Source of the DNA: Candidatus Methanosphaera massiliense
GTDB taxonomy: Archaea > Methanobacteriota > Methanobacteria > Methanobacteriales > Methanobacteriaceae
Reading direction: 5' to 3'
NCBI RefSeq assembly: GCF_028890305.1
Contig: NZ_JARBXM010000001.1
Coordinates: 250,501-314,500, forward strand
Length of the DNA stretch: 64,000 bases
Shown here: piece after piece, positions 1 to 64,000 of the stretch
Numbering within the stretch: position 1 is the first letter of the stretch
Layout: the number at the start of each line of letters is the position of its first letter
Translations under genes and position numbers: made by a program
Notes under the pieces: generated by a model
Databases searched by the model: none
What the model saw: only the letters and a program-made list of their open reading frames with translations
Told to the model about the DNA's origin: nothing

Positions 1-82
1 CCACATCTATAGACTGTGTGAAGTTTCTCGGTTTAGCTTCTTCTTTAACCTTCTTCACTGCTTCTTCAATTGCTTGTGTCAT
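1..82 (-). CDS. rpl1: Ribosomal protein L1 (uL1), N-terminal fragment cut by the window edge
   Basis: The minus-strand frame starts with ATG at 82 and reads MTQAIEEAVKKVKEEAKPRN followed by FTQSIDV, the typical start of archaeal L1. L1 forms the stalk beside the ribosomal E site and in archaea can also repress its own mRNA. It is the fourth gene of a secE-spt5-rpl11-rpl1 series. Only 27 codons are inside the window, so identity rests on this N-terminus and on the conserved gene order. A GGAGG-like ribosome binding site precedes the ATG. Confidence 0.88.
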   Translation of the reverse strand, partial: MTQAIEEAVKKVKEEAKPRNFTQSIDV

Positions 83-246
83 CTAATTTCCTCCAAAGAA
101 CTGGATTTAATTAATTCAAATCAAGTTCAACGTGTAAAATAATATGTACAATGTACATTGTATAAAATTTTTATATTAAAAGCCTAATCGTATTGATTAA
201 TATAATATGATAGTTACTTTATGAAATTTGATTATTTGGAAAGTAT

Positions 247-729
247 TTATTGTTCAAATACTTCGTCATAATCTCCATTATCGATATCTTTTTGGGTTTC
301 ACGTCCATCTTTTCCTTCAACGTTAATTCCCATACTTACACATGTACCGACTACTTCTTTTGTTGCGTGTTTGTAATCGTTTGCAAGTAAATCATCGAAT
401 TTCATTCTAGCAACTTTAAATGCTTGTTCAACTGTGAAATCAGCTGCTACTTCTGTACCTGGCTCATGTGAACCACTTGCAATACCTAATTCATCAAGAA
501 TTAGAGCTGTTGTAGGTGGTGTACCTATGGATATTTCGAATTCTTTTGTATCCATATCAGCAGTTATTTTTACAGGTACTTTCATACCATTGAAATCAGC
601 GGTTTTATTGTTGATTTCTTCAACAACTTGCATCATATTAATACCTAATGGACCTATAGCTGGACCTAATGGTGGTCCTGGTGTGGCTTTTCCACCTTCC
701 ACTAGGATTTCAATAGTTTGACTAGCCAC
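247..729 (-). CDS. rpl11: 50S ribosomal protein L11 (uL11)
   Basis: A 160-residue protein with the L11 N-terminal proline-rich stretch ([20 protein letters not shown] near residues 12-31) that contacts the GTPase-associated centre of 23S rRNA, followed by the RNA-binding C-terminal domain. Length matches archaeal L11. The start is GTG at 729; it overlaps the spt5 stop codon by one base (TAGTG), which implies translational coupling. A 164-base AT-rich gap separates it from rpl1. Confidence 0.96.
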
Positions 730-1172
730 TATTCAGCCTCCCTTTGTATTAATCTGATTTGGTCACCCTTTACTGTGACAGGTATTGGAACTGCTGCTTC
801 GATTAATTCCAATACTACATCTTCTTTAGCTTCATCAATTCTTACCACTTTAGCTTTTTCGCCTTTGAATGGTCCTGAAGTTAATTCAACAATGCTACCT
901 TTTGAAACATTAGCCATTGCGGGTTCAGGATTTAAGAATGCTTTAAGCTCATCGAAATCCACGTCACCTTCGACTAAACCTCTCAAATTAGGAACTTTTA
1001 GTGCAGGATGCCTCATATCTAATGCCTTATCTGATTCAACAAAAATGTAACCTTGCATGGATTCTGGAGATAATATCGCAGAAATCCCTGTGTCTTCATG
1101 TTTAACACTTTGTGCTAATAAAGCGGCTACTGTTTTTTCTTGTCCTATAAGTACTCTCATTGCGTAAAACAT
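729..1172 (-). CDS. spt5: Transcription elongation factor Spt5 (NusG family)
   Basis: About 147 residues: an NGN domain (starting [20 protein letters not shown]) and a C-terminal KOW domain (near 90-147, [20 protein letters not shown]). Spt5 binds RNA polymerase over the cleft, with Spt4 as partner, and promotes processivity and coupling to the ribosome. The frame is open to a TTG at 1187, but the ATG at 1172 gives the family's usual N-terminus and has an AAGTGA element just upstream, so I chose it. It lies between secE and rpl11, a conserved archaeal order. Confidence 0.94.
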
Positions 1173-1296
1173 ATTTTCACTTTTCAATCATTGTTTTAAA
1201 AGATATTATTTCTTTTATTCATTATTACTCTTAAATATTATAAAAAATAATATTTTGATTTTAATTTATTATTCTCTTTAGTTTCTAAAAAACAAT

Positions 1297-1482
1297 CTAT
1301 GAATAGAATAATACTTGTGATAATAATGAAATCACGAATCCTATCAAACCTATAACAATAATTCCTAAACCGGTAACTTTTGCTACGGTTTTGTATTCTT
1401 CGTTATCTGGCTTTTTGGAAACTCGTAAAACTCTTTCACATTGTTTTAAAAAACCACGTATTGATTCTTTGTTTATATTCAT
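1297..1482 (-). CDS. secE: Preprotein translocase subunit SecE (Sec61 gamma)
   Basis: A 61-residue protein with an amphipathic N-terminal part (SIRGFLKQCERVLRVSKKPDNEE) and one C-terminal transmembrane helix (about residues 38-58). This is the layout of archaeal SecE, which clamps the SecY channel. It is followed by spt5 after 124 bases, the usual order. Start ATG at 1482 is preceded by GCAGGT. Confidence 0.92.
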   Translation of the reverse strand: MNINKESIRGFLKQCERVLRVSKKPDNEEYKTVAKVTGLGIIVIGLIGFVISLLSQVLFYS

Positions 1483-1770
1483 ATTACTACCTGCATTTAA
1501 AATTCTAAAAATGAGAAAATTTAAAACCTAAGATAGGGATCATATATAATTTATTAATCTCACTATTAATAAAGCTTTTTATTATAGGGTTATGATACTT
1601 TTTTTAAGTAATTGTTCTTATCCTTTTTTAGCATCATATATCATCATTTTATTAACCCATGAATTTTTTAATAAATATACAGGTAGTTCTGATTTAATTA
1701 ATGTATATTTGAAAGTTATGTTTAAAATTAATAATAAAAAAAATATTATAGGTTAAATACATTATTTTGT

Positions 1771-2097
1771 TTATGGTTTAGATTCAATATCTGTTTTTTC
1801 TAATTTGAAAATTACTGGTCTTAAACCATCATTACAACAGACAATTGCAACACCAGGCTCTTTTATCCAATCATTATAATAAAATAGGCCTTCACCGGCT
1901 CCATGTGCAAGTGCAAATACATACTGATATATTGCCTTCCATGCTTCATCACAGAATCCGTCAGGCTTAGCGTAATCTGCATAGAAAACATCGCCTTCAT
2001 TTAGCATAGGACATGTTGTGAAATTGTCAATTCCATATTCTTCAGCTAAATCTTCTTGTAATGTTGTTTTTAAAACAGTTATTTTGACTATATTCAT
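1771..2097 (-). CDS. TIGR04076-type small conserved protein
   Basis: A 108-residue soluble protein of unknown function. It resembles the TIGR04076 family: an N-terminal strand (NIVKITVLKT), a conserved cysteine in FTTCPMLNEGDVF, FCDEAWKAIYQYVFALAHG, and a C-terminal GVAIVCCNDGLRPVIFKLEK with a double cysteine. The family is common in anaerobes. It sits between ftsZ and the secE operon in the same direction, with its own gap on both sides, so it is probably transcribed alone. Family recognised from pattern; function not known. Confidence 0.75.
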   Translation of the reverse strand: MNIVKITVLKTTLQEDLAEEYGIDNFTTCPMLNEGDVFYADYAKPDGFCDEAWKAIYQYVFALAHGAGEGLFYYNDWIKEPGVAIVCCNDGLRPVIFKLEKTDIESKP

Positions 2098-2237
2098 GTA
2101 AATCCCCGTTAATTTTGGATATAATTTTGTTTATAGAATAGAATAAATATATTTTTTCTCTAAATATAGTATATTAATAATAAAAAATAGGAATTAAAAA
2201 AAAAAGTTAAATGTGATTTATTTAGATAATTACTTAT

Positions 2238-3389
2238 CTAAAATACATCATCAATAAATCCTTCTAAGTCAGTGTCAGGTGTTGATGTTTCTTCTCCACG
2301 AGCTTTTTCTTTGTATGAATCATCTGTACCCATAATAGATGGAGAACTTACACCTGCAACAACAATTGTAGTTCTGACTGTACTTGCAAGATCATCTTGT
2401 ATTTGTGTACCCCAAATGATGTTTGCTTCAGGGTCAAGTTCATCTGCTACAATTTGTACTATTTTTTCAGCTTCATTTAATGTTAAATCACTGCTACCTG
2501 TTATGTTAACAAGAGCACTTTTAGCATTAGATATGTCTAAGTCAAGTAATGGGCTGTTAAGAGCTTCATTTACTGATTCTATTGCTCTATCACCAGTATC
2601 GGATTCACCCATACCAATCATTGCCATTCCACTGTCTTCCATTACACTTTTAATATCTGCAAAGTCTAAACTTACTAATCCTGGTTTTGTAATTAATTCA
2701 GTTATGCCTTTTACAGCCCTACCTAATAATTCATCAGAAACCATGAATGCTTTGTTGATTGGTAAACTTGGTGCTACTTCTAAGAGTTTATCGTTAGGAA
2801 TTACAAGTACTGTGTCTGCTGCTTCTTGAAGTTTTTCAAGCCCTATTTCTGCATTTTCTCTTCTTTTAATCCCTTCTGCACTGAATGGCATTGTTACTAC
2901 AGCAATTGTTAATGCACCTGTTTTTTGTGCAATTTTACTAATTACTGGTGCTGATCCTGTTCCTGTTCCTCCTCCGAGTCCACAGGTTACAAATACCATG
3001 TCTGCACCATCTATTTTACTTTTTATTTGTTCTTCACTTTCTTCAGCACTAGCTTCTCCAACTGATGGAATTCCACCTGCACCTAATCCACCACAGGTTT
3101 CTTTTCCAATTAATATTTTGTCATTTGATTTACAGAAAAATAAATCTTGTGCATCTGTGTTTACGGATATTGTTTCAGCACCTTCAATACCAATTTCACC
3201 TAGACGTGAGATTGTATTATTTCCTGCTCCACCAGCACCTATAACATATATTTTTGCTCTGCTTTGATTTATAATGTCTACTAATTCTTGGTTAATATCA
3301 TCTACACTAGAATTGTTGACATTAGGTCTTTCTGTTGTAGTATTAGCTTTTGAATCATTTTTTAAGCTATCATTTATTAGAGATTTCAC
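2238..3389 (-). CDS. ftsZ: Cell division protein FtsZ
   Basis: A 383-residue tubulin-like GTPase that forms the division ring. An N-terminal linker of about 44 residues is followed by the GTP-binding domain with [10 protein letters not shown] (49-58) and the tubulin signature [10 protein letters not shown] (139-148). The T7-loop region follows near [20 protein letters not shown]. The C-terminal tail is short and acidic ([12 protein letters not shown]). The start is GTG at 3389 with a strong GAGGGTG ribosome binding site. It reads toward secE, as in related genomes, but with a TIGR04076-type gene between. Confidence 0.97.
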
Positions 3390-3874
3390 TTAACACCCTC
3401 ACTATTATGTTGTGTTGATAACAGTTATCTTATATAATTTATATTTATTATCTTATATTTATTAATCGAATTATTATAAATTACATGTCTTTAGGATAAT
3501 AGTATAAAAAACTATGTTTAGTTTATTATGTAATTTCTGATATTTTTATGAATTATGAATACTTGAGTGGGTATTATATACGTAACCAAGATATTTTTAT
3601 AACATAATTTCCAATATAATCGACAAATATTAAATTTAAGATAGTTTTGTTTAAAATAACAAACTTTATATTATTATATTTGTATGTTTTACAAAATATA
3701 TAAACTTTAAAACCATGAAACTATATTGTTACTAATTATTTTTTATAAAAGTATTTATTTTAAATTTTTATAATACTTCCACATAAATTTATAATAATTA
3801 ATAAATTTTATAAATAATATAATTATATTAAGACAATATAATTCTCTTAAGTAATTATAATAGAAGAAGATAAT
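3390..3874. other. Divergent intergenic region ftsZ / comA
   Basis: This 485-base AT-rich stretch must hold the promoters of ftsZ (minus) and comA (plus). Several TATA-like stretches are present but in DNA this AT-rich I cannot pick one with confidence. No open frame or convincing structured RNA was seen. Confidence 0.5.
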
Positions 3875-4639
3875 ATGAAAGCGTTTGAATTTTTAGATGA
3901 AATAGGAACTGTTAATACACATACTATGGTTTTAGATAAAGGATTAGGATATGCATATGTTGAAGATGCATTGAAGATTACTGGTGAATACTTTGATTTA
4001 CTAAAATATGGTTGGGGTACATCTATATTATACGATACTGAAATAATCAAAGCTAAAAATGAATTATATCATTCATATGACATAAAAACATACACTGGTG
4101 GAACACTCTTTGAACTTGCAAATAAACAAAATAAACTTGGCGAATACTTCGAAGAGTTAGATAACTTAGGATTTGACGCTGTTGAAGTTTCTGACGGATC
4201 CACAGTAATTGACCCAGATATCAGAGAAAATGCAATTAAACAAGCCAAAGAAAATGGTTTCTACACTCTCTCCGAGATTGGTAAAAAGAATCCTGAAAAA
4301 GACCATGCATACACTACAGAACAACGTATTGAATTAATCAATAAAGACATATCTAATGGATCAGACATGGTTATTATTGAAGGAAGAGAAAGTGGAAAGA
4401 ATATTGGAATCTATGATGAAAAAGGTAATGTTAAAACTGATGAAATGACTCAAATTCATGAAAACACACCTAATGAAAAAGTATTATGGGAAGCTCCACA
4501 GAAAAACCAACAAGTTGAATTAATATTAAAACTTGGTAATAATGTAAATCTTGGAAATATTAATTCAAATGAAATAATTTCCCTAGAAACACTACGTCGT
4601 GGACTAAGAGGAGACACACTAGGAAAAATACAGAAGTAA
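3875..4639 (+). CDS. comA: Phosphosulfolactate synthase ComA (coenzyme M biosynthesis)
   Basis: A 254-residue TIM-barrel enzyme that adds sulfite to phosphoenolpyruvate to give (R)-phospho-3-sulfolactate, the first step of the PEP route to coenzyme M. Family-typical segments: MVLDKGL (19-25), LKYGWGTS (43-50), EVSDGS near 105 and VIIEGRESGKN in the C-terminal half. Length matches the family. It appears to be a single-gene unit; the following gene starts 78 bases later after a terminator-like C-run/T-run. Confidence 0.93.
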   Translation: MKAFEFLDEIGTVNTHTMVLDKGLGYAYVEDALKITGEYFDLLKYGWGTSILYDTEIIKAKNELYHSYDIKTYTGGTLFELANKQNKLGEYFEELDNLGFDAVEVSDGSTVIDPDIRENAIKQAKENGFYTLSEIGKKNPEKDHAYTTEQRIELINKDISNGSDMVIIEGRESGKNIGIYDEKGNVKTDEMTQIHENTPNEKVLWEAPQKNQQVELILKLGNNVNLGNINSNEIISLETLRRGLRGDTLGKIQK

Positions 4640-4662
4640 CATTATTAATAGTATAACCACTT

Positions 4663-4687
4663 AACCTCCCTTTACTTCTTATCTTTT
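4663..4687 (+). terminator. C-run/T-run 3' element after comA
   Basis: Just after the comA stop there is AACCTCCC followed by T-rich DNA ending in TCTTTTT. Similar elements follow many genes in this window. No stem-loop is needed to explain it; archaeal termination uses T-tracts. Confidence 0.5.
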
Positions 4688-4716
4688 TATTAATTTTATT
4701 TTTCGAGTTAGAAATT

Positions 4717-5550
4717 ATGAACTACAAAACAATACCTATAAAAACAGAATATATTCAGCCTGGTGAAGGTTACGATAAATTAGTTAAAAACATAGCTTCA
4801 TCTTGTCAGGATAATGATTATATTATTATTAGTGAAACACCTATTTCTACAGCTGAAGGTAATTTACTTAATGAAACTGAGTATAAACCAGGTATTTTAG
4901 CTTATTTACTAACAGAATTATGGAGTAAATATTTATGGGGTTATATTCTATGTCCTCTTCTAGGTTACAAACAAAGAACAATAAAGAATCTTAGAAGAAT
5001 GCCCTCTGAAGCCCGTAATCATAAACAATTAATATTAGAAGAGTATGGACTAAAATATGCACTTCAACCTACTGCAGAGGCTGGTGTTGATTTAAGTAAT
5101 GTTCCTGGCCAATATGTTTCACCATTACCAGTTAATCCATCAGCAAGTGCCCGTACTATTAAGAATGAAGTTAAACAAATAGCAGGTAAAGATGTTCATA
5201 TAATAATAATTGATACAGATGCAACATACACATTTCATGATAAAAAATTCACTACATTACCCCAATCTATTAATAGTATACATAATGGTACTGGAGTGTT
5301 TGGATATATTTTAAGAAGATTCTCAGAAAAGTTAGGTCCGACAATTCTTGCTTCAACAATTGATTGTGATACCGATAAACTAATAAAACTTGGTAATATC
5401 GCAGAAAAATGTCAAGTTGATAATAGTGAAAACTTCTTTGAAACAATATATAATATGAAGTCTGTTTTTAACACAGATTATGATAATATCACTATAAACA
5501 TGCTAAATACAGTTACCCATATTCCATGCGTCATAATACGATTTGAATAA
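4717..5550 (+). CDS. CofE-like F420-0:gamma-glutamyl ligase family protein
   Basis: A 277-residue protein related to coenzyme F420-0:L-glutamate ligase (PF01996). The middle carries the family pattern SPLPVNPSASARTIKNEV followed by a hydrophobic strand IIIIDTD, where true CofE enzymes have a conserved SDTFGRPWR-like stretch. Here that stretch is replaced by IDTDATYTFHDKKF, so this is likely a divergent paralogue whose substrate may differ. The N-terminal 65 residues also fit the family (IPIKTEYIQPGEGYDKLVKN, IIISETPISTAEG). Stand-alone gene between comA and tfe. Confidence 0.75.
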   Translation: MNYKTIPIKTEYIQPGEGYDKLVKNIASSCQDNDYIIISETPISTAEGNLLNETEYKPGILAYLLTELWSKYLWGYILCPLLGYKQRTIKNLRRMPSEARNHKQLILEEYGLKYALQPTAEAGVDLSNVPGQYVSPLPVNPSASARTIKNEVKQIAGKDVHIIIIDTDATYTFHDKKFTTLPQSINSIHNGTGVFGYILRRFSEKLGPTILASTIDCDTDKLIKLGNIAEKCQVDNSENFFETIYNMKSVFNTDYDNITINMLNTVTHIPCVIIRFE

Positions 5551-5828
5551 CTATTTATAATAAGAAATAACATAATAATATATTAGTAATCTATGAACAT
5601 TTGCAATAATGTTGAAATGATAATTACATAAACTCGATGAGAATACGAAAAATATTATTTTATTAAAAGTTGAATCATGAAGTGAAATAATACACTTTTT
5701 TATTACAGAGAACTTATCATAGACTAATAAGATATGACAAATATTTGATATAATTATTATAACCATTTTATTATATTAACGATTTCATGCAATGTTTATT
5801 GCTAGATAAATAAAAGAGAGAGAAGAGA

Positions 5829-6368
5829 ATGGCAAAGAAAAAGATTGAATATAAATTTGATTATGATTCTAAATTCTTGAATGAACACAACGTCAAAAAA
5901 TTAGCATATGAACTAAGCCATGACGCTGATAACAGTGAAAAGATATTAGACTGTTTATTTACTGCTGAAGCTACTGATGAACAAATAGCTGAAGCTACAG
6001 GTATTAAACTAAATGTTGTTAGAAGAATATTATACAAGTTCTTTGATGCTGGTATGGCAAATTATACAAGGAAAAAAGACCCAGAAACACAATGGTTCAC
6101 ATATTATTGGAGATTTGATTCTAGAAAAGCTGCACAACTACTAGAAAAAGAATATAATCAGCATAACAAGGAAATTAAAGATTCATTAGATTATGAAGAG
6201 AATAACATGTTCTTTGTATGTCCAAATGGTTGCAGATACCCATTTGATGAGGCTGCTGAATACCAATTTGTATGTCCAAGATGTAATGAAAAATTAGAAT
6301 ACAAAGACAATACGGACATAATTAATGATCTTAAAAAATTAGAATCATCATATACTATAAATGAATAA
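5829..6368 (+). CDS. tfe: Transcription factor E (TFE, TFIIE-alpha homologue)
   Basis: A 179-residue protein that helps RNA polymerase open promoters. It has an N-terminal winged helix (about residues 20-100, with EQIAEATGIKLNVVRRILYK) and a C-terminal zinc ribbon with cysteines at 131, 135, 149 and 152. A short Lys/Glu linker joins them. Start ATG at 5829 follows an AGAGAAGAGA purine stretch. Followed by the HD-domain gene after 80 bases with a C-run/T-run element between, so it is likely its own unit. Confidence 0.94.
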   Translation: MAKKKIEYKFDYDSKFLNEHNVKKLAYELSHDADNSEKILDCLFTAEATDEQIAEATGIKLNVVRRILYKFFDAGMANYTRKKDPETQWFTYYWRFDSRKAAQLLEKEYNQHNKEIKDSLDYEENNMFFVCPNGCRYPFDEAAEYQFVCPRCNEKLEYKDNTDIINDLKKLESSYTINE

Positions 6369-6371
6369 CTA

Positions 6372-6395
6372 AACACCCCAAAAAAACTTTTTTTT
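6372..6395 (+). terminator. C-run/T-run 3' element after tfe
   Basis: CACCCC, then an A-run, then eight Ts, starting four bases after the tfe stop codon. It matches the recurrent 3'-end pattern of this window. Confidence 0.5.
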
Positions 6396-6448
6396 ATTTA
6401 ACTATTTTTAAAATATTATTATCATATAACTAATGGAGCTAAATTAAT

Positions 6449-6946
6449 ATGTCAAAAGTAGACAAGTTAATAAAAAACGTTTATAAAGAATTAGAATGTT
6501 CTGAATACATTATTGATCATTCCAATACTGTATATAAAAGAACAAAAGATATTACAAAATATTATAATAATGTTGACAAAGATTTGATTAAAGCTGGTGC
6601 TAAACTTCATGACGTCGGCAGAACTGTAACTAATGGTATAAAACATGCATATATTGGGGCAGACCTGCTAAGAGACCTGGACGTTGATGAAAAAATATGT
6701 AAAATTACTGAGCGTCATATTGGTGCTGGTATAAGTGCCAAAGAAGCAAAAGATTTAGGATTACCTGATAGAAAATATATTCCTAAAACTTTAGAAGAGA
6801 AAATTGTTGCACATGCTGATAATTTAGTTCATGGAGTTAAATTTGTTGATATAGACTTTGTGATTAAGAAATGGACAAAAAAAGGAATGTCACAGGAGTC
6901 TATAGATAGACTTATAAAATTAGATAATGAACTTATGAATAGATGA
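6449..6946 (+). CDS. HD-domain protein (TIGR00295 family), probable phosphohydrolase
   Basis: A 165-residue protein with the HD metal-site signature: His at 24, HD at 54-55 (KLHDVGR), a His in ITERHIGAG and HADNLVHG near 130-137. It resembles the archaeal TIGR00295 HD family; substrate unknown. Its TGA stop overlaps the ATG of tfuA (ATGATTATG), so the two are co-translated and may be functionally linked. Confidence 0.82.
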   Translation: MSKVDKLIKNVYKELECSEYIIDHSNTVYKRTKDITKYYNNVDKDLIKAGAKLHDVGRTVTNGIKHAYIGADLLRDLDVDEKICKITERHIGAGISAKEAKDLGLPDRKYIPKTLEEKIVAHADNLVHGVKFVDIDFVIKKWTKKGMSQESIDRLIKLDNELMNR

Positions 6947-7602
6947 TTATGATGAATATTGTAATATATACTGGACTATCAATATCATTTAATGAAGCTA
7001 AATCTATACTTGATGCTGATTATCGTCCACCAGTTAAAAGAGGAGATATTTACAGGTTACTGGAAGAAAATGATGATATTGATGTTATAGGTATAATTGA
7101 TGGTGTATTTCATCAAAGTCCTGCTGTGGCTCATAAAGAGATATTAAAAGCTCTTAAGGAAGACATTACTGTTGTTGGTGGAGCTAGTATGGGTGCTCTT
7201 AGAGCATGTGAATTATATCCTTTTGGAATGATTGGTGTTGGTAATATCTTTAATGATTATAAAACGGGTGTTATTGATTCTGATGATGATGTTGCTGTTG
7301 CTCTTAATCCTGATACTTTAGAACAAATGTCTGAATCATGGATCAATATTAAATATAACTTGGATTTAGCTAAGGAATCTAGGATTATTACTGGTGATGA
7401 TGAGAAAGAATTATTATCTATTGCTAAAGATACTTATTATCCTAAACGTTCTTTTGAATATACTTTTAAAAAATCTAGTTTATCCCCTGAAAAAATAACA
7501 CCGTTAACTAATTATATTAATACAAATAAATTTGATATTAAACACGATGACGCTAAAAAAGTTATAGAATACATTAAAAAAATAAACGAAAAAAATGAGT
7601 AA
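6943..7602 (+). CDS. tfuA: TfuA-like McrA-glycine thioamidation protein
   Basis: A 219-residue TfuA-domain protein. In methanogens TfuA acts with a YcaO enzyme to convert an active-site glycine of McrA (methyl-coenzyme M reductase) to thioglycine. Visible features: an N-terminal IYTGLSIS start, FHQSPAVAHKEILKAL, and the conserved GGASMGALRACEL segment. No ycaO gene is in the window. The frame has ATGs at 6943, 6949 and 6952; the last gives MNIVIYTG, the most family-like start. It overlaps the HD gene upstream and the LarE-like gene downstream. Confidence 0.85.
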   Translation: MIMMNIVIYTGLSISFNEAKSILDADYRPPVKRGDIYRLLEENDDIDVIGIIDGVFHQSPAVAHKEILKALKEDITVVGGASMGALRACELYPFGMIGVGNIFNDYKTGVIDSDDDVAVALNPDTLEQMSESWINIKYNLDLAKESRIITGDDEKELLSIAKDTYYPKRSFEYTFKKSSLSPEKITPLTNYINTNKFDIKHDDAKKVIEYIKKINEKNE

Positions 7603-8620
7603 TATGAAAACAGAACAAAAAATAAAAAAACTAGAAGATTATTTAAAGAATAAAAAATGTGTACTAGCATTTAGTGCAGGATCAGACAGTACACTCCTAG
7701 CATATATCCTATCAAAGGTAAGTCCAAACTCACTACTAGCAACAATAGACAACAATATGATGCCAAGAGAATTTATAGGATATACTGAGAAAAAAGCAGA
7801 AAAACTAGGATTAAATCACAAAGTAATCAAAATAAACTTCCTAGAAGACCCTGAATTCATATCAAACAATCCTGAAAGATGCTATAACTGTAGAAAAATA
7901 ATGTACAAGAACATACAAGATTTACCAGAATTCAATGAATATGATTATTTCCTAGAAGGAACAAATTTAACAGATTTATTAGAAGATAGACCAGGTATAC
8001 TCGTACGAAAACAATATAATATGACAAGTCCATTAATAGAATGCGAAATAACAAAAGATGATGTATACGAAATGATTGACTACTTAAATCTTGAATATTC
8101 TAACAATACAACATGCTTAGCAACAAGAATAAAAACAAATGAAAATGTTAATCAAGAAAAACTAGACCTGGTTTATGAAGCAGAAGAACTAGTAAAAAAA
8201 TATATAAAACAAGAAAATATAAGAGTCAGATTTGATAATTACACTGCTACAATATCTGTGGATAACCCTCTAGACATACTTGAACCAGCACTATTAAAAA
8301 CATTAAGAGACAAGCTACAAAACATGGGATTTAAAAAAGTATGTCTTGATATAACAGGATATTCTAAAACAAATCTCACATTTAAAATTGACGAGGATAA
8401 CACCTATTATTACATATTACCATATACAATAAATTTAGAAAAAACCTATGATAATATAAAAGAAGACCCTAACATAAATAAAAACACTAGTAAAAATGAA
8501 ACAAAAATACAGTATGGTGACGTTACAATAAATAAAAATGGAAAAGTCAATATATCACCATCAGATAACGTTACTAGTAAATTTAATAAAGTATTGACTA
8601 AAATTGAACGAGACCTATAG
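7595..8620 (+). CDS. larE: LarE-like ATP-dependent sulfur transferase (PP-loop)
   Basis: A 341-residue PP-loop ATPase. The ATP-binding motif is SAGSDS (27-32) in place of the usual SGGVDS. It has ERCYNCRK (Cys96, Cys99) and TTCLATRI (Cys174). Three-cysteine LarE proteins are reported to bind a [4Fe-4S] cluster and deliver sulfur catalytically, unlike the one-cysteine self-sacrificing type. The C-terminal 60 residues are lineage-specific. No larB or larC is near. It starts inside the tfuA end (8-base overlap; a second ATG lies at 7604), suggesting a role linked to McrA thioamidation. That link is inference. Confidence 0.8.
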   Translation: MSNMKTEQKIKKLEDYLKNKKCVLAFSAGSDSTLLAYILSKVSPNSLLATIDNNMMPREFIGYTEKKAEKLGLNHKVIKINFLEDPEFISNNPERCYNCRKIMYKNIQDLPEFNEYDYFLEGTNLTDLLEDRPGILVRKQYNMTSPLIECEITKDDVYEMIDYLNLEYSNNTTCLATRIKTNENVNQEKLDLVYEAEELVKKYIKQENIRVRFDNYTATISVDNPLDILEPALLKTLRDKLQNMGFKKVCLDITGYSKTNLTFKIDEDNTYYYILPYTINLEKTYDNIKEDPNINKNTSKNETKIQYGDVTINKNGKVNISPSDNVTSKFNKVLTKIERDL

Positions 8621-8643
8621 AATATAATTTACCAAAAGTATAT

Positions 8644-8664
8644 TCTCCCCATCTCATTTTTTTT
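8644..8664 (+). terminator. C-run/T-run 3' element after the larE-like gene
   Basis: TTCTCCCC followed within seven bases by a run of eight Ts. It lies between convergent genes and fits the recurrent 3'-end pattern. Confidence 0.5.
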
Positions 8665-8731
8665 AAAAAACAAGAAAACAATTTAATAAAAAGATAAAAA
8701 CTTAATAAAAAAAAGAAAAGATTTAATGATT

Positions 8732-9568
8732 CTATTCAATCATAGCATGCATTAAATCACTAGCCCTTATAAGACCTATTGGCTCATCAGCCATATTTAA
8801 AACTGGTACTTGTTCTATATTATTCTGTCTTAAAATATTAGCACATTCTTTAACAGATGTTTTACGTGTAACTGAAATTAATTTATCATTAATAACATCT
8901 TTAACCAATTTATCAGAGAATTGTAATTTATTTTTAAGTATATACATTACACTCTGACTATTCCATGTCCACTTATCTCCCTCAGTACTTACAGAACTAT
9001 TATGAACAGTTTGTTCTTCTACAACTTCACTTTCATTAATAAAGTCTGTTTCTGTTAAAATTCCTGAAGCTTTACTTTCATCAGTTAATGCAATTACAGA
9101 TTTAAAATTAAAGAAACTTGTGATAGAGTAAGCTACAGGTAAGGGTGTTTTCTCCCATACTGTTGGTACATTACGTACCATGTATTTTTCTATAGGTTCC
9201 GTGTTATTAATTTTCCATAATGCTTTATTAGTAATATCTGCGGAAGTAACTATTCCTATGATTTTATTATCCTCAGTGATAGGTACTCTACGAATATTAT
9301 TATTAATCATTTTACGAACTACTGAAGTTACATCCTCTGATGGTGCTGCTGTTATTGGATTTCTTGACATGACCATTGCAACTTGATCTTCATCCGGATT
9401 TTTAATAAGGTCAGATCTTGTTATTACCCCTGCTAATTCACCAGTCTGTTTTTTAACTATTGGTACTCCTGATAATTTTTGTTCTCTTAAAATTTCATAT
9501 ATGCTACTAATAGTTCCAGGTATTGTTCCGAACTGAACATCCTCTGTCATTATTTCACTTATTTTCAT
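8732..9568 (-). CDS. Protein with four CBS domains
   Basis: About 278 residues forming two CBS pairs. The first pair is near residues 1-120 (SEIMTEDVQFG, GVITRSDLI, VMSRNPITAAPSEDV, RRVPITEDNKIIGIVTSADI). The second starts at YMVRNVPTVWEKTPL and ends with QVPVLNMADEPIGLIRASDLM. CBS pairs bind adenine nucleotides or SAM and regulate partners; the target is unknown. The frame opens at GTG 9577, but the ATG at 9568 has an AGGTGAT ribosome binding site at the right distance. Confidence 0.88.
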   Translation of the reverse strand: MKISEIMTEDVQFGTIPGTISSIYEILREQKLSGVPIVKKQTGELAGVITRSDLIKNPDEDQVAMVMSRNPITAAPSEDVTSVVRKMINNNIRRVPITEDNKIIGIVTSADITNKALWKINNTEPIEKYMVRNVPTVWEKTPLPVAYSITSFFNFKSVIALTDESKASGILTETDFINESEVVEEQTVHNSSVSTEGDKWTWNSQSVMYILKNKLQFSDKLVKDVINDKLISVTRKTSVKECANILRQNNIEQVPVLNMADEPIGLIRASDLMHAMIE

Positions 9569-9747
9569 GATAATCACCTTTTTTTCTGTAGTTAATATTG
9601 AATAGATAATTACAGTACGTATATTATTGTAAATATTAAATATTTTATTAGTTTATATTATATGATTACATTTTAAAATAGTTATTTGATATAAAAGAAG
9701 TAGAATTTATTTAGAATAATAAAAAATATTTAAAAGGAGAGGAATAT

Positions 9748-11025
9748 TTAATTTCTTGATTTTATTACTGTTTGACCATTCATGTATGGTACTAATACAT
9801 CAGGTACTTTTATACTACCATCTTCTTGTTGATAATTTTCTAATATACAACAAATTGTTCTTTCAGTAGCAATAGCTGTACTATTTAATGTATGTAATAT
9901 CTGTGCATCACCAGCACCAGCTTTACCTACTCTTGTGTTAATTTTTCTTGCCTGATAATCCTTACAATTTGTACATGATACTAGTTCACGATAGGTAGCA
10001 GAACCTGGGAACCATGCTTCTAAGTCATATTTTATTGCTGCATTATCATTTAATGCAGAGGATACTATTGCAACTATTTGGTATGGTAATCCAAGCTTTT
10101 GGTATATACCTTCGGTTACTTCTAATAGTTTTTGATGTTCTTTTTCGGATTCTTCAGGTGTTGAGTAGATAAATTGTTCAACTTTTTCAAATTGATGAAC
10201 TCTGAAAATACCTAATGTATCTTTTCCATGTGAACCTGCTTCTTTTCTAAAACATGTAGATAAAGCACAGTATTTTAATGGTAAATCCTCAGATGGAATT
10301 ATCTCATTTCTATGTAGTGCTGCTAATGTTTGTTCTGCTGTAGCAATTAAATACAAATCCTCATTTTCTACTTTGTACAATGTTTCTTCAAATTCACCTA
10401 ATTCTGATGTTTCCTCAGCTACCTCACTTTTTATGAAAAATGGTGTTTGTAGAGGTGTGTATCCCTTATTTGTTAATTCGTTTAAAGCAAATTGTATTAA
10501 TGCTAAATTGAGGAAGAGTATATCTTGTTTTAGATAATAAAATCTGGAACCAGAAACTTCACCAGCTATTTTAGTATCTGCACCATCAATTGCTTCAATT
10601 AAGTCTACATGATTTAATGGCTTGAAATCAAATGATGGAAGTTCTCCAACTTTTCTTATAATTTCATTGTCATCTTCAGTATCAGAGATAGGAACTTTGT
10701 CATCAATAATGTTTCCTACTTTATATCTGTATTCATCACGTGTTTTCTCATATTCTTCAATCTTTGGTTCTAATTCTTTAATATCTGCAGCTACTTGTTT
10801 AGATTTACTTATAACTTCCTGAATATTTCCTTCTTTTTTTGCTTGTTTAAATGATTTAGATAACTTGTTTTTTTCAGATCTTAAATCATTTAACCTTTTT
10901 AATCCATCTCTCCATAGGTTATCATATTCTATAACTTTTTCTACGTTAACTGTATCTCTAAATCGCTTCTTCTCAGATTCAATAATTTTATCTGGTTCTT
11001 CTCTGAATAGTTTTATATCTAACAA
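9748..11025 (-). CDS. serS: Seryl-tRNA synthetase, canonical (bacterial-type) class II
   Basis: A 425-residue SerRS that charges tRNA-Ser. The N-terminal coiled-coil tRNA-binding arm (about 25-105, rich in Lys/Glu) is followed by the class II core with motif 2 (CFRKEAGSHGKDT, FRVHQFEKVEQF) and motif 3 (TAIATERTICCILENYQ). This is the common type, not the zinc-dependent methanogen type found in Methanothermobacter and Methanocaldococcus. Start is TTG at 11025 with a GGAGAGC ribosome binding site. It lies 50 bases after an RDD protein gene. Confidence 0.95.
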   Translation of the reverse strand: MLDIKLFREEPDKIIESEKKRFRDTVNVEKVIEYDNLWRDGLKRLNDLRSEKNKLSKSFKQAKKEGNIQEVISKSKQVAADIKELEPKIEEYEKTRDEYRYKVGNIIDDKVPISDTEDDNEIIRKVGELPSFDFKPLNHVDLIEAIDGADTKIAGEVSGSRFYYLKQDILFLNLALIQFALNELTNKGYTPLQTPFFIKSEVAEETSELGEFEETLYKVENEDLYLIATAEQTLAALHRNEIIPSEDLPLKYCALSTCFRKEAGSHGKDTLGIFRVHQFEKVEQFIYSTPEESEKEHQKLLEVTEGIYQKLGLPYQIVAIVSSALNDNAAIKYDLEAWFPGSATYRELVSCTNCKDYQARKINTRVGKAGAGDAQILHTLNSTAIATERTICCILENYQQEDGSIKVPDVLVPYMNGQTVIKSRN

Positions 11026-11075
11026 GATTTGCTCTCCTTCATAATTAAATAATAGTTTTTTTTTTAGTTTACTTC

Positions 11076-11507
11076 TTATTCTACTACTTCTAATTCTTTA
11101 TCAGAATAGACGTCTGTACCTGCTATCTTATCAAATAACCTTGATGGGTAATTTAATATTTTTCCAATTAGGATATCAAAGATAATTGGCACCCAAAATA
11201 ATTTAGTTAAATTTCTTACAAATGCTTTTTTATAACTCATATATCCTTCACTATCTGAAACATATAAATGAGCTATCTTCTTACCTATAGTCTTATTTGT
11301 TTTAGCTTCAAATATTGTGAAGTATATCATAGTTACTAATACTAAAACTATGTATGGATATGCTGCTAAAGCTATAGAAACATTTAGCAGAGATAATATT
11401 ATGTATAATATATTATCTACTAGTGCTGTTAGTAATGTTACTACTATAGCATCAATAATAAAAGCCTCTGTTCTTAATATAAAATGTTCCATAATATCAC
11501 TTAACAT
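11076..11507 (-). CDS. RDD-family membrane protein
   Basis: A 143-residue integral membrane protein with three hydrophobic segments (about 17-40, 44-66 and a weaker one near 108-125). It has the RDD features: an early charged helix (LRTEAFIIDAIVV) and TIGKKIAHLYVSDSEG. RDD proteins may act as small ion antiporters or transport partners; no specific role can be given. The ATG overlaps the hypE stop codon by seven bases, so it is co-transcribed with hypE and probably serS. Confidence 0.78.
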   Translation of the reverse strand: MLSDIMEHFILRTEAFIIDAIVVTLLTALVDNILYIILSLLNVSIALAAYPYIVLVLVTMIYFTIFEAKTNKTIGKKIAHLYVSDSEGYMSYKKAFVRNLTKLFWVPIIFDILIGKILNYPSRLFDKIAGTDVYSDKELEVVE

Positions 11508-12529
11508 ACTCTTGGTACTGGGTCAGCTATTGGTGGTTCTACTAGTCTTTCTCCTCCAATGACTGTCTCCATGATAACGTGTTTACCTTCTGTAACTTCT
11601 CCTATAATTTGTGCATCTTTACCATATTTTGTTTTTTGTATTGCTTGTAATACATCTTCGGCTGTGTCAGCTTTTACACCCATTACTATTTTACCTTCGT
11701 TTGCTACTTCAAATGGGTCAATACCTAACATTTCAGATACTGCATTTACTTCTGGTTTAATAGGTATTTTTTCTTCGTCTAATCTCATACCTACTGAAGC
11801 TTTATTAGCCATTTCATTTAAAGCATTAGCTATTCCACCACGTGTAGGGTCTTTCATAGCTGTTATTGTTCCAACTTTTTTAGCTGCTTCAACCATACTC
11901 CATACTGGTGCTACATCTGATTTAAGCTCTGTATCATATCCAAATCCTTCCCGTTTAGACATGATAGCCATTCCATGATCTCCAACACTACCAGTGATTA
12001 TTACTTTATCTCCTACTTCTAGACCAGAATCAGTTACAACTTCATCTTTTCTACCAATTCCTATTCCTGCAGTAGTTATGATAATATTATCTAGTTTATC
12101 ACTGTCAATTACTTTTGTATCTCCTGTAATTATTGCAGCTCCTACTTCTTCACATGTAGCATTCATGGATTTTATGATTTTCTCTAAATCTGATTGTTCG
12201 AATCCTTCACTTATAACCATAGCATTATTTAATGATACTGGTTTAACTCCCATTACTGAAACATCATTTAATGTACCTGCAGCTGATATTCTTCCTATAT
12301 CTCCTCCTGGGAAAAATATTGGGTCTACTGTATGACTGTCTATTGTTGTTACAACTACATGCTCGTCATCAATTGGTATGGTCGCACTATCGTCTAATGC
12401 TTCTAGACCAATACCCCCGTTTACACTAGTTTTTGAAATATTACCTAAAATAATATCAGATATCATATCTTGCATTACTTCTCCACCAGCTCCATGAACC
12501 ATGTTTATCTTATCGTCATTGTATGCCAT
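11501..12529 (-). CDS. hypE: Hydrogenase maturation protein HypE
   Basis: A 342-residue PurM-like ATPase. HypE dehydrates a thiocarbamate carried on its C-terminal cysteine to thiocyanate, giving the CN ligands of the [NiFe] active site. The C-terminus ends in PRVC, the modified cysteine tail. The N-terminal HGAGGEVMQDMI and the ITGDTKV and MKDPTRGGIANAL segments fit the AIRS/PurM fold. A clear AAGGAG precedes the ATG at 12529. HypD is encoded 6 kb away in the same direction and FrhA further on. Confidence 0.96.
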   Translation of the reverse strand: MAYNDDKINMVHGAGGEVMQDMISDIILGNISKTSVNGGIGLEALDDSATIPIDDEHVVVTTIDSHTVDPIFFPGGDIGRISAAGTLNDVSVMGVKPVSLNNAMVISEGFEQSDLEKIIKSMNATCEEVGAAIITGDTKVIDSDKLDNIIITTAGIGIGRKDEVVTDSGLEVGDKVIITGSVGDHGMAIMSKREGFGYDTELKSDVAPVWSMVEAAKKVGTITAMKDPTRGGIANALNEMANKASVGMRLDEEKIPIKPEVNAVSEMLGIDPFEVANEGKIVMGVKADTAEDVLQAIQKTKYGKDAQIIGEVTEGKHVIMETVIGGERLVEPPIADPVPRVC

Positions 12530-13022
12530 TATTAACTCCTTCTCATTAGTATTAAAAAAAAATATTATTATTTATTATATAATTTGTTAATTTTTTTATT
12601 TTATTATATTATATATTTATCACTGCAATATTTAATAAAATTATAGCAGAAATGTTAAAAAAGAGAAGTTATTTTATTTTGAATAAAAAATGATATTATT
12701 TACTTGATAAATAAATATAAATATAATTGAAATAATATATTATAATATTATTGTAAAAATAGTATAGTATAATAATACTAGTATTATCTTAAAAAAATAA
12801 TAGAACAGGAAACAATTCTATTTATAAAGACATGATTATTTATTAATCATGAAAATAAGGATAATAATAATTCATAAGTAATGAATTATCTATAAATACA
12901 AATTTTTTTACTATCATTAATACGTTTAAGTTAAATGATCATTATAGAGGATTGCTTAATTTATAAGATAATATACTTAATAAATAAAAGTATAAATCTA
13001 AATTAAATTTGAGGTGAAATAT
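12530..13022. promoter_or_regulatory. Divergent control region hypE / rps8e with several perfect inverted repeats
   Basis: This 490-base AT-rich gap carries three notable dyads: ATAATACTAGTATTAT (12772-12787); CATGATTA-N5-TAATCATG (12831-12851); and ATAATTCAT-N5-ATGAATTAT (12867-12889). The last two have arms of 8 and 9 bases and identical 5-base spacers, and they lie 16 bases apart. They could be operators for a dimeric regulator or hairpins in the rps8e leader. A GAGGTGA ribosome binding site (13011-13017) sets the rps8e start. No gene was seen. Confidence 0.5.
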
Positions 13023-13403
13023 ATGGCAATATGGCAAGGAAGCTCCCTAAGAAGACCATCAGGAGCAAGATCAAGAAGAAACAAAAACAAAAGAAATGCT
13101 GAATTCGGAAGAAGTGCAGCAAACACAAGAATTGGAGACGAAGTTAAAAAAGAAATAGTAGCAAGAGGAAACTGTACAAAAACAAGAGCTACTGTTGCAA
13201 ACAGAATCAATGTTATTGATCCTAAAGATAACTCCAGTAAAAATGTTGAAATACTAACTGTACTTGAAAATAGTGCTAACAGCCACTTTGTAAGAAGAAA
13301 CATCATCACAAAAGGTGCAATAGTTGAAACAGAACTTGGTAAAGTAAGAATCACATCAAGACCAGGTCAAAAAGGAATAGTTAACGGTGTATTAATCGAA
13401 TGA
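13023..13403 (+). CDS. rps8e: Ribosomal protein S8e
   Basis: A 126-residue basic protein with the S8e start MAIWQGSSLRRPSGARSRR and the conserved NPANSHFVRRN-like block (here NSANSHFVRRNIITKGAIV). An in-frame GTG exists at 13014, but it lies inside the GAGGTGA ribosome binding site, so the ATG at 13023 is the start. The stop codon overlaps the next ATG (ATGA), coupling it to polB2. Confidence 0.96.
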   Translation: MAIWQGSSLRRPSGARSRRNKNKRNAEFGRSAANTRIGDEVKKEIVARGNCTKTRATVANRINVIDPKDNSSKNVEILTVLENSANSHFVRRNIITKGAIVETELGKVRITSRPGQKGIVNGVLIE

Positions 13404-14050
13404 GTATTCCAACAAAAATCGAAGAGCAGGTTACGGAGCTACTGAGCTCCATAAACCAAAACCTTCCATCAGACATGGAACTTGAATTGGAAGGCTATTA
13501 TGACAGAGGCTTTTTCGTAACTAAAAAACGGTATGCTGTCATTAACGATGGCGTTATTACTGTTAAAGGCTTAGAATTAGTTCGTAGAGACTGGGCGCCG
13601 GTTGCTAAGAAAACACAAGAGAATGTATTAGAAGCTATACTCAAAGATGCTTCACCTAAAAAAGCAAAAAAGATAGTGAAAAATATCATTGATAAATTAA
13701 ACAAAGGTGAAGTTGAAAACGAAGATCTTGTGATACATACTAAATTAACTAAAAAACCAGAAAATTATAAACAAATAGCTCCTCATGTAATAGCTGCAGA
13801 AAAACTACGTTTACATGGACAGAAAGTTACAAGTGGTTCAATAATTAGGTATATTATTACAAAAGGCAAAGGACCTATCAGTAAACGTGCTGAACCTGTA
13901 GAATACATTGAAGATAAAGAGTATGACCCTGAGTATTACATTCAAAATCAGGTTTTACCAGCAACATTACGTATTCTTGAAGCTATAGGTTATTCTGAAG
14001 AACAGATAATGAATAATGAAAAACAAACAAGTTTAGATAGCTTCTTTTAA
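13400..14050 (+). CDS. polB2: DNA polymerase B small subunit (PolB2), C-terminal part of a split family-B polymerase
   Basis: A 216-residue protein equal to the C-terminal part of family-B DNA polymerase: it contains the KKRYAVINDG (38-47) and VKGLELVRRDWAPVAK (about 52-67) palm/thumb segments and ends with the PCNA-binding motif QTSLDSFF (209-216). In Methanothermobacter PolB is encoded by two separate genes, and the smaller one matches this. The large subunit is not in the window. Overlap with rps8e is four bases. The split is natural, not a frameshift, because the gene has its own coupled start and lies apart from polB1. Confidence 0.92.
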   Translation: MSIPTKIEEQVTELLSSINQNLPSDMELELEGYYDRGFFVTKKRYAVINDGVITVKGLELVRRDWAPVAKKTQENVLEAILKDASPKKAKKIVKNIIDKLNKGEVENEDLVIHTKLTKKPENYKQIAPHVIAAEKLRLHGQKVTSGSIIRYIITKGKGPISKRAEPVEYIEDKEYDPEYYIQNQVLPATLRILEAIGYSEEQIMNNEKQTSLDSFF

Positions 14051-14061
14051 ATTATAAAATA

Positions 14062-14075
14062 CTAACCTTTTTTTT
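14062..14075 (+). terminator. T-run 3' element after polB2
   Basis: CTAACC directly followed by eight Ts, just after the polB2 stop and before the convergent UbiB-like gene. Confidence 0.45.
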
Positions 14076-14117
14076 ATCAGAAATTTTCTATTTTTAATAT
14101 TTGAATTACATCTAGTT

Positions 14118-15779
14118 TTAGTAATTTCCACGTCTAATAATCATTATTATTAATACTATTCCCAGCATTGCACTGAATACAAATCCTACAAATCCTAAAA
14201 ATGGATAACCCATTATTAAGATACCTTTATTTGTTTGCATAATCAATGATGAACCAACAAGTAATGCTGCTGTTATTATTGCTAATACTAATTCATTCAC
14301 CATCCTGGATAACATGGTCATTAATTTTTCTAATTCAGCGTATTCTAAGGATAATTTTAATTTTCCATCTTCTAATACATTTAATAGATTTAATAATGAA
14401 TTAGGTATTTTTTTTGTTAAATTTTGTGTGTCGATGTAATATTCTAATGTTTTCCTAGACAAATTTTCCGGTTTAAGATTATCTATTAGCATCCTCTTTG
14501 CATATGGTTTTAATATTTCCGTTGTGTTAAAACCTGGATCTAATGATCTGCCTACATCATCAACCATTGTTATTGTTCTTATTACCATCATCATATCTCT
14601 TGGTAATACTAAGTTATATTTACGTAGGATATGACTTTGTGCCAAGTCTTTTAATACTCCAGTAATATCATTAAACTGTACACCATAATATTTATCTAAT
14701 ATTTGTATAATTTCATTTTCAATATCCTTTAGATATTTTCTATCCTTGATTATGTCCATGTAATATAATTGTTTGGTTAGTAATTTTGCATCTCCATCTG
14801 AGACTAGTATAAATAATTTAGCTAAATCATCTCGTAAATCCCTATCTAAATGACCCATCATGCCGAAATCTACAAATGCTACAGTATCCTTATTTAATAC
14901 GAATATGTTTCCGGGATGAGGGTCTGCATGATAAAATCCATAAACTAGAATTTGTTTAATAAAAGAATCAGCACCCCTTAATGCTATTTTTTCATTATTA
15001 TATGTGCCTTTTGGTGCTTCTAATACTTTATTGAGACTAACACCGTCAAGGTATTCCATTACCAATACTTTATCAGTACAGTATTCAAGATAGATTTTAG
15101 GTACATATACTTCATCATTCTTTAATAACTCTTTAAGATGCACTGCATTCATTGCTTCAAACTTATAATCTAATTCTTTTCTTATATCTTTCTCGAATAC
15201 TTCAACCATTCCTGGAAGATTATATGATTTGGTAATTGCTAAATTACTGTTAAGAGTATTTGCTATTAGTTTCATTATTCTAATATCACTATTTACAGTG
15301 TTCTGAATATTAGGATGTTGAACTTTTATAGCAACTTGCTTATTATTCAAGTATGCTGTATGTACTTGACCAATACTTGCTGATGCTATTGGTTTTTCAC
15401 TAAATTCATCAAAAATATCCTCTAATGGTTTTGAAAACTCAGATTCTATACTTTCTTTGACTTTTTCAAAATCATCTACGGGAGCTGATTCTTGTAAATT
15501 AGATAATTCATCAGCTAACTCAAAACCAATTAACTCTGGATATGTACTTAATGTTTGACCTAATTTTATGAATGTTGTTCCTAAATCTTGTAAAACTAGT
15601 CTAATACGAGTATTCATATCTATAGGTGTATCCTGAGGAGGAAAGAATTTCTCTACAGGCAGATATTTGATGTCTTTATCAGTTAAATGCTGAGCAATAC
15701 CTTCAAATCCATATTTTGCAAGAACTTTTATAATTTCATTCATTCTTGAAAGATCTTGTTTACTATCCCAGAGTTTCAT
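14118..15779 (-). CDS. UbiB/ABC1-type atypical kinase, membrane-anchored
   Basis: A 553-residue protein of the UbiB (ADCK/ABC1) family. It has the KxGQ element (KLGQ, 72-75), the Ala-rich loop ASASIGQVH (132-140), the ATP-binding lysine at about 152 (AIKVQHP), YHADPHPGNIF and the metal-binding VDFG. Two transmembrane helices lie at the C-terminus (about 490-550). UbiB proteins are atypical ATPases/kinases tied to isoprenoid lipid metabolism. Methanobacteria lack ubiquinone, so the substrate is unknown; an isoprenoid role is a guess. Confidence 0.9.
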   Translation of the reverse strand: MKLWDSKQDLSRMNEIIKVLAKYGFEGIAQHLTDKDIKYLPVEKFFPPQDTPIDMNTRIRLVLQDLGTTFIKLGQTLSTYPELIGFELADELSNLQESAPVDDFEKVKESIESEFSKPLEDIFDEFSEKPIASASIGQVHTAYLNNKQVAIKVQHPNIQNTVNSDIRIMKLIANTLNSNLAITKSYNLPGMVEVFEKDIRKELDYKFEAMNAVHLKELLKNDEVYVPKIYLEYCTDKVLVMEYLDGVSLNKVLEAPKGTYNNEKIALRGADSFIKQILVYGFYHADPHPGNIFVLNKDTVAFVDFGMMGHLDRDLRDDLAKLFILVSDGDAKLLTKQLYYMDIIKDRKYLKDIENEIIQILDKYYGVQFNDITGVLKDLAQSHILRKYNLVLPRDMMMVIRTITMVDDVGRSLDPGFNTTEILKPYAKRMLIDNLKPENLSRKTLEYYIDTQNLTKKIPNSLLNLLNVLEDGKLKLSLEYAELEKLMTMLSRMVNELVLAIITAALLVGSSLIMQTNKGILIMGYPFLGFVGFVFSAMLGIVLIIMIIRRGNY

Positions 15780-15876
15780 ACTTTATCTTTATTAAGTTGA
15801 ATATTTATAAAAATTTCTTAAATTAATATCATAATTAAAAATTTAAAAAAAAATAGAAGGAGATTAAGTACTGAAA

Positions 15877-16920
15877 TTAAATTCCCATATATTGTATTAA
15901 AACCATTGCAATAACAGCTGCAATGATTAAAATTAAGATTACAATTAATATTGTAACTACCTTACTGGATAAACTGTTTACGTTATCATCTAAATCTAAA
16001 TCAAAATCGTCTTCGTCAAAGTTTTTATTGAATTTTGATTCTATGGATTCTTTCTGTTCTTTTGGTTTTTCATCTTTTTTAGTTGATTTTTCTTTTATAG
16101 ATTGTTTAATAGAACCAGCATCTTTTGTTTCTAGTTCTTTTTTATCAGGAAGTTTATCATCATCTGATTCTAATAATGCTTCTAAATCATCGTATTTATG
16201 TTCTTTAGGTTTTTCCTTAGATTCCTCTTTAGATTCTTTCTCAGGTTCTTTTTTAGGCTCTTCTTTAGGCTCCTCTTTAGGTTCCTCTTTAGGTTCTTCT
16301 TTAGGTTCCTCTTTAGGTTTTTCTTTAGGTTCCTCTTTAGGTTCCTCTTTAGGTTTTTCTTCCTCTTCAACGATAGGTGTTTCTATGATTTCATCTTCAA
16401 AGATATCAGATACTACATCTCCATCATCAAATACTATATCATCTAAAACTACTTCTTCATCAACGTCTGAAACTACTTCTTCTACATCATCATTGGTTTC
16501 TAGAAGTTTTTCAAGATCATCATCTGATTGTACTTGAGTTTCTTGTTTTGAATCAGATTCCTCAGATTTTGGAGTATCTTCTTCTTTTTCGGGTTCTATT
16601 ACTGGTTCTTTAATTGGTGTTTCTTCTGTATTTGATTCAGCAACTTCTTCCACTGGTGCTACTTCTTCAAAGTCATCAAATTCATCAAGTATCAATGTAT
16701 CATCAATTGGTGCTTCTTCCCAGATAACGTTATCATCATCAGATTCTTCAACATTTAAATCTAGAAGTTCATCAAATTCATCTTTAACTTTTTTTGGTGT
16801 TTCTTTAACTGTTTTTGTCTGTGTATTTTCTGCTTCGTCTTGTTTTTCTACAGGAGTTCCACATTTAAAACAAAAATTATCATTTTCACTAAGTTCTGTT
16901 CCACATTTTCTACAAAACAT
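15877..16920 (-). CDS. Zinc-ribbon, acidic-repeat, C-terminally anchored membrane protein
   Basis: A 347-residue protein. The N-terminus is a zinc ribbon with cysteines at 3, 6, 17 and 20 (MFCRKCGTEL, FCFKCGTP). A long Glu/Asp/Lys/Pro-rich disordered part follows, with a tandem KEEP-type repeat (about residues 187-240, encoded by a 12-base DNA repeat). One transmembrane helix lies near 322-345 with a very short tail. Function unknown. Such zinc-ribbon tail-anchored proteins are frequent in Methanobacteriales. Repeat length is likely variable between strains. Confidence 0.82.
   Translation of the reverse strand: MFCRKCGTELSENDNFCFKCGTPVEKQDEAENTQTKTVKETPKKVKDEFDELLDLNVEESDDDNVIWEEAPIDDTLILDEFDDFEEVAPVEEVAESNTEETPIKEPVIEPEKEEDTPKSEESDSKQETQVQSDDDLEKLLETNDDVEEVVSDVDEEVVLDDIVFDDGDVVSDIFEDEIIETPIVEEEEKPKEEPKEEPKEKPKEEPKEEPKEEPKEEPKEEPKKEPEKESKEESKEKPKEHKYDDLEALLESDDDKLPDKKELETKDAGSIKQSIKEKSTKKDEKPKEQKESIESKFNKNFDEDDFDLDLDDNVNSLSSKVVTILIVILILIIAAVIAMVLIQYMGI
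16241..16360. repeat. 12-base tandem repeat coding for KEEP units
   Basis: On the plus strand the unit is close to TTTAGGTTCCTC, repeated about ten times with small changes (GGCTCC, GGTTTT). It lies in frame in the zinc-ribbon gene and encodes (K/E)EEPKEEP. Because of the repeat, two other frames are also open here; these are shadows, not genes. Confidence 0.85.
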
Positions 16921-17160
16921 TTTTTATTTGCTCCCTTAATTTTGTCATTTAAAAATTATATGATTTTTTAGTGAAGGAATAAATCATTTTCAATTATAAA
17001 AGGTAAATTTCTCTATTATTATCCTATGAGATATAACTTTTTTTTATTAATAATAAGGTTTATGTTTTATATTATATAAAATCTAATATTCATTGATTTT
17101 AATATTTAAAATAGTTACTTAAAACAAAAATAGGAATAAATGAGATTGTATCAGTTTATT

Positions 17161-17183
17161 AAAAAAAAGAATAAAGGTTAGGT
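17161..17183 (-). terminator. C-run/T-run 3' element after the PmbA-like gene
   Basis: Read on the minus strand: ACCTAACC, a short spacer, then eight Ts. It follows the PmbA/TldD-like gene and shows that the recurrent 3'-end pattern occurs on both strands. Confidence 0.45.
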
Positions 17184-17203
17184 ATATTTTTTCTGATTAA
17201 TAT

Positions 17204-18514
17204 CTATCCGATTATTCTTAAATTATCTGCTAATATTCTAGGAGTTATACATGAGCCTAGTTGACGTGTTTCACCTTCAACAGCAACAGCATTTTTCATT
17301 ATGTCAAATATATTTCCTGAAATCATTGCCTTCTTAATAGGATTGTCTATTGAACCATCTTTTATTTCAAATGCATTTAGTGCTTCTACTGAAAAATCAC
17401 CTGTAATTGGGTTTGTAGTGTGTGCTCCCATTACACTATCTACAATAACTCCTCTTTGTATGTCTTCTAATGGTGTTGATTCTTTAAAGTCTAGTTTAAG
17501 ATTTGTAAATCCTACTGATGGAACAGAGCTGTATCCTGAACGTGCGGCATTTGCTGTGGTTGTAACATCATCTTCATCTTTTCTTGCATGATATGTATCA
17601 TAGATAAAGTTTTCTAGTATTCCATCTTGAATTAGTATTGTTTTTTCTGTTGGTGTTCCTTCATCATCAAATAGTGAGGAGTGTAATGCTTCTGGAATTG
17701 TTCCATCATCAATTAATGTGAAATTTTCGGAAGCTACTTGTTCTCCTAAACTATTTGAGAATTTTGATCGTCCTCTTTGTTTATTTTCACTATTTAATGC
17801 TGAGAAGAATGTATTTAATAATGATACTGCTGCAGTATGATTTAATACTACTGGTGTATCCCTTGTTTCTGTTGGTTTTGCATTTCTTGAATCTAGTGCT
17901 AGTTGAGTTGCTTTATTTGCTACCATTTCTAAGTCAAGATTCTTATTATGACTTACATCATAATAGTATGCGCTAGATACTACATCATTATCTTCTACAT
18001 TTACAGATATTGATGCACCACAGGATGTTGTTTCTTCAGATACATCTACGCCATTAGAATTTATTATCCTTACTTCACTTCTTCCTACACCATATCCCCC
18101 AGCTGTTGGATTACATCCTTTTTCTTGTGTTAATTCTATTAGAGTCTTGGAATAATCTATCGCTTCTTCTAAATCTATATTTTCTAATTTTTTATCATAT
18201 AATCCTTCTACCTTAGGATAATTATTAGTGCATTCAATTATTCCTAAATTTTCATCCCTATTGTTTATTTTTATATTATTTATTGCTTGATTTATTGTTT
18301 CATCTATTCTGTTTAGGTTAGTTGTTGATGCAAATCCTTGTTTTTGGTCTTTAATTACTCTGATACCTAATCCAATTATATTTTCTTCTTTTGCATGATT
18401 TATTTTATCATTTAATATATCTACATCAGTAGATTCTTCTCGTTCCATGTATACTTCTACATGGTCTACTTTATCTGATAATTTTTTTAGTATACTCTCT
18501 GGTAATTGATCCAT
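17204..18514 (-). CDS. PmbA/TldD-family protein (TldE-like)
   Basis: A 436-residue member of the PmbA/TldD (microcin-processing, DNA-gyrase modulator) family. TldD-TldE dimers are proteases that act on unfolded peptides. Visible blocks include VEVYMEREESTDVDI at the N-terminus, IGLGIRVIKDQKQGFAST (about 46-63), and GDFSVEALNAFEIKDGSID and MISGNIFDIM near the C-terminus. The zinc-binding HExxxH of TldD is not seen, so this is the non-catalytic TldE/PmbA partner. It lies 14 bases after hypD, in the same direction. Confidence 0.88.
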   Translation of the reverse strand: MDQLPESILKKLSDKVDHVEVYMEREESTDVDILNDKINHAKEENIIGLGIRVIKDQKQGFASTTNLNRIDETINQAINNIKINNRDENLGIIECTNNYPKVEGLYDKKLENIDLEEAIDYSKTLIELTQEKGCNPTAGGYGVGRSEVRIINSNGVDVSEETTSCGASISVNVEDNDVVSSAYYYDVSHNKNLDLEMVANKATQLALDSRNAKPTETRDTPVVLNHTAAVSLLNTFFSALNSENKQRGRSKFSNSLGEQVASENFTLIDDGTIPEALHSSLFDDEGTPTEKTILIQDGILENFIYDTYHARKDEDDVTTTANAARSGYSSVPSVGFTNLKLDFKESTPLEDIQRGVIVDSVMGAHTTNPITGDFSVEALNAFEIKDGSIDNPIKKAMISGNIFDIMKNAVAVEGETRQLGSCITPRILADNLRIIG

Positions 18515-18528
18515 GTTATCAACTCTAA

Positions 18529-19578
18529 TTAGTCATCCATTTTAGAATATCTGTATGCTATATTACAAGTTCCTTCTTTACTTACCATACATGCCCCTAT
18601 AGGGTGTAATGGGTTGCATTCCCCACGGAATAATTTACAATCCTCTGGTCTTGCCATACCTCTGAGAATTGGTCCACAAATACATCCTTTTGGTACATTT
18701 TCTGAATCTGGAAGATCCATATCATATTTTACCCTTGCATTATGGTCATCAAATTCCTTTTTAAGGTCGTATACTGAGTTTGGTATTACTGGGAATCCTC
18801 TCCATTCTTTAGAAGTTAATCTAAATACTTGATCCATTGCTTCTTGTGCTTTTATATTTCCTTCTTCTCTTACAGCACGTTTATATTCATTTTGAATTCT
18901 TGGAGTACCTTCTTTTTTCTGTTTTAATATTAAATATATAGCATATAATATGTCAAGTGGATTAAATCCTGCTACTGCCTGTGGTATTCCATATTTTTCA
19001 GATAAGAATTCTAATGGTTTAGTACCTATTACTGTACATACGTGTCCTGGTTCTATTAGACCATCTAGTTTAACCTCGTCATGTACTAGGAAATCTAGTG
19101 TTGGTGGTATTAATCTGTGACATGATAATACTGAAAAGTTTTCTGGAGGATTACTTAGTAATTCATTTGCTGTTGTTGGTGCAGTTGTTTCAAATCCTGC
19201 TGCCATGAATACTACATCATTATCTATTTCTTTTGCTAATTCCACAGCATTACCAATACCATATACTATTCTTACATCTCCACCTTCTGATTTTACATCA
19301 GCTAAAGATTTTTCAGTACCCGGTACTCTTAGCATATCTCCAAATATGGTTACAGTGACTCCTTGTTCTGCTAATGCTACACATTCATCTATTTCCTGAG
19401 CAGGAACTACACATACTGGACATCCAGGTCCTGCTACGATTTGAACTTCAGGAGGTAACATTGAACGTATACCATTGTACATTATTGTATGTTCATGTGA
19501 TCCACATACGTGCATAATCTTCATTGGTTGTTTTACTTCATCAATTTTTTTTATTATATCTCTTGTCAAATTTTTCAT
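18529..19578 (-). CDS. hypD: Hydrogenase maturation protein HypD
   Basis: About 349 residues. HypD is a [4Fe-4S] protein that with HypC assembles the Fe(CN)2CO unit of [NiFe] hydrogenases. Typical blocks: MKIMHVCGSHEHTI, VAGPGCPVCVVP, AAGFETTAPTTA, EPGHVCTVIG, AVAGFNPLDIL and the C-terminal cysteine cluster GCICGPILRG, KLFRGECNPLHPIGACMVS. The frame opens at ATG 19593, but AGGAGT lies between it and the ATG at 19578, which I take as the start. Confidence 0.96.
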   Translation of the reverse strand: MKNLTRDIIKKIDEVKQPMKIMHVCGSHEHTIMYNGIRSMLPPEVQIVAGPGCPVCVVPAQEIDECVALAEQGVTVTIFGDMLRVPGTEKSLADVKSEGGDVRIVYGIGNAVELAKEIDNDVVFMAAGFETTAPTTANELLSNPPENFSVLSCHRLIPPTLDFLVHDEVKLDGLIEPGHVCTVIGTKPLEFLSEKYGIPQAVAGFNPLDILYAIYLILKQKKEGTPRIQNEYKRAVREEGNIKAQEAMDQVFRLTSKEWRGFPVIPNSVYDLKKEFDDHNARVKYDMDLPDSENVPKGCICGPILRGMARPEDCKLFRGECNPLHPIGACMVSKEGTCNIAYRYSKMDD

Positions 19579-19806
19579 GTTATAACTCCTCATTCCCTTA
19601 TTGTGAAAAAATTATTAAACTTAATCTAAAATTAATTTATTTTATTATTTACTAATGAATAATATTATAAAAATTAAAATATTTAAAATATTATATATTA
19701 AGAGGCATATTAAAGAATAAATAAATAAGTGTAATATAAGTTTATCTTAACATAGTACCAAATAGTATTAAATACATAATATACTAAAAAAATAAGAGGT
19801 GAAATA

Positions 19807-21033
19807 ATGCTAGTAAGTGTTGTGGGATTAGGAGTTGAAGGACAAAAAGCAACAATATCACTATTAAAGAGAGGATATTCTGTTTATTCATCAGATATAA
19901 ATAAAAATATTGATTTAAAACTCTTAAAAGAAACTCCATTAACTAATACAGATAAACTAGATTTAGAAATTGGTAGTCATAATCTTGATAAGATATATAA
20001 AGCAGATGCTGTTTCAGTAAGTCCTAGCCTATTTAATAAAGAAATATGTAAAAATGTGATTGACAGAGGCATATTCATCTCAGATATTTTAACAAAACAT
20101 AAAGATATTAAAACAATAGCAGTTACTGGAACAAATGGAAAGACAACAACAAGCCACATGATATACCATATACTTAAAAATCAGGGCTATAAAGTAGTCA
20201 TTGGTGGTAATGGTGGTGGCGGTTTTTCAGGATATAATGATTTACTATTAGAAGCTAATGAAAATGAATATGATTACATGGTTATAGAGGTATGTGATAT
20301 GACATTAGCCTTCTGTAATTACGTGTTTGATATAGATATGGTTGTTGTAACGAATATTGGCTGTGACCATATGAATGTACATGGTACTATTGAACATTAC
20401 ACAGAGGAAGTAGGTGAATTTATAAAAAATAAACCTGCAATACTAAATTGGAATGATGAAAACCTTATGAAGATTAAAGGTGAAAGCAGTGACCCCCTCT
20501 TCTTTGATACATACAATCATCCATTAAATTTATTTGGTAAATTCAACCTACAAAATGCTGAAGCTGCGAGAGTTGCCTGTAATAAGTTAGGTATTGATAA
20601 TAAAAAAATTATTGATGCTCTAGAATCATTTGAATCTGTGGAAGGCCGTACTATTAAAATTAAATATAAAAGTAATGAAATTGTATCTGGAAAAACAGAT
20701 AATGTTGATGCTTTAAAAGCAGTTCTTGAAGAAGAACGCTTTGATATTCTAATCATTGGTACTCCTAGAAAGAATGAAAGTTGTAGATATCAGATACTTG
20801 ATTATATTAAAGATTATTCACCAGATACATTAATTATATTCCCAGGACTTGAAGATACTACTTATGAATATGGACAGTACTTAAATAATCTAGGATATAC
20901 TCATGATGTTCTAGTGATTAAAAAAATTAAAGATATTATTAAATACATAGAAAGTAAAAAAGAAACTAAAATATTCATTGGTGGAAACGGACAAGAGAAA
21001 ATTACTGAAATTACTAACTTGTTAAAGAATTAA
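19807..21033 (+). CDS. MurD-like Mur ligase family enzyme, possibly coenzyme F430 synthetase (CfbE)
   Basis: A 408-residue ATP-dependent amide ligase of the Mur type: a Rossmann N-terminus (VVGLGVEGQKAT, 5-16), P-loop GTNGKTTT (108-115), the NIGCDHMNVHG block, and a C-terminal domain with NVDALKAVL. In methanogens MurD-like enzymes include CfbE, which closes the last ring of F430, and several pseudomurein peptide ligases. It stands alone, away from cell-wall glycosyltransferases, which favours CfbE, but the sequence alone does not settle this. Divergent from hypD; GAGGTGA ribosome binding site. Confidence 0.75.
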   Translation: MLVSVVGLGVEGQKATISLLKRGYSVYSSDINKNIDLKLLKETPLTNTDKLDLEIGSHNLDKIYKADAVSVSPSLFNKEICKNVIDRGIFISDILTKHKDIKTIAVTGTNGKTTTSHMIYHILKNQGYKVVIGGNGGGGFSGYNDLLLEANENEYDYMVIEVCDMTLAFCNYVFDIDMVVVTNIGCDHMNVHGTIEHYTEEVGEFIKNKPAILNWNDENLMKIKGESSDPLFFDTYNHPLNLFGKFNLQNAEAARVACNKLGIDNKKIIDALESFESVEGRTIKIKYKSNEIVSGKTDNVDALKAVLEEERFDILIIGTPRKNESCRYQILDYIKDYSPDTLIIFPGLEDTTYEYGQYLNNLGYTHDVLVIKKIKDIIKYIESKKETKIFIGGNGQEKITEITNLLKN

Positions 21034-21269
21034 ACACCTACTCTTCCTTCTTATTTTTATTCAAAATCATACCGTTCATATCAAAGAGTAATATTATGAA
21101 TAGAACGGAAAATAATATTATTAATTGAAATAAAAGAAAAATAATATTAATAATAACCGATAAAATAGAAGTATATAATCTTATAGATATAAATAATATT
21201 ATAAAACTATTTTCTTTAAAGAGATTACTTTAATTTATACTTAAAATTTAAGGGAGGTTAATCAATAAC

Positions 21270-22496
21270 ATGGTAAAATTATCTAATCCATATTTACTTA
21301 TCGGAATACTATTACTTACTGTCATAGCATCAGGATTATTATGTAATATTGTAACTGCTGATGTGAATGATACAAGTAGTATTATGTTTGAAAATGGAAC
21401 TACTGTTGTTTCAGGGGATCTTCTGATTAATAGGGAAACCATGAGAAAAGAACCTTTAACTGCATTTCCAAATAACATATTAAGACCACTGAAAAATAGA
21501 GACTTTACAACAGTGTATATATCTTTAATAACCGGATCAGCACCTAAGGATGTTATAAAAAACAATTCATATATTACAGCTGATGGCCATATTTCTAGTA
21601 AACTAGAAGGTCCAGGTACAGTAATCATGGATTCAAACGGTAAAATATCTGTTCAACCAGCTAAATCAATGGTATGGGGATATAAATTACCATATACTGT
21701 TGCTGTTAAAGATGGAGACTCCATTAGATTAGTAGAAAACAACACAACCGTAAAAACTGTGAAAGGTAGTGAAATTAATAAGGACAATGTTCCATCATAC
21801 TTTGTAAATACAACAGCAATGAGATCATGGTTCAATAGTTCTAAAGATGGAGATAACATTACTGTAGATTACTATCTAGGTAACTTTAATGATAAACGTG
21901 CACCAGTTTACGGTAGAGAAAATATAATCAAAGATTTCGGTAATTCCACCTTTGCTTATATGAGAAATTATACCTCTGGAGCTCCAGTTCTTGTATATGA
22001 ACACAATGCTTCTGAAGTAGAAGTAAGTAACGGTCACAGTACTGTAGAATATTTATCAGGATACCCTACAGAAATTAGAGCATCTAATGCAAAAGAATTT
22101 GCAGATGGTTGGAATAATACAATTGTCCCACCACATAGCTCAGCACACGGAAAAGAAAATGTTACATTTACTGCTATAGCTGAGTCTGAAGCAGCATCTG
22201 GAAGTGCAACTCACGGAGTATGTCCTCCAGGAAGATCACTCAGACAAGCAATAATGGCATTAGGAAACCCACTACCAGTAGGTATGTCTACAGGTGACGA
22301 AGCTATATTATATGAATACAGACCAACAATTGACGTATCTGTTTCAAACAATGGTGACTATCCTATTAAAATAGTAATGTGGACCGAAGGTTCAAGTGGA
22401 GATACTCAAATATACACTAAAATCTACGAACTCAGAGACAACGCTACCTATGTAAATAGCACTAATAGTACTAACAGTACAAATAGTTCTGAGTAA
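21270..22496 (+). CDS. Secreted protein with a VanW-like C-terminal domain
   Basis: A 408-residue exported protein: signal peptide or anchor in residues 1-30 (ILLLTVIASGLLCNIVTA), several N-glycosylation-type NxT/S sites and a C-terminal (NST)n tail. The part after about residue 275 resembles VanW domains: NNTIVPPHSS, then GVCPPGRSLRQAI, ILYEYRPTIDVSVSNNGDYP and a closing beta-rich stretch. VanW function is unclear in bacteria (cell-wall linked). A GGGAGG ribosome binding site precedes ATG 21270. The domain call is from pattern only. Confidence 0.6.
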   Translation: MVKLSNPYLLIGILLLTVIASGLLCNIVTADVNDTSSIMFENGTTVVSGDLLINRETMRKEPLTAFPNNILRPLKNRDFTTVYISLITGSAPKDVIKNNSYITADGHISSKLEGPGTVIMDSNGKISVQPAKSMVWGYKLPYTVAVKDGDSIRLVENNTTVKTVKGSEINKDNVPSYFVNTTAMRSWFNSSKDGDNITVDYYLGNFNDKRAPVYGRENIIKDFGNSTFAYMRNYTSGAPVLVYEHNASEVEVSNGHSTVEYLSGYPTEIRASNAKEFADGWNNTIVPPHSSAHGKENVTFTAIAESEAASGSATHGVCPPGRSLRQAIMALGNPLPVGMSTGDEAILYEYRPTIDVSVSNNGDYPIKIVMWTEGSSGDTQIYTKIYELRDNATYVNSTNSTNSTNSSE

Positions 22497-22510
22497 AAAA
22501 AAGAATAATA

Positions 22511-22533
22511 CACCTAACCTCCCAATTTTTTTT
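22511..22533 (+). terminator. C-run/T-run 3' element after the VanW-like gene
   Basis: CACCTAACCTCCC, two As, then eight Ts. One of the clearest copies of the recurrent 3'-end motif. Confidence 0.55.
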
Positions 22534-22607
22534 ACTTTTTCTAAATTATTCTAAAAAAATAAATTTATAATATCATCATGAAAAAATAACTTATTAGAGA
22601 TGATAAT

Positions 22608-23270
22608 ATGGATGCCATAATAACCGCAGCTGGTAAAAATTCTAGAATGATTGATGATTTTAAACAAAGGAATAAAAAACCCATACACAAATTAAAATTA
22701 GAAATTAATAATAAACCTATTCTCATACATACAATTGAAAAAGTAGTTAATGCAGATATAAACAATGTCACTATTGCATTAGGACACCATAAAGATGAAA
22801 TATATTCATTACTCAAAGAGTATGACTTACTTGATACTGTGAATATAAAAATTAATGAAGATGTTAATGTTGGATTATCTAAAACTATTGAAAATTGTAT
22901 TAAAGATAATTTAGGTGAATATTATTTATTTACTGCTGCAGACCAGCCAACAATATCCACTGAAACTATTAACAACATGATAAACACTTTCAAAAATGCA
23001 CCTAATCCTAAAAATACTATTAGTGTATTGGCTAGAAGAAAAATTGGTAAATTAGATAGTGCTGAGGGACTAGGTATGCCCTTCTGTTGTTACGGTAACT
23101 TATTATACAAATATTTAGCTAATGAAGATGGAAATCTTAATCCAATATTACGTAAAATGATTAAAAATAATGTCGAATTTTATGGTACTCCTTCCAGAAA
23201 TGAGCTTGAATTAAAAAATATTAATCATTATGCTGAATATGAATATATTAAAGAAAAATTAGAAAAATAA
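22608..23270 (+). CDS. MobA/MocA-like nucleotidyltransferase
   Basis: A 220-residue GT-A fold NTP transferase with the start MDAIITAAGKNSRM, where GxxSRM binds the nucleotide phosphates, NKKPIHKL, KPILIHTIEKV and the metal-binding AADQPTI (near 104-110). It resembles molybdopterin nucleotidyltransferases of the MobA/MocA type, and less so CobY. The nucleotide and acceptor cannot be read from the sequence. Single gene, convergent with the DUF169 gene. Confidence 0.75.
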   Translation: MDAIITAAGKNSRMIDDFKQRNKKPIHKLKLEINNKPILIHTIEKVVNADINNVTIALGHHKDEIYSLLKEYDLLDTVNIKINEDVNVGLSKTIENCIKDNLGEYYLFTAADQPTISTETINNMINTFKNAPNPKNTISVLARRKIGKLDSAEGLGMPFCCYGNLLYKYLANEDGNLNPILRKMIKNNVEFYGTPSRNELELKNINHYAEYEYIKEKLEK

Positions 23271-23291
23271 AAAAAAAAATGGAATTAGTAT

Positions 23292-23909
23292 TTAAATCTC
23301 ATTCATTGCATTTACATAATCACTTATTGCCTTTGCATCATCTAGGGTTAATCCTATTACTAATTCATCAGGTTCTAATTTACCATCATTTCTTGAACCC
23401 ATACATCCAAATGATATATTTGGTCTGTTATTATGGGATGGTATTATTACTGCTTCAGAACATAATGCTTGTGTTCCTGCAAAATCTGCATTTATACGAT
23501 TACCTGTTGCTTTACGATATGTGGTTGTAAATTCATATGCTTGCATTACATTACAGTATAATACTATAGCATCGACATCGAAAGGTGCATCTTCTAATGG
23601 TGCATATCCTACTGCTTCTTTATCTGGCTCTGAATGTTCTACTTTTAATTTAACATCTTGTAAACCTAATACAGCAGCACCTACATTACAAGCCATTTCA
23701 TCTAAAGTTGAGTAAAATGATCTTCCTTCTGTAGCTACTATGTTAATCATTCTACAATGTCTTACTTTATCATCAAATTTTGGTAAGATTTCTGCTGCTT
23801 CATCCTTTGATTGGAATAACTTTATTGCTACTGGATTTTTTTTTATACCTAATGAAAGTTTAAGATTCTGTGATAATTCTTTATAATCTTCTGGGGTTAT
23901 TGAACTCAT
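23292..23909 (-). CDS. DUF169-family protein
   Basis: A 205-residue member of DUF169, common in methanogens and other anaerobes and of unknown function. Features: NLKLSLGIKKNPVAIKLF at the N-terminus, the conserved cysteines in VRHCRMINIVATEGRSFY and DEMACNVGAAVLGL, and PNISFGCMGSRNDGKLEPDELVIGL. The cysteines suggest a metal or cofactor site. Stand-alone, convergent with the nucleotidyltransferase. Confidence 0.85.
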   Translation of the reverse strand: MSSITPEDYKELSQNLKLSLGIKKNPVAIKLFQSKDEAAEILPKFDDKVRHCRMINIVATEGRSFYSTLDEMACNVGAAVLGLQDVKLKVEHSEPDKEAVGYAPLEDAPFDVDAIVLYCNVMQAYEFTTTYRKATGNRINADFAGTQALCSEAVIIPSHNNRPNISFGCMGSRNDGKLEPDELVIGLTLDDAKAISDYVNAMNEI

Positions 23910-24106
23910 CTCTTTATCTCCTTATTACTTATGTAATTTATTATATTTTCTAAGTATATATTAAGTATTTACATAATTAAAGAAATATAACATAGTTAAT
24001 TCAGATTAAGTACTATTCCAAGAATTAAATAAAAATAAGAAGGATAATTTGGATAAAAAAAAAGAAAAAGTAAATCTTAAAGATTCACTTAACAAAAAAT
24101 ACATAG

Positions 24107-24838
24107 TTAGTGTATAGCATCTGTTAACTCTTTGATTTTCTTATAAGCATCATCGGTTTCTTCAACAACAGTACCTGTGATAATAATATCTGCACCTGCA
24201 TCCCTTACTTCACGTGCATCTTCTACTGTTCTTATTCCACCACCGACAATAACCATTAAATTAGTTGCCTTTTTCACTTTCATTATAAAATCAAGAGGTA
24301 TATGTGAATCTGCACCAGACCCAGCTTCAAGGTAAATAACCCTCATCCCCAGAAATTCAGCTGCTAATGCATAAGCTACTGCTAAGTCTGATTTGTTACG
24401 TGGTACTGGTTTAGCATCACCTACCCATCCAACAGTTCCTCCAGGTTCTATTATAAGATATCCCATAGGTATTGTTTCAATACCCATTTTTTTAACTGCT
24501 GGTGCTGAGAGTGCTTGAGCTCCAGTGAGCCAGTAAGGATTTGTTGAATTTAATAAACTCATAAATAATAATGCATCAGCATATTTACTTACTCCACTAA
24601 TATTTCCAGGGAATAAAATTATTGGCAAATCAATATTTTCTTTTAATGATTTTACTGTTAAGTTTAATTCTTCTTGATCAGTTATTGACCCACCAACTAA
24701 TATAGCATCAGTATTTGCTTCTTTAGCTTGTTTTGCAATTTCTACTGCTTCTTCAGGAGTTTGTTCGTCCGGATCAATTAAAGTTATATGTAACTTATGG
24801 TCTTCTAAAGTTTCATTTAAATATTTTTCAACATTCAT
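24107..24838 (-). CDS. Geranylgeranylglyceryl phosphate synthase (GGGPS)
   Basis: A 243-residue TIM-barrel prenyltransferase that joins geranylgeranyl diphosphate to sn-glycerol-1-phosphate, the first committed step of archaeal ether lipids. Typical segments: HITLIDPDEQTPEE, DAILVGGSI, LPIILFPGN, YLEAGSGA and IVGGGIRTVEDAREV (phosphate-binding end of the barrel), GADIIITGTVVEE. Length is family-typical. The second lipid enzyme in the window, geranylgeranyl reductase, is at 43.2 kb. Confidence 0.94.
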   Translation of the reverse strand: MNVEKYLNETLEDHKLHITLIDPDEQTPEEAVEIAKQAKEANTDAILVGGSITDQEELNLTVKSLKENIDLPIILFPGNISGVSKYADALLFMSLLNSTNPYWLTGAQALSAPAVKKMGIETIPMGYLIIEPGGTVGWVGDAKPVPRNKSDLAVAYALAAEFLGMRVIYLEAGSGADSHIPLDFIMKVKKATNLMVIVGGGIRTVEDAREVRDAGADIIITGTVVEETDDAYKKIKELTDAIH

Positions 24839-25039
24839 AACATTTACCTACACTAATCTTTTAATAATGATTGTTACTATTACTTATCATTTTTATAGGA
24901 TTTATTAATTTAGTATAGTTTTTTTAAAATGAGTTATTATTAATTAGTTAAGTTTAGAAATTATTATTTCATAAAAAAAAGTAGTTAAGTCATTAAAAAT
25001 TAAAAAAAATAAAAGTACCTTAAGTATAGTACTATATGT

Positions 25040-25186
25040 CTATCCTCTTGGTTCTTTTGCTTTGTATCTTAAACCTGTGTATCCACATTTTCTGCATGAT
25101 TTTGCTGTAGCAGGGTTTCTAGCATTACATTTTAAACAGATTTTTATGTTAAACATTCTGTTTTCTGCTTCTTCAAATTTTGCCAT
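25040..25186 (-). CDS. rpl40e: Ribosomal protein L40e (48 aa)
   Basis: A short gene. Translation gives [20 protein letters not shown] and on to KYRAKEPRG-like end (actual end RYKAKEPRG): 48 residues with two CxxC pairs at 17/20 and 31/34 forming a zinc finger. It matches archaeal L40e. It begins just after the Tsr3 gene in the same direction, with ATG at 25186 only three bases from the Tsr3 stop, so the two form an operon. Confidence 0.93.
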
Positions 25187-25188
25187 TA

Positions 25189-25704
25189 TTATTCTCCTCC
25201 TAGAAATTCATTTTGTACTTTGACAATTTCAGTACCATTTTTTGCCTCACTATAGGCTTCTAATAAATTCTCATTAAGTGTGATGAAATGAGGTCCCCAT
25301 TTAAATGAATTCATTAAATCACGAGCTTCATCTTTATAACCTACAATGTATAAAGTAGCACTTAATGCTTCAGCAGTTGATAGTATACATGGTTTTCCAT
25401 AGTTAACAGGATTTGCTGCTACTAAAAATGGAAGTAACCTATGATTCTTCTTAGATTTAAAATTAAATGATGATTTCTTTAATTTTTTCCAAGAGCAATC
25501 TAATGCTGATAATCCATACTTTGTAATTTTATCCCTATCTTCTCGAGATACTGCTTTATTAGCCTCCGCATCTAAAACTATTGCATTATATGGTATTTTA
25601 CGCATGTTATGTGTGATTGATACCTTATTTTGCTTTTCTAATTTTATTGAAGTGCACCTTTTTGGATCGCACTCTCGTGAATGATAAATTACAATTCTTG
25701 TCAT
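25189..25704 (-). CDS. tsr3: rRNA aminocarboxypropyltransferase Tsr3 (DUF367)
   Basis: A 171-residue SPOUT-like protein of the DUF367/Tsr3 family, which transfers the 3-amino-3-carboxypropyl group of SAM to a modified uridine in the small-subunit rRNA. Family blocks: [12 protein letters not shown] at the N-terminus, LDCSWKKL (about 88-95), [28 protein letters not shown] in two parts, and [18 protein letters not shown]. It is upstream of rpl40e, so ribosome biogenesis genes are clustered. Confidence 0.92.
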
Positions 25705-26066
25705 GTTAAACTTAAATAATTTTTTTAATTCAAATGAATAATTCTTATAATGAAATATTATTCCATCATAAAGTAATCAGAATAATAGATTATTATTAGA
25801 ATAGTATATCTTATTTATTTATCTTACATAATAAAAACATTTCTATTTTTTAGTGAAATTTATTAAGTATATATTTAGAAAGATTTATTGAAAAATATAT
25901 CTAGATAACATGAATTATATATAAATATAATTATAAACCTAATAACCAAAAATGATTTAAATATATTTAAATTAAAATAATACATTACTTTACTAAATTA
26001 AGTATAGATATGAAAAAATTATATAACACTAAGAATTACTTTAAATTTTAAAACAAGGGATAAAAC
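25705..26066. other. Divergent intergenic region tsr3 / DUF116
   Basis: 362 AT-rich bases with promoters expected in both directions. A perfect 18-base palindrome of only A and T occurs (ATTTAAATATATTTAAAT near 25960), which is weak evidence in DNA of this composition. No gene or convincing RNA was seen. Confidence 0.45.
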
Positions 26067-26735
26067 ATGGATTTGAATTTATTTACTCTGATTGGAGAAA
26101 TAGTTGTTATTTGTATTCTTGTAGTTCTTGTATTAATGATTATTACAAGTGTTTTAGGACTTATTCTTTTAAAGAACAAGAAATTAGTATTTCCAAGAAT
26201 ACTCTTATTTACACTTAATATTACATATCCATCATTGAAGAGTATTCTTAAATTACTTCAATTTGATGATTTAGCAATTGATAGAATTAGTATTGATTTA
26301 CGTAACCGATTAAATAAAGATAAGTTTAAAGAATTAAATAGTGAAGATGTAATTGTTGTCTTACCGCATTGCCTTCGATCTACAGATTGTCCTGCTAAAC
26401 TTGGAACATCCGGACTTGAATGTTTAAAATGTGGTAAATGTCCTATAGGTATATTCAAGGAAATATGTGATAAGAAGAATATAGGAGTGTACATTGTACC
26501 CGGTTCTACATTCATGAAGAATATTATAAGAAAACGAGAATTCAAAGGAGTTATCGGTGTGGCATGTCCAGTAGATCTTAATAATGCCATGACCACATTA
26601 GAAAACTATGTAACACAGGGAGTTTATTTATTAAATGATGGTTGCATCAACACTCTAGTTGATGTTGATGAAGTTATTGATTTAATAAACGTGACGAAAC
26701 CCGTTACTACATACACTAAAGAAGATTTCATGTAA
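26067..26735 (+). CDS. DUF116-family membrane protein
   Basis: A 222-residue protein with one N-terminal transmembrane helix (about residues 8-35) and a cytoplasmic DUF116 domain. It has cysteines in VVLPHCLRSTDCPAKL, LECLKCGKCPIGIF, GVACPVDLNNAM and NDGCINTLVD. The cysteine pattern suggests an iron-sulfur cluster. DUF116 is widespread in methanogens and clostridia with unknown function. A NifX-like gene follows after 160 bases in the same direction, which may point to a metal-cofactor link, though weakly. Confidence 0.85.
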   Translation: MDLNLFTLIGEIVVICILVVLVLMIITSVLGLILLKNKKLVFPRILLFTLNITYPSLKSILKLLQFDDLAIDRISIDLRNRLNKDKFKELNSEDVIVVLPHCLRSTDCPAKLGTSGLECLKCGKCPIGIFKEICDKKNIGVYIVPGSTFMKNIIRKREFKGVIGVACPVDLNNAMTTLENYVTQGVYLLNDGCINTLVDVDEVIDLINVTKPVTTYTKEDFM

Positions 26736-26894
26736 ACGTACTTATGAAATCATTTCTATTTTTTGGTCTATTAAGAATAAAAAAATATGTTAAAATTTAT
26801 TCAATTATTATACACTCACAGGAATAATACTTTAATATTAATTAAATAGAAATTATAGATATTAATAATAGAATTAATCATAGGAATCACTAAA

Positions 26895-27242
26895 ATGGAA
26901 AAAATTGCAATAGCTGTTAGAGAAAATGGTAAAAAAGTTGAACATTTCGGCAAATGTGAATATTTTATTATATACAAATATGATGAAAAAACCCATGATA
27001 TAGAATATAATAACGTCATTTACTCCTCAAAAAGTCATGATACTGATAGTGAAGAATGGGAGAAATCAGCTGATTCTATTGATGGTGTTAACATAGTTAT
27101 TTGTGAAAAAATTGGATTAAAAGCTAAAGCTGAAGTCGAAAGAAGGGGTATTAAAGTTATAGAAAGTGAAGGCTTTATAGAGGATATTTTAGATGATTTT
27201 ATAAATAAAGAAATTAAAAAAGATAAAGTTATTTTACCATAA
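26895..27242 (+). CDS. Dinitrogenase iron-molybdenum cofactor (NifX/NifB-C) family protein
   Basis: A 115-residue protein of the NifX-like fold (PF02579): MEKIAIAVRENGKKVEHFGKC where the His-Phe-Gly segment near 18-20 is typical, then YFIIYKYD and VNIVICEKIGLKAKAEVERRGIKVIE. Stand-alone members are common in methanogens and probably bind or carry metal clusters; no nif gene is near. It is a small independent unit with a C-run/T-run at its 3' end. Confidence 0.82.
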   Translation: MEKIAIAVRENGKKVEHFGKCEYFIIYKYDEKTHDIEYNNVIYSSKSHDTDSEEWEKSADSIDGVNIVICEKIGLKAKAEVERRGIKVIESEGFIEDILDDFINKEIKKDKVILP

Positions 27243-27256
27243 CTTATAACCCAATA

Positions 27257-27283
27257 TACCCTCCTAAAATACTCTTATTTTTT
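27257..27283 (+). terminator. C-run/T-run 3' element after the NifX-like gene
   Basis: TACCCTCC followed by mixed bases and six Ts. It fits the recurrent 3'-end motif. Confidence 0.4.
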
Positions 27284-27655
27284 ATAAATTTTAACTAATA
27301 TTAATAAATCAATATATTATTAGTTATATCTAATTATTACACTGTATTCGTTGAAATTAAGATTTATTTCAAGTGTAAAGTTCTTTTTTATTATTGAAAC
27401 TCTGAAAATTTAATTAAATACAGGATTAACGGATTTTTTCATTTAAAAAATTTTAATATAACCTACATATTTTCTATAGATTCATTAAAATTAAAAATGA
27501 TAGACTGGAATTTAAACGAATTTTAATAAAAGATAAGCAAATATTAACTATGATAATAATAAAAATAAAGAACAAGATTAAAAAGAGATTTTAAATAAAA
27601 TTTAATGGATTTTCCATAAATTATATTTTAATAGGAAAAGGGAGAGTTAATATTT
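27284..27655. other. Gap before the primase-like gene
   Basis: About 370 AT-rich bases. A GGAAAAGGGAGAG purine stretch close to 27655 is the likely ribosome binding site of the next gene. A TTGAAAT / ATTTCAA inverted repeat lies near 27352-27374. No coding frame was seen. Confidence 0.4.
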
Positions 27656-28522
27656 ATGGAGCTAAATGATAACTGGTATACGTTATATGAGGCATTGTAT
27701 GGTACTAACTTTAACAGGTTAATGACAGTTGGTACACCTACAGAGGGATATGAAAATTATCCATTATCAACAATCGATGATATACGTGAACTCATTGAAG
27801 AGTATTACCCTAAAAATGAATTTTACATATCATTATATGATTTTAATTCTAAAGACCCTGTTATTTCATGGGATAGGTTAGATAATGCTAAATATGAAAA
27901 ATATGCAAAAAAAGATTGTATTTTATTTAGATTTAAACAAAATACAGATATTATAAGAGAAGAAATTGTTGACTTAACCGAAATAGAACAATTCATGTTC
28001 ATAAGACGTTCAATAAACTTAGGAAATAACAAATCAATGATTAAAGACATGAAAAATGTATCTGAAAGTATTGAAAAACTATTTAACATAAAACCATTAG
28101 CAATATTTAATGGTTACTCTGAAGGTTATTTATACATATTTACCGATGAATTAAAACTAAAAAATCCAACAATTACCTTTTATTACTTCTATAAATTCAT
28201 AGAAAACTATGCAGATACTGTAACACTAAAATACTTAAATATAGATCCATTTTCACAAATTGTCACAATGCCTGGAAGTGAAAATAATTATTCTAGGTTA
28301 TATGCAAAACCATTTGATATAACAGCTAGTTATCCAGCCATAATCAAAAATAGTGAAAATAATATCTTAGAATCAATTGATTTAGGTAAAAATCAGGATA
28401 CTCATGCATTAGAATCATTATTAAAAACTGTTGATGATGAAATAAGTAAAAGAAAATCAGAGGGAAATACAAATGCATGGAATTATGATTTAGATAAATT
28501 ATTTAATGAAAGACGTGAATAA
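27656..28522 (+). CDS. Divergent archaeo-eukaryotic-primase-like protein (uncertain)
   Basis: A 288-residue protein not recognised with certainty. The order of three segments resembles the PriS/AEP fold: NEFYISLYDF (54-63) then ILFRFKQNTD (89-98) where primases have an Asp-x-Asp pair; FNGYSEGYLYIF (151-162) where they have the sGxRGxH motif; and VTMPGSENNYSRLYAKPF (203-220) where they have a RxPgSxHxxTG motif. The catalytic acidic pair is not present in the first segment, so the protein may be inactive or have shifted residues. Single gene with long flanking gaps. An unrelated fold is possible. Confidence 0.45.
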   Translation: MELNDNWYTLYEALYGTNFNRLMTVGTPTEGYENYPLSTIDDIRELIEEYYPKNEFYISLYDFNSKDPVISWDRLDNAKYEKYAKKDCILFRFKQNTDIIREEIVDLTEIEQFMFIRRSINLGNNKSMIKDMKNVSESIEKLFNIKPLAIFNGYSEGYLYIFTDELKLKNPTITFYYFYKFIENYADTVTLKYLNIDPFSQIVTMPGSENNYSRLYAKPFDITASYPAIIKNSENNILESIDLGKNQDTHALESLLKTVDDEISKRKSEGNTNAWNYDLDKLFNERRE

Positions 28523-29022
28523 TTCTGAGTATATTCTAAACTTTCCCTTCATTGATTTTTTAAATACTAATTCTAATATTATAAAATAAACTTCTATTTA
28601 ATTATTCTAATTTTGTTTAAACATACTACTTATTCTTGTTAATTAAATTTAACTATTTATTTTTAGTTACTAATTAAATTGATTTAAAATCCTACGAAAA
28701 AAATACATATTAAATAGAATTTAACAAAATAATTTTAACTTAAAATGAATATAAGACAAGAGTATCTATAATTAAATATTTTACAGTTATATAAAGTTAA
28801 AAATAGAGTTAAAAAGACGAATTTACATTAATTATTAAAATAAATTAAGAATAAGTATCTATTTTACAAAATAAGAATAAAAAACGAATTTAATTTATTT
28901 GATTTCAATAAACTCAATTACTATTTATTTAAATAATTATTTATAACACCAATTACAAAATAATATTAATTATACTTATTATACTAGTTATTTTAAGATT
29001 TAAATAAAATAAATTGGTGAAA
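28523..29022. other. Gap between the primase-like and acyltransferase genes
   Basis: 500 bases, very AT-rich, with frequent stop codons in all frames. A TTTCCC then T-rich stretch just after 28540 is a weak terminator. A GGTGA ribosome binding site at 29016-29020 sets the acyltransferase start. Nothing else was identified. Confidence 0.45.
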
Positions 29023-30072
29023 ATGAAAAGAATTTTGTATATTGATTATTTAAAAACTCTTGCTATTTTTGGTGTCATTGCAATACATCTAAGTTCGAAA
29101 TATATAACACACTATACTCTAAATTCTAGTTTATGGTTTAGTGGACTGTTTGTTGAATCAATGTTCCGATTTAGTATAATTTTATTTGTCATGGCTTCAG
29201 GTATTCTACTTATAAAAAAAAATCAGACAATAGACGATATTCCACGACGTTTAAAAAGAATAGGTATACCATTTATAGGATGGTTTCTGATATACTTTAT
29301 TATTAAAATGTCCATGAAGTATTCATTAACTTATATTATTTCAAATATTTTTAATCTATTAATTATATCAATTCTTGACCCTACTATACTAACTGTAGAA
29401 TTTTGGTTCATCTATATGCTTATTGGATTATATCTTGCTTCACCAATAATATGCTCATGGATTAGAAATGCAGAAATACGTGAAATTGAGTATTTTTTAG
29501 TAATTTGGCTTATAACAATATTTATAAAAATGTTACCTTATAATGATAATATTATTATATATATGAATATGTTCTTTGGATACGTAGGATATTTTATTCT
29601 AGGATACTACTTAATTAATAAAGATTCAGAATTACTAAAAAGTCGTAAATTTGGTGCTGTATTATATATCATAGGCACTCTTATGACATTTATGGGAGTT
29701 ATAGCTGCAAGTAATTTTATAGGAGAACTTGAATTAACATTCATGCCTCTTGGTGATCTTACTATTAATGCTTGTCTTCAAGCAGTGGGTATGTTCTTAA
29801 TTATAAAAAATACTGATTTTAGTATTATATGGGGAAAATATAGTGATAAGATTAATAGAAAAATTACATTAATTAGTAATTTAACACTGGGAATCTATCT
29901 TACAAATGTATTACTTATTAATGCTTTAGATAAAATAGGAATTTATGACATTAGTATTAGTCCCTTTATCAATATTCCAATACTTACTGTAATTGTAGTA
30001 TTTATGTTAATGATTATTCTTCTAATTATGTATAGAATACCCTATGTTAATAAATTAACAGGAATAGCATAA
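29023..30072 (+). CDS. Membrane-bound acyltransferase (acyltransferase 3 family)
   Basis: About 349 residues and some ten transmembrane helices. It has the family start RILYIDYLKTLAIFGVIAIH, with the conserved His at about residue 22, followed by the RLKRIGIPFIGW block and a Trp-rich FWFIYMLIGLYLASPI. Such enzymes O-acetylate or otherwise acylate surface glycans. The frame opens at TTG 29014 and GTG 29017, but these overlap a GGTGA ribosome binding site placed for ATG 29023. Confidence 0.88.
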   Translation: MKRILYIDYLKTLAIFGVIAIHLSSKYITHYTLNSSLWFSGLFVESMFRFSIILFVMASGILLIKKNQTIDDIPRRLKRIGIPFIGWFLIYFIIKMSMKYSLTYIISNIFNLLIISILDPTILTVEFWFIYMLIGLYLASPIICSWIRNAEIREIEYFLVIWLITIFIKMLPYNDNIIIYMNMFFGYVGYFILGYYLINKDSELLKSRKFGAVLYIIGTLMTFMGVIAASNFIGELELTFMPLGDLTINACLQAVGMFLIIKNTDFSIIWGKYSDKINRKITLISNLTLGIYLTNVLLINALDKIGIYDISISPFINIPILTVIVVFMLMIILLIMYRIPYVNKLTGIA

Positions 30073-30092
30073 ACCTCCCCCATTTCTATTTT
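30073..30092 (+). terminator. C-run/T-run 3' element after the acyltransferase gene
   Basis: ACCTCCCCC immediately after the stop codon, then ATTTCTATTTT. It matches the recurrent 3'-end motif. Confidence 0.5.
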
Positions 30093-30141
30093 ATTAAAAA
30101 ATTTATTATTCGGATTATTTTTTAAAATTATTTTCAGTAAC

Positions 30142-30154
30142 TTTATATTATATA
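30142..30154 (+). promoter_or_regulatory. TATA-like promoter of the candidate structured RNA
   Basis: TTTATATTATATA lies about 30-40 bases before the 5' end of the folded element at 30185. That is close to, or slightly longer than, the usual archaeal TATA-to-start distance of 25-30 bases. The DNA is AT-rich, so a chance match is possible. Confidence 0.4.
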
Positions 30155-30184
30155 AAAAATATAATATTAAAATAAGATATAGAC

Positions 30185-30314
30185 TAGGTCTATGGTGATT
30201 TATAATCTAACAAATAAGAGATTATTATAAAAGAATATGACCTTAATGGTTATGCGTATCTAAATTCTTTTATAAAAAACAACGATTTTTGTTTTATTTA
30301 CCATATGAGACCTG
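30185..30314 (+). ncRNA. Candidate structured RNA with a multibranched fold
   Basis: A closing helix pairs AGGTCT (30186-30191) with AGACCT (30308-30313), and continues ATGGT (30192-30196) with ACCAT (30300-30304), leaving a 3-base bulge. Inside it are three hairpins: ATAATCT/AGATTAT (30202-30208 / 30219-30225); a perfect 11-pair stem TATAAAAGAAT/ATTCTTTTATA (30226-30236 / 30264-30274) topped by ATGACC/GGTTAT; and AAAACAA/TTGTTTT (30276-30282 / 30289-30295). No frame is open through it. It lies 200 bases before rps3ae, which has its own possible TATA, so it is more likely a free RNA than a leader. Not matched to a known family; not tRNA, 5S, 7S or RNase P by eye. Confidence 0.5.
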
Positions 30315-30518
30315 ACGGAATATTTCAAATTAATAGATTTAAAATTTTTATTTAACACGGCAATGGGTAATTAAATTTACTAAAATAATAACCACCACAA
30401 ATAACAGGTTACAAATCATTATTTTAACATTTTTCAATCATATTATATGATAAAATGCTGTAAAATAATTAAAAAAACTAAGAAATAATTTACATAAAAA
30501 TATAGGAGAAAAGATATA

Positions 30519-31091
30519 ATGGCAAAAGCAAGAAGACGAGTACGTGATACATGGAAAGAAAAAATTTGGTATGAAATATTAGCACCACAAGAATTTGATG
30601 AAGCAAGTCTTGGAACAAGCCCTGCAAGAGAACCAGAAATGCTTGTAGGTCGTAAAATTGAAACATCTATGCGTGAAATTACAGGTGACTTCAGTAGACA
30701 ATACGTAAAATTATTCTTTGAAGTAGACCACGTAAGTGGAGAAGTAGCTCACACAATATTTACAGGACACAAAGTAACAACAGATTACGTACGTAGTATG
30801 ATTAGAAGAGGAACCAGTCGTATCGACTCAATAACTGATGCAACTACAAAAGACGGTAAAAAAATCAATGTACACATGTTAGCAATAACTGTAAAAAGAG
30901 CAAAAGCTTCACAACAAAAACTCATCAGAGAAACTATGAGAAACATGGTTTTAGAAAGTGCAGCTGAGAAAAATCTTGATGAACTTGTAAAAGAAATAAT
31001 ATCAGGTAAATTTGCTTCTAACATTTACCATGAAGCTAAAAAAATATACCCACTTAAAAAAGTAGAAACCATCAAAACAAGAGTATTCTAG
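30519..31091 (+). CDS. rps3ae: Ribosomal protein S3Ae (eS1)
   Basis: A 190-residue basic protein with the start MAKARRRVRDTWKEKIWYEI and the conserved GRKIETSMREITGDFSRQYV and MIRRGTSRID segments of archaeal S3Ae, which sits at the mRNA exit of the small subunit. GGAGAA precedes the ATG. It ends in a clear C-run/T-run 3' element. Confidence 0.96.
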   Translation: MAKARRRVRDTWKEKIWYEILAPQEFDEASLGTSPAREPEMLVGRKIETSMREITGDFSRQYVKLFFEVDHVSGEVAHTIFTGHKVTTDYVRSMIRRGTSRIDSITDATTKDGKKINVHMLAITVKRAKASQQKLIRETMRNMVLESAAEKNLDELVKEIISGKFASNIYHEAKKIYPLKKVETIKTRVF

Positions 31092-31138
31092 ATAAGTATT
31101 CTTTAATTTTAAATTATTTAAATAGGGAATTTATTACT

Positions 31139-31162
31139 AACCACCCATTCTTATTTTTTTTT
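31139..31162 (+). terminator. C-run/T-run 3' element after rps3ae
   Basis: AACCACCC, a short spacer and nine Ts, between rps3ae and the DUF92 gene. Confidence 0.55.
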
Positions 31163-31210
31163 AATAATTAAACAAAATATATTATATTAATAAAATACAA
31201 AAATTATACT

Positions 31211-31885
31211 ATGATACAATTAATATTTTTAATAATTTGTGTAATTCTTGGAATCTTAGTATATTTAAGTGGAGCACTTGATTTACTAGGCTCATCTTTT
31301 GTTACAATTATTGGAATATTTATTGTAATAGCCAGAGGATTCAACTGGTTAACAATACTTTTGCTATTTCTTATTTTAGGTTCAGCTTTTACAAGCTTCA
31401 AAAAGGATTATAAAAAACGTATTGGCTTAGTACATGAACAACGAACTATTAAAAATGTTATTTCAAACGGTATTGTTCCTGTAGTAATGGCAATATTTGG
31501 TAATTATGCTGGATTTATTGGAGCAATTTCCACAGCTACTGCTGACACATTAGCTAGTGAAATTGGAGTATTAAGTGAACCTATACTAATAACAAGCCAA
31601 GAACATGTTCAACCTGGAACTGATGGTGGAATTTCTGTTCTTGGAACAGTAGCAGGATTAATTGGAGCTTTAATAATAGGAGTTTCAGCCTATTTACTAA
31701 ATGTATCTCCAGACATTACCCACAGTATTTGCATAGCAGCAATATCCGGAATGATTGGATGCTTTGCAGATAGTCTTCTTGGTGCAACATTAGAACGTAA
31801 CGGGCTTTTTAACAATGAACATGTTAACTTAACTGCAACAATAATTGGAGCACTGGTTGGTATCATTATAACAATTGGAGTATGA
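31211..31885 (+). CDS. DUF92 (TIGR00297) membrane protein
   Basis: A 224-residue protein with about six transmembrane helices. It carries the DUF92 signatures: NVISNGIVPVV, ISTATADTLASEIGVLS and GGISVLGTVAGLIGAL, and SLLGATLERNG. Plant relatives (VTE6) phosphorylate phytyl phosphate, so an isoprenoid phosphate kinase role is possible here but unproven. The stop codon overlaps an ATG of the apgM frame, so the two genes are coupled. Confidence 0.88.
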   Translation: MIQLIFLIICVILGILVYLSGALDLLGSSFVTIIGIFIVIARGFNWLTILLLFLILGSAFTSFKKDYKKRIGLVHEQRTIKNVISNGIVPVVMAIFGNYAGFIGAISTATADTLASEIGVLSEPILITSQEHVQPGTDGGISVLGTVAGLIGALIIGVSAYLLNVSPDITHSICIAAISGMIGCFADSLLGATLERNGLFNNEHVNLTATIIGALVGIIITIGV

Positions 31886-31890
31886 ATAAT

Positions 31891-33120
31891 ATGAAAGGAA
31901 TTATTTTTGTAATAGATGGAATGGGTGATCGCCCTGTAAAAGAATTAGGTGATAAAACACCACTAGAAAATGCAAGAACTCCAGCTATGGATAAAATGGT
32001 TGAAGAAGGTATAACTGGAATAATGGACACTATCCGTCCGGGAGTACGTCCTGGTAGTGACACAGCTCACTTAACTTTACTAGGATATGACCCTTATGAA
32101 GTATATACTGGTAGAGGACCATTTGAAGCAGCAGGTGTAGATTTAGACGTTCAACCTGGTGACATAGCATTCAGATGTAACTTTGCAACAGCAGATGAAG
32201 ACCTTACAATTACTGACAGAAGAGCTGGTAGAATAAGTAGTGGTACTGATAAAATAGCTGATACAATCAATCAAATGAAAATTGATGACAATGTACAAAT
32301 AATATTCAAAGAATCAGACGCTCATCGTGCTGTACTTGTATTAAGAGGAAAAGGATTATCCGATCAGATTACTGATGCAGATCCTAAACATGAAGGTAAC
32401 AAACCTAAAACAGTAAAACCATTAGATGATAGTGAAGAAGCAAAATACACTGCAGATGTTGTAAATCAATTTGTTAATAAATCCTACGAAATGTTAAAAG
32501 AACATCCTGTAAACCTTGAAAGAATTAAAGAAGGAAAACATCCTGCAAACATAGTACTACCAAGAGGTGTAGGAGCTGTACCAAGCGTACCATCTTTCGA
32601 AGACAAATACAACCTCAAAGGAGCATGTGTAGCAGAAACTGGTCTTATTAAAGGTATAGGTAAAATTGTTGGAATGGATGTAATTAATATACCCGGAGCA
32701 ACTGGTGGAATAAATACAGATATAGACAGCGTACATAAACACATAATAGACACAGTTAAAGATGATAAATATGACTTTGTTTTAATTAATGTTGACGGAG
32801 CTGATGAAGCAGGACACGATGGAGACATCATCGGTAAAAGAGACTTCATAGAAAAAGTAGATAACATCATGAAAGACCTTAAAGAAATTGATGATATTGT
32901 ATTATTTGTTACTGCAGACCACTCCACACCAGTAAGTGTTATGGATCATACAGGAGACCCAGTACCAGTATTCATAAAAGCACCAGGATTACGTGTTGAT
33001 GATATTAAAGAATACGGTGAAAGAGCTGCAGCTAAAGGAGGATTATGTCGTATCAGAGGATCAGATGTAATGTACATAATAAGAGATCTTATGAATGTAA
33101 CAAAAAAATTCGGAGCATAA
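31891..33120 (+). CDS. apgM: Cofactor-independent phosphoglycerate mutase, archaeal type (ApgM)
   Basis: About 409 residues of the alkaline-phosphatase superfamily. It interconverts 3- and 2-phosphoglycerate. Key blocks: IIFVIDGMGDRPVKELG (metal Asp), PGSDTAHLTLLGYDPYEVYTGRGPFEAAG in two parts, AFRCNFAT, DGADEAGHDGD and TADHSTPVS. The frame has ATGs at 31882 and 31891; a GGAG at 31877-31880 is well placed only for the second. It forms an operon with DUF92. Confidence 0.95.
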   Translation: MKGIIFVIDGMGDRPVKELGDKTPLENARTPAMDKMVEEGITGIMDTIRPGVRPGSDTAHLTLLGYDPYEVYTGRGPFEAAGVDLDVQPGDIAFRCNFATADEDLTITDRRAGRISSGTDKIADTINQMKIDDNVQIIFKESDAHRAVLVLRGKGLSDQITDADPKHEGNKPKTVKPLDDSEEAKYTADVVNQFVNKSYEMLKEHPVNLERIKEGKHPANIVLPRGVGAVPSVPSFEDKYNLKGACVAETGLIKGIGKIVGMDVINIPGATGGINTDIDSVHKHIIDTVKDDKYDFVLINVDGADEAGHDGDIIGKRDFIEKVDNIMKDLKEIDDIVLFVTADHSTPVSVMDHTGDPVPVFIKAPGLRVDDIKEYGERAAAKGGLCRIRGSDVMYIIRDLMNVTKKFGA

Positions 33121-33274
33121 AAATAAGAACAACTCTTAAAAACATTACTTCTTTTCATCTTTTCTTTTTTAACATACCTAATTACAATAAAATAAATAAC
33201 ATTACTATTTTTCTAAAAAACTAACCAAAACACATATAATCAAAAAAAAAATTCTGAAAGGGAGATATTATATT

Positions 33275-34633
33275 ATGAGTGATATACCACGATTATTTGG
33301 AACATCAGGAATTAGAGGAGAATATCAGAAAAAAATCACACTAGAACTAGCAATGGATGTTGCTAGAGCATTAGCTAAATATATTGGTGGAAAAGGCAAA
33401 ACAGTTGTAATTGGTCATGATACTAGAACCACAGGTAAAATCATAGAACATGTTATGATTGCCGGATTACTACAATCAGGATGCAATGTATTAAAATTAG
33501 GAATGGTTCCTACACCAACAGTGGGCTATGCTACACTAAAAAAACAGGCAGATGCTGGAATTATGATAACAGCATCCCATAATCCATCACAATACAATGG
33601 AATAAAACTATGGAATGCAGATGGATTAGCATATAAACAAAATCAAGAAAGAGAAATAGAAAAATTAGTCTACGAAAAAGATTTTAACATAGTTGGATGG
33701 GATGAAATTGGAGAAGAATATGATATATCATCATTTAAAGATGAATATGTTGATGATATAATAAAAGTTTCAGAAATTGACCCTAATAAACCACTGAAAG
33801 TAGTTGTAGATTGTGCAAGTGGAGCTGGATCATATTTATCTCCAAAAGCATTAAGACAGGCAGGTATGAACGTAATTACATTAAATGCACAACCTGATGG
33901 ATTTTTCCCTGGACGTAATCCTGAGCCTAATAGTGATAACTTACAAGAATTAATGAAAACTGTGAAAGTATTAGGTGCAGATGTTGGTTTAGCTCATGAT
34001 GGTGATGCTGACAGAATGATTGCGGTAGATGAAAAAGGTAATCTATCTGATTTTGATAAGCTTCTAACAATCATTGCAAAAGAATTTGGAGGAACAATTG
34101 TCACAACTGTTGATGCATCAGCTTGTCTAGATACTGAAATAGAGAAAATGGGTGGAAAAGTTCTCAGAACACCTGTAGGAGACGTTCACGTTGCAGAATC
34201 TATTAATGAAAATAATGGAACCTTTGGTGGAGAACCATCAGGTACATGGTTACATCCAGACTTCTGTATGTGTCCCGACGGACTTCTATCTGGACTAAGA
34301 ATCGTTAGAGCTATACAAAAAAATGGTAAATTATCAGAACAATTAGATGCTATAGAAAATTATCCAACAATACGTGAAAAAATAACCTGTGATAACAATA
34401 AAAAAGCTAGTGTAATGGAAAAAGTTGAATCAGATTTCAAAAATGAATTTGATGACATTCAAGAAATACTTACAATAGATGGCGTTCGTATCAAATTTGA
34501 AGATGGTAGCTGGGTTTTAATAAGACCATCAGGAACAGAACCATACATTCGTATAACCACTGAAGGAAAAACACAGGCACATCTTAAAGATATTGAGACA
34601 AAATCACAGAACTTCCTTAATAAGCTAATATAA
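33275..34633 (+). CDS. glmM: Phosphoglucosamine mutase (GlmM type)
   Basis: A 452-residue alpha-D-phosphohexomutase: LFGTSGIRGEY at the N-terminus, the phosphoserine loop TASHNPSQYNGIKLW (about 107-121), metal-binding DGDADRM, sugar-binding GGEPSGTW and the phosphate-binding RPSGTEPYIRI near the end. Archaeal GlmM makes glucosamine-1-phosphate for UDP-GlcNAc. The next gene is the GlmU-like enzyme of the same pathway, 130 bases on, an order also seen in Methanocaldococcus. GGGAGA ribosome binding site. Confidence 0.93.
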   Translation: MSDIPRLFGTSGIRGEYQKKITLELAMDVARALAKYIGGKGKTVVIGHDTRTTGKIIEHVMIAGLLQSGCNVLKLGMVPTPTVGYATLKKQADAGIMITASHNPSQYNGIKLWNADGLAYKQNQEREIEKLVYEKDFNIVGWDEIGEEYDISSFKDEYVDDIIKVSEIDPNKPLKVVVDCASGAGSYLSPKALRQAGMNVITLNAQPDGFFPGRNPEPNSDNLQELMKTVKVLGADVGLAHDGDADRMIAVDEKGNLSDFDKLLTIIAKEFGGTIVTTVDASACLDTEIEKMGGKVLRTPVGDVHVAESINENNGTFGGEPSGTWLHPDFCMCPDGLLSGLRIVRAIQKNGKLSEQLDAIENYPTIREKITCDNNKKASVMEKVESDFKNEFDDIQEILTIDGVRIKFEDGSWVLIRPSGTEPYIRITTEGKTQAHLKDIETKSQNFLNKLI

Positions 34634-34646
34634 TACGGAAACATCA

Positions 34647-34676
34647 ACCCCTCTTTTTATCCTTTTTTCTTTTTTT
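34647..34676 (+). terminator. C-run/T-run 3' element after glmM
   Basis: AACCCCTC followed by three T-runs of five to seven bases. It fits the recurrent 3'-end motif. Confidence 0.5.
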
Positions 34677-34762
34677 AAATAATTCAAATAATAAAATATT
34701 AAAATTTATTATAAAATGAATACTAATATAATAATAATATAATAAAGAAAGGGTGAATATTA

Positions 34763-36064
34763 ATGAAAGCTATAATATTAACAGCAGGTGAAGGAACAAG
34801 AATGCGTCCTTTGACAACAACACGACCAAAAACTATGCTAATTACAGGTGGAAAACCATTAATACAATATAATATTGAGTCACTAAGAGATGCAGGAATT
34901 AAAGATATAACCCTTGTTGTAGGATATAAAAAAGAAGTTATAGAAGAATACTTTAGTGACGGAAGTAAATTCGGTGTAAACATTAACTATGCTGTCCAGG
35001 AAGGCCAATTAGGTACAGCACATGCAATAGGAAGTGCTGAAAAATATATCGATGAAAGTTTCATAGTTCTAAATGGAGATATTATTGTAAGCTATGATCT
35101 TATAAGAAATTTAATTGAAAAATATGCTACAAGAACAAGTAATAATGTTAAATCAGTGCTCACATTAATTGAAGTTGATAATCCTTCTAATTATGGTGTT
35201 GTTTCAACAATAAATGATAAAATAGTTGAAATTGTTGAAAAACCTGCACCTGGCGAGGCTCCAAGTAATCTTGCAAATGCTGGAATTTATTTATTTAGTA
35301 CAGAAATATTCGATGCTATAAGAAAAACTAAACTATCCGAACGTGGAGAATACGAGATAACAGATTCACTTAAAATAGAATTAGAAAATGGATGGGAAAT
35401 ACTTGGATTAATATCTCATGAACCTTGGATGGATGTTGGAAGACCATGGGAGTTATTAAAGAGTAATCAAGACTTCCTTGAAAAAATGGAAGATGATATT
35501 GAAGGAGAAATCGAAGAAAACGTTACTATTCATGGTCCACTACACCTTGGTAAAGGCAGTATTATTAGATCAGGATGTTATATTCAAGGTCCAGTATTCA
35601 TAGGAGAAAACTGCGATGTAGGCCCTAACACATATCTCAGACCATATGCTTGCTTATGTAATGACGTAGATGTTGGTAATGCTGTTGAAATTAAAAATAG
35701 TATTATTATGGATGGAACCAATGTTAATCATTTATCATATGTTGGAGATTCTGTTATTGGTGTAAACTGTAATCTTGGTGCTGGAACTAATCTTGCTAAC
35801 CTACGATTTGATGATCAACATGTACGCGTTACTGTTAAAGGTAAACGTGTGGATTCTGGTCTTAGAAAATTAGGCGCTATCTTTGGTGATGGTGTAAAAA
35901 CTGGTATTAATACCAGTGTTAATCCTGGTGTAAAAATAGGTAATGGTTCATTTATTAACGCAGGATGTGTTCTCTATAGAGATATTGACTCTTATTCATT
36001 AGTATCCACAAAAACTAATTTGATTGTTAAAGAAATTAAACATAAAAAAGAAGATGAAAAATAA
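34763..36064 (+). CDS. glmU: Bifunctional sugar-1-phosphate nucleotidylyltransferase / acetyltransferase (GlmU-like)
   Basis: A 433-residue two-domain enzyme. The N-terminal nucleotidyltransferase begins MKAIILTAGEGTRMRPLT and has VLNGDII and EYEITDSLK. The C-terminal left-handed beta-helix (from about residue 250, HGPLHLGKGSIIRSGCYIQG) has hexapeptide repeats, with a late segment NCNLGAGTNLANLRFD. It would acetylate glucosamine-1-P and make UDP-GlcNAc for pseudomurein and glycoproteins. It follows glmM. Confidence 0.92.
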   Translation: MKAIILTAGEGTRMRPLTTTRPKTMLITGGKPLIQYNIESLRDAGIKDITLVVGYKKEVIEEYFSDGSKFGVNINYAVQEGQLGTAHAIGSAEKYIDESFIVLNGDIIVSYDLIRNLIEKYATRTSNNVKSVLTLIEVDNPSNYGVVSTINDKIVEIVEKPAPGEAPSNLANAGIYLFSTEIFDAIRKTKLSERGEYEITDSLKIELENGWEILGLISHEPWMDVGRPWELLKSNQDFLEKMEDDIEGEIEENVTIHGPLHLGKGSIIRSGCYIQGPVFIGENCDVGPNTYLRPYACLCNDVDVGNAVEIKNSIIMDGTNVNHLSYVGDSVIGVNCNLGAGTNLANLRFDDQHVRVTVKGKRVDSGLRKLGAIFGDGVKTGINTSVNPGVKIGNGSFINAGCVLYRDIDSYSLVSTKTNLIVKEIKHKKEDEK

Positions 36065-36119
36065 ATCAAGAAAAAACTTTTTTAATCTTCCCTCTTTTTA
36101 TTCTTTTTTTAAAAAAATA

Positions 36120-36719
36120 TTATTTTGTAGAATTATACTCAGTTATTATTGTTGTTGTCGTGTTCCCTGTTCTTGTTGTAGTTATATTCTTATTAAGACA
36201 TTCTGCAGGATTTATATTAATATATTGCACATATCCACCACTACCACTTGTATTTTCATCAACATCTAAATATGTGGATAAATCATTTTCGTTAATTGTA
36301 TTTAATATCACTGTCCCATACATTGAAAATATTACTGCTATTATTGCTAATACTAGTAGAAATGTTGTTGCTGCATAGTCTCCTTTTGTATCATTTTCCA
36401 AGTAATTCTGTGGTCCTGTGAATGTCGTTATTGTGAATGGATATAGTAATTTACATCCTTTTTTTGATAATAATGATATGAATATTGATGAGGTGAATCC
36501 TATTGCTAATGAAATCATTATTATTGGATAAACTATTGTAAAAGCTATTATGGGTATGTATATTATTAAACTGTTTCTATAATTTTCTGGTAGTATTATG
36601 CTTATTTGTGAGCCAATCACTGTAAATAATAATCCATGGTAGAAATGGGGTAGTTTTAGAATATATGATATTATACAGTATAATATTATTGATGTTAATA
36701 ATTCATTTATGTTACTCAT
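36120..36719 (-). CDS. Unknown multi-spanning membrane protein (last gene of a four-gene cluster)
   Basis: A 199-residue protein with four to five hydrophobic segments (about 5-20, 27-43, 50-85 as one or two, 115-140) and an external C-terminal tail rich in Thr and Asn (NITTTRTGNTTTTIITEYNS). I do not recognise it; a Yip1-like fold is conceivable. It starts six bases after the upstream gene's stop, so it belongs to an operon with the ATPase-like gene and two OB-like genes. Confidence 0.7.
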   Translation of the reverse strand: MSNINELLTSIILYCIISYILKLPHFYHGLLFTVIGSQISIILPENYRNSLIIYIPIIAFTIVYPIIMISLAIGFTSSIFISLLSKKGCKLLYPFTITTFTGPQNYLENDTKGDYAATTFLLVLAIIAVIFSMYGTVILNTINENDLSTYLDVDENTSGSGGYVQYININPAECLNKNITTTRTGNTTTTIITEYNSTK

Positions 36720-36725
36720 GCTTAT

Positions 36726-37319
36726 CTACCTTGTTATGTAGTAGAACGTTCTGTACATTAATAGTGTAAACCATAATGCATTAACAAGATAATGTAAAAT
36801 ACTTAATTGTACTCTGATGAATGTTATGAATACTAATAAAGACAATAATAAAAGAAGAGAATACGTGATATTCACACTTTGATATCTATTATCATTAAAT
36901 CCATTTTTATCTATGATTATAAAATGGTTTAGAAATTCAGGTTCTATGACTTCTTCATCTTCTCGGATATTTGCTATTATTTGGATTGATTGTATTTGAG
37001 ATAGTTCTTTATAGTAGGATAATTCTCTTTTGGATAATTGCTCGAAGTGATCAAGGTATATGTGTGTTTGTGTATCTTTTGATTTTTCTGTAATCTCTTC
37101 TAGTAATTTGCTTATTGTCTTATTTTTTGTTTCTGATTTTTTGTCAATTGTTCTCAGTATTTGTTCAATAGCTGTTTTTCCCTTTTTTGGTGATATGATA
37201 TAGATTGCCTTAATTGTTTTATCTCGTTTTTTATAGCATTCATATAATTCTCTCTTATAAAGTAGCACATTATTATGTTTTTTAAGTTGTTCTGTTATTT
37301 TATCATTGGCCTTGTTCAT
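36726..37319 (-). CDS. Unknown protein with degenerate P-loop-like core and two C-terminal membrane helices
   Basis: A 197-residue protein. SPKKGKTA (43-50) looks like an eroded Walker A and THIYLDHFEQL (85-95) like a Walker B. Further on, IQIIANIREDEE fits a sensor strand. Two transmembrane helices follow (about 150-170 and 174-192). The order recalls a small STAND/AAA ATPase tied to the membrane, but the glycine-rich loop is not intact. The start overlaps the preceding gene by 17 bases, a sign of tight coupling. Confidence 0.65.
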   Translation of the reverse strand: MNKANDKITEQLKKHNNVLLYKRELYECYKKRDKTIKAIYIISPKKGKTAIEQILRTIDKKSETKNKTISKLLEEITEKSKDTQTHIYLDHFEQLSKRELSYYKELSQIQSIQIIANIREDEEVIEPEFLNHFIIIDKNGFNDNRYQSVNITYSLLLLLSLLVFITFIRVQLSILHYLVNALWFTLLMYRTFYYITR

Positions 37320-37584
37320 TTAATATTTCCAATTCATATCTCTTCATACTGTATTCTTTTGTTTTTTCAACACCCACATATTTTAGAGAAATAATGTCAC
37401 CAATATTAGTAGCCTCCATTATAGAATCTAATTGTACCTTTCCCCACACACAATAAGTCACATCTCCATCCTGAATCTTATATAACCTAGTGTTATATTT
37501 TCCAACATCAGATAATTTATCAACAAGTACTCCTTCAATCATTTCACCTTTCTCAGGATTCCAATATTCAGTCTTTTCTTCCAT
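37303..37584 (-). CDS. Small OB-fold-like protein, paralogue of the next gene upstream
   Basis: About 93 residues. YWNPEKGEMIEGVLVDKLSD, YKIQDGDVTYCVWGKVQLD and IGDIISLKYVGVEKTKEYS align clearly with the 116-residue neighbour, showing tandem duplication. The beta-strand pattern and GD...G turns suggest an OB fold of the kind that binds nucleic acid. A TTG extends the frame to 37602, but GGGAG stands before the ATG at 37584. It overlaps the genes on both sides. Confidence 0.72.
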   Translation of the reverse strand: MEEKTEYWNPEKGEMIEGVLVDKLSDVGKYNTRLYKIQDGDVTYCVWGKVQLDSIMEATNIGDIISLKYVGVEKTKEYSMKRYELEILNEQGQ

Positions 37585-37918
37585 GTGTCTCCCTTCTTTC
37601 AATATAATATACTTTCATAGTATGTCCATTATTTGTTGTCTTACATCCATTATATGTTATTCTAATATAATCTTCAACTTCTATTTCAGACATCAATTCA
37701 TCTAATTGAGTTTTACCCCAAATTTTTATTTCTTTATCATTTTTATCTAATAAAATATATAAATTCTGGTCATATTTCCCGACAGATTCAATTCTATTAA
37801 TTAATTTTCCCTCCACCACATCTCCTAATTCTGGATTCCATACATTTCCTGTTATAGGCTTCCATTCATCAGAATCATTTTCACTTGGAAAAAATTTAAT
37901 ATTAGACCACCTCCACAT
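37568..37918 (-). CDS. Small OB-fold-like protein (first gene of the cluster)
   Basis: A 116-residue protein: VWNPELGDVVEGKLINRIES, LYILLDKNDKEIKIWGKTQLDELM in two parts, EVEDYIRITYNGCKTTNNG. Predicted beta-rich OB fold, paralogous to the following 93-residue protein. The ATG at 37918 is odd: an AGGTGG that looks like a ribosome binding site lies just after it, and no in-frame ATG, GTG or TTG follows soon, so the true start could be a rarer codon. Function unknown. Confidence 0.7.
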   Translation of the reverse strand: MWRWSNIKFFPSENDSDEWKPITGNVWNPELGDVVEGKLINRIESVGKYDQNLYILLDKNDKEIKIWGKTQLDELMSEIEVEDYIRITYNGCKTTNNGHTMKVYYIERRETHGRKD

Positions 37919-38235
37919 ATCTTATCCAGAATATACTCAGTTTCATAGATATTAATATGTAAGAACGTTAAAAACTGCTTAAACGCTATACTAAAAAATT
38001 AAGCATTTAAAAGACAATAACATGTTAAAAAGGAATTAAATATAGAACAGATGTTTCCAAAAAAGAGTCAACACAAATAAACTGTAAACAACTAAAATTT
38101 CCAGAAATAAATTAGGTATCCCTGTAAAAATAACCAAATAAATATAATTTTACAAAAAATAAAATAACTAAGAAAAAACAATATATTATTATAAGATTAT
38201 GTTTTTTAAATCTGAAAGAAAATAGGTGATTAATT
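37919..38235. promoter_or_regulatory. Divergent region between the OB-like cluster and frhA
   Basis: 317 AT-rich bases. AGGTGAT at 38224-38230 is the frhA ribosome binding site. A TATA-like AAATATAATTTT near 38140 could serve frhA. No gene seen. Confidence 0.45.
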
Positions 38236-39456
38236 TTGAGTGAAACGATAGTAATATCTCCAACTAGTCGTCAGGAAGGACATGCTGAATTATCAATGGA
38301 AGTTGATGATGAAGGAATAGTAACAACAGGACGTTATTTTAGTATTACGCCTGTAAGAGGAATAGAAAAAATAATTATAGGAAAAAGACCTGAAACAGCA
38401 CCAGTAATAGCACAGAGAATTTGTGGTGTTTGTCCAGTTACACATACACTTGCATCTGTAGAAGCTATTGATGATTCATTAAAAATAGAAGTTCCAAAAG
38501 CTGCAAGAATCTTAAGAGAAATAGCACTTAATGCTCATATCATAAACAGTCATGCAATACATCATTTTCTAGTAGCACCAGATTTTGTACCAGATGATCA
38601 ATATGACACAGTAGTTAAAAATGTTTCAGAAATAAGAAAAAATGTACAATTTGTTGAAGACACAGTAGCTGGTGAAGGAATTCATCCATCAGATATAAGA
38701 ATTGGTGGAATGGCACATAATATTACAAAAAACGCTAAGAATAAGATAAAAACCAGAATGGAAGGACTTATGAGTCTATTAGAGGAACATGTTGAAACAA
38801 TGATTGGTCTTGTTCAAGATAAAGATTTCCCAGAAAAACTAGGAACACACAATCAACCAGTATTTGCATCAGACGATACATACGGTTCCAAAAATGGAAT
38901 ATTATATAATGAAATTGAAGAAATATTACCAACATCATGGTATGATTTACCAGAAATAGGTAAAAGAGCATGCTCACAAATCCCATTATATCAAGGAAAT
39001 GTTGTTGAAACAGGACCAAGAGCAAGAGCAAACAAATATCGTAAATTCAAAGAAGTAGGAGTTAAAGCTCAGCACATTGCACGTGCACAAGAAATGATAA
39101 ATTCCGCACAGAAAATTATTGAACTAGTGGATAAACTTGACACATCAGCACAGGTAATGGCAAAATATGACCTTAATGGAACAGACCGTCTTGGTATCGG
39201 TGTAATTGAAGGACCTAGAGGAACAAATATCCACACAGCTAAAGTATCACCTGAAGGATATATTAGTGATTACAATGCAATAGTACCTACAACATGGAAT
39301 ATTCCAACAATGGGTATTGCAACAGAAGGATTCCATTATAAATATGGCCCACATGTAATAAGAGCTTATGACCCATGTTTATCCTGTGCTACACACATGG
39401 TAATTGTGGATGATGAATCAAAAGAAGTAATAAAAGAAGATACTATCCAAATATAA
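38236..39456 (+). CDS. frhA: Coenzyme F420-reducing [NiFe] hydrogenase, alpha (large) subunit
   Basis: A 406-residue hydrogenase large subunit. The nickel-iron ligands are in [11 protein letters not shown] (Cys63, Cys66) and DPCLSCATH (Cys381, Cys384, His387). Nineteen residues follow the final His; this propeptide is removed by FrhD after nickel insertion. The complex oxidises H2 and reduces F420. Start is TTG at 38236, after AGGTGAT. First gene of frhADGB. Confidence 0.97.
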
Positions 39457-39470
39457 TTGAAGGGGATTTG

Positions 39471-39941
39471 ATGTCATATAATCATGAAAATCTCATCGTT
39501 GGATGTGGAAACATTCTGTTTGGAGACGATGGCTTTGGTCCAGAGGTTATTAAATACATGAAAGATAATGAAATAGAAATACCGGGAGATACTTGTCTCG
39601 TGGATGGGGCAACTAGTGCTCCTCATTATATATTCTCATTACCTGAAGATGAATGGAAAAATATTATAATCATAGATATAGCCTCTATGGATAAGAAACC
39701 TGGAACAGTAGATGTACTCGAATTAAACCAGGTGAAGGAACAGGACAGATACATGGATGTTCATGGTATCTCTGCTACAATGCCATTACATGATTTAGAA
39801 GAAAAAATAAATATTAAAATAGTAGCTTGTCAGCCAGAAAATGTTCCAACAGAAATGGAAATCGGATTAACAGAAACACTTACACAGAGCATACCAAAAA
39901 CTGTTGAAGCTACTCTTAATGTTTTAAATGATATGTTATGA
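39471..39941 (+). CDS. frhD: F420-hydrogenase maturation endopeptidase FrhD
   Basis: About 156 residues of the HycI/HybD protease family: VGCGNILFGDDGFGPEV (nickel-binding Asp region), IIIIDIASMD and a conserved MDVHGISAT. It trims the FrhA C-terminus. A TTG at 39468 is in frame, but AGGGGAT at 39461-39467 fits the ATG at 39471 better. Only 14 bases after frhA. Confidence 0.94.
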   Translation: MSYNHENLIVGCGNILFGDDGFGPEVIKYMKDNEIEIPGDTCLVDGATSAPHYIFSLPEDEWKNIIIIDIASMDKKPGTVDVLELNQVKEQDRYMDVHGISATMPLHDLEEKINIKIVACQPENVPTEMEIGLTETLTQSIPKTVEATLNVLNDML

Positions 39942-39996
39942 TAAAAAATAGACTAAAATAAAGGAAATTAAATTAAATTGAGTGAAGGTGAAACTC

Positions 39997-40776
39997 TTGT
40001 TTGAAAAAATTAAAGAAAAAATTGTCAAAGACGAGGATGATGTTAATAATACACCAGATTTATCTCAAGATAAATTAAAAATAGGTTACATCCACTTATC
40101 TGGTTGTACTGGTGATTTAATGTCATTTACAGAAAATTATGATGACCTTGCAGATTTACTCCATGCTGTAGACATAGTATATGGACAAACACTCGTTGAT
40201 AAATGGGAAATGCCTGAGATGGACTTAGTTCTTGTTGAAGGATCCGTATGTCTGGAAGACGAACATTCCCTAAAAGAATTACAGGAAGCTAGAAGTAAAT
40301 CTAAACTACTTGTAGCTTTAGGTTCCTGTGCATCTACTGGTGGATTCACAGTATATGCTAAAGGAGGTCAACAAGCCCAACCAAAACATTCATCATTCTT
40401 AGCATTACAACACCTAGTTAAAGTAGATCTTGCAGTACCTGGATGTCCACCATCCCCTGAACTTATTAAAAGAGTCTTACTTGCAGCAGTAAACAATGAT
40501 ATGGATTATCTTAAACCATTCATGGATTTTGCTAGTAACCAAGAAGCATGTGGCTGTGATTTACAGAAGAAAATTATTAACCAATCAATCTGTGTAGGAT
40601 GTGGAGCTTGTGCAGCGGCATGTCCTACAAGAGCTATGACCATGCAAGACGGAAGACCATTATTTAACTGTGACCGTTGTGTTAAATGCGGTTCTTGTTA
40701 CTACCAATGTACACGTAGCTGGTGGCCTGTAGACGAAATTTATAAAGAATTAGGATATAATAAGGAGGAGGTCTAA
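39997..40776 (+). CDS. frhG: Coenzyme F420 hydrogenase, gamma (small/FeS) subunit
   Basis: About 259 residues. The small-subunit part has [19 protein letters not shown] and PGCPPSPEL cysteines for the proximal cluster; the C-terminal part is a two-cluster ferredoxin domain ([12 protein letters not shown] and [14 protein letters not shown]). The frame opens at GTG 39982, but AAGGTGA at 39985-39991 is spaced for TTG 39997, giving a family-like MFEKIKEKI start. I chose TTG, with moderate certainty. Confidence 0.95.
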
Positions 40777-40777
40777 T

Positions 40778-41674
40778 ATGATTTACGATTCTGTTCTTGG
40801 ACCACACCAGGAGATTATAACAGCAAAAGCTTCTGATAAAAAAATAACAAGTAAAGCACAAGATGGTGGAATTGTATCTGCTATACTTATATATGCATTA
40901 GAAGAAAACATTATTGATGGTGCAATTGTAGCTGGAGAAGGTAAAGAACCATGGAAACCAGAGCCTCATGTTGCAACAACCAAGAAAGAAATATTAAAAG
41001 CTGCTGGAACAAAATACACAATGTGTCCAAACCTTGCTTTAATAAAAGAAGCAACACGTGCTTATGGTCTTGAAAAAATAGGTACTGTAGGAACTCCTTG
41101 CCAGGTTATGGGACTACGTAAAATGCAAGCTTACCCTATAGGTCTTAGAAATGCATCAGATAAGATAGCATTAAGTATAGGTATTTATTGTATGGAAAAC
41201 TTCCCATATGAATCATTGAAAACATTTATTGAAGATGATATTGGTGTTAAACCATCCCAAGTTACAAAGATGGATATTTCAAAAGGTAAATTATTCATAA
41301 CACACACTGAAGGTGAGGGTAAAATACCTATAAAGAAAACTCATGGTTTTGAACAATCAGGATGTAATTATTGTTTAGATTATGTTTCTGAATTAGCTGA
41401 TATATCCTGTGGATCTGTAGCTGCTAAACCAGGATGGTCTACTATTATAAAACGTACTGATAAAGGATCATCCATTATTGATAAAGCAGTAGAGGAAGGC
41501 ATTCTTGAAACTATGGAAACAAATGAAGGTAAATATGGTATAGAGTTACTTAGAAAATTAGCAACTAATAAGAAAAAGAAAAATCAGAAAAATATTGATA
41601 AAAAATTAGATTTAGGTTTAAAAGTACCATTTACCCATTCTAAAAATAAAAATGATCCTCTTGAAAACAGGTAG
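40778..41674 (+). CDS. frhB: Coenzyme F420 hydrogenase, beta subunit (F420/FAD site)
   Basis: A 298-residue FrhB-type flavoprotein that passes electrons to F420. Typical: QDGGIVSAILIYALE (about 29-43), GTPCQVMGLRKMQ, YCMENFPYE and the cluster cysteines in SGCNYCLDYVSELADISCG. It carries an extra Lys-rich tail. It starts two bases after the frhG stop codon, with a full AGGAGG. Confidence 0.96.
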   Translation: MIYDSVLGPHQEIITAKASDKKITSKAQDGGIVSAILIYALEENIIDGAIVAGEGKEPWKPEPHVATTKKEILKAAGTKYTMCPNLALIKEATRAYGLEKIGTVGTPCQVMGLRKMQAYPIGLRNASDKIALSIGIYCMENFPYESLKTFIEDDIGVKPSQVTKMDISKGKLFITHTEGEGKIPIKKTHGFEQSGCNYCLDYVSELADISCGSVAAKPGWSTIIKRTDKGSSIIDKAVEEGILETMETNEGKYGIELLRKLATNKKKKNQKNIDKKLDLGLKVPFTHSKNKNDPLENR

Positions 41675-41755
41675 TTATACAACTATACTGTTTTTCAACT
41701 TTTACTTTTTTTAATAAATTTAAACAATTAAACATTTATTAGGAGACTATTTTAT

Positions 41756-42436
41756 ATGCAACTAGATGAAGTTCTTGGAATACTTGAAAAAGAGGGAAAT
41801 CCTGATGATGTGAAAGGAATGGCTCGTTTTGGAATTAATCCAGATAAAGCATATGGTATACGAGTCCCGGTTCTAAGAAAAATAGCAAAAACTATTGGTA
41901 AAGACCATGAACTTGCCATCGAATTATGGAATTATGGTTATCATGATACTAAACTTCTTGCAACTATGATTGATGATCCGACTAAAGTAACATCCGAGCA
42001 AATTAATAAATGGGCATACTCCTTTGAAACATGGGACCAATGTGACCAAGCTTGCAGTAATTTATTTCGTAAAACAAGGTATGCTTATCCCAAGATACAT
42101 GAATTTTATGATAAAGAGGAAGAATTTGTTAAAAGAACTGCATACTCATTAATAGCTACTCTAGCCGTACATGATAAGAAAGCCTGTGATGATGTGTTTA
42201 TTAACCTATTTCCCATAATAATTAGTGGTTCATCTGATGAAAGAAATTTTGTTAAAAAAGCAGTTAACTGGTCTTTACGACAAATTGGAAAAAGAAATAA
42301 GATTCTTAATCAGAAAAGTATCCTGTTAGCAGAAGAAATATTAAAATTAGATACTATAAGTGGAAATTGGATTGCACATGATGCTTTACGTGAATTGAAA
42401 AGTGAAAAAGTTCAGAAGAAATTTAAAGATAAATAA
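41756..42436 (+). CDS. AlkD-like DNA alkylation repair protein
   Basis: A 226-residue HEAT-like repeat protein of the DNA alkylation repair (AlkC/AlkD) family: GINPDKAYGIRVPVLRKIAK, LWNYGYHDTKLLATMIDDP, FETWDQCDQACSNLFRKT, KRTAYSLIATLAVHDKK, NFVKKAVNWSLRQIGKRN. AlkD removes bulky alkylated bases without flipping them. Single gene, convergent with the peptidase gene (one base apart). Confidence 0.88.
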   Translation: MQLDEVLGILEKEGNPDDVKGMARFGINPDKAYGIRVPVLRKIAKTIGKDHELAIELWNYGYHDTKLLATMIDDPTKVTSEQINKWAYSFETWDQCDQACSNLFRKTRYAYPKIHEFYDKEEEFVKRTAYSLIATLAVHDKKACDDVFINLFPIIISGSSDERNFVKKAVNWSLRQIGKRNKILNQKSILLAEEILKLDTISGNWIAHDALRELKSEKVQKKFKDK

Positions 42437-42437
42437 C

Positions 42438-43019
42438 TCATCCTTCCTTTTTTATTAAATACCAGTATTCATTTAAACGTGAATCATAGCTTTTATAATC
42501 AGGAAATTCTTTTTTAATTATGTTAAAGAATTTATCACTATGGTCCAATATTATAAGATGAGCTAATTCATGATATATTATGTATGCTATTAGATCTTCT
42601 GGTAGATATATTAAATCCTTAGATAGTGTTACATTTCCTAGACTGCTACAGCTACCCCATTTTGTGGTCATGTGTCTGTATTGTATTCGTTTAACATTGA
42701 CATTTAATTGATTTTGGTATTTTTCAAAAAATCTGTTTGTTATGTTTTTAAATTCTTTTTCGGTTCTTTGAATTAAATATATATTTCTCGTTTGTTCTTC
42801 TAGTTTTACATTGACTTCGTCATATTCCACTAGTTTATCATAAATCCATTTTTCTTTTTTATGAATACATTCTTCAATATTTCCATCGTATCTTTTTGGC
42901 AGGATTAGTCTTAATTTACCGCCTCTTAATTCATATCTTATGTATTTGACTTTACGATAGTCTACAGTGTATTCTATTTCTCGATCTTTTATTTTTGTTT
43001 TAAGCATTTTATTTCTCAT
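42438..43019 (-). CDS. YgjP/SprT-like zinc metallopeptidase-domain protein
   Basis: A 193-residue protein with a beta-rich N-terminus (KYIRYELRGGKLRLILPKRY), the conserved MTTKWGSCSSLGNVTLSKDLIYLP, then the zinc motif HELAH (about 148-152) with a third ligand in DHSDKFF. This is the DUF45/YgjP family found next to restriction systems in bacteria and also stand-alone. Role unknown. An alternative start is the MLKTK methionine four codons in. Confidence 0.87.
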   Translation of the reverse strand: MRNKMLKTKIKDREIEYTVDYRKVKYIRYELRGGKLRLILPKRYDGNIEECIHKKEKWIYDKLVEYDEVNVKLEEQTRNIYLIQRTEKEFKNITNRFFEKYQNQLNVNVKRIQYRHMTTKWGSCSSLGNVTLSKDLIYLPEDLIAYIIYHELAHLIILDHSDKFFNIIKKEFPDYKSYDSRLNEYWYLIKKEG

Positions 43020-43168
43020 ATATATTTATTAATTAATTATTATTTCATGTATTATCTAATATATTCTTGTTGTTTTCCATCATATGTGTAAAATAATTAA
43101 TTCAAGAAGATTCATATATAATAATTAAACAAAAATACCTCTTATTAAACAGATGGATGGAAGATAAA

Positions 43169-44362
43169 ATGAACAAAGTAAAGGAAGTTGATGTTTTAAT
43201 TATTGGGGCAGGTCCTGCAGGATCTATTGCAGCAAGAGAAGCCAGTGCAAATGGTGCTAAAACATTAATTATTGACAAGAAATCAGAAATTGGCAATCCT
43301 AAAAGATGTGCTGAAGGTATAATTGACGGCGTTCTTGAAAAAATGAATATTGAATTAGACGAAAGATGGATTGCTCGACGAATTGATGGAGCACGTATTG
43401 TATCACCAAATAATACTAGTGCATGGTTTACCTCTGAAAATTTAGATACACCTGCTACAGGTATTGTATTAGAACGTAAAGTATTTGATAAACATGTTAC
43501 AATGGACGCCATTCGTAGTGGTGCTGAGGTAATGATTAAAACAGAAGCATTATCAATGAAGAAAGTTGACGACTATTTCCTTGTTGATATCAATGGATTT
43601 AACACAGATATTACACAAATTAAGGCACATATTGTTATTGGTGCAGATGGTCCTGAGGGTCATGTAGGTGCCTGGGCTGGTCTTAACACAAAAGTTCCTC
43701 TGGAAGAAATGGATTCAGGTATCCAATATGAAATGACTAATCTTAAAATGGACAAAAATAATACGCTCGAATTCTATTTTGGTAGCGTAGCACCTGGTGG
43801 CTATGTCTGGTTTTTCCCTAAAGGTTATGATACTGCTAATGTGGGTATCGATGTAACCGGAGCTAGGGCTACTAAGAGTGCTAAGGAATATTTAGATGAT
43901 TTTATTGCCAATAATTATGCTACTAAAGATGCTCAAATCGTGGAAGTTAATGTTGGTGGAAACCCATTATGTGGAGTATTTGATAAAATTATAACAGACA
44001 ATCTTATGCTAGTAGGTGATGCTGCTGGCTGTATTAATCCTATTACTGGTGGAGGTATTGACACCGCACTTGAAAGTGGTATGATTGCAGGTCAAGTTGC
44101 TGCTAGAGCTATTAAAGAGGAAGACTATTCTGAGGATAATTTAAAGGAATATTCAGATTATGTTGAAGAACATATAGCTAAGAAGTTTAGAAAGTACATT
44201 CACATTAGAGATTTCCTTTATGGCTTAGATGATGATGATTTAAATGAGTATATCAGTGCTGTAGCTAATGCTGGACTTAGTACTCTTTCAACTAAATCTT
44301 TACTTAAAGCAGTAGTTAAAATGTCTCCAAAAAAATTATTTAAATTACGTAAGTTATTATAA
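43169..44362 (+). CDS. Geranylgeranyl reductase family protein (archaeal lipid saturation)
   Basis: About 397 residues. FAD-binding VLIIGAGPAGSIAAREAS with the Rossmann GxGxxG, NPKRCAEGI (conserved Cys), and LMLVGDAAGCINPITGGGI are typical of digeranylgeranylglycerophospholipid reductase, which saturates archaeal isoprenoid chains. The frame opens at ATG 43157; GGAAGAT lies between it and the ATG at 43169, which I prefer. Single gene. Confidence 0.93.
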   Translation: MNKVKEVDVLIIGAGPAGSIAAREASANGAKTLIIDKKSEIGNPKRCAEGIIDGVLEKMNIELDERWIARRIDGARIVSPNNTSAWFTSENLDTPATGIVLERKVFDKHVTMDAIRSGAEVMIKTEALSMKKVDDYFLVDINGFNTDITQIKAHIVIGADGPEGHVGAWAGLNTKVPLEEMDSGIQYEMTNLKMDKNNTLEFYFGSVAPGGYVWFFPKGYDTANVGIDVTGARATKSAKEYLDDFIANNYATKDAQIVEVNVGGNPLCGVFDKIITDNLMLVGDAAGCINPITGGGIDTALESGMIAGQVAARAIKEEDYSEDNLKEYSDYVEEHIAKKFRKYIHIRDFLYGLDDDDLNEYISAVANAGLSTLSTKSLLKAVVKMSPKKLFKLRKLL

Positions 44363-44393
44363 TTATTAGTTATTCTAACTTATTAATCCCTTT

Positions 44394-45218
44394 TTATGAT
44401 ATTGCTATTATTTCATCTATGTCTTTATCTGTTATATGGTCTCTGTTTTCTGATTCTATTTTTTGTCCAAGTATGTTTAGTATTGCTAATCCTCTTCTTA
44501 AATCCGTGTATTTTGTTGCATAATTACTTATTCTTCTTATTTGATTTTCAGTTATTACTCCATTCTTGAATCCTAAATCGCATCTATATTTAAGGATGGA
44601 ATACATTTCTTCACTTGTATAATCCTCAAATTCTATTTCATGACCTTGTAGTATGCTTTGAGCGTTGCGTTCAAGTTCATATTTGAAGAAAATATTATTT
44701 ATTGTTATTATTAAAGCTATATTAGAATGATAGAACTCATTTGCCCTGAATAATTCATTGATTAACTTATTTGACTCATTATTACTTAGATAGTTTATAT
44801 CATCAATTGCTATTATAAATGATTCCTCTTCTAATTTCTTCATTACTTCTTCCTGTATTATTTCAGTGCTTACACTTTTTCTTGCTTCATATCCAAATAA
44901 GACCCTGTATATTTGAAAGTAACACTTACGTGACGTGTCTTGTATGTTACAATTTATGTAGCATGTTGATAGGTTAGTGTATTCCTCTATTTCTTTTAAT
45001 GCATGTTTAAGAACTGTTGTTTTCCCTGTGCTTGTATTTCCCATTATTATTGTATTTATTGCCTTGTTATTTTTTAGTAATGGTTTTATATTTATTAGTA
45101 TGCTCTTTAGTTGTTTATCTCTACATTGTATTACTTCTGGCAGATAGTCTATACTGAATATATCCTGATTTTTAAATACAGAATTATCTGAATTTAGGAT
45201 TTCTTCAAAAATACTCAT
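44394..45218 (-). CDS. Orc1/Cdc6-like AAA+ ATPase lacking the winged-helix domain
   Basis: A 274-residue protein: CRDKQLKSI before the core, Walker A GNTSTGKT (60-67), Walker B FIIAIDD (134-140), and a lid with YSILKYRCDLGF and the DLRRGLAILNIL block (sensor 2 type) as in Orc1/Cdc6. Genuine initiators are about 370-410 residues and end with a DNA-binding winged helix; here the protein stops after the AAA+ lid. The stop is clean, with no open frame of a lost domain following. It may be a regulator or a paralogue on its way to loss. A TATA on the minus strand (CTTTTATATA near 45290-45300) fits its promoter. Confidence 0.8.
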   Translation of the reverse strand: MSIFEEILNSDNSVFKNQDIFSIDYLPEVIQCRDKQLKSILINIKPLLKNNKAINTIIMGNTSTGKTTVLKHALKEIEEYTNLSTCYINCNIQDTSRKCYFQIYRVLFGYEARKSVSTEIIQEEVMKKLEEESFIIAIDDINYLSNNESNKLINELFRANEFYHSNIALIITINNIFFKYELERNAQSILQGHEIEFEDYTSEEMYSILKYRCDLGFKNGVITENQIRRISNYATKYTDLRRGLAILNILGQKIESENRDHITDKDIDEIIAIS

Positions 45219-45553
45219 GTCTATTCACTCTCTTATTTATTGTAATTAATTAAAGGTCCATCTCACTATTATTTGATTATTATGGGATAGTATATAAAAG
45301 AAACCGGGTCTTGAAAAGTAATAACTTTGAATTAATTTTAGTTAACTGCTATTAATTAGTATTTTATTTCGTTATATTCTTTTTAGAGGGGTGTGTGTCT
45401 CCGTCTATGAGTATGAGAATAGGACAGTCTTAGAGGCTCTAATTACTTTATAAAGTATTAATATTATAGTAATAATCATAAACAAAATTAAATAAGATTT
45501 AATTAAAGTATCCATGAAAAATAGTAGATTAAAAATAATAAGGAGGGATTAAA
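45219..45553. promoter_or_regulatory. Divergent region with a GC-richer dyad block
   Basis: 335 bases between the Orc1-like gene and the non-AUG gene. A GC-richer patch at about 45381-45442 contains TTAGAG (45383-45388), GTCTAT/ATAGGAC (45403-45408 / 45419-45425, one bulge) and the palindrome TTAGAG-G-CTCTAA (45430-45442). It could be a small RNA, a regulator site or an origin-like element. A strong AGGAGGG ribosome binding site stands at 45541-45547, preceded by a 12-codon ATG frame (45514-45552) that spans it. Confidence 0.45.
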
Positions 45554-45967
45554 ATAAATAAAAAAAATAAAAGACATAAACATAAAAGTATTCTGAAAGT
45601 TAACTCCGAAAACAACATAGACTCAATAATAGAAATATTCCAATACTTCAGCAACAAATACAATGTAATAGCAACACCTCTAGAAAAAGGAATACAATAC
45701 CAAATTAAAGACCATAAAATCACCCAGACATATAAGACAACATTACTAGATAAAAACATGAATGAAATAACTAGAAAACTAAAAAACAATGGTAAAATAA
45801 CAATAATAATTATAGACAACTTAAAAAAGAAAAATAAAAGAGAAAATAAGGAGATTAACAATAAAATAAGGGAAATAAATAAGATAAACAATATTAATAC
45901 CAAAATAACCACACAAGAAGACACATTTAAAACCCTCTCATCTATATTAAGTGGTGAAAAACCATGA
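45554..45967 (+). CDS. Unknown Lys/Asn-rich protein with a non-AUG start
   Basis: The frame is open from 45542 to the stop at 45967 without any ATG, GTG or TTG in its first 70 codons. A perfect AGGAGGG (45541-45547) lies just before it, spaced six bases from an ATA at 45554; an ATT at 45548 is too close. From ATA it is 137 residues, with SIIEIFQYFSNKYNVIATPL and a strongly basic C-terminal half. The first internal ATG is at 45758. Alternatively, a +1 frameshift from the ATG frame at 45514 (which contains AGG AGG) feeds this frame. Its TGA overlaps the next ATG. Function unknown. Confidence 0.55.
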   Translation: MNKKNKRHKHKSILKVNSENNIDSIIEIFQYFSNKYNVIATPLEKGIQYQIKDHKITQTYKTTLLDKNMNEITRKLKNNGKITIIIIDNLKKKNKRENKEINNKIREINKINNINTKITTQEDTFKTLSSILSGEKP

Positions 45968-46971
45968 AATACAATAACATATACAAAAAAAGAAACAGGT
46001 ACTATATTCAAAAAACAATTTATAATCAAAAAATAGAATATGGTTCTTTCTCAAGATTAGATGATGCAATAAAACAAAGGGACAAACTAATAAAATACGA
46101 TTGGATTAAATGTAAAACAACAGGCTACCCTAAAAGAGAACATTTCCCCAAATATCATATTAGGAAGGATGAAGAGGAAAAATATATTATAATAAACAAG
46201 AAAAGAGGTGGTATGATTTATGGCTCATATAAAAGTTACAAATATGCTAAACTAGTAAAGAAGATATTACCCTACTATACTACAAAAGTAGATATAAAAC
46301 TCATAGAAAAACAAGCGGTAAAAGAGTTTTACAAGTATATCTCATATAATAAGATTAACAATCGCTACTATATATACTATAAAGGATATGTACTCGGAAC
46401 ATATGCTAATCTTGTAACAGCACTACAGGAACGAGATCTTATAGTAAAATATGATGGAAACGAGGAATTAATGTGTGAGGATCCTACATCAATATATACC
46501 TACGATAAATCAAAACTACCACCCTTTCCTAAAAAAATAGAAAATATTGTTTATGAAAACACGTATAAAAACAAGTATCGTGTACGTAAACAAATAAGAA
46601 ATAACACAATCACAATAGGACGCTATCCTACATACAATTTAGCAGTACTGATAAGAGATTATTTAGCAAAAAATGGGTGGAATGAAAAAACCATCAAACA
46701 CGTAACAAAGGTTACAGAAACAATTCAAAAAAGAAATAAAAATATTCACAAACGCAATGGTAAATACTATGTAGAAACAATGAAAAATGGAAAAATAAGA
46801 ATATACGCCTGTTATGATAATCTAGAACTTGCAAGATATGTAAAACAAAATTTAAAAGAGGACAATTGGAAAAAGAAGAACATAACAAAATATGAAGAAA
46901 ACTATTATCATCTTGGTTATAAACCCCTATACTATTACGATGATACTGATTTCCTAAAAGAAGAATCATAA
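45964..46971 (+). CDS. Protein of five tandem AP2/integrase-arm-like repeats
   Basis: A 335-residue basic protein built from five repeats of about 40 residues, near 5-48, 63-102, 123-164, 193-238 and 258-302. Each has three short strands rich in Tyr (such as NRYYIQKTIYNQKIEYGSF) followed by a helix (RLDDAIKQRDKLIKYDW). This is the layout of AP2-type and integrase arm-binding DNA-binding domains. No catalytic domain is present. It overlaps the non-AUG gene by four bases (ATGA). Possibly a DNA-binding regulator or remnant of a mobile element. Confidence 0.68.
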   Translation: MKYNNIYKKRNRYYIQKTIYNQKIEYGSFSRLDDAIKQRDKLIKYDWIKCKTTGYPKREHFPKYHIRKDEEEKYIIINKKRGGMIYGSYKSYKYAKLVKKILPYYTTKVDIKLIEKQAVKEFYKYISYNKINNRYYIYYKGYVLGTYANLVTALQERDLIVKYDGNEELMCEDPTSIYTYDKSKLPPFPKKIENIVYENTYKNKYRVRKQIRNNTITIGRYPTYNLAVLIRDYLAKNGWNEKTIKHVTKVTETIQKRNKNIHKRNGKYYVETMKNGKIRIYACYDNLELARYVKQNLKEDNWKKKNITKYEENYYHLGYKPLYYYDDTDFLKEES

Positions 46972-47586
46972 TAACAAAAAAAATACCCTTTTAAATTTAC
47001 TTTTTAAAATAAAAATAACATAAAACTTCGATTAATAAAATAAAAAAGAAAACAAGCTCATAGATTTTAGTAATAAACCTGTTTCATGGAAATTATCCTT
47101 TTATATAATTAAAATACATTAGTATTACTTTTTTATTTTTCAATATTCTTTATTTTTTAATGTTAGATGTATTTCTAGTGTAATTCATTTTTTTATCATT
47201 TATTATTAGTATTATTTAATTTTAAAAGTTTAAATTAACTTTTAAGAAGGCTCTTGTTCAAAATCAATCTGTTTTTTATAGAGCCCAAATCCTAATATTA
47301 ATACATCTTTTTATAATAGCAATAAACATATATTTTATTATAGTATTTAAAAATTAACACTTTAATTTAATAAAAATTAAATTAAAAAATAATGGATTTC
47401 TTAAATTATCACTTTTTTAAATGACTAGAACTGTTAAACTCTTAAATATGGGGAAAAATGTATCTTAACAATGGGAATATAGACTATTTATTTTTAAATT
47501 AAGTCAAACAAGATACATTACAAAAAAGATAAACGAAATTTAAGAGTATAACTATGTTTTTATAATATTAGGGGAGTATTAATAAA
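46972..47586 (+). promoter_or_regulatory. 615-base gap with inverted repeats before the adenine deaminase gene
   Basis: Two features stand out. GGCTCT (47249-47254) and AGAGCC (47280-47285) form a GC-rich 6-pair stem. AATGTATCTT (47457-47466) and AAGATACATT (47510-47519) are a perfect 10-base inverted repeat with 43 bases between, ending 68 bases before the ade start. A short GACT/AGTC pair lies inside. The second could be a leader hairpin of ade. Elsewhere it is AT-rich with no open frame. Confidence 0.4.
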
Positions 47587-49215
47587 ATGATTATAAAAGG
47601 AAATATTTTAAACGTATTTACCGACGAGATATATCCAGGAGAAATCGAAATTGAACATGGAATCATCCAGTCAATAAAAGAAGTAAACAAAGATTTTAAT
47701 GACATAATTGTTCCTGGATTCATAGATGCACATATACACATTGAAAGTTCAATGGTAACACCATCACGATTTGCTGAAATAGCATTGAAGCATGGAACTA
47801 CATCAGTAGTAGCAGATCCACATGAAATAGCAAATGTCATGGGAGTTGAAGGAATAGATTATATGGTAAATGATGCAAAACACACACCACTAAAATTTTA
47901 CTTTTCAGCACCATCCTGTGTACCAACAACAAAATATGAGACATCAGGCGCTGAAATTGATAGTGAAATAATCGATAATCTACTTTCAAGACCTGAATTT
48001 GTATCATTAGGAGAAGTTATGGATTATTATGGAGTAATTAATGAAAATAAAAACATAATCTCCAAAATTGAAGTAGCAAAAAAACATGGGAAACCTATTG
48101 ATGGACATGCACCCCTGCTTAGCGGAAAAAATCTTCAAAAATACGTAAAACATGGTATAAGCACAGACCATGAAAGTACCACTAAAAGAGAAGCAGAAGA
48201 AAAAAGAAGAATGGGTATGAAAATAATGATTCGAGAGGGCTCAGAATCACATACCCTCGAAGAACTTATTCACAGCAACGGAGAATTCATAGTATCAGAT
48301 GATCTTAGAGCAGATGACCTTATCCAGGGACATTTAGATAAATGTCTTCGTAAAGCAATAGACTTTGGTATGGATCCATTTGAAGCAATAAGATTAGTAA
48401 CATTAAATCCTGCTGAACATTATAACCTAAATGCTGGAAGTATTAGTCCAGGTAAATGTGCAGATTTAGTATTCATTAATAATCTAGAAGACTTCAAAGT
48501 AAAAAGAGTAATAATAAATGGTAATACTATATTCAAAAAACAAAAATTATTATATCGTGCAAAACCAAAACCACTAGCCACCACTCTGCATATTACTCCT
48601 AAAAAACCAGAAGACTTTGACTTGAAAGCAAAAAATCCATCATGCAAGAGTGCAACAGTAAACGTGATTACTGTTCAGGATAACACTATTATAACTGGAA
48701 GAAGTAGTGCTAAATTAAATATTGATAAAGGTATTATTAAACCATCAGTATTTGAAGATGTTCTCAAAATAAGCGTAGTTGAGCGTTATGGTGGAAATAC
48801 TATTGCTAATGGATTTGTAAAAGGTTATGGAATAAAAAACGGTGCTATAGCATCTAGTGTAAGTCATGATTCACATAACATAATTACTGTTGGAACTAAT
48901 AGTAAATACATGGCTAGAGCTACAAATAAAATTATAGAAAACAAGGGTGGAATAGCAGCAATATCCAATAATGACAAATTAGATCTACCATTACCTATTG
49001 CTGGATTAATGAGTGATAAACCAGTTGCTGATGTTGCAAAGAATTCTACAGAATTAAATGAACTAGTTCATAAAATGGGCTGTGATTTAAGAAGTCCATT
49101 TACAACATTATCATTCATGGCATTATCTGTAGTTCCTTCACTTAAAATAACTAATAAGGGATTATTTGATGTTGATGCAAATAAATTTATTAATGTAGTA
49201 CAGCATGAAGATTAA
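47587..49215 (+). CDS. ade: Adenine deaminase
   Basis: A 542-residue amidohydrolase that converts adenine to hypoxanthine. Blocks: VPGFIDAHIHIESSMVTPSR (metal-binding HxH), VADPHEIANVMG, GHAPLLSGKNL, STDHESTT, and the C-terminal AMFD-like core (NGAIASSVSHDSHNIITVG). A GGGGAG ribosome binding site precedes it. Together with GMP synthase 1 kb on, it serves purine salvage. Confidence 0.95.
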   Translation: MIIKGNILNVFTDEIYPGEIEIEHGIIQSIKEVNKDFNDIIVPGFIDAHIHIESSMVTPSRFAEIALKHGTTSVVADPHEIANVMGVEGIDYMVNDAKHTPLKFYFSAPSCVPTTKYETSGAEIDSEIIDNLLSRPEFVSLGEVMDYYGVINENKNIISKIEVAKKHGKPIDGHAPLLSGKNLQKYVKHGISTDHESTTKREAEEKRRMGMKIMIREGSESHTLEELIHSNGEFIVSDDLRADDLIQGHLDKCLRKAIDFGMDPFEAIRLVTLNPAEHYNLNAGSISPGKCADLVFINNLEDFKVKRVIINGNTIFKKQKLLYRAKPKPLATTLHITPKKPEDFDLKAKNPSCKSATVNVITVQDNTIITGRSSAKLNIDKGIIKPSVFEDVLKISVVERYGGNTIANGFVKGYGIKNGAIASSVSHDSHNIITVGTNSKYMARATNKIIENKGGIAAISNNDKLDLPLPIAGLMSDKPVADVAKNSTELNELVHKMGCDLRSPFTTLSFMALSVVPSLKITNKGLFDVDANKFINVVQHED

Positions 49216-49220
49216 TATTA

Positions 49221-49820
49221 CTAATCTTCTATGTTTAATTCTTTTTTTATGAGATTTAATGATTTATTATGATTTTTATTTCCTGTTTTTCTTATGATAT
49301 TCTCTGATTCTATGATTTTATTAATATAACTTGTTTTTTGATTAGAGTTCATATAGTTATAACGTGTGTAATCTACCAGTAACTCAATTATTTTAGTAGT
49401 AGCCCTATTTATTGCGGGAACTTGAATATTTTCTTGTTTTATATCAGTTACTGTGGAGAATATTGTTGTTATAATATTTTCTCCGTATTTATCGTTATTT
49501 TTTTGTTCTATTATCTTATTTACTTTTAATCTGAGTATAACTGTTGCTTCTTTTAATATATTGTTATTTTGATAGTCTTTACTTGTTAATTTGTTAAGTG
49601 ATGCTTTTGTATATATTAAAGGATTTAATGTGAATTGTATTAGAAATTCTTTATTATTTTTTATATTGTTTAGTGTTTTATTTGGAAATAAAGTTAATAC
49701 TACTTGTTTATCTTGAATTTTCATTCCAAATGGCTTAGTATGTGGTTTCTGATTGTTTGTTGTTGTTACTAATACTTCAAAGATAGTATTTTCGGGTAAG
49801 TTTATTGTTGATTTATTCAT
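49221..49820 (-). CDS. DUF447-family protein (flavin-reductase-like fold)
   Basis: A 199-residue member of DUF447, archaeal proteins with a split-barrel FMN-binding fold. Visible: ENTIFEVLVTTTNNQKPHTKPFGM at the N-terminus in two parts, LFPNKTLNNIKNNKEFLIQFT and PAINRATTKIIELLVDYTRYN. Function unknown. It is convergent with ade, six bases away. Confidence 0.82.
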   Translation of the reverse strand: MNKSTINLPENTIFEVLVTTTNNQKPHTKPFGMKIQDKQVVLTLFPNKTLNNIKNNKEFLIQFTLNPLIYTKASLNKLTSKDYQNNNILKEATVILRLKVNKIIEQKNNDKYGENIITTIFSTVTDIKQENIQVPAINRATTKIIELLVDYTRYNYMNSNQKTSYINKIIESENIIRKTGNKNHNKSLNLIKKELNIED

Positions 49821-50097
49821 TTTTCTATTATCCTATTATTAGTAATTCTACTATTATTAAGTTAAATTTATGTTCTTTTTTATTATTATCCTATTAAACG
49901 TATAGTTTTATAATAGGGATTAGATTCTATGCTAATTATTATACAATCTATAATATAAGAATAATTATTATAATATCTATTATCATAATATAATATATAA
50001 AAAGTAAAAAGTTAGATTATAACAACTATTTTTATTTCATTAAGAAAAATAATTGTATAGTTGTTTTAACTTATTTTAATGAAATATGGGATTTATC

Positions 50098-50661
50098 ATG
50101 AGCATTGTTATTATTAATAATTTTGGACAGTATAATCATAGAATATCTAGAACATTAACATACCTAGATATAGAAAATAAACTTATGCCTAACACCACTC
50201 CTCTTGAAGAGATAGAGAATTTAAGTCCTGATGGTGTAATTTTAGGTGGCGGTCCTTCAATAGAGAATATAGGTAATTGTAAAGAGTTTATTCGTAATCT
50301 AGATGTTCCTATATTAGGTATTTGTCTAGGACATCAAATTATAGCTGAAACATTTGGTGGCGAAACTAAATCTGCAGAAGTTGAAAGTTATGCTCAGATT
50401 GAACTTAATATCCTAAAAGAAGATGGATTGTTTAAAGATATTGGTGATACTCTTAAAGTATGGGCTTCACACAAAGATGAAGTTGTTAAATTACCTGAAG
50501 AATTTGAAATACTTGCAAACTCTGAGGAATGTGATGTTGAATCTATGAAACATAAAGAAAAACCAATTTATGGTATTCAGTTTCATCCAGAAGTACAGCA
50601 TACCCCACGTGGTGGCGAGATATTTGAAAACTTTAATGCTATATGTGAGAGTTGGAAATAA
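50098..50661 (+). CDS. guaAA: GMP synthase, glutaminase subunit A
   Basis: About 187 residues: class I glutamine amidotransferase with the catalytic Cys in [10 protein letters not shown], and His/Glu in YGIQFHPEV. It feeds ammonia to the synthetase subunit. The frame opens at ATG 50086, but GGGAT lies between this and ATG 50098, which gives the usual [12 protein letters not shown] start. Separate glutaminase and synthetase genes are normal in archaea. The synthetase follows 28 bases on. Confidence 0.94.
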
Positions 50662-50689
50662 ATATATGTAAAAGGTTGTTTGGATTACT

Positions 50690-51619
50690 ATGATGATGGA
50701 TACGGAAAAATTTATAAATGAAGCAGTAAAAAGTATAAAAGAAGAAGTTAAAGATGAAAAGGTTATAATAGCATTATCTGGTGGAGTAGATAGTTCTGTT
50801 GCATCAGTACTTGCATCTAAAGCTATTGGAAATCAATTAGAAGCTATTTTTGTAGACCATGGATTACTTAGAAAAGATGAGACAAAAGAAGTTGAAGAAA
50901 CTTTTAAAGATAGGTTAAACTTCAAATTAATAGATGCATCTGATGAATTTATAGAGGCTTTGAAAGGAGTTAGAGATCCTGAGAAAAAACGTGAAATTAT
51001 AGGTCATAAATTCATAGAAGTTTTTGAAAGAGAAGCTAAAAAAACAGGAGCAACATACTTATTACAAGGTACCATAGCACCAGATTGGATTGAAAGTAAA
51101 GGTAACATAAAATCACACCATAATTTAACACTACCTGAAGGATTAGTCCTCAAAATAATTGAACCTCTAAGAGAATTATACAAAGATGAAGTAAGAGAAG
51201 TAGGAACAACACTTGGATTACCTGACAAAATTGTACACAGACAACCATTCCCAGGACCTGGACTTGCAGTAAGAGTACTTGGAAATGTAACAGAAGAAAA
51301 ACTTGAAATATGCCGAGAAGCTAATGCAATACTAACCAAGAATGTAGAAGCAGAAGGACTTGACAAAGATCTTTGGCAATACTTTGTAGTACTAACAGAC
51401 AGTAAGGTAACAGGAGTAAAAGGAGACCAGAGAGACTTCGGATACCTAGTAGTTATAAGAATGGTACAATCATTTGATGCTATGACAGCAAACGTACCCG
51501 ATATACCATGGCCATTTTTACATAAAGTAGCACAGGAAATAACAGCAAATGTACCAGAAATAACACATGTATCTTTATCATTAAGTAATAAACCACCAAG
51601 TACAATAGAATTCGAATAA
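50690..51619 (+). CDS. guaAB: GMP synthase, ATP-pyrophosphatase subunit B
   Basis: A 309-residue enzyme that aminates XMP to GMP. It has the PP-loop SGGVDSSV (about 32-39), [24 protein letters not shown] and the C-terminal dimerisation part ending STIEFE. There are three ATGs in a row (50690, 50693, 50696); any may be used. Operon with subunit A. A clear C-run/T-run 3' element follows. Confidence 0.95.
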
Positions 51620-51657
51620 AAAAAAATAAAGGATTCCAATACCAAATACTCATAATT

Positions 51658-51680
51658 AACCCCCTTAAAACTTTTTTTTT
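51658..51680 (+). terminator. C-run/T-run 3' element after the GMP synthase operon
   Basis: AACCCCCTT, then AAAAC, then nine Ts. Confidence 0.55.
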
Positions 51681-51736
51681 AGAAATTATTACTTAAAAAT
51701 TACAATTAAAAAAGATATAATCGAGATGAATATTAC

Positions 51737-53044
51737 ATGTACCATCTAACATCAAAATTATTAGTATATAGAAATATTGACGATGACAGTATATTATTCC
51801 AATTAGCAGACATATTCAAAGAATATGAACTAGGAAACTATGATAAAGAAGAAATAATAGAAAAAATCTACATACAAATGAATAGATTACTCTCTCTTGC
51901 AACAAGTTATGGTTTCAACACGAATCTATGGCATAACTATCTAACATACCTACTAGCAACAACAGAAAACCCATTCACACTAGTATCAGAAAAAAACGGG
52001 GCACAATCAGGAACAGTGAATGAATTTGCAAAAAACGATTTTAAAATATTCAAACAATTATTTGACTATGATTTCACAAAAATAGAAGATGATTTAAATA
52101 TCAACTGCTTCACCACTATACAGAACTATAATTCCATAATTAAAAAAGAACAACTATACAATAAGGATGTAAGCATCAAAGTACAGGAACTAAGTAACAA
52201 CATAGAAAAAGCAAACAATGAAAATGAAATATATGAAATAATAACAACATTCTACAAGAAGTATGGTGTAGGAAAATTCGGATTAAACAGAGCATTTCGT
52301 ATATCACATGATTCCTCATCAGAATTTCTTATTCCAATCACATCCCTTGATGATGTTGTTCTTGATGATCTTGTAGGCTATGAATCACAAAAAGAAAGAT
52401 TAGTACAAAATACAAAAGCATTTGTTGAAGGTAAAAAAGCAAATAATGTATTATTATATGGAGATGCAGGTACTGGTAAATCAACAAGTATCAAGGCAAT
52501 TCTTAACCAATTCTACAGTCAAGGTCTTCGAATGATAGAAATGTACAAACACGAAGCAAAATATCTCTCTAAAGTAATAAGTACGATTAAGAACAGAAAT
52601 TATCATTTCATAATATACATGGATGATTTATCATTTGAGGAATCAGAAAGCTCCTATAAATATTTAAAAGCACTGATAGAGGGTGGATTAGAAACTAATC
52701 CTGACAATGTGTTAATATATGCAACATCCAATAGACGTCATTTAATAAAAGAAACTTGGAATGAACGAACCAATGTAGCATCTGATGATGAAATGTATAG
52801 ATCAGACACTATTAGAGAAAAATTATCTCTTGTAGATAGATTTGGAATATCCATAGGTTACTATAAGCCAACAGTTAAAGAATACTTTGATATTGTAACA
52901 ACGATAGCTAAAAGATATCCTGAAATCAAAATGTCGGATGAGGAATTAAAACAAAAAGCAAATATCTGGCTAAGAACACATGGAGGACCATCTGGCCGTA
53001 CAGCACAGCAATTTATATACTACTTATTAGGCAATATCCAATAA
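51737..53044 (+). CDS. DUF815-family AAA+ ATPase
   Basis: A 435-residue protein. The N-terminal 200 residues form a helical domain; the C-terminal AAA+ core has [11 protein letters not shown], Walker A GDAGTGKS (242-249), Walker [38 protein letters not shown] in two parts, and [12 protein letters not shown]. This architecture (PF05673) is mostly found in Firmicutes and other bacteria, so transfer from gut bacteria is plausible. Its role is unknown. Single gene. Confidence 0.86.
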
Positions 53045-53074
53045 TTCTCTAATAAAATCTAATATGGGTAAATG

Positions 53075-53098
53075 AACCCCCTTTTCTTTACTTTTTTT
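53075..53098 (+). terminator. C-run/T-run 3' element after the DUF815 gene
   Basis: AACCCCC, TTTTCTTTAC and seven Ts, between the DUF815 gene and the adhesin gene. Confidence 0.5.
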
Positions 53099-53295
53099 AC
53101 AAATATAATCCTTATTTTAATCAAATAGAGTATTACTTAATTTATTAAAAAACATACTTATCAAATCAAGAACAAATCTAAGAATAATATAAACCAAGTT
53201 AGGTTTTACTATATAGAAAATAAATTTACTTAACTTATAGATTAATACCAGTTATAATTTATAGATAAAATTATAAATCAATGAGGGAATATTAA

Positions 53296-56200
53296 ATGAA
53301 TTTTAAAAAAGGAATAATCTTATTAATATTCATTACATTACTAACTGTTGGTTCATGTTATGCTAGTGATAATTCAACGGATACTTCCGAGACACTAGAA
53401 AATAATATAATTTCATCGGAATCCACAGCTAACACGTTTGAAACCAATGATTATAATGAATATTCAGATTCAGACAATCCTGATGATACTATAAAATATT
53501 ATAAAACAGCAAGTGGTCATAATAAGGAAAAAGTATCAGAAATCTACGTTAATAAGGATAAAGGTAATGATAAAAGTAGTGGTAACAATACAAATCCATA
53601 TAAAACTATTGATAAAGCACTTGACAAAGTATCTACATCAAATGACTCCATTATTCACATTAGCCATGGAACATACAGCCTCAGTAAAACAAGAAAAATA
53701 GCTAATTGTACTACTCTTACAATAGTTGGTGAAGATAAGGATAATACTATTATTAACTTAAACCATCATAAGGGTTTCATATTAAATAATGTTACAATAA
53801 ATATTCAGAAGTTAACATTAACTAATGCAAGTCATTCTGGTCAAGGTGGAGTATTCACAATCGAATCTAATGTATCATTTAATGCAGATGATTGTATATT
53901 TACAAATAATGATGCTGTTGTTGGAGGAGTACTATTCACATCCCTAGATTATAATAATATTACTATAACTAATAGTTTATTTAGAAATAACAGTGCAGAT
54001 AACCAGGGAGGAGCATTACAAGTGGGTGGCGAACATACTACAACTTTAATACATAATTGTTCTTTTATTAATAATTCATGTGATCCAAATGTTGATAATG
54101 TTACATTTAGACGTGTTGGTGGAGCTATATACTCTGGAACTTATGGAGTAACATATGTTGATTTATGTAATTTCATAAATAACACTGCAGTTAATGGAAC
54201 ATGTATTTTTAGTGGTTCACATGCACAATTATATCTAACTAACAGTAATTTCACATACAACAATGCAAGTAATAATCAACATATAAACACTCGTGGTACC
54301 GTAACTATTGCCAGTGGTATTGGAAACATTACTAATTGTTACTTTGCATATAATAATGCAAGTTATGGTGCTGCTATTAGTATAAATAGTGGTGAAGAAG
54401 CAAATATCACATCATGCGTATTCTATTCTAATAAAGCACGTACCCTTGGAGGAGCCATTTATAATTATGGTGACTTAAATGTTGTTAATTGTAAATTTAT
54501 TAAAAACTGGGGATCAAATAGAGGTGGTGCTATTTTAGATAAAGGTAATAAAAATGTGAATATCATAAACAGTACTTTCACAGACAACAGTATTAGAATA
54601 ACCGCTGATACCTCCACAGATAATCCTCAGGGAGGAGCAATTAGTATTTCCGGACCTGCCATAACATTCAATATCGATAATTGTACATTTAACAATAACA
54701 GTGCATATTATGGTGGAGCCATATATTCAAAGGATGATGCTAAAAACATTAACATAAATAACACAGTATTTAAAAATAATGATGCACAATATGGTGGAGC
54801 AATATACAGTGATGGTGTTGGTCTTAATATCAGAATAGCTAACTCTGCATTTAATAATAATAATGCAAATAATAATGGAGGATCAATAGTATATAATGGA
54901 TTATTTATTACTTCACTTATAACTGACACTGAATTTACTAACAATAAAGCTATTAACTCTCCAAGAGGTGAAGGGGGAGCAATATACATAGGAAAATATG
55001 CAACAATAACTATGTCTAATACAACATTTGTTAATAATACTGCAAATACTTATGGTGGAGCTATATCTGTTCAGTCTTCCCTGTACCTTAGTATTATTAA
55101 ATCATTAATTAAAAATAACACAGCTGTCACTGGTGGAGCAATATATCAGAATAATAGTGTAAATTATGGAGTTTTTCCTTCAACAATCCAATTAAAAACA
55201 AGTATATTGGTAGATAACGGAGGAATTTATCAAGTATATTCAGAAAAACCATATGATTCTCAATACAATGATAACTGGATAAATTGGACATGGTTCGGAC
55301 AAAACAATGTTCCTCTAACAGCCGCACATAATTTCAACATAACAAAAAATTATCTATTACAAATATCTGAGGATAATATCCTACCTCGGGACTGGTTAAA
55401 TAAAACAATTACCATAAAGTCAGGAGGTATCTCTGAAATAACAGTATTCATATATTCTGTGGTTACAAAACAAGATAAACTAACACTTGATTATGGTTAT
55501 ACGGATGATTTCCTAAAAACTGTGAATATTGAAATAACAAAGAATGATAATGTTACATATACATTACCATTATATATATCAGAAAATATTGACATAACTG
55601 GTGTTAAAAAATTAGATATACTCTTAGATCATCAGAAAATTATTTTAACTTTAAATAATGATAATATTACTACGATAAAGACAAATATAATAGGTTCCGA
55701 TATAACTAGGACTATTGGTGAAAAAGTAATAATAAATGGAAGTGTAAAAACAAGTAATGGAACATTAGTTAATAATGGAACTGTAATAATAAGAATCGAT
55801 GATAATACTGTTGCTCAGACAAGTGTAATTAATGGAAGATACGCTTATGAGTATACCATTCCATCATATGATGCTGATAAATATAAACTAACTTACAATT
55901 ATATCGGTGAATACCCTTATGATAATTCAATTATAACAAAAACATTAACCATACTAAAACAAGACACTAAGATAACAACAAACAATGTAAAAACATATGT
56001 TAAAAACACGACAATACTTAATGGAACAGTGACAACAATCAATGGAACACCAGTTGCTAATGGAACAATAACCATAAAACTTAATGAAAAAACAATAGGA
56101 CAAACAAAAGTAATCAACGGAAAGTACACATACAAATATACAATTCCAATAACAACCACAACCAATAACATCATAACATATACCTATGATGGAAATTCCC

Positions 56201-57687
56201 AGTGCAATTCATCAACAGTATCCAAAAACTTCACAATATTAAAATACAAGACTAAAATAACAGCAACCGATGTTGTAGGAGTTATAGGAACTATTATAAA
56301 CTTTAATGGAACAGTAACAACAAATAATGGCACATTAGTTAATGATGGAATAATAAACATAAAACTTAATGGAAAAACCATGGGAAAAACCAATGTAACA
56401 AAGGGAAAATTCACATACACATATACAGTTCCAGTATTCAGTGCAAAAAATTATATATTAACATACACCTATGGAGGAAATTCCATATACGATGGAAGTA
56501 CCTTGAATAAGACCTTTAGAATAAAAAAAATAACTACTAAAATAACAACAAACAACGTTCTAGGAGTTATAGGAACTACTGTAAAACTCAATGGAACAAT
56601 AACAACAACTAATGGAACCAAAATAAACAATGGAACAATAAACATAAAAATCAATGGAACAACAATAGGACAAACAAAGATAATTAATGGAAAGTACACG
56701 TATAATTATACAATTCCAATAATAACTGCAAAAAGTTATACATTAACTTACACATATGGAGGAAATTCCATATACGATAGATGTACTACAAGTAAAACAA
56801 TTAAGATAAATAAGCAAACTACAAGGATAACAACAAATAATGTAAAAGGATATGTTGGAGAACCCGTTATTCTTAAAGGTACATTAACAACAACTAATGG
56901 AACTAAAATAAATGGATCTGTAACTATAAAACTTAATGGAAAAACTGTGAGAAAAGTAACAGTGACTAATGGTTCATTTAGTTATAATTATGTTATACCC
57001 GCATATCATGCGAATAATTATACATTAAATTATATCTATGATGGTACGTCCCAGTATAATACTTCATCTGCAAATAAGATTTTCACAATATTAAAACATG
57101 ATATTGTAATAAATGCAAGTGATGTTAGTATATACGCTGGTGAAACTGTTAATCTTAAAGGAACTGTTAAAGCTAGTAACGGAACAAATATAATGCAAGG
57201 TACTGTAATAATAAAGTTCAATGGAAGAGTAATAGGACAAGCAAATATCACAAACAGTACATTCCTATATAAATATAAAATACCTGATTGTACTGCTAAA
57301 AACTATACATTAACTTATACGTACAATGAAAGTACTAATTATAACAGTTATCAATTCAACAGTACCTTGAATGTGAAAAACCAGACATCTATTATAAAAA
57401 TAAGCAGTGTAACAAAAAAAAGTGATAAATTAAAATTCACTGTGCAGATTAAAGGATCAAAAACAGCAATCCCTGCTACTGCTGGAAGTGTAGTATATAA
57501 AATTGATGGTAAACTAGTTAAGGATTCAAATGGAACTATTATAAAAACTACTATTAGAAATGGTACTGTTGTTATAACATATACTATTCCTAAAAGTATT
57601 CGTAAGGGAACACATACATTAACAGTAGTTTATTATGGAGGAAAAAGTCTTCGTGGAGGTTATACTTCAACAAAAGTTACAATCTGA
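53296..57687 (+). CDS. Large secreted adhesin-like protein (beta-helix plus Ig-like repeats)
   Basis: A 1463-residue surface protein. Signal peptide: residues 1-24 (GIILLIFITLLTVGSCYA). Residues about 75-640 form a right-handed beta-helix with many NN-x-A-x-x-GGAIY turns (polymorphic outer membrane-like repeats). After a linker (640-790) come seven Ig-like units of about 95 residues, each with NGT, NGKYTYxYTIP and LTYTYxGNSxY motifs. It is very rich in Asn and Thr, with many NxS/T sites. I see no C-terminal membrane helix or sorting signal, so how it is held at the cell wall is unclear. Such proteins are typical of gut Methanobacteriales and probably bind host or bacterial surfaces. Confidence 0.92.
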   Translation: MNFKKGIILLIFITLLTVGSCYASDNSTDTSETLENNIISSESTANTFETNDYNEYSDSDNPDDTIKYYKTASGHNKEKVSEIYVNKDKGNDKSSGNNTNPYKTIDKALDKVSTSNDSIIHISHGTYSLSKTRKIANCTTLTIVGEDKDNTIINLNHHKGFILNNVTINIQKLTLTNASHSGQGGVFTIESNVSFNADDCIFTNNDAVVGGVLFTSLDYNNITITNSLFRNNSADNQGGALQVGGEHTTTLIHNCSFINNSCDPNVDNVTFRRVGGAIYSGTYGVTYVDLCNFINNTAVNGTCIFSGSHAQLYLTNSNFTYNNASNNQHINTRGTVTIASGIGNITNCYFAYNNASYGAAISINSGEEANITSCVFYSNKARTLGGAIYNYGDLNVVNCKFIKNWGSNRGGAILDKGNKNVNIINSTFTDNSIRITADTSTDNPQGGAISISGPAITFNIDNCTFNNNSAYYGGAIYSKDDAKNININNTVFKNNDAQYGGAIYSDGVGLNIRIANSAFNNNNANNNGGSIVYNGLFITSLITDTEFTNNKAINSPRGEGGAIYIGKYATITMSNTTFVNNTANTYGGAISVQSSLYLSIIKSLIKNNTAVTGGAIYQNNSVNYGVFPSTIQLKTSILVDNGGIYQVYSEKPYDSQYNDNWINWTWFGQNNVPLTAAHNFNITKNYLLQISEDNILPRDWLNKTITIKSGGISEITVFIYSVVTKQDKLTLDYGYTDDFLKTVNIEITKNDNVTYTLPLYISENIDITGVKKLDILLDHQKIILTLNNDNITTIKTNIIGSDITRTIGEKVIINGSVKTSNGTLVNNGTVIIRIDDNTVAQTSVINGRYAYEYTIPSYDADKYKLTYNYIGEYPYDNSIITKTLTILKQDTKITTNNVKTYVKNTTILNGTVTTINGTPVANGTITIKLNEKTIGQTKVINGKYTYKYTIPITTTTNNIITYTYDGNSQCNSSTVSKNFTILKYKTKITATDVVGVIGTIINFNGTVTTNNGTLVNDGIINIKLNGKTMGKTNVTKGKFTYTYTVPVFSAKNYILTYTYGGNSIYDGSTLNKTFRIKKITTKITTNNVLGVIGTTVKLNGTITTTNGTKINNGTINIKINGTTIGQTKIINGKYTYNYTIPIITAKSYTLTYTYGGNSIYDRCTTSKTIKINKQTTRITTNNVKGYVGEPVILKGTLTTTNGTKINGSVTIKLNGKTVRKVTVTNGSFSYNYVIPAYHANNYTLNYIYDGTSQYNTSSANKIFTILKHDIVINASDVSIYAGETVNLKGTVKASNGTNIMQGTVIIKFNGRVIGQANITNSTFLYKYKIPDCTAKNYTLTYTYNESTNYNSYQFNSTLNVKNQTSIIKISSVTKKSDKLKFTVQIKGSKTAIPATAGSVVYKIDGKLVKDSNGTIIKTTIRNGTVVITYTIPKSIRKGTHTLTVVYYGGKSLRGGYTSTKVTI
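55680..57684 (+). repeat. Seven tandem Ig-like repeats in the adhesin gene
   Basis: Units of about 280-290 bases encode the repeated pattern (ITTNNV..., NGT, IKLNGK, NGKYTYxYTIP, LTYTYxGNS). The third and fourth units are the closest to each other in DNA, which suggests recent duplication. The last unit is the most diverged. Confidence 0.8.
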
Positions 57688-57914
57688 AAATTTCATTAAC
57701 TGAAAATATTCTTCTCCATAAATTTCTTTTTTTTATAAAAATATTATAGTAAACATGATATTTATCTTTGATTAAAATCGGATAAATAAATTATTTCAAA
57801 CTGATTATTCCTTATTAAATTAAAAAAAAAATTATAAAAAGTTTCTTAGTATTTTAATAGTATTTTTATTATTTATTTAGAAAAATACTTGTTTTAATTA
57901 TTTATTTAAAAATT

Positions 57915-58006
57915 TTTAGGTAAGCCAAAACCTTTATATAGTATCGAGTACAACATTTAATTGACTAAGAATTTAGGTATTCCTAAACTTAAAAATTGTT
58001 AGTCAA
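57915..58006 (+). promoter_or_regulatory. Orphan promoter with two DtxR-type metal boxes
   Basis: TTTAGGTAAGCCAAAA (57915-57930, one mismatch to TTTAGG-N4-CCTAAA) is followed by the TATA box CTTTATATA (57932-57940) and then by the perfect TTTAGG-TATT-CCTAAA (57972-57987), inside an outer inverted repeat TTGACTAA (57961-57968) / TTAGTCAA (57999-58006). The start site expected from the TATA is near 57960. TTAGG-N4-CCTAA sites are the classic operators of iron- or manganese-dependent DtxR/IdeR-family repressors. Nothing codes downstream on this strand before the convergent ProC-like gene. Confidence 0.6.
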
Positions 58007-58100
58007 CAAAAAATGTTAAAAGATTAATACAAAAAAGCCTATAGAGAATTAAGACTAAAAAGACTAAAACTATTATAATATCCTACACAATAGTCTAAAA
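57961..58100 (+). ncRNA. Possible metal-regulated small RNA
   Basis: A transcript from the orphan promoter would start near 57960 and contain the TTGACTAA/TTAGTCAA stem, then AGACTA (58061-58066) and TAGTCT (58091-58096) as a second stem, and three copies of GACTAA. The only ATG frame is four codons (58013). Either a small RNA or the leader of a deleted metal-transport gene. This is inference; only the sites are seen. Confidence 0.3.
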
Positions 58101-58303
58101 AAAAATTAAATCACCTATTATAAAAAAATAATTCGATATAGGAACTGATCTTTGTATTACTCACCACTCCTTATTAAAAACATAAAAACTTAAAAAAAGA
58201 AAAAAATGAAAACAAACTAAAAAACACTCAAAACATCCTAATGAGTAAGGAAAACAAATTTTTTTCTTTCTTTTCAAACCATACTTTTTTTTATAAATAA
58301 TTA
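58101..58303. other. AT-rich gap between the orphan promoter and the ProC-like gene
   Basis: About 200 bases with A-runs and T-runs that can serve as 3' ends for both sides. No coding frame was found. Confidence 0.4.
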
Positions 58304-59083
58304 CTAAGATAATTCATTATTACGTTTAATACCGGCCAGTAATGAATCATACAAAGAATTACCCTGGTCAAGACTACTAATAATAGCCTCAGTAACACCA
58401 CCAGGCGTTGAAACTTGTTTTACAAATTCATCAATATTATCAGTTGGAACTAACTTTTCAGCCTTTTTTGAAATCTCAATAAATTCATCGAAATCACCTG
58501 CAAATCTCTGTATATCCCTAACACTCTCATTACTATGTGGATCAACACGACAATAAACAGCTGGAAGACAGCCAGCAATAACCATATAATCCATTTTATC
58601 CTCACTATCAACAACATAATAATCAAAATCAAGTAAATCAAACAAGAAATCAGCTGCAGCATTACCAGGATATGTACCTGCAATAGCACAAGAATTCTTA
58701 ATGGTATCAGGACCAGTTGGAATAACCCTCACTACATTTTCAGATTTTGTTTGTTTTTTAATTTTATCAATAGATATACCAGCCATAAATGAAATTACAA
58801 GAGTATCTTTATCCAATCCAAAATCACCAATTTTTTCAAAAGATTGTGGAGGAACAGACAGTAAAATAATAGAAGAATCATTTACTAATCTAGAATTATC
58901 ACTTATCATATCCACAAGATTATCATCAAATAATGCACTGAATGTAAATATAGACCCATTATATGATAACTGAATATTATCATATGGATAACCCTTTTCT
59001 AATAATTTTAAAATAACAGATCTGCCTATATTTCCAGCACCAATTACACCTATTTTATTCTTAAAAAAATCCTCTTTAATCAT
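58304..59083 (-). CDS. Pyrroline-5-carboxylate reductase-like protein (divergent ProC)
   Basis: About 259 residues with a Rossmann NAD(P) site (KIGVIGAGNIGRSVILKLLE) and the ProC-like VSTPGGVTEAII near 220-232. The active-site segment that is ALSGSGPAY in true ProC is IAGCLPAVY here, so normal proline synthesis is doubtful. The frame is open to TTG 59107, but ATG 59083 gives the expected N-terminus. It is divergent from nreA. Could be an oxidoreductase of the same fold with another substrate. Confidence 0.72.
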   Translation of the reverse strand: MIKEDFFKNKIGVIGAGNIGRSVILKLLEKGYPYDNIQLSYNGSIFTFSALFDDNLVDMISDNSRLVNDSSIILLSVPPQSFEKIGDFGLDKDTLVISFMAGISIDKIKKQTKSENVVRVIPTGPDTIKNSCAIAGTYPGNAAADFLFDLLDFDYYVVDSEDKMDYMVIAGCLPAVYCRVDPHSNESVRDIQRFAGDFDEFIEISKKAEKLVPTDNIDEFVKQVSTPGGVTEAIISSLDQGNSLYDSLLAGIKRNNELS

Positions 59084-59234
59084 GATATAACAATATGTTA
59101 CTAACAATTAATAAAAAATTAGGAAATGACTAGAAAAATAATCCAATCTTACTTTATATTAAATATTACAAAAAACATATACTAATAAATAGTCAGAATA
59201 AAAAGGAATCAGGAACTAGAGGAGGTGTAACTAA

Positions 59235-60401
59235 ATGTTAGATAGTAAATATAGATATCTTAAAACAATAACTAAACAATTATACAATATGAAATCAGCT
59301 AAAGTAGATAAAGAACTTGAAGGTACTACACCACCCTCAGTCTTCATAGGAAGTTATAATTATCCTAAAGTATATGCAGGACCGTTATTATCACCTAGCT
59401 ACGAAGATTCATCAATTATGGACCAGCCAGAACAATGGATATCCACACATACTTCACAAAAAGATATTATTAACTACCGATTAAATCTTGTTAGAGGAAA
59501 ACAAACCATAGGAATAACTGATTTAGATAATAACTACATAGAAAAATTACAAGAAATATCTATGGCATCAAAATCCATCATGAGTGAAGCAGAATTTAAC
59601 AAAAAACCACAGGGAATGACATTTAGTGCAGAAAACGCTCCTCATGGACCTAGTGCTATTATAAAAAAATTTGATATTGACAACGTTAAATGGGACCATC
59701 AACTAGAAAAAGCATATTATGATACAGATCTTAAAGCAGCAGATGCAGTTGAAATATTACATGAAAAAAACGTTCCATTTACACAAATACAGAAAGCATT
59801 CTCAGTAGGAACAATGGGTGAAGGAAAAAACAGGAAACTAGTTCCTACACGATGGTCAATAACCGCGGTAGACACAACAATTGCAGACAGACTCCTGGAA
59901 AATGTGAGATATTACTCTCAAATAGACACATACAAAGTTTATGAATTTGAAAGTCTAAATAATTACTATGCAATACTTGAAATGCCAACACCATGGCAAT
60001 ATGAATGGATGGAAGCATTTTTAAAAGTAAATGGAAGAAAAAGCATGATATTCACTGATTGTGAACATAATAAGGGTAAAAAAGAGTACTCACGTGTAGG
60101 TGGATGTTATTATACTGCTAAAATGGCCGTATTAGAACAATTAGATAGAGATAAAGAACAGGCCGGATGTATAATATTCAGAGAAGCAAATGAGGATTAT
60201 ATTCCGTTAGGTGTATTTAATGTTAGAGAAAATATAAGACATGCAATGAATAGTAAACCACTTGAATTTGAAAGTCTAAGACAATCATTAGACTATATAG
60301 AAACTAAATTAAAATTAAGTGTGGATGATTTCAGAGCCGCAAGCCAATTACTTGATGAAGTACTAAAAGAAAGACAGACAACACTTGATCAGTTCTTCTG
60401 A
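59235..60401 (+). CDS. nreA: DNA repair protein NreA, without the usual N-terminal zinc finger
   Basis: A 388-residue archaeal Nre protein: [16 protein letters not shown] (about 36-51), [24 protein letters not shown]-like block ([14 protein letters not shown]), [11 protein letters not shown] and the C-terminal PCNA-binding QTTLDQFF (381-388). NreA works with PCNA in DNA damage response. Most members begin with a cysteine-rich finger; here the first residues are [18 protein letters not shown] and a full GGAGGTG ribosome binding site fixes this start, so the finger is truly absent. Confidence 0.88.
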
Positions 60402-60413
60402 GGATAAGATATA

Positions 60414-61406
60414 ATGTTACAATTAAAATATAAAGAAATACCTGAGCATACTAGAAAGTTTATGAAGAAAGCAATTGACTCAGATTATGACTACTATGAT
60501 TATGCTGTCAACAAGATAAAAGAATTATTTCCATCACAGAAAGTTCATATCCTTAACAGTGCTAATAGTTGCATATTTACAATTACTGAAGCCTTACCCG
60601 AACCGATACTTGTACCAGATGAAGGAGGATGGAATGGATTACAACGTTCTGCCAAGATACTGAATAAACAAGTTCAAGAAATAAGTACTTCTAATGGTAT
60701 AATAAATACTGAAAATCTTTCCAAGTATTTTGAAAATAATGATGTAGGTTCCTTATATATTACAAGCTTATCTGCTTATACAGCAGAACAACCAGTGAAA
60801 GAAATATATGAACTATGTAATCTATATGATGTGATATTTATTTTAGATATTTCTGGATCCATGGGTGACGAAAAACTATCAAATACAGAATATGCAGACA
60901 TACAAGTATCATCAACAGGTTCACCAAAAATAGTAAACATAGAAAATGGTGGATTCATTAACAATATAACTCAGAAAATAAAACTAAATAACCATCTTTT
61001 AAAAACATTCAAGGCAGATAATATAACATGTGCTGGAATCTACGAGAATATAGACTATGCAGAACAAACATACAATAAAACACTGAAGGCTAACACATAT
61101 CTTAAAAAACAATTAATTAACAAACTAAAAGATGATAAAATACACAATATAATCCATGAAAACGAGTATGGATTAAACGTAATAATCACAGCAGAAAGTA
61201 AAAGTAAAGCAAAAAAATTATCCTATAATATAAGAACACAATTATCAATAACCAAAAATAAGAGTATTATAACAACAGGACCTAATTATAATAGACTTAA
61301 ACAGCCATGCATATGTATTGAAACAAAAAACCTAGATTCAAGTAGTTTGACAATAGATAACATGGATAAACTAGTAGAGATAATTATCAATGCAACAAAA
61401 GAATAA
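60414..61406 (+). CDS. PLP-dependent fold type I enzyme (aminotransferase-like)
   Basis: A 330-residue protein of the aminotransferase/DegT-like fold: VFILD-type strand IFILDISGSMGDE with the PLP-binding Asp (about 145), and ADIQVSSTGSPKIVN with a lysine at 172 that would form the Schiff base, followed by NGGF. The substrate cannot be inferred. It starts 12 bases after nreA and is probably co-transcribed. Its stop codon region overlaps the 3' element of the convergent cgi121 gene. Confidence 0.7.
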   Translation: MLQLKYKEIPEHTRKFMKKAIDSDYDYYDYAVNKIKELFPSQKVHILNSANSCIFTITEALPEPILVPDEGGWNGLQRSAKILNKQVQEISTSNGIINTENLSKYFENNDVGSLYITSLSAYTAEQPVKEIYELCNLYDVIFILDISGSMGDEKLSNTEYADIQVSSTGSPKIVNIENGGFINNITQKIKLNNHLLKTFKADNITCAGIYENIDYAEQTYNKTLKANTYLKKQLINKLKDDKIHNIIHENEYGLNVIITAESKSKAKKLSYNIRTQLSITKNKSIITTGPNYNRLKQPCICIETKNLDSSSLTIDNMDKLVEIIINATKE

Positions 61407-61416
61407 AAAAAAGGAG
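61405..61416 (-). terminator. T-run 3' element of the trmG10-cimA-cgi121 operon
   Basis: On the minus strand CTCC is directly followed by eight Ts, about 13 bases after the cgi121 stop. It overlaps the last codons of the convergent PLP-enzyme gene. Confidence 0.45.
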
Positions 61417-61428
61417 AAAAGTATTTAG

Positions 61429-61947
61429 TTAATTTTTGATTGCTAATAAAGCAATCTTCTCATTAATTCTATCCACCATATTTTTATCACTAGATAAATT
61501 ATAAGACTTCATAATCTTATCTGAATCAATAGTATTAATTAAATCATCATTTCTATTAGATAATAATTCTTCCATTTTAACTATCTGTTCGTCAAGTACA
61601 TTAATGTAAACCACAGTAATATTACACTGATTTTTAATACCAAGAAGTTTTAATGCTTCACTAATCTGTTTTTGAGCAGATAATCTTACACAAATTTCTA
61701 ATCCTTTATCATTAGCAAAGTTCTGATTCTCCTCAAAAGCTTTTATTGCCTGGGATATTGCCTGATTAATATGCTTCTCGCCACAAATATAATCAGTATC
61801 CAATAATTGAATTATTGAATCCTCCTTTAAGGAAGTGATTTCATCAACCTTCCTTAAAAAATCAGGAACATTTTCTATAAGATTATCTTCATAGGAATGA
61901 ATGGTTATATCATAATTTTCAAGTAATTCCGCCTGTAAATCATTCAT
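61429..61947 (-). CDS. cgi121: KEOPS complex subunit Cgi121
   Basis: A 172-residue Cgi121/TPRKB family protein. The key region is [15 protein letters not shown] (about 58-72) followed by [24 protein letters not shown], the Bud32-binding side. KEOPS makes the universal t6A37 tRNA modification; Cgi121 recruits tRNA. ATG at 61947 overlaps the cimA stop (ATGA). The same operon has a tRNA methyltransferase. Confidence 0.88.
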
Positions 61948-63437
61948 TTTCTCATCTTCTTATCATCCGTAAGAATCTTATTTACTCCTTTCAAGTATGC
62001 TTCCACACTTGCTAGTATTACATCCGGCTCAGTACTTCTTGCAGTTATAACTTTATCTTCATGTTTAAGTTTTACAAGTACATCAATTAATGCATCAGTA
62101 CCACCAGTTACTGCATCTACATGATACTCTTCTAATGTAATATCTGCAGTATCTTTAATACTCTTCTGTATTGCTTCTATTGCAGCATCTACTGGTCCGA
62201 CACCTACCCCTGCTTCTATTTTTTCCTTATTATTTATGTTTACTTTTACAGATGCTGTTGGGGTTACTTTATTTCCTGATACTGTTGTATATTCCTCTAG
62301 TATTAATGAATCCTCTGGATTAATATGTAATATATCATCAGTAATAGTTTGTAAGTCCACATCTGTTACTGTTTTTCCCATGTCAGATAATGATTTTACT
62401 CGTTTAAATATTCTGTCTAATTCATCCTCTGTTACCTGGGTATTTGTTTCTTTTATTTTTTCATTTATAACGTGTTTTCCTACATGTTTTCCTAATACAA
62501 ATCTGCGACGATGTCCTACTGTTTCTGGCTTTATTGGTTCATAAGTTTCAGATTTCTTAAGTACTCCATCTGCATGTATACCTGATTCATGTGCAAAAGC
62601 GTTTTCTCCTACTATCGCCTTGTTGGATTGTAATGTTACACCAGAGATTGTTTCAACTAAGTGTGATATTTCATAGAATAATTTCGTGTTTATTCCTGTG
62701 TCTATATGATATAATGTTTCTAATGCCATTACTACTTCTTCACATGATGCATTACCTGCTCGTTCACCTAAACCATTTATGGTAACATGTGCTTGTTGTG
62801 CACCTGCATTTAATGCCATTAATGTATTAGCTACTGCTAATCCAAAATCATCATGACAATGTACACTTACAGGTCTGGATAATGTTGCTAATTCCTTATA
62901 GAAATCATATGATTTTTCAGGAGTTAATAAACCTACCGTATCACATGCACATAAACGATCCGCTCCTGCTTCTATACCTAAATTATATAATCTTTTAAGG
63001 TCATCCATACTTGTTCTTGTTGCATCCTCAGTTGATAATTCTACAATTAAACCATGACTTTTAGCATATTCTGTAGCATTTACTGTCATCTGTTCTACTT
63101 GTTCTCTTGTCTTTCTTAATTTGTATTGTATATGTAAATCAGATGATGGAATTACTAAATGAATACTATCCACGTCACAGTTTAGTGCTGTGTCAATATC
63201 TACTTTAACAGGCCTAGCAAAACTACATATTTCAGCGTCTAAATTGTTTTCAGTTATTGTTTTAATACTTTTTTGTTCACCCTTTGAAGTTATTGCAGAA
63301 CCTGCTTCTATAACATCTACTCCTAATTCATCCAGTTTTAGAGCTATTTTAAGCTTTTCATTAGATGTTATTAATACGCCGGGTGTTTGTTCTCCGTCAC
63401 GTAATGTTGTATCAAATATTTTTATATTATCTAACAT
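61944..63437 (-). CDS. cimA: (R)-citramalate synthase CimA (2-isopropylmalate synthase family)
   Basis: About 497 residues. It condenses acetyl-CoA and pyruvate to citramalate for isoleucine synthesis. The catalytic TIM barrel starts with [15 protein letters not shown] and has [14 protein letters not shown]; the C-terminal LeuA-type regulatory dimer domain is present (about 385-490). [14 protein letters not shown] and the [12 protein letters not shown] stretch resemble Methanocaldococcus CimA more than LeuA. The frame opens at GTG 63446, but AGGTGAT there is the ribosome binding site for ATG 63437. 2-isopropylmalate or homocitrate synthase remain possible. Confidence 0.85.
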
Positions 63438-63446
63438 GAATATCAC

Positions 63447-64000
63447 CTATTTTTTTGTTAAAACAGTAATTATACGTGTTAAGCTTTTATGCATTCTTAT
63501 TGAATGTTGTTCTTTTATTTTTAGAGGTGTTCCTTCTATTACCTCATTTAAATCTATGTAATGAGGACTTGCCATACATATATATCCATCATCTTTAAGA
63601 TATGATGAAATAGCATTCAATGCTTCATGATACAATTGTTTAGTATCATCACCACCTAGTGTTGTTGATATACCATAAGGTGGATCCATTGCTACTGCAT
63701 CTACTTTTTTATCTAATTTTAAATCGCGTACATCTTCCCACATTATCTTAAAATCAGAAAATCCCTCTGCAGCTAGGTTTAATTTTGTTCCTTCATACAT
63801 TTGTTTTTCAATATCAGAGCCGATTAATTTTGTATTTAGTTCACCAGCTTCTATTAGTATTCCTCCTGTTCCACAGAAAGGATCAAGTAATGTGTCATTT
63901 TCATGAACTCTTGCTAAGTTAACCATACATAAAGCTAATTTTGGACTCATTGATCCAGGATGGAAATATGGACGTTTATGTGGCTTGTTATCAAAGAAAT
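63447..64000 (-). CDS. tRNA (guanine10-N2)-methyltransferase, C-terminal part, cut by the window edge
   Basis: The frame is open past 64000. The visible part reads KPHKRPYFHPGSMSPKLALC then LLDPFCGTGGILIEAG (SAM motif I) and AMDPPYGIS, the catalytic DPPY motif of N2-guanine methyltransferases. This fits archaeal Trm-G10 (Trm11 family), which makes m2G/m22G at position 10 of tRNA; its THUMP domain would be outside. It precedes cimA by 9 bases and cgi121, another tRNA-modification gene, is in the same operon. Confidence 0.86.
   Translation of the reverse strand, partial: FFDNKPHKRPYFHPGSMSPKLALCMVNLARVHENDTLLDPFCGTGGILIEAGELNTKLIGSDIEKQMYEGTKLNLAAEGFSDFKIMWEDVRDLKLDKKVDAVAMDPPYGISTTLGGDDTKQLYHEALNAISSYLKDDGYICMASPHYIDLNEVIEGTPLKIKEQHSIRMHKSLTRIITVLTKK

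Follow-up and report, generated by a model that had tools for sequence, protein, structure and literature searches.

We found that positions 30176 to 30340 of a 64,000-nucleotide stretch of the genome of Candidatus Methanosphaera massiliense (here, the window) almost certainly hold a previously unlisted RNA fold of about 165 bases. The element, which we call R1, folds on the + strand, is conserved within the genus Methanosphaera, and keeps a constant place before rps3ae, the gene for ribosomal protein S3Ae (eS1). Comparative evidence gives the predicted RNA good support. We favor a role in cis, with R1 as a leader of the rps3ae mRNA to which S3Ae itself may bind, and give this reading about an even chance of being right. 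The first-pass annotation had proposed a structured RNA at 30185 to 30314. A structured RNA does lie there, but the conserved unit is longer, by about 9 bases on the 5′ side and about 26 bases on the 3′ side (Table 1). No open reading frame (ORF) of at least 40 amino acids lies inside 30185 to 30314, in keeping with its description as noncoding DNA, and the next gene is indeed rps3ae (PF01015), which starts at 30519, 205 bases downstream.

The MFE fold of 30185 to 30314 on the + strand has a closing helix with a 3-base bulge around three hairpins. The bulge had been described in the annotation and was recovered, but the 11 pairs claimed for this helix were not: the MFE helix has 7+7 pairs interrupted by the bulge, and relatives support 6+6. 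The middle hairpin of the MFE fold has the 11-pair stem and 6-pair tip that had been described, while relatives support 12 and 5 pairs. Altogether, the helices backed by relatives comprise 6+6, 6, 12+5, and 6 pairs. The folding energy of 30185 to 30314 is −32.9 kcal/mol, whereas 200 dinucleotide shuffles averaged −16.5 (sd, 2.85) and never reached so low a value (z = −5.76). The reverse strand is also stable (z = −4.20), as is expected of stems. Across 16 genus copies, each compared with 100 shuffles, the median z was −2.95 (range, −1.56 to −4.77). The energy signal is therefore consistent within the genus, though weaker in several relatives (L003, L011, L013, L017, and L019; z of about −1.6).

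A DNA search of 20 genus genomes found R1 in 19. We then built a covariance model, which matched 30177 to 30340 of the window with 143.2 bits. With strict filters, under which weak matches may be lost, the model matched 19/119 family genomes and 19/151 class genomes, and all 19 were Methanosphaera (19/20 genus genomes). None of the 131 other class genomes searched had a match, nor did viral contigs (searched with an exact pattern) or plasmids. Each of the 19 genomes has a single match. The twentieth genus genome (G013) probably carries a version of R1 as well, judging from its sequence. This version is degenerate (16.9 bits, E of about 0.7) and is recognized solely by the P3 hairpin with its GCGUAUCUAA bulge and by a downstream UGACGG.

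We monitored covariation in an alignment of 15 of the 19 genus rows, leaving out L002 (the same as the window copy), L008 (the same as L007), L017, and L018. RNAalifold alone predicted P1 to P3 of the same fold, with changes on both sides in 18/35 pairs. P4 was added from a second RNAalifold run, of which two odd outer pairs were omitted, giving 41 pairs. In these 15 Methanosphaera sequences, 94.9% of cells pair, and both-side changes occur in 21/41 pairs (50 cells), a count that is somewhat favored because the same alignment had yielded the structure, although the margin is large. None of 500 shuffled alignments matched any of the five covariation measures. When the 3′ partner was slid by 1 to 3 columns, only 40 to 50% of cells paired and 4 to 8 pairs had both-side changes. 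Compensatory changes are thus abundant and go well beyond the controls, as they do in a structured RNA. The annotation had named a lack of such changes and a folding energy no better than that of shuffled sequence as grounds for rejection, and neither ground holds.

G-U cells far outnumber A-C cells in the genus alignment (24 versus 5), which points to the + strand as the RNA strand. The folding of both strands could also be taken to indicate a DNA-level element, either a palindromic operator or the remnant of a mobile element. The wobble asymmetry argues strongly against this, as do the compensatory changes, which occur in each of the six helices counted (4, 3, 2, 9, 1, and 2 pairs), and the single match in each of the 19 genomes, and we regard such an element as barely credible.

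Mean identity is 0.86 in the paired columns and 0.29 to 0.38 in the loops of the three hairpins and the internal loop of P1. In contrast to these loops, the unpaired joints are conserved: the short joint between P1 and P2 has a mean identity of 0.92, and the 5′ segment, the P3 bulge, and the 3′ tail are likewise kept (Table 1). Variable loops together with conserved unpaired joints suggest that R1 is more than a set of simple hairpins and that these segments form a core for binding or tertiary structure. Two copies are unusual in their sequence. One (L017:1331-1599) has an insertion of about 90 nt at the P3 tip that itself extends the stem, and another (L018) has an N gap within the 5′ half of R1.

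Table 1. Features of R1 and its surroundings. Coordinates are positions in the window; the last row gives loci of other genera.
Feature	Position	Strand	Remarks
Conserved promoter-like block TTTATATTATATAAAAAATATAATA	30142-30166	+	Kept with substitutions in 16/16 genus loci aligned
TATA-like box TTTATATTATATA	30142-30154	+	Begins 34 nt ahead of G30176, where conservation sets in
Whole conserved structured RNA, R1 class	30176-30340	+	Start placed by promoter spacing and by where conservation sets in; end where conservation stops
Unpaired conserved 5′ segment AUAUAGACU	30177-30185	+	Mean identity 0.99
P1a 5′ strand AGGUCU	30186-30191	+	Partner 30308-30313; both-side changes in 4/6 pairs
P1b 5′ strand UGGUGA	30193-30198	+	Partner 30298-30303; both-side changes in 3/6 pairs
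P2 hairpin	30203-30224	+	30203-30208 with 30219-30224; both-side changes in 2/6 pairs; loop variable
P3 hairpin, lower stem, 12 bp	30225-30236/30264-30275	+	Whole hairpin 30225-30275; both-side changes in 9/12 pairs
P3 tip, 5 bp	30237-30241/30249-30253	+	Both-side changes in 1/5 pairs
P3 one-sided 10-nt bulge GCGUAUCUAA	30254-30263	+	Mean identity 0.93; also in divergent G013
P4 hairpin	30276-30295	+	30276-30281 with 30290-30295; both-side changes in 2/6 pairs
P1b 3′ strand	30298-30303	+	From covariation count
P1a 3′ strand	30308-30313	+	From covariation count
Unpaired conserved 3′ tail GACGGA..UUUCAAAUUAAUAGAUUU (also given as GACGGA..UUAAUAGAUU)	30314-30340	+	Mean identity 0.87
3′ arm UGCUGUAA of spacer hairpin	30456-30463	+	Recurs before rps3ae Shine-Dalgarno sequence; partner arm changed in several relatives (by eye)
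Shine-Dalgarno-like AGGAGA ahead of rps3ae	30504-30509	+	Similar purine run in relatives
rps3ae, ribosomal protein S3Ae (eS1)	30519-31091	+	PF01015, E 1.4e-67
Second-element loci	L050-L053, L055-L059, L063-L079, L082-L086, L088-L096, L098-L102, L118		Upstream of rps3ae

The first-pass annotation had called R1 a candidate new RNA, and we found that no Rfam family matched it. Rfam 15 gave no match at the gathering threshold in the whole window. At E values up to 10, the region from 30060 to 30530 gave two sub-threshold matches alone (E of 0.76 and 6.7), and at E values up to 1, the loci of 13 relatives gave nothing credible. The view that R1 does not belong to the tRNA, SRP, or RNase P RNAs also held. 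ARAGORN found no tRNA or tmRNA gene in the window. The one RNase P RNA match of the genome (RF00373) lies at C1:514926-515229, and its one SRP RNA match (RF01857) lies at C1:1463827-1464142. Like R1, both are structured RNAs present in a single copy in this genome, but they lie at other loci. A box C/D sRNA carries a C box (RUGAUGA) and a D box (CUGA) that close a k-turn. CUGA is present at 30312 to 30315 and in most rows, but by eye the rows share no conserved RUGAUGA close to the 5′ end. Nor did we see by eye, around P1 (GAC/GACGG), the second-helix arrangement of a k-turn (helix, 3-nt bulge, tandem G.A, helix).

A resemblance to riboswitches or multibranched regulatory RNAs had been suggested as well. 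The fold is compatible with this but does not prove it: its multibranched junction, with unpaired segments that are conserved, has the general look of a riboswitch. For a metabolite- or ion-sensing riboswitch, however, the constantly linked gene is the wrong kind, as it encodes a ribosomal protein rather than a metabolic one. Among the 151 class genomes, R1 was also matched in just one genus, and no Rfam riboswitch matched it; the PreQ1 match at 30457 to 30487 reached 16.7 bits against a gathering threshold of 39 and lies outside the element. We consider a riboswitch improbable.

We found that rps3ae follows all 19 R1 matches on the same strand after a gap of 136 to 223 nt, a constant place before one ribosomal protein gene, as would be expected of a leader. 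None of the matches lies away from rps3ae. In the degenerate version (G013), the spacer to rps3ae is about 375 nt, which we counted against a leader. On the other side of R1, we examined 18 genus loci, 17 of which had enough sequence, and one gene family lies directly upstream in 16/17. In the window, the gene at 27656 to 28522 is 59% identical to the upstream gene of a relative and has no Pfam match. An acyltransferase gene (29014 to 30072; PF01757) lies between it and R1, yet R1 remains with rps3ae, which we counted in favor of a leader.

The TATA-like box that had been noted upstream of the RNA lies within a conserved block that is present in all of the genus loci aligned, and no conserved block was seen upstream of it. 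We learned a TATA matrix from 19 of 30 tRNA upstream regions, dropping 11 with a G+C content of at least 0.30. This matrix gives the box a score of just 3.9, under the chance maxima, and the promoter call therefore rests on conservation and spacing. Best scores ranged from 0.0 to 6.8 upstream of the RNA and from −0.3 to 9.3 in the spacer between R1 and rps3ae. The spacer score was the higher one in 12/16 loci, and both are within the range of shuffled sequence; for the shuffled window spacer, the mean maximum was 5.3 and the 95th percentile was 9.6. The spacer is poorly conserved and weakly structured (median z of −1.09, versus −2.95 for the core). In the genus alignment, we saw by eye no conserved TATA box or terminator between the RNA and rps3ae, a point in favor of a leader. 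T-runs of at least 5 occur in the spacer of 9/16 loci at scattered places. In the spacer (30345 to 30519) and its counterparts in relatives, the hairpins vary, and T-runs follow some of them (e.g., L012, L014, and L016).

The main rival of a leader is a free-standing, trans-acting noncoding RNA, about 165 nt long and transcribed from a promoter of its own. Its conserved unpaired segments would bind a protein or another RNA, and rps3ae would be merely a stable neighbor with a separate promoter. Conservation sets in about 34 nt downstream of where the TATA-like box begins and fades past about 30340, where the poorly conserved spacer follows, and the long conserved unpaired segments resemble binding sites. 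The weakly structured spacer and its higher TATA scores keep an independent small RNA plausible. In some relatives (e.g., L012), a hairpin and a T-run follow the RNA, which supports this rival and speaks against a leader. R1 has no visible Shine-Dalgarno sequence, and we identified no expression platform, which likewise counts against a leader. Against a free-standing RNA, every one of the 19 matches is linked to rps3ae, rps3ae itself has by eye no conserved promoter, and the spacer of 7/16 loci has no T-run of at least 5. Taken together, we consider a free-standing RNA a substantial possibility that falls short of probable.

The leader reading rests on the constant linkage in 19 genomes and on a different element at the same spot in sister genera, both of which suggest the behavior of a cis-acting ribosomal protein leader. 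According to this model, R1 would be the first part of an rps3ae mRNA 5′ leader of about 340 nt, transcribed from the TATA-like box at 30142. A protein would bind the conserved unpaired segments AUAUAGACU, GCGUAUCUAA, and GACGGA..UUAAUAGAUU, which the P1-P4 junction would hold together. S3Ae is the simplest candidate ligand, a guess from the linkage. Its binding might adjust how stable the rps3ae mRNA is or how it is translated; in other archaea, L7Ae acts in this way on its own leader. Archaeal L7Ae autoregulates via a k-turn in its own 5′ UTR (PMC5539422). That leader resembles R1 in being a structured 5′ element of a gene for an archaeal RNA-binding ribosomal protein, with a TATA box upstream and a Shine-Dalgarno sequence downstream. 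It differs in being a short simple k-turn beside the Shine-Dalgarno sequence, whereas R1 is a 165-nt four-arm junction well away from it. In titles and listings of the literature searched, we found no paper on R1 or on a structured S3Ae leader.

We found rps3ae in 92/99 family genomes and read the sequence upstream of it by eye at 10 loci of other genera and in 40 further stretches (9 from genus g4). In 9/16 other genera of the family, rps3ae is preceded by a different conserved element, ACCUUUAUGGGCGGGUUUUA (GGGCGG). This second element has the form AACCUUUAUGGGCGGGUUUUA-n-UUUAAAACUUU and starts about 33 nt after a TTTATATA/TTTAAATA TATA box. The hairpin that follows it (GGAUUGAUUCC, GUGAG..CUCAC, GGGCAGAGCCC) appears by eye to covary. 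The pattern of the GGGCGG element gave 70 matches in 66/98 genomes. Of these, 60 matches, in as many genomes, are linked to rps3ae, with a gap of 174 to 568 nt. Among the 10 unlinked matches, five have 2 to 3 mismatches and another five are in g8, g12, and g17. We rejected these last five as moved copies and attribute them to chance: they lie inside a long ORF in antisense orientation, next to a short ORF that we take to be tatA-like by the tatA/tatC naming.

We also built a covariance model (R2) from the first 78 positions of the second element, using 35/38 extracted rows; g2, g3, and three odd rows had been omitted earlier. The element is divergent in L092, L095, L096, and L098. R2 also matches L092, L118, and L095, and matches L096 weakly. 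It has no credible match in Methanosphaera (the window, L049, L014, and L018 at 12 to 16 bits), and the R1 model did not match GGGCGG-element loci at E values up to 10 (12 such loci among 20 sources). Rfam gave no match to the second element in the loci scanned. In g11, g12, and g17, which may be Methanobacterium-like, neither R1 nor the GGGCGG element was found beside rps3ae. By eye, L054, L080, L081, and L087 (g12, g17, and g11) appear to have a third arrangement, with a TATA-like box and then a leader of at least about 150 nt, which we also counted in favor of the leader reading of R1.

Distinct RNAs before the same gene in different groups are also found among bacterial ribosomal protein leaders, as is reported for S15 regulators (PMC4137082), much like the two elements here. 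R1 differs from those leaders in being archaeal, and its protein binding and any mimicry of rRNA are putative.

It is conceivable, though we think it a long shot, that R1 and the ACCUUUAUGGGCGGGUUUUA element are diverged forms of one ancient, fast-evolving RNA for the control of ribosome assembly that perhaps touches rRNA. We take GUAUCUAA (30256 to 30263, in the invariant bulge) to be complementary to the universal 790 loop of 16S rRNA. Similarly, UGACGG (30313 to 30318) and GGGCGG are presumably complementary to neighboring parts of the 1400 region of 16S rRNA. The 8-nt GUAUCUAA match is at about chance level (about 0.7 expected for about 30 windows against about 1.5 kb), and a search of seven genomes returned no 16S rRNA; the complementarity is for these reasons just a lead.

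To our knowledge, few structured leaders or large noncoding RNAs are known in archaea. Here, a covariance-supported RNA holds a fixed place ahead of a small-subunit ribosomal protein gene, and sister genera have a different conserved element there. R1 would thus be a case of archaeal ribosomal protein control by RNA structures that turn over rapidly. In Methanosphaera, a genus of gut methanogens, R1 may belong to the rps3ae message and adjust rps3ae.
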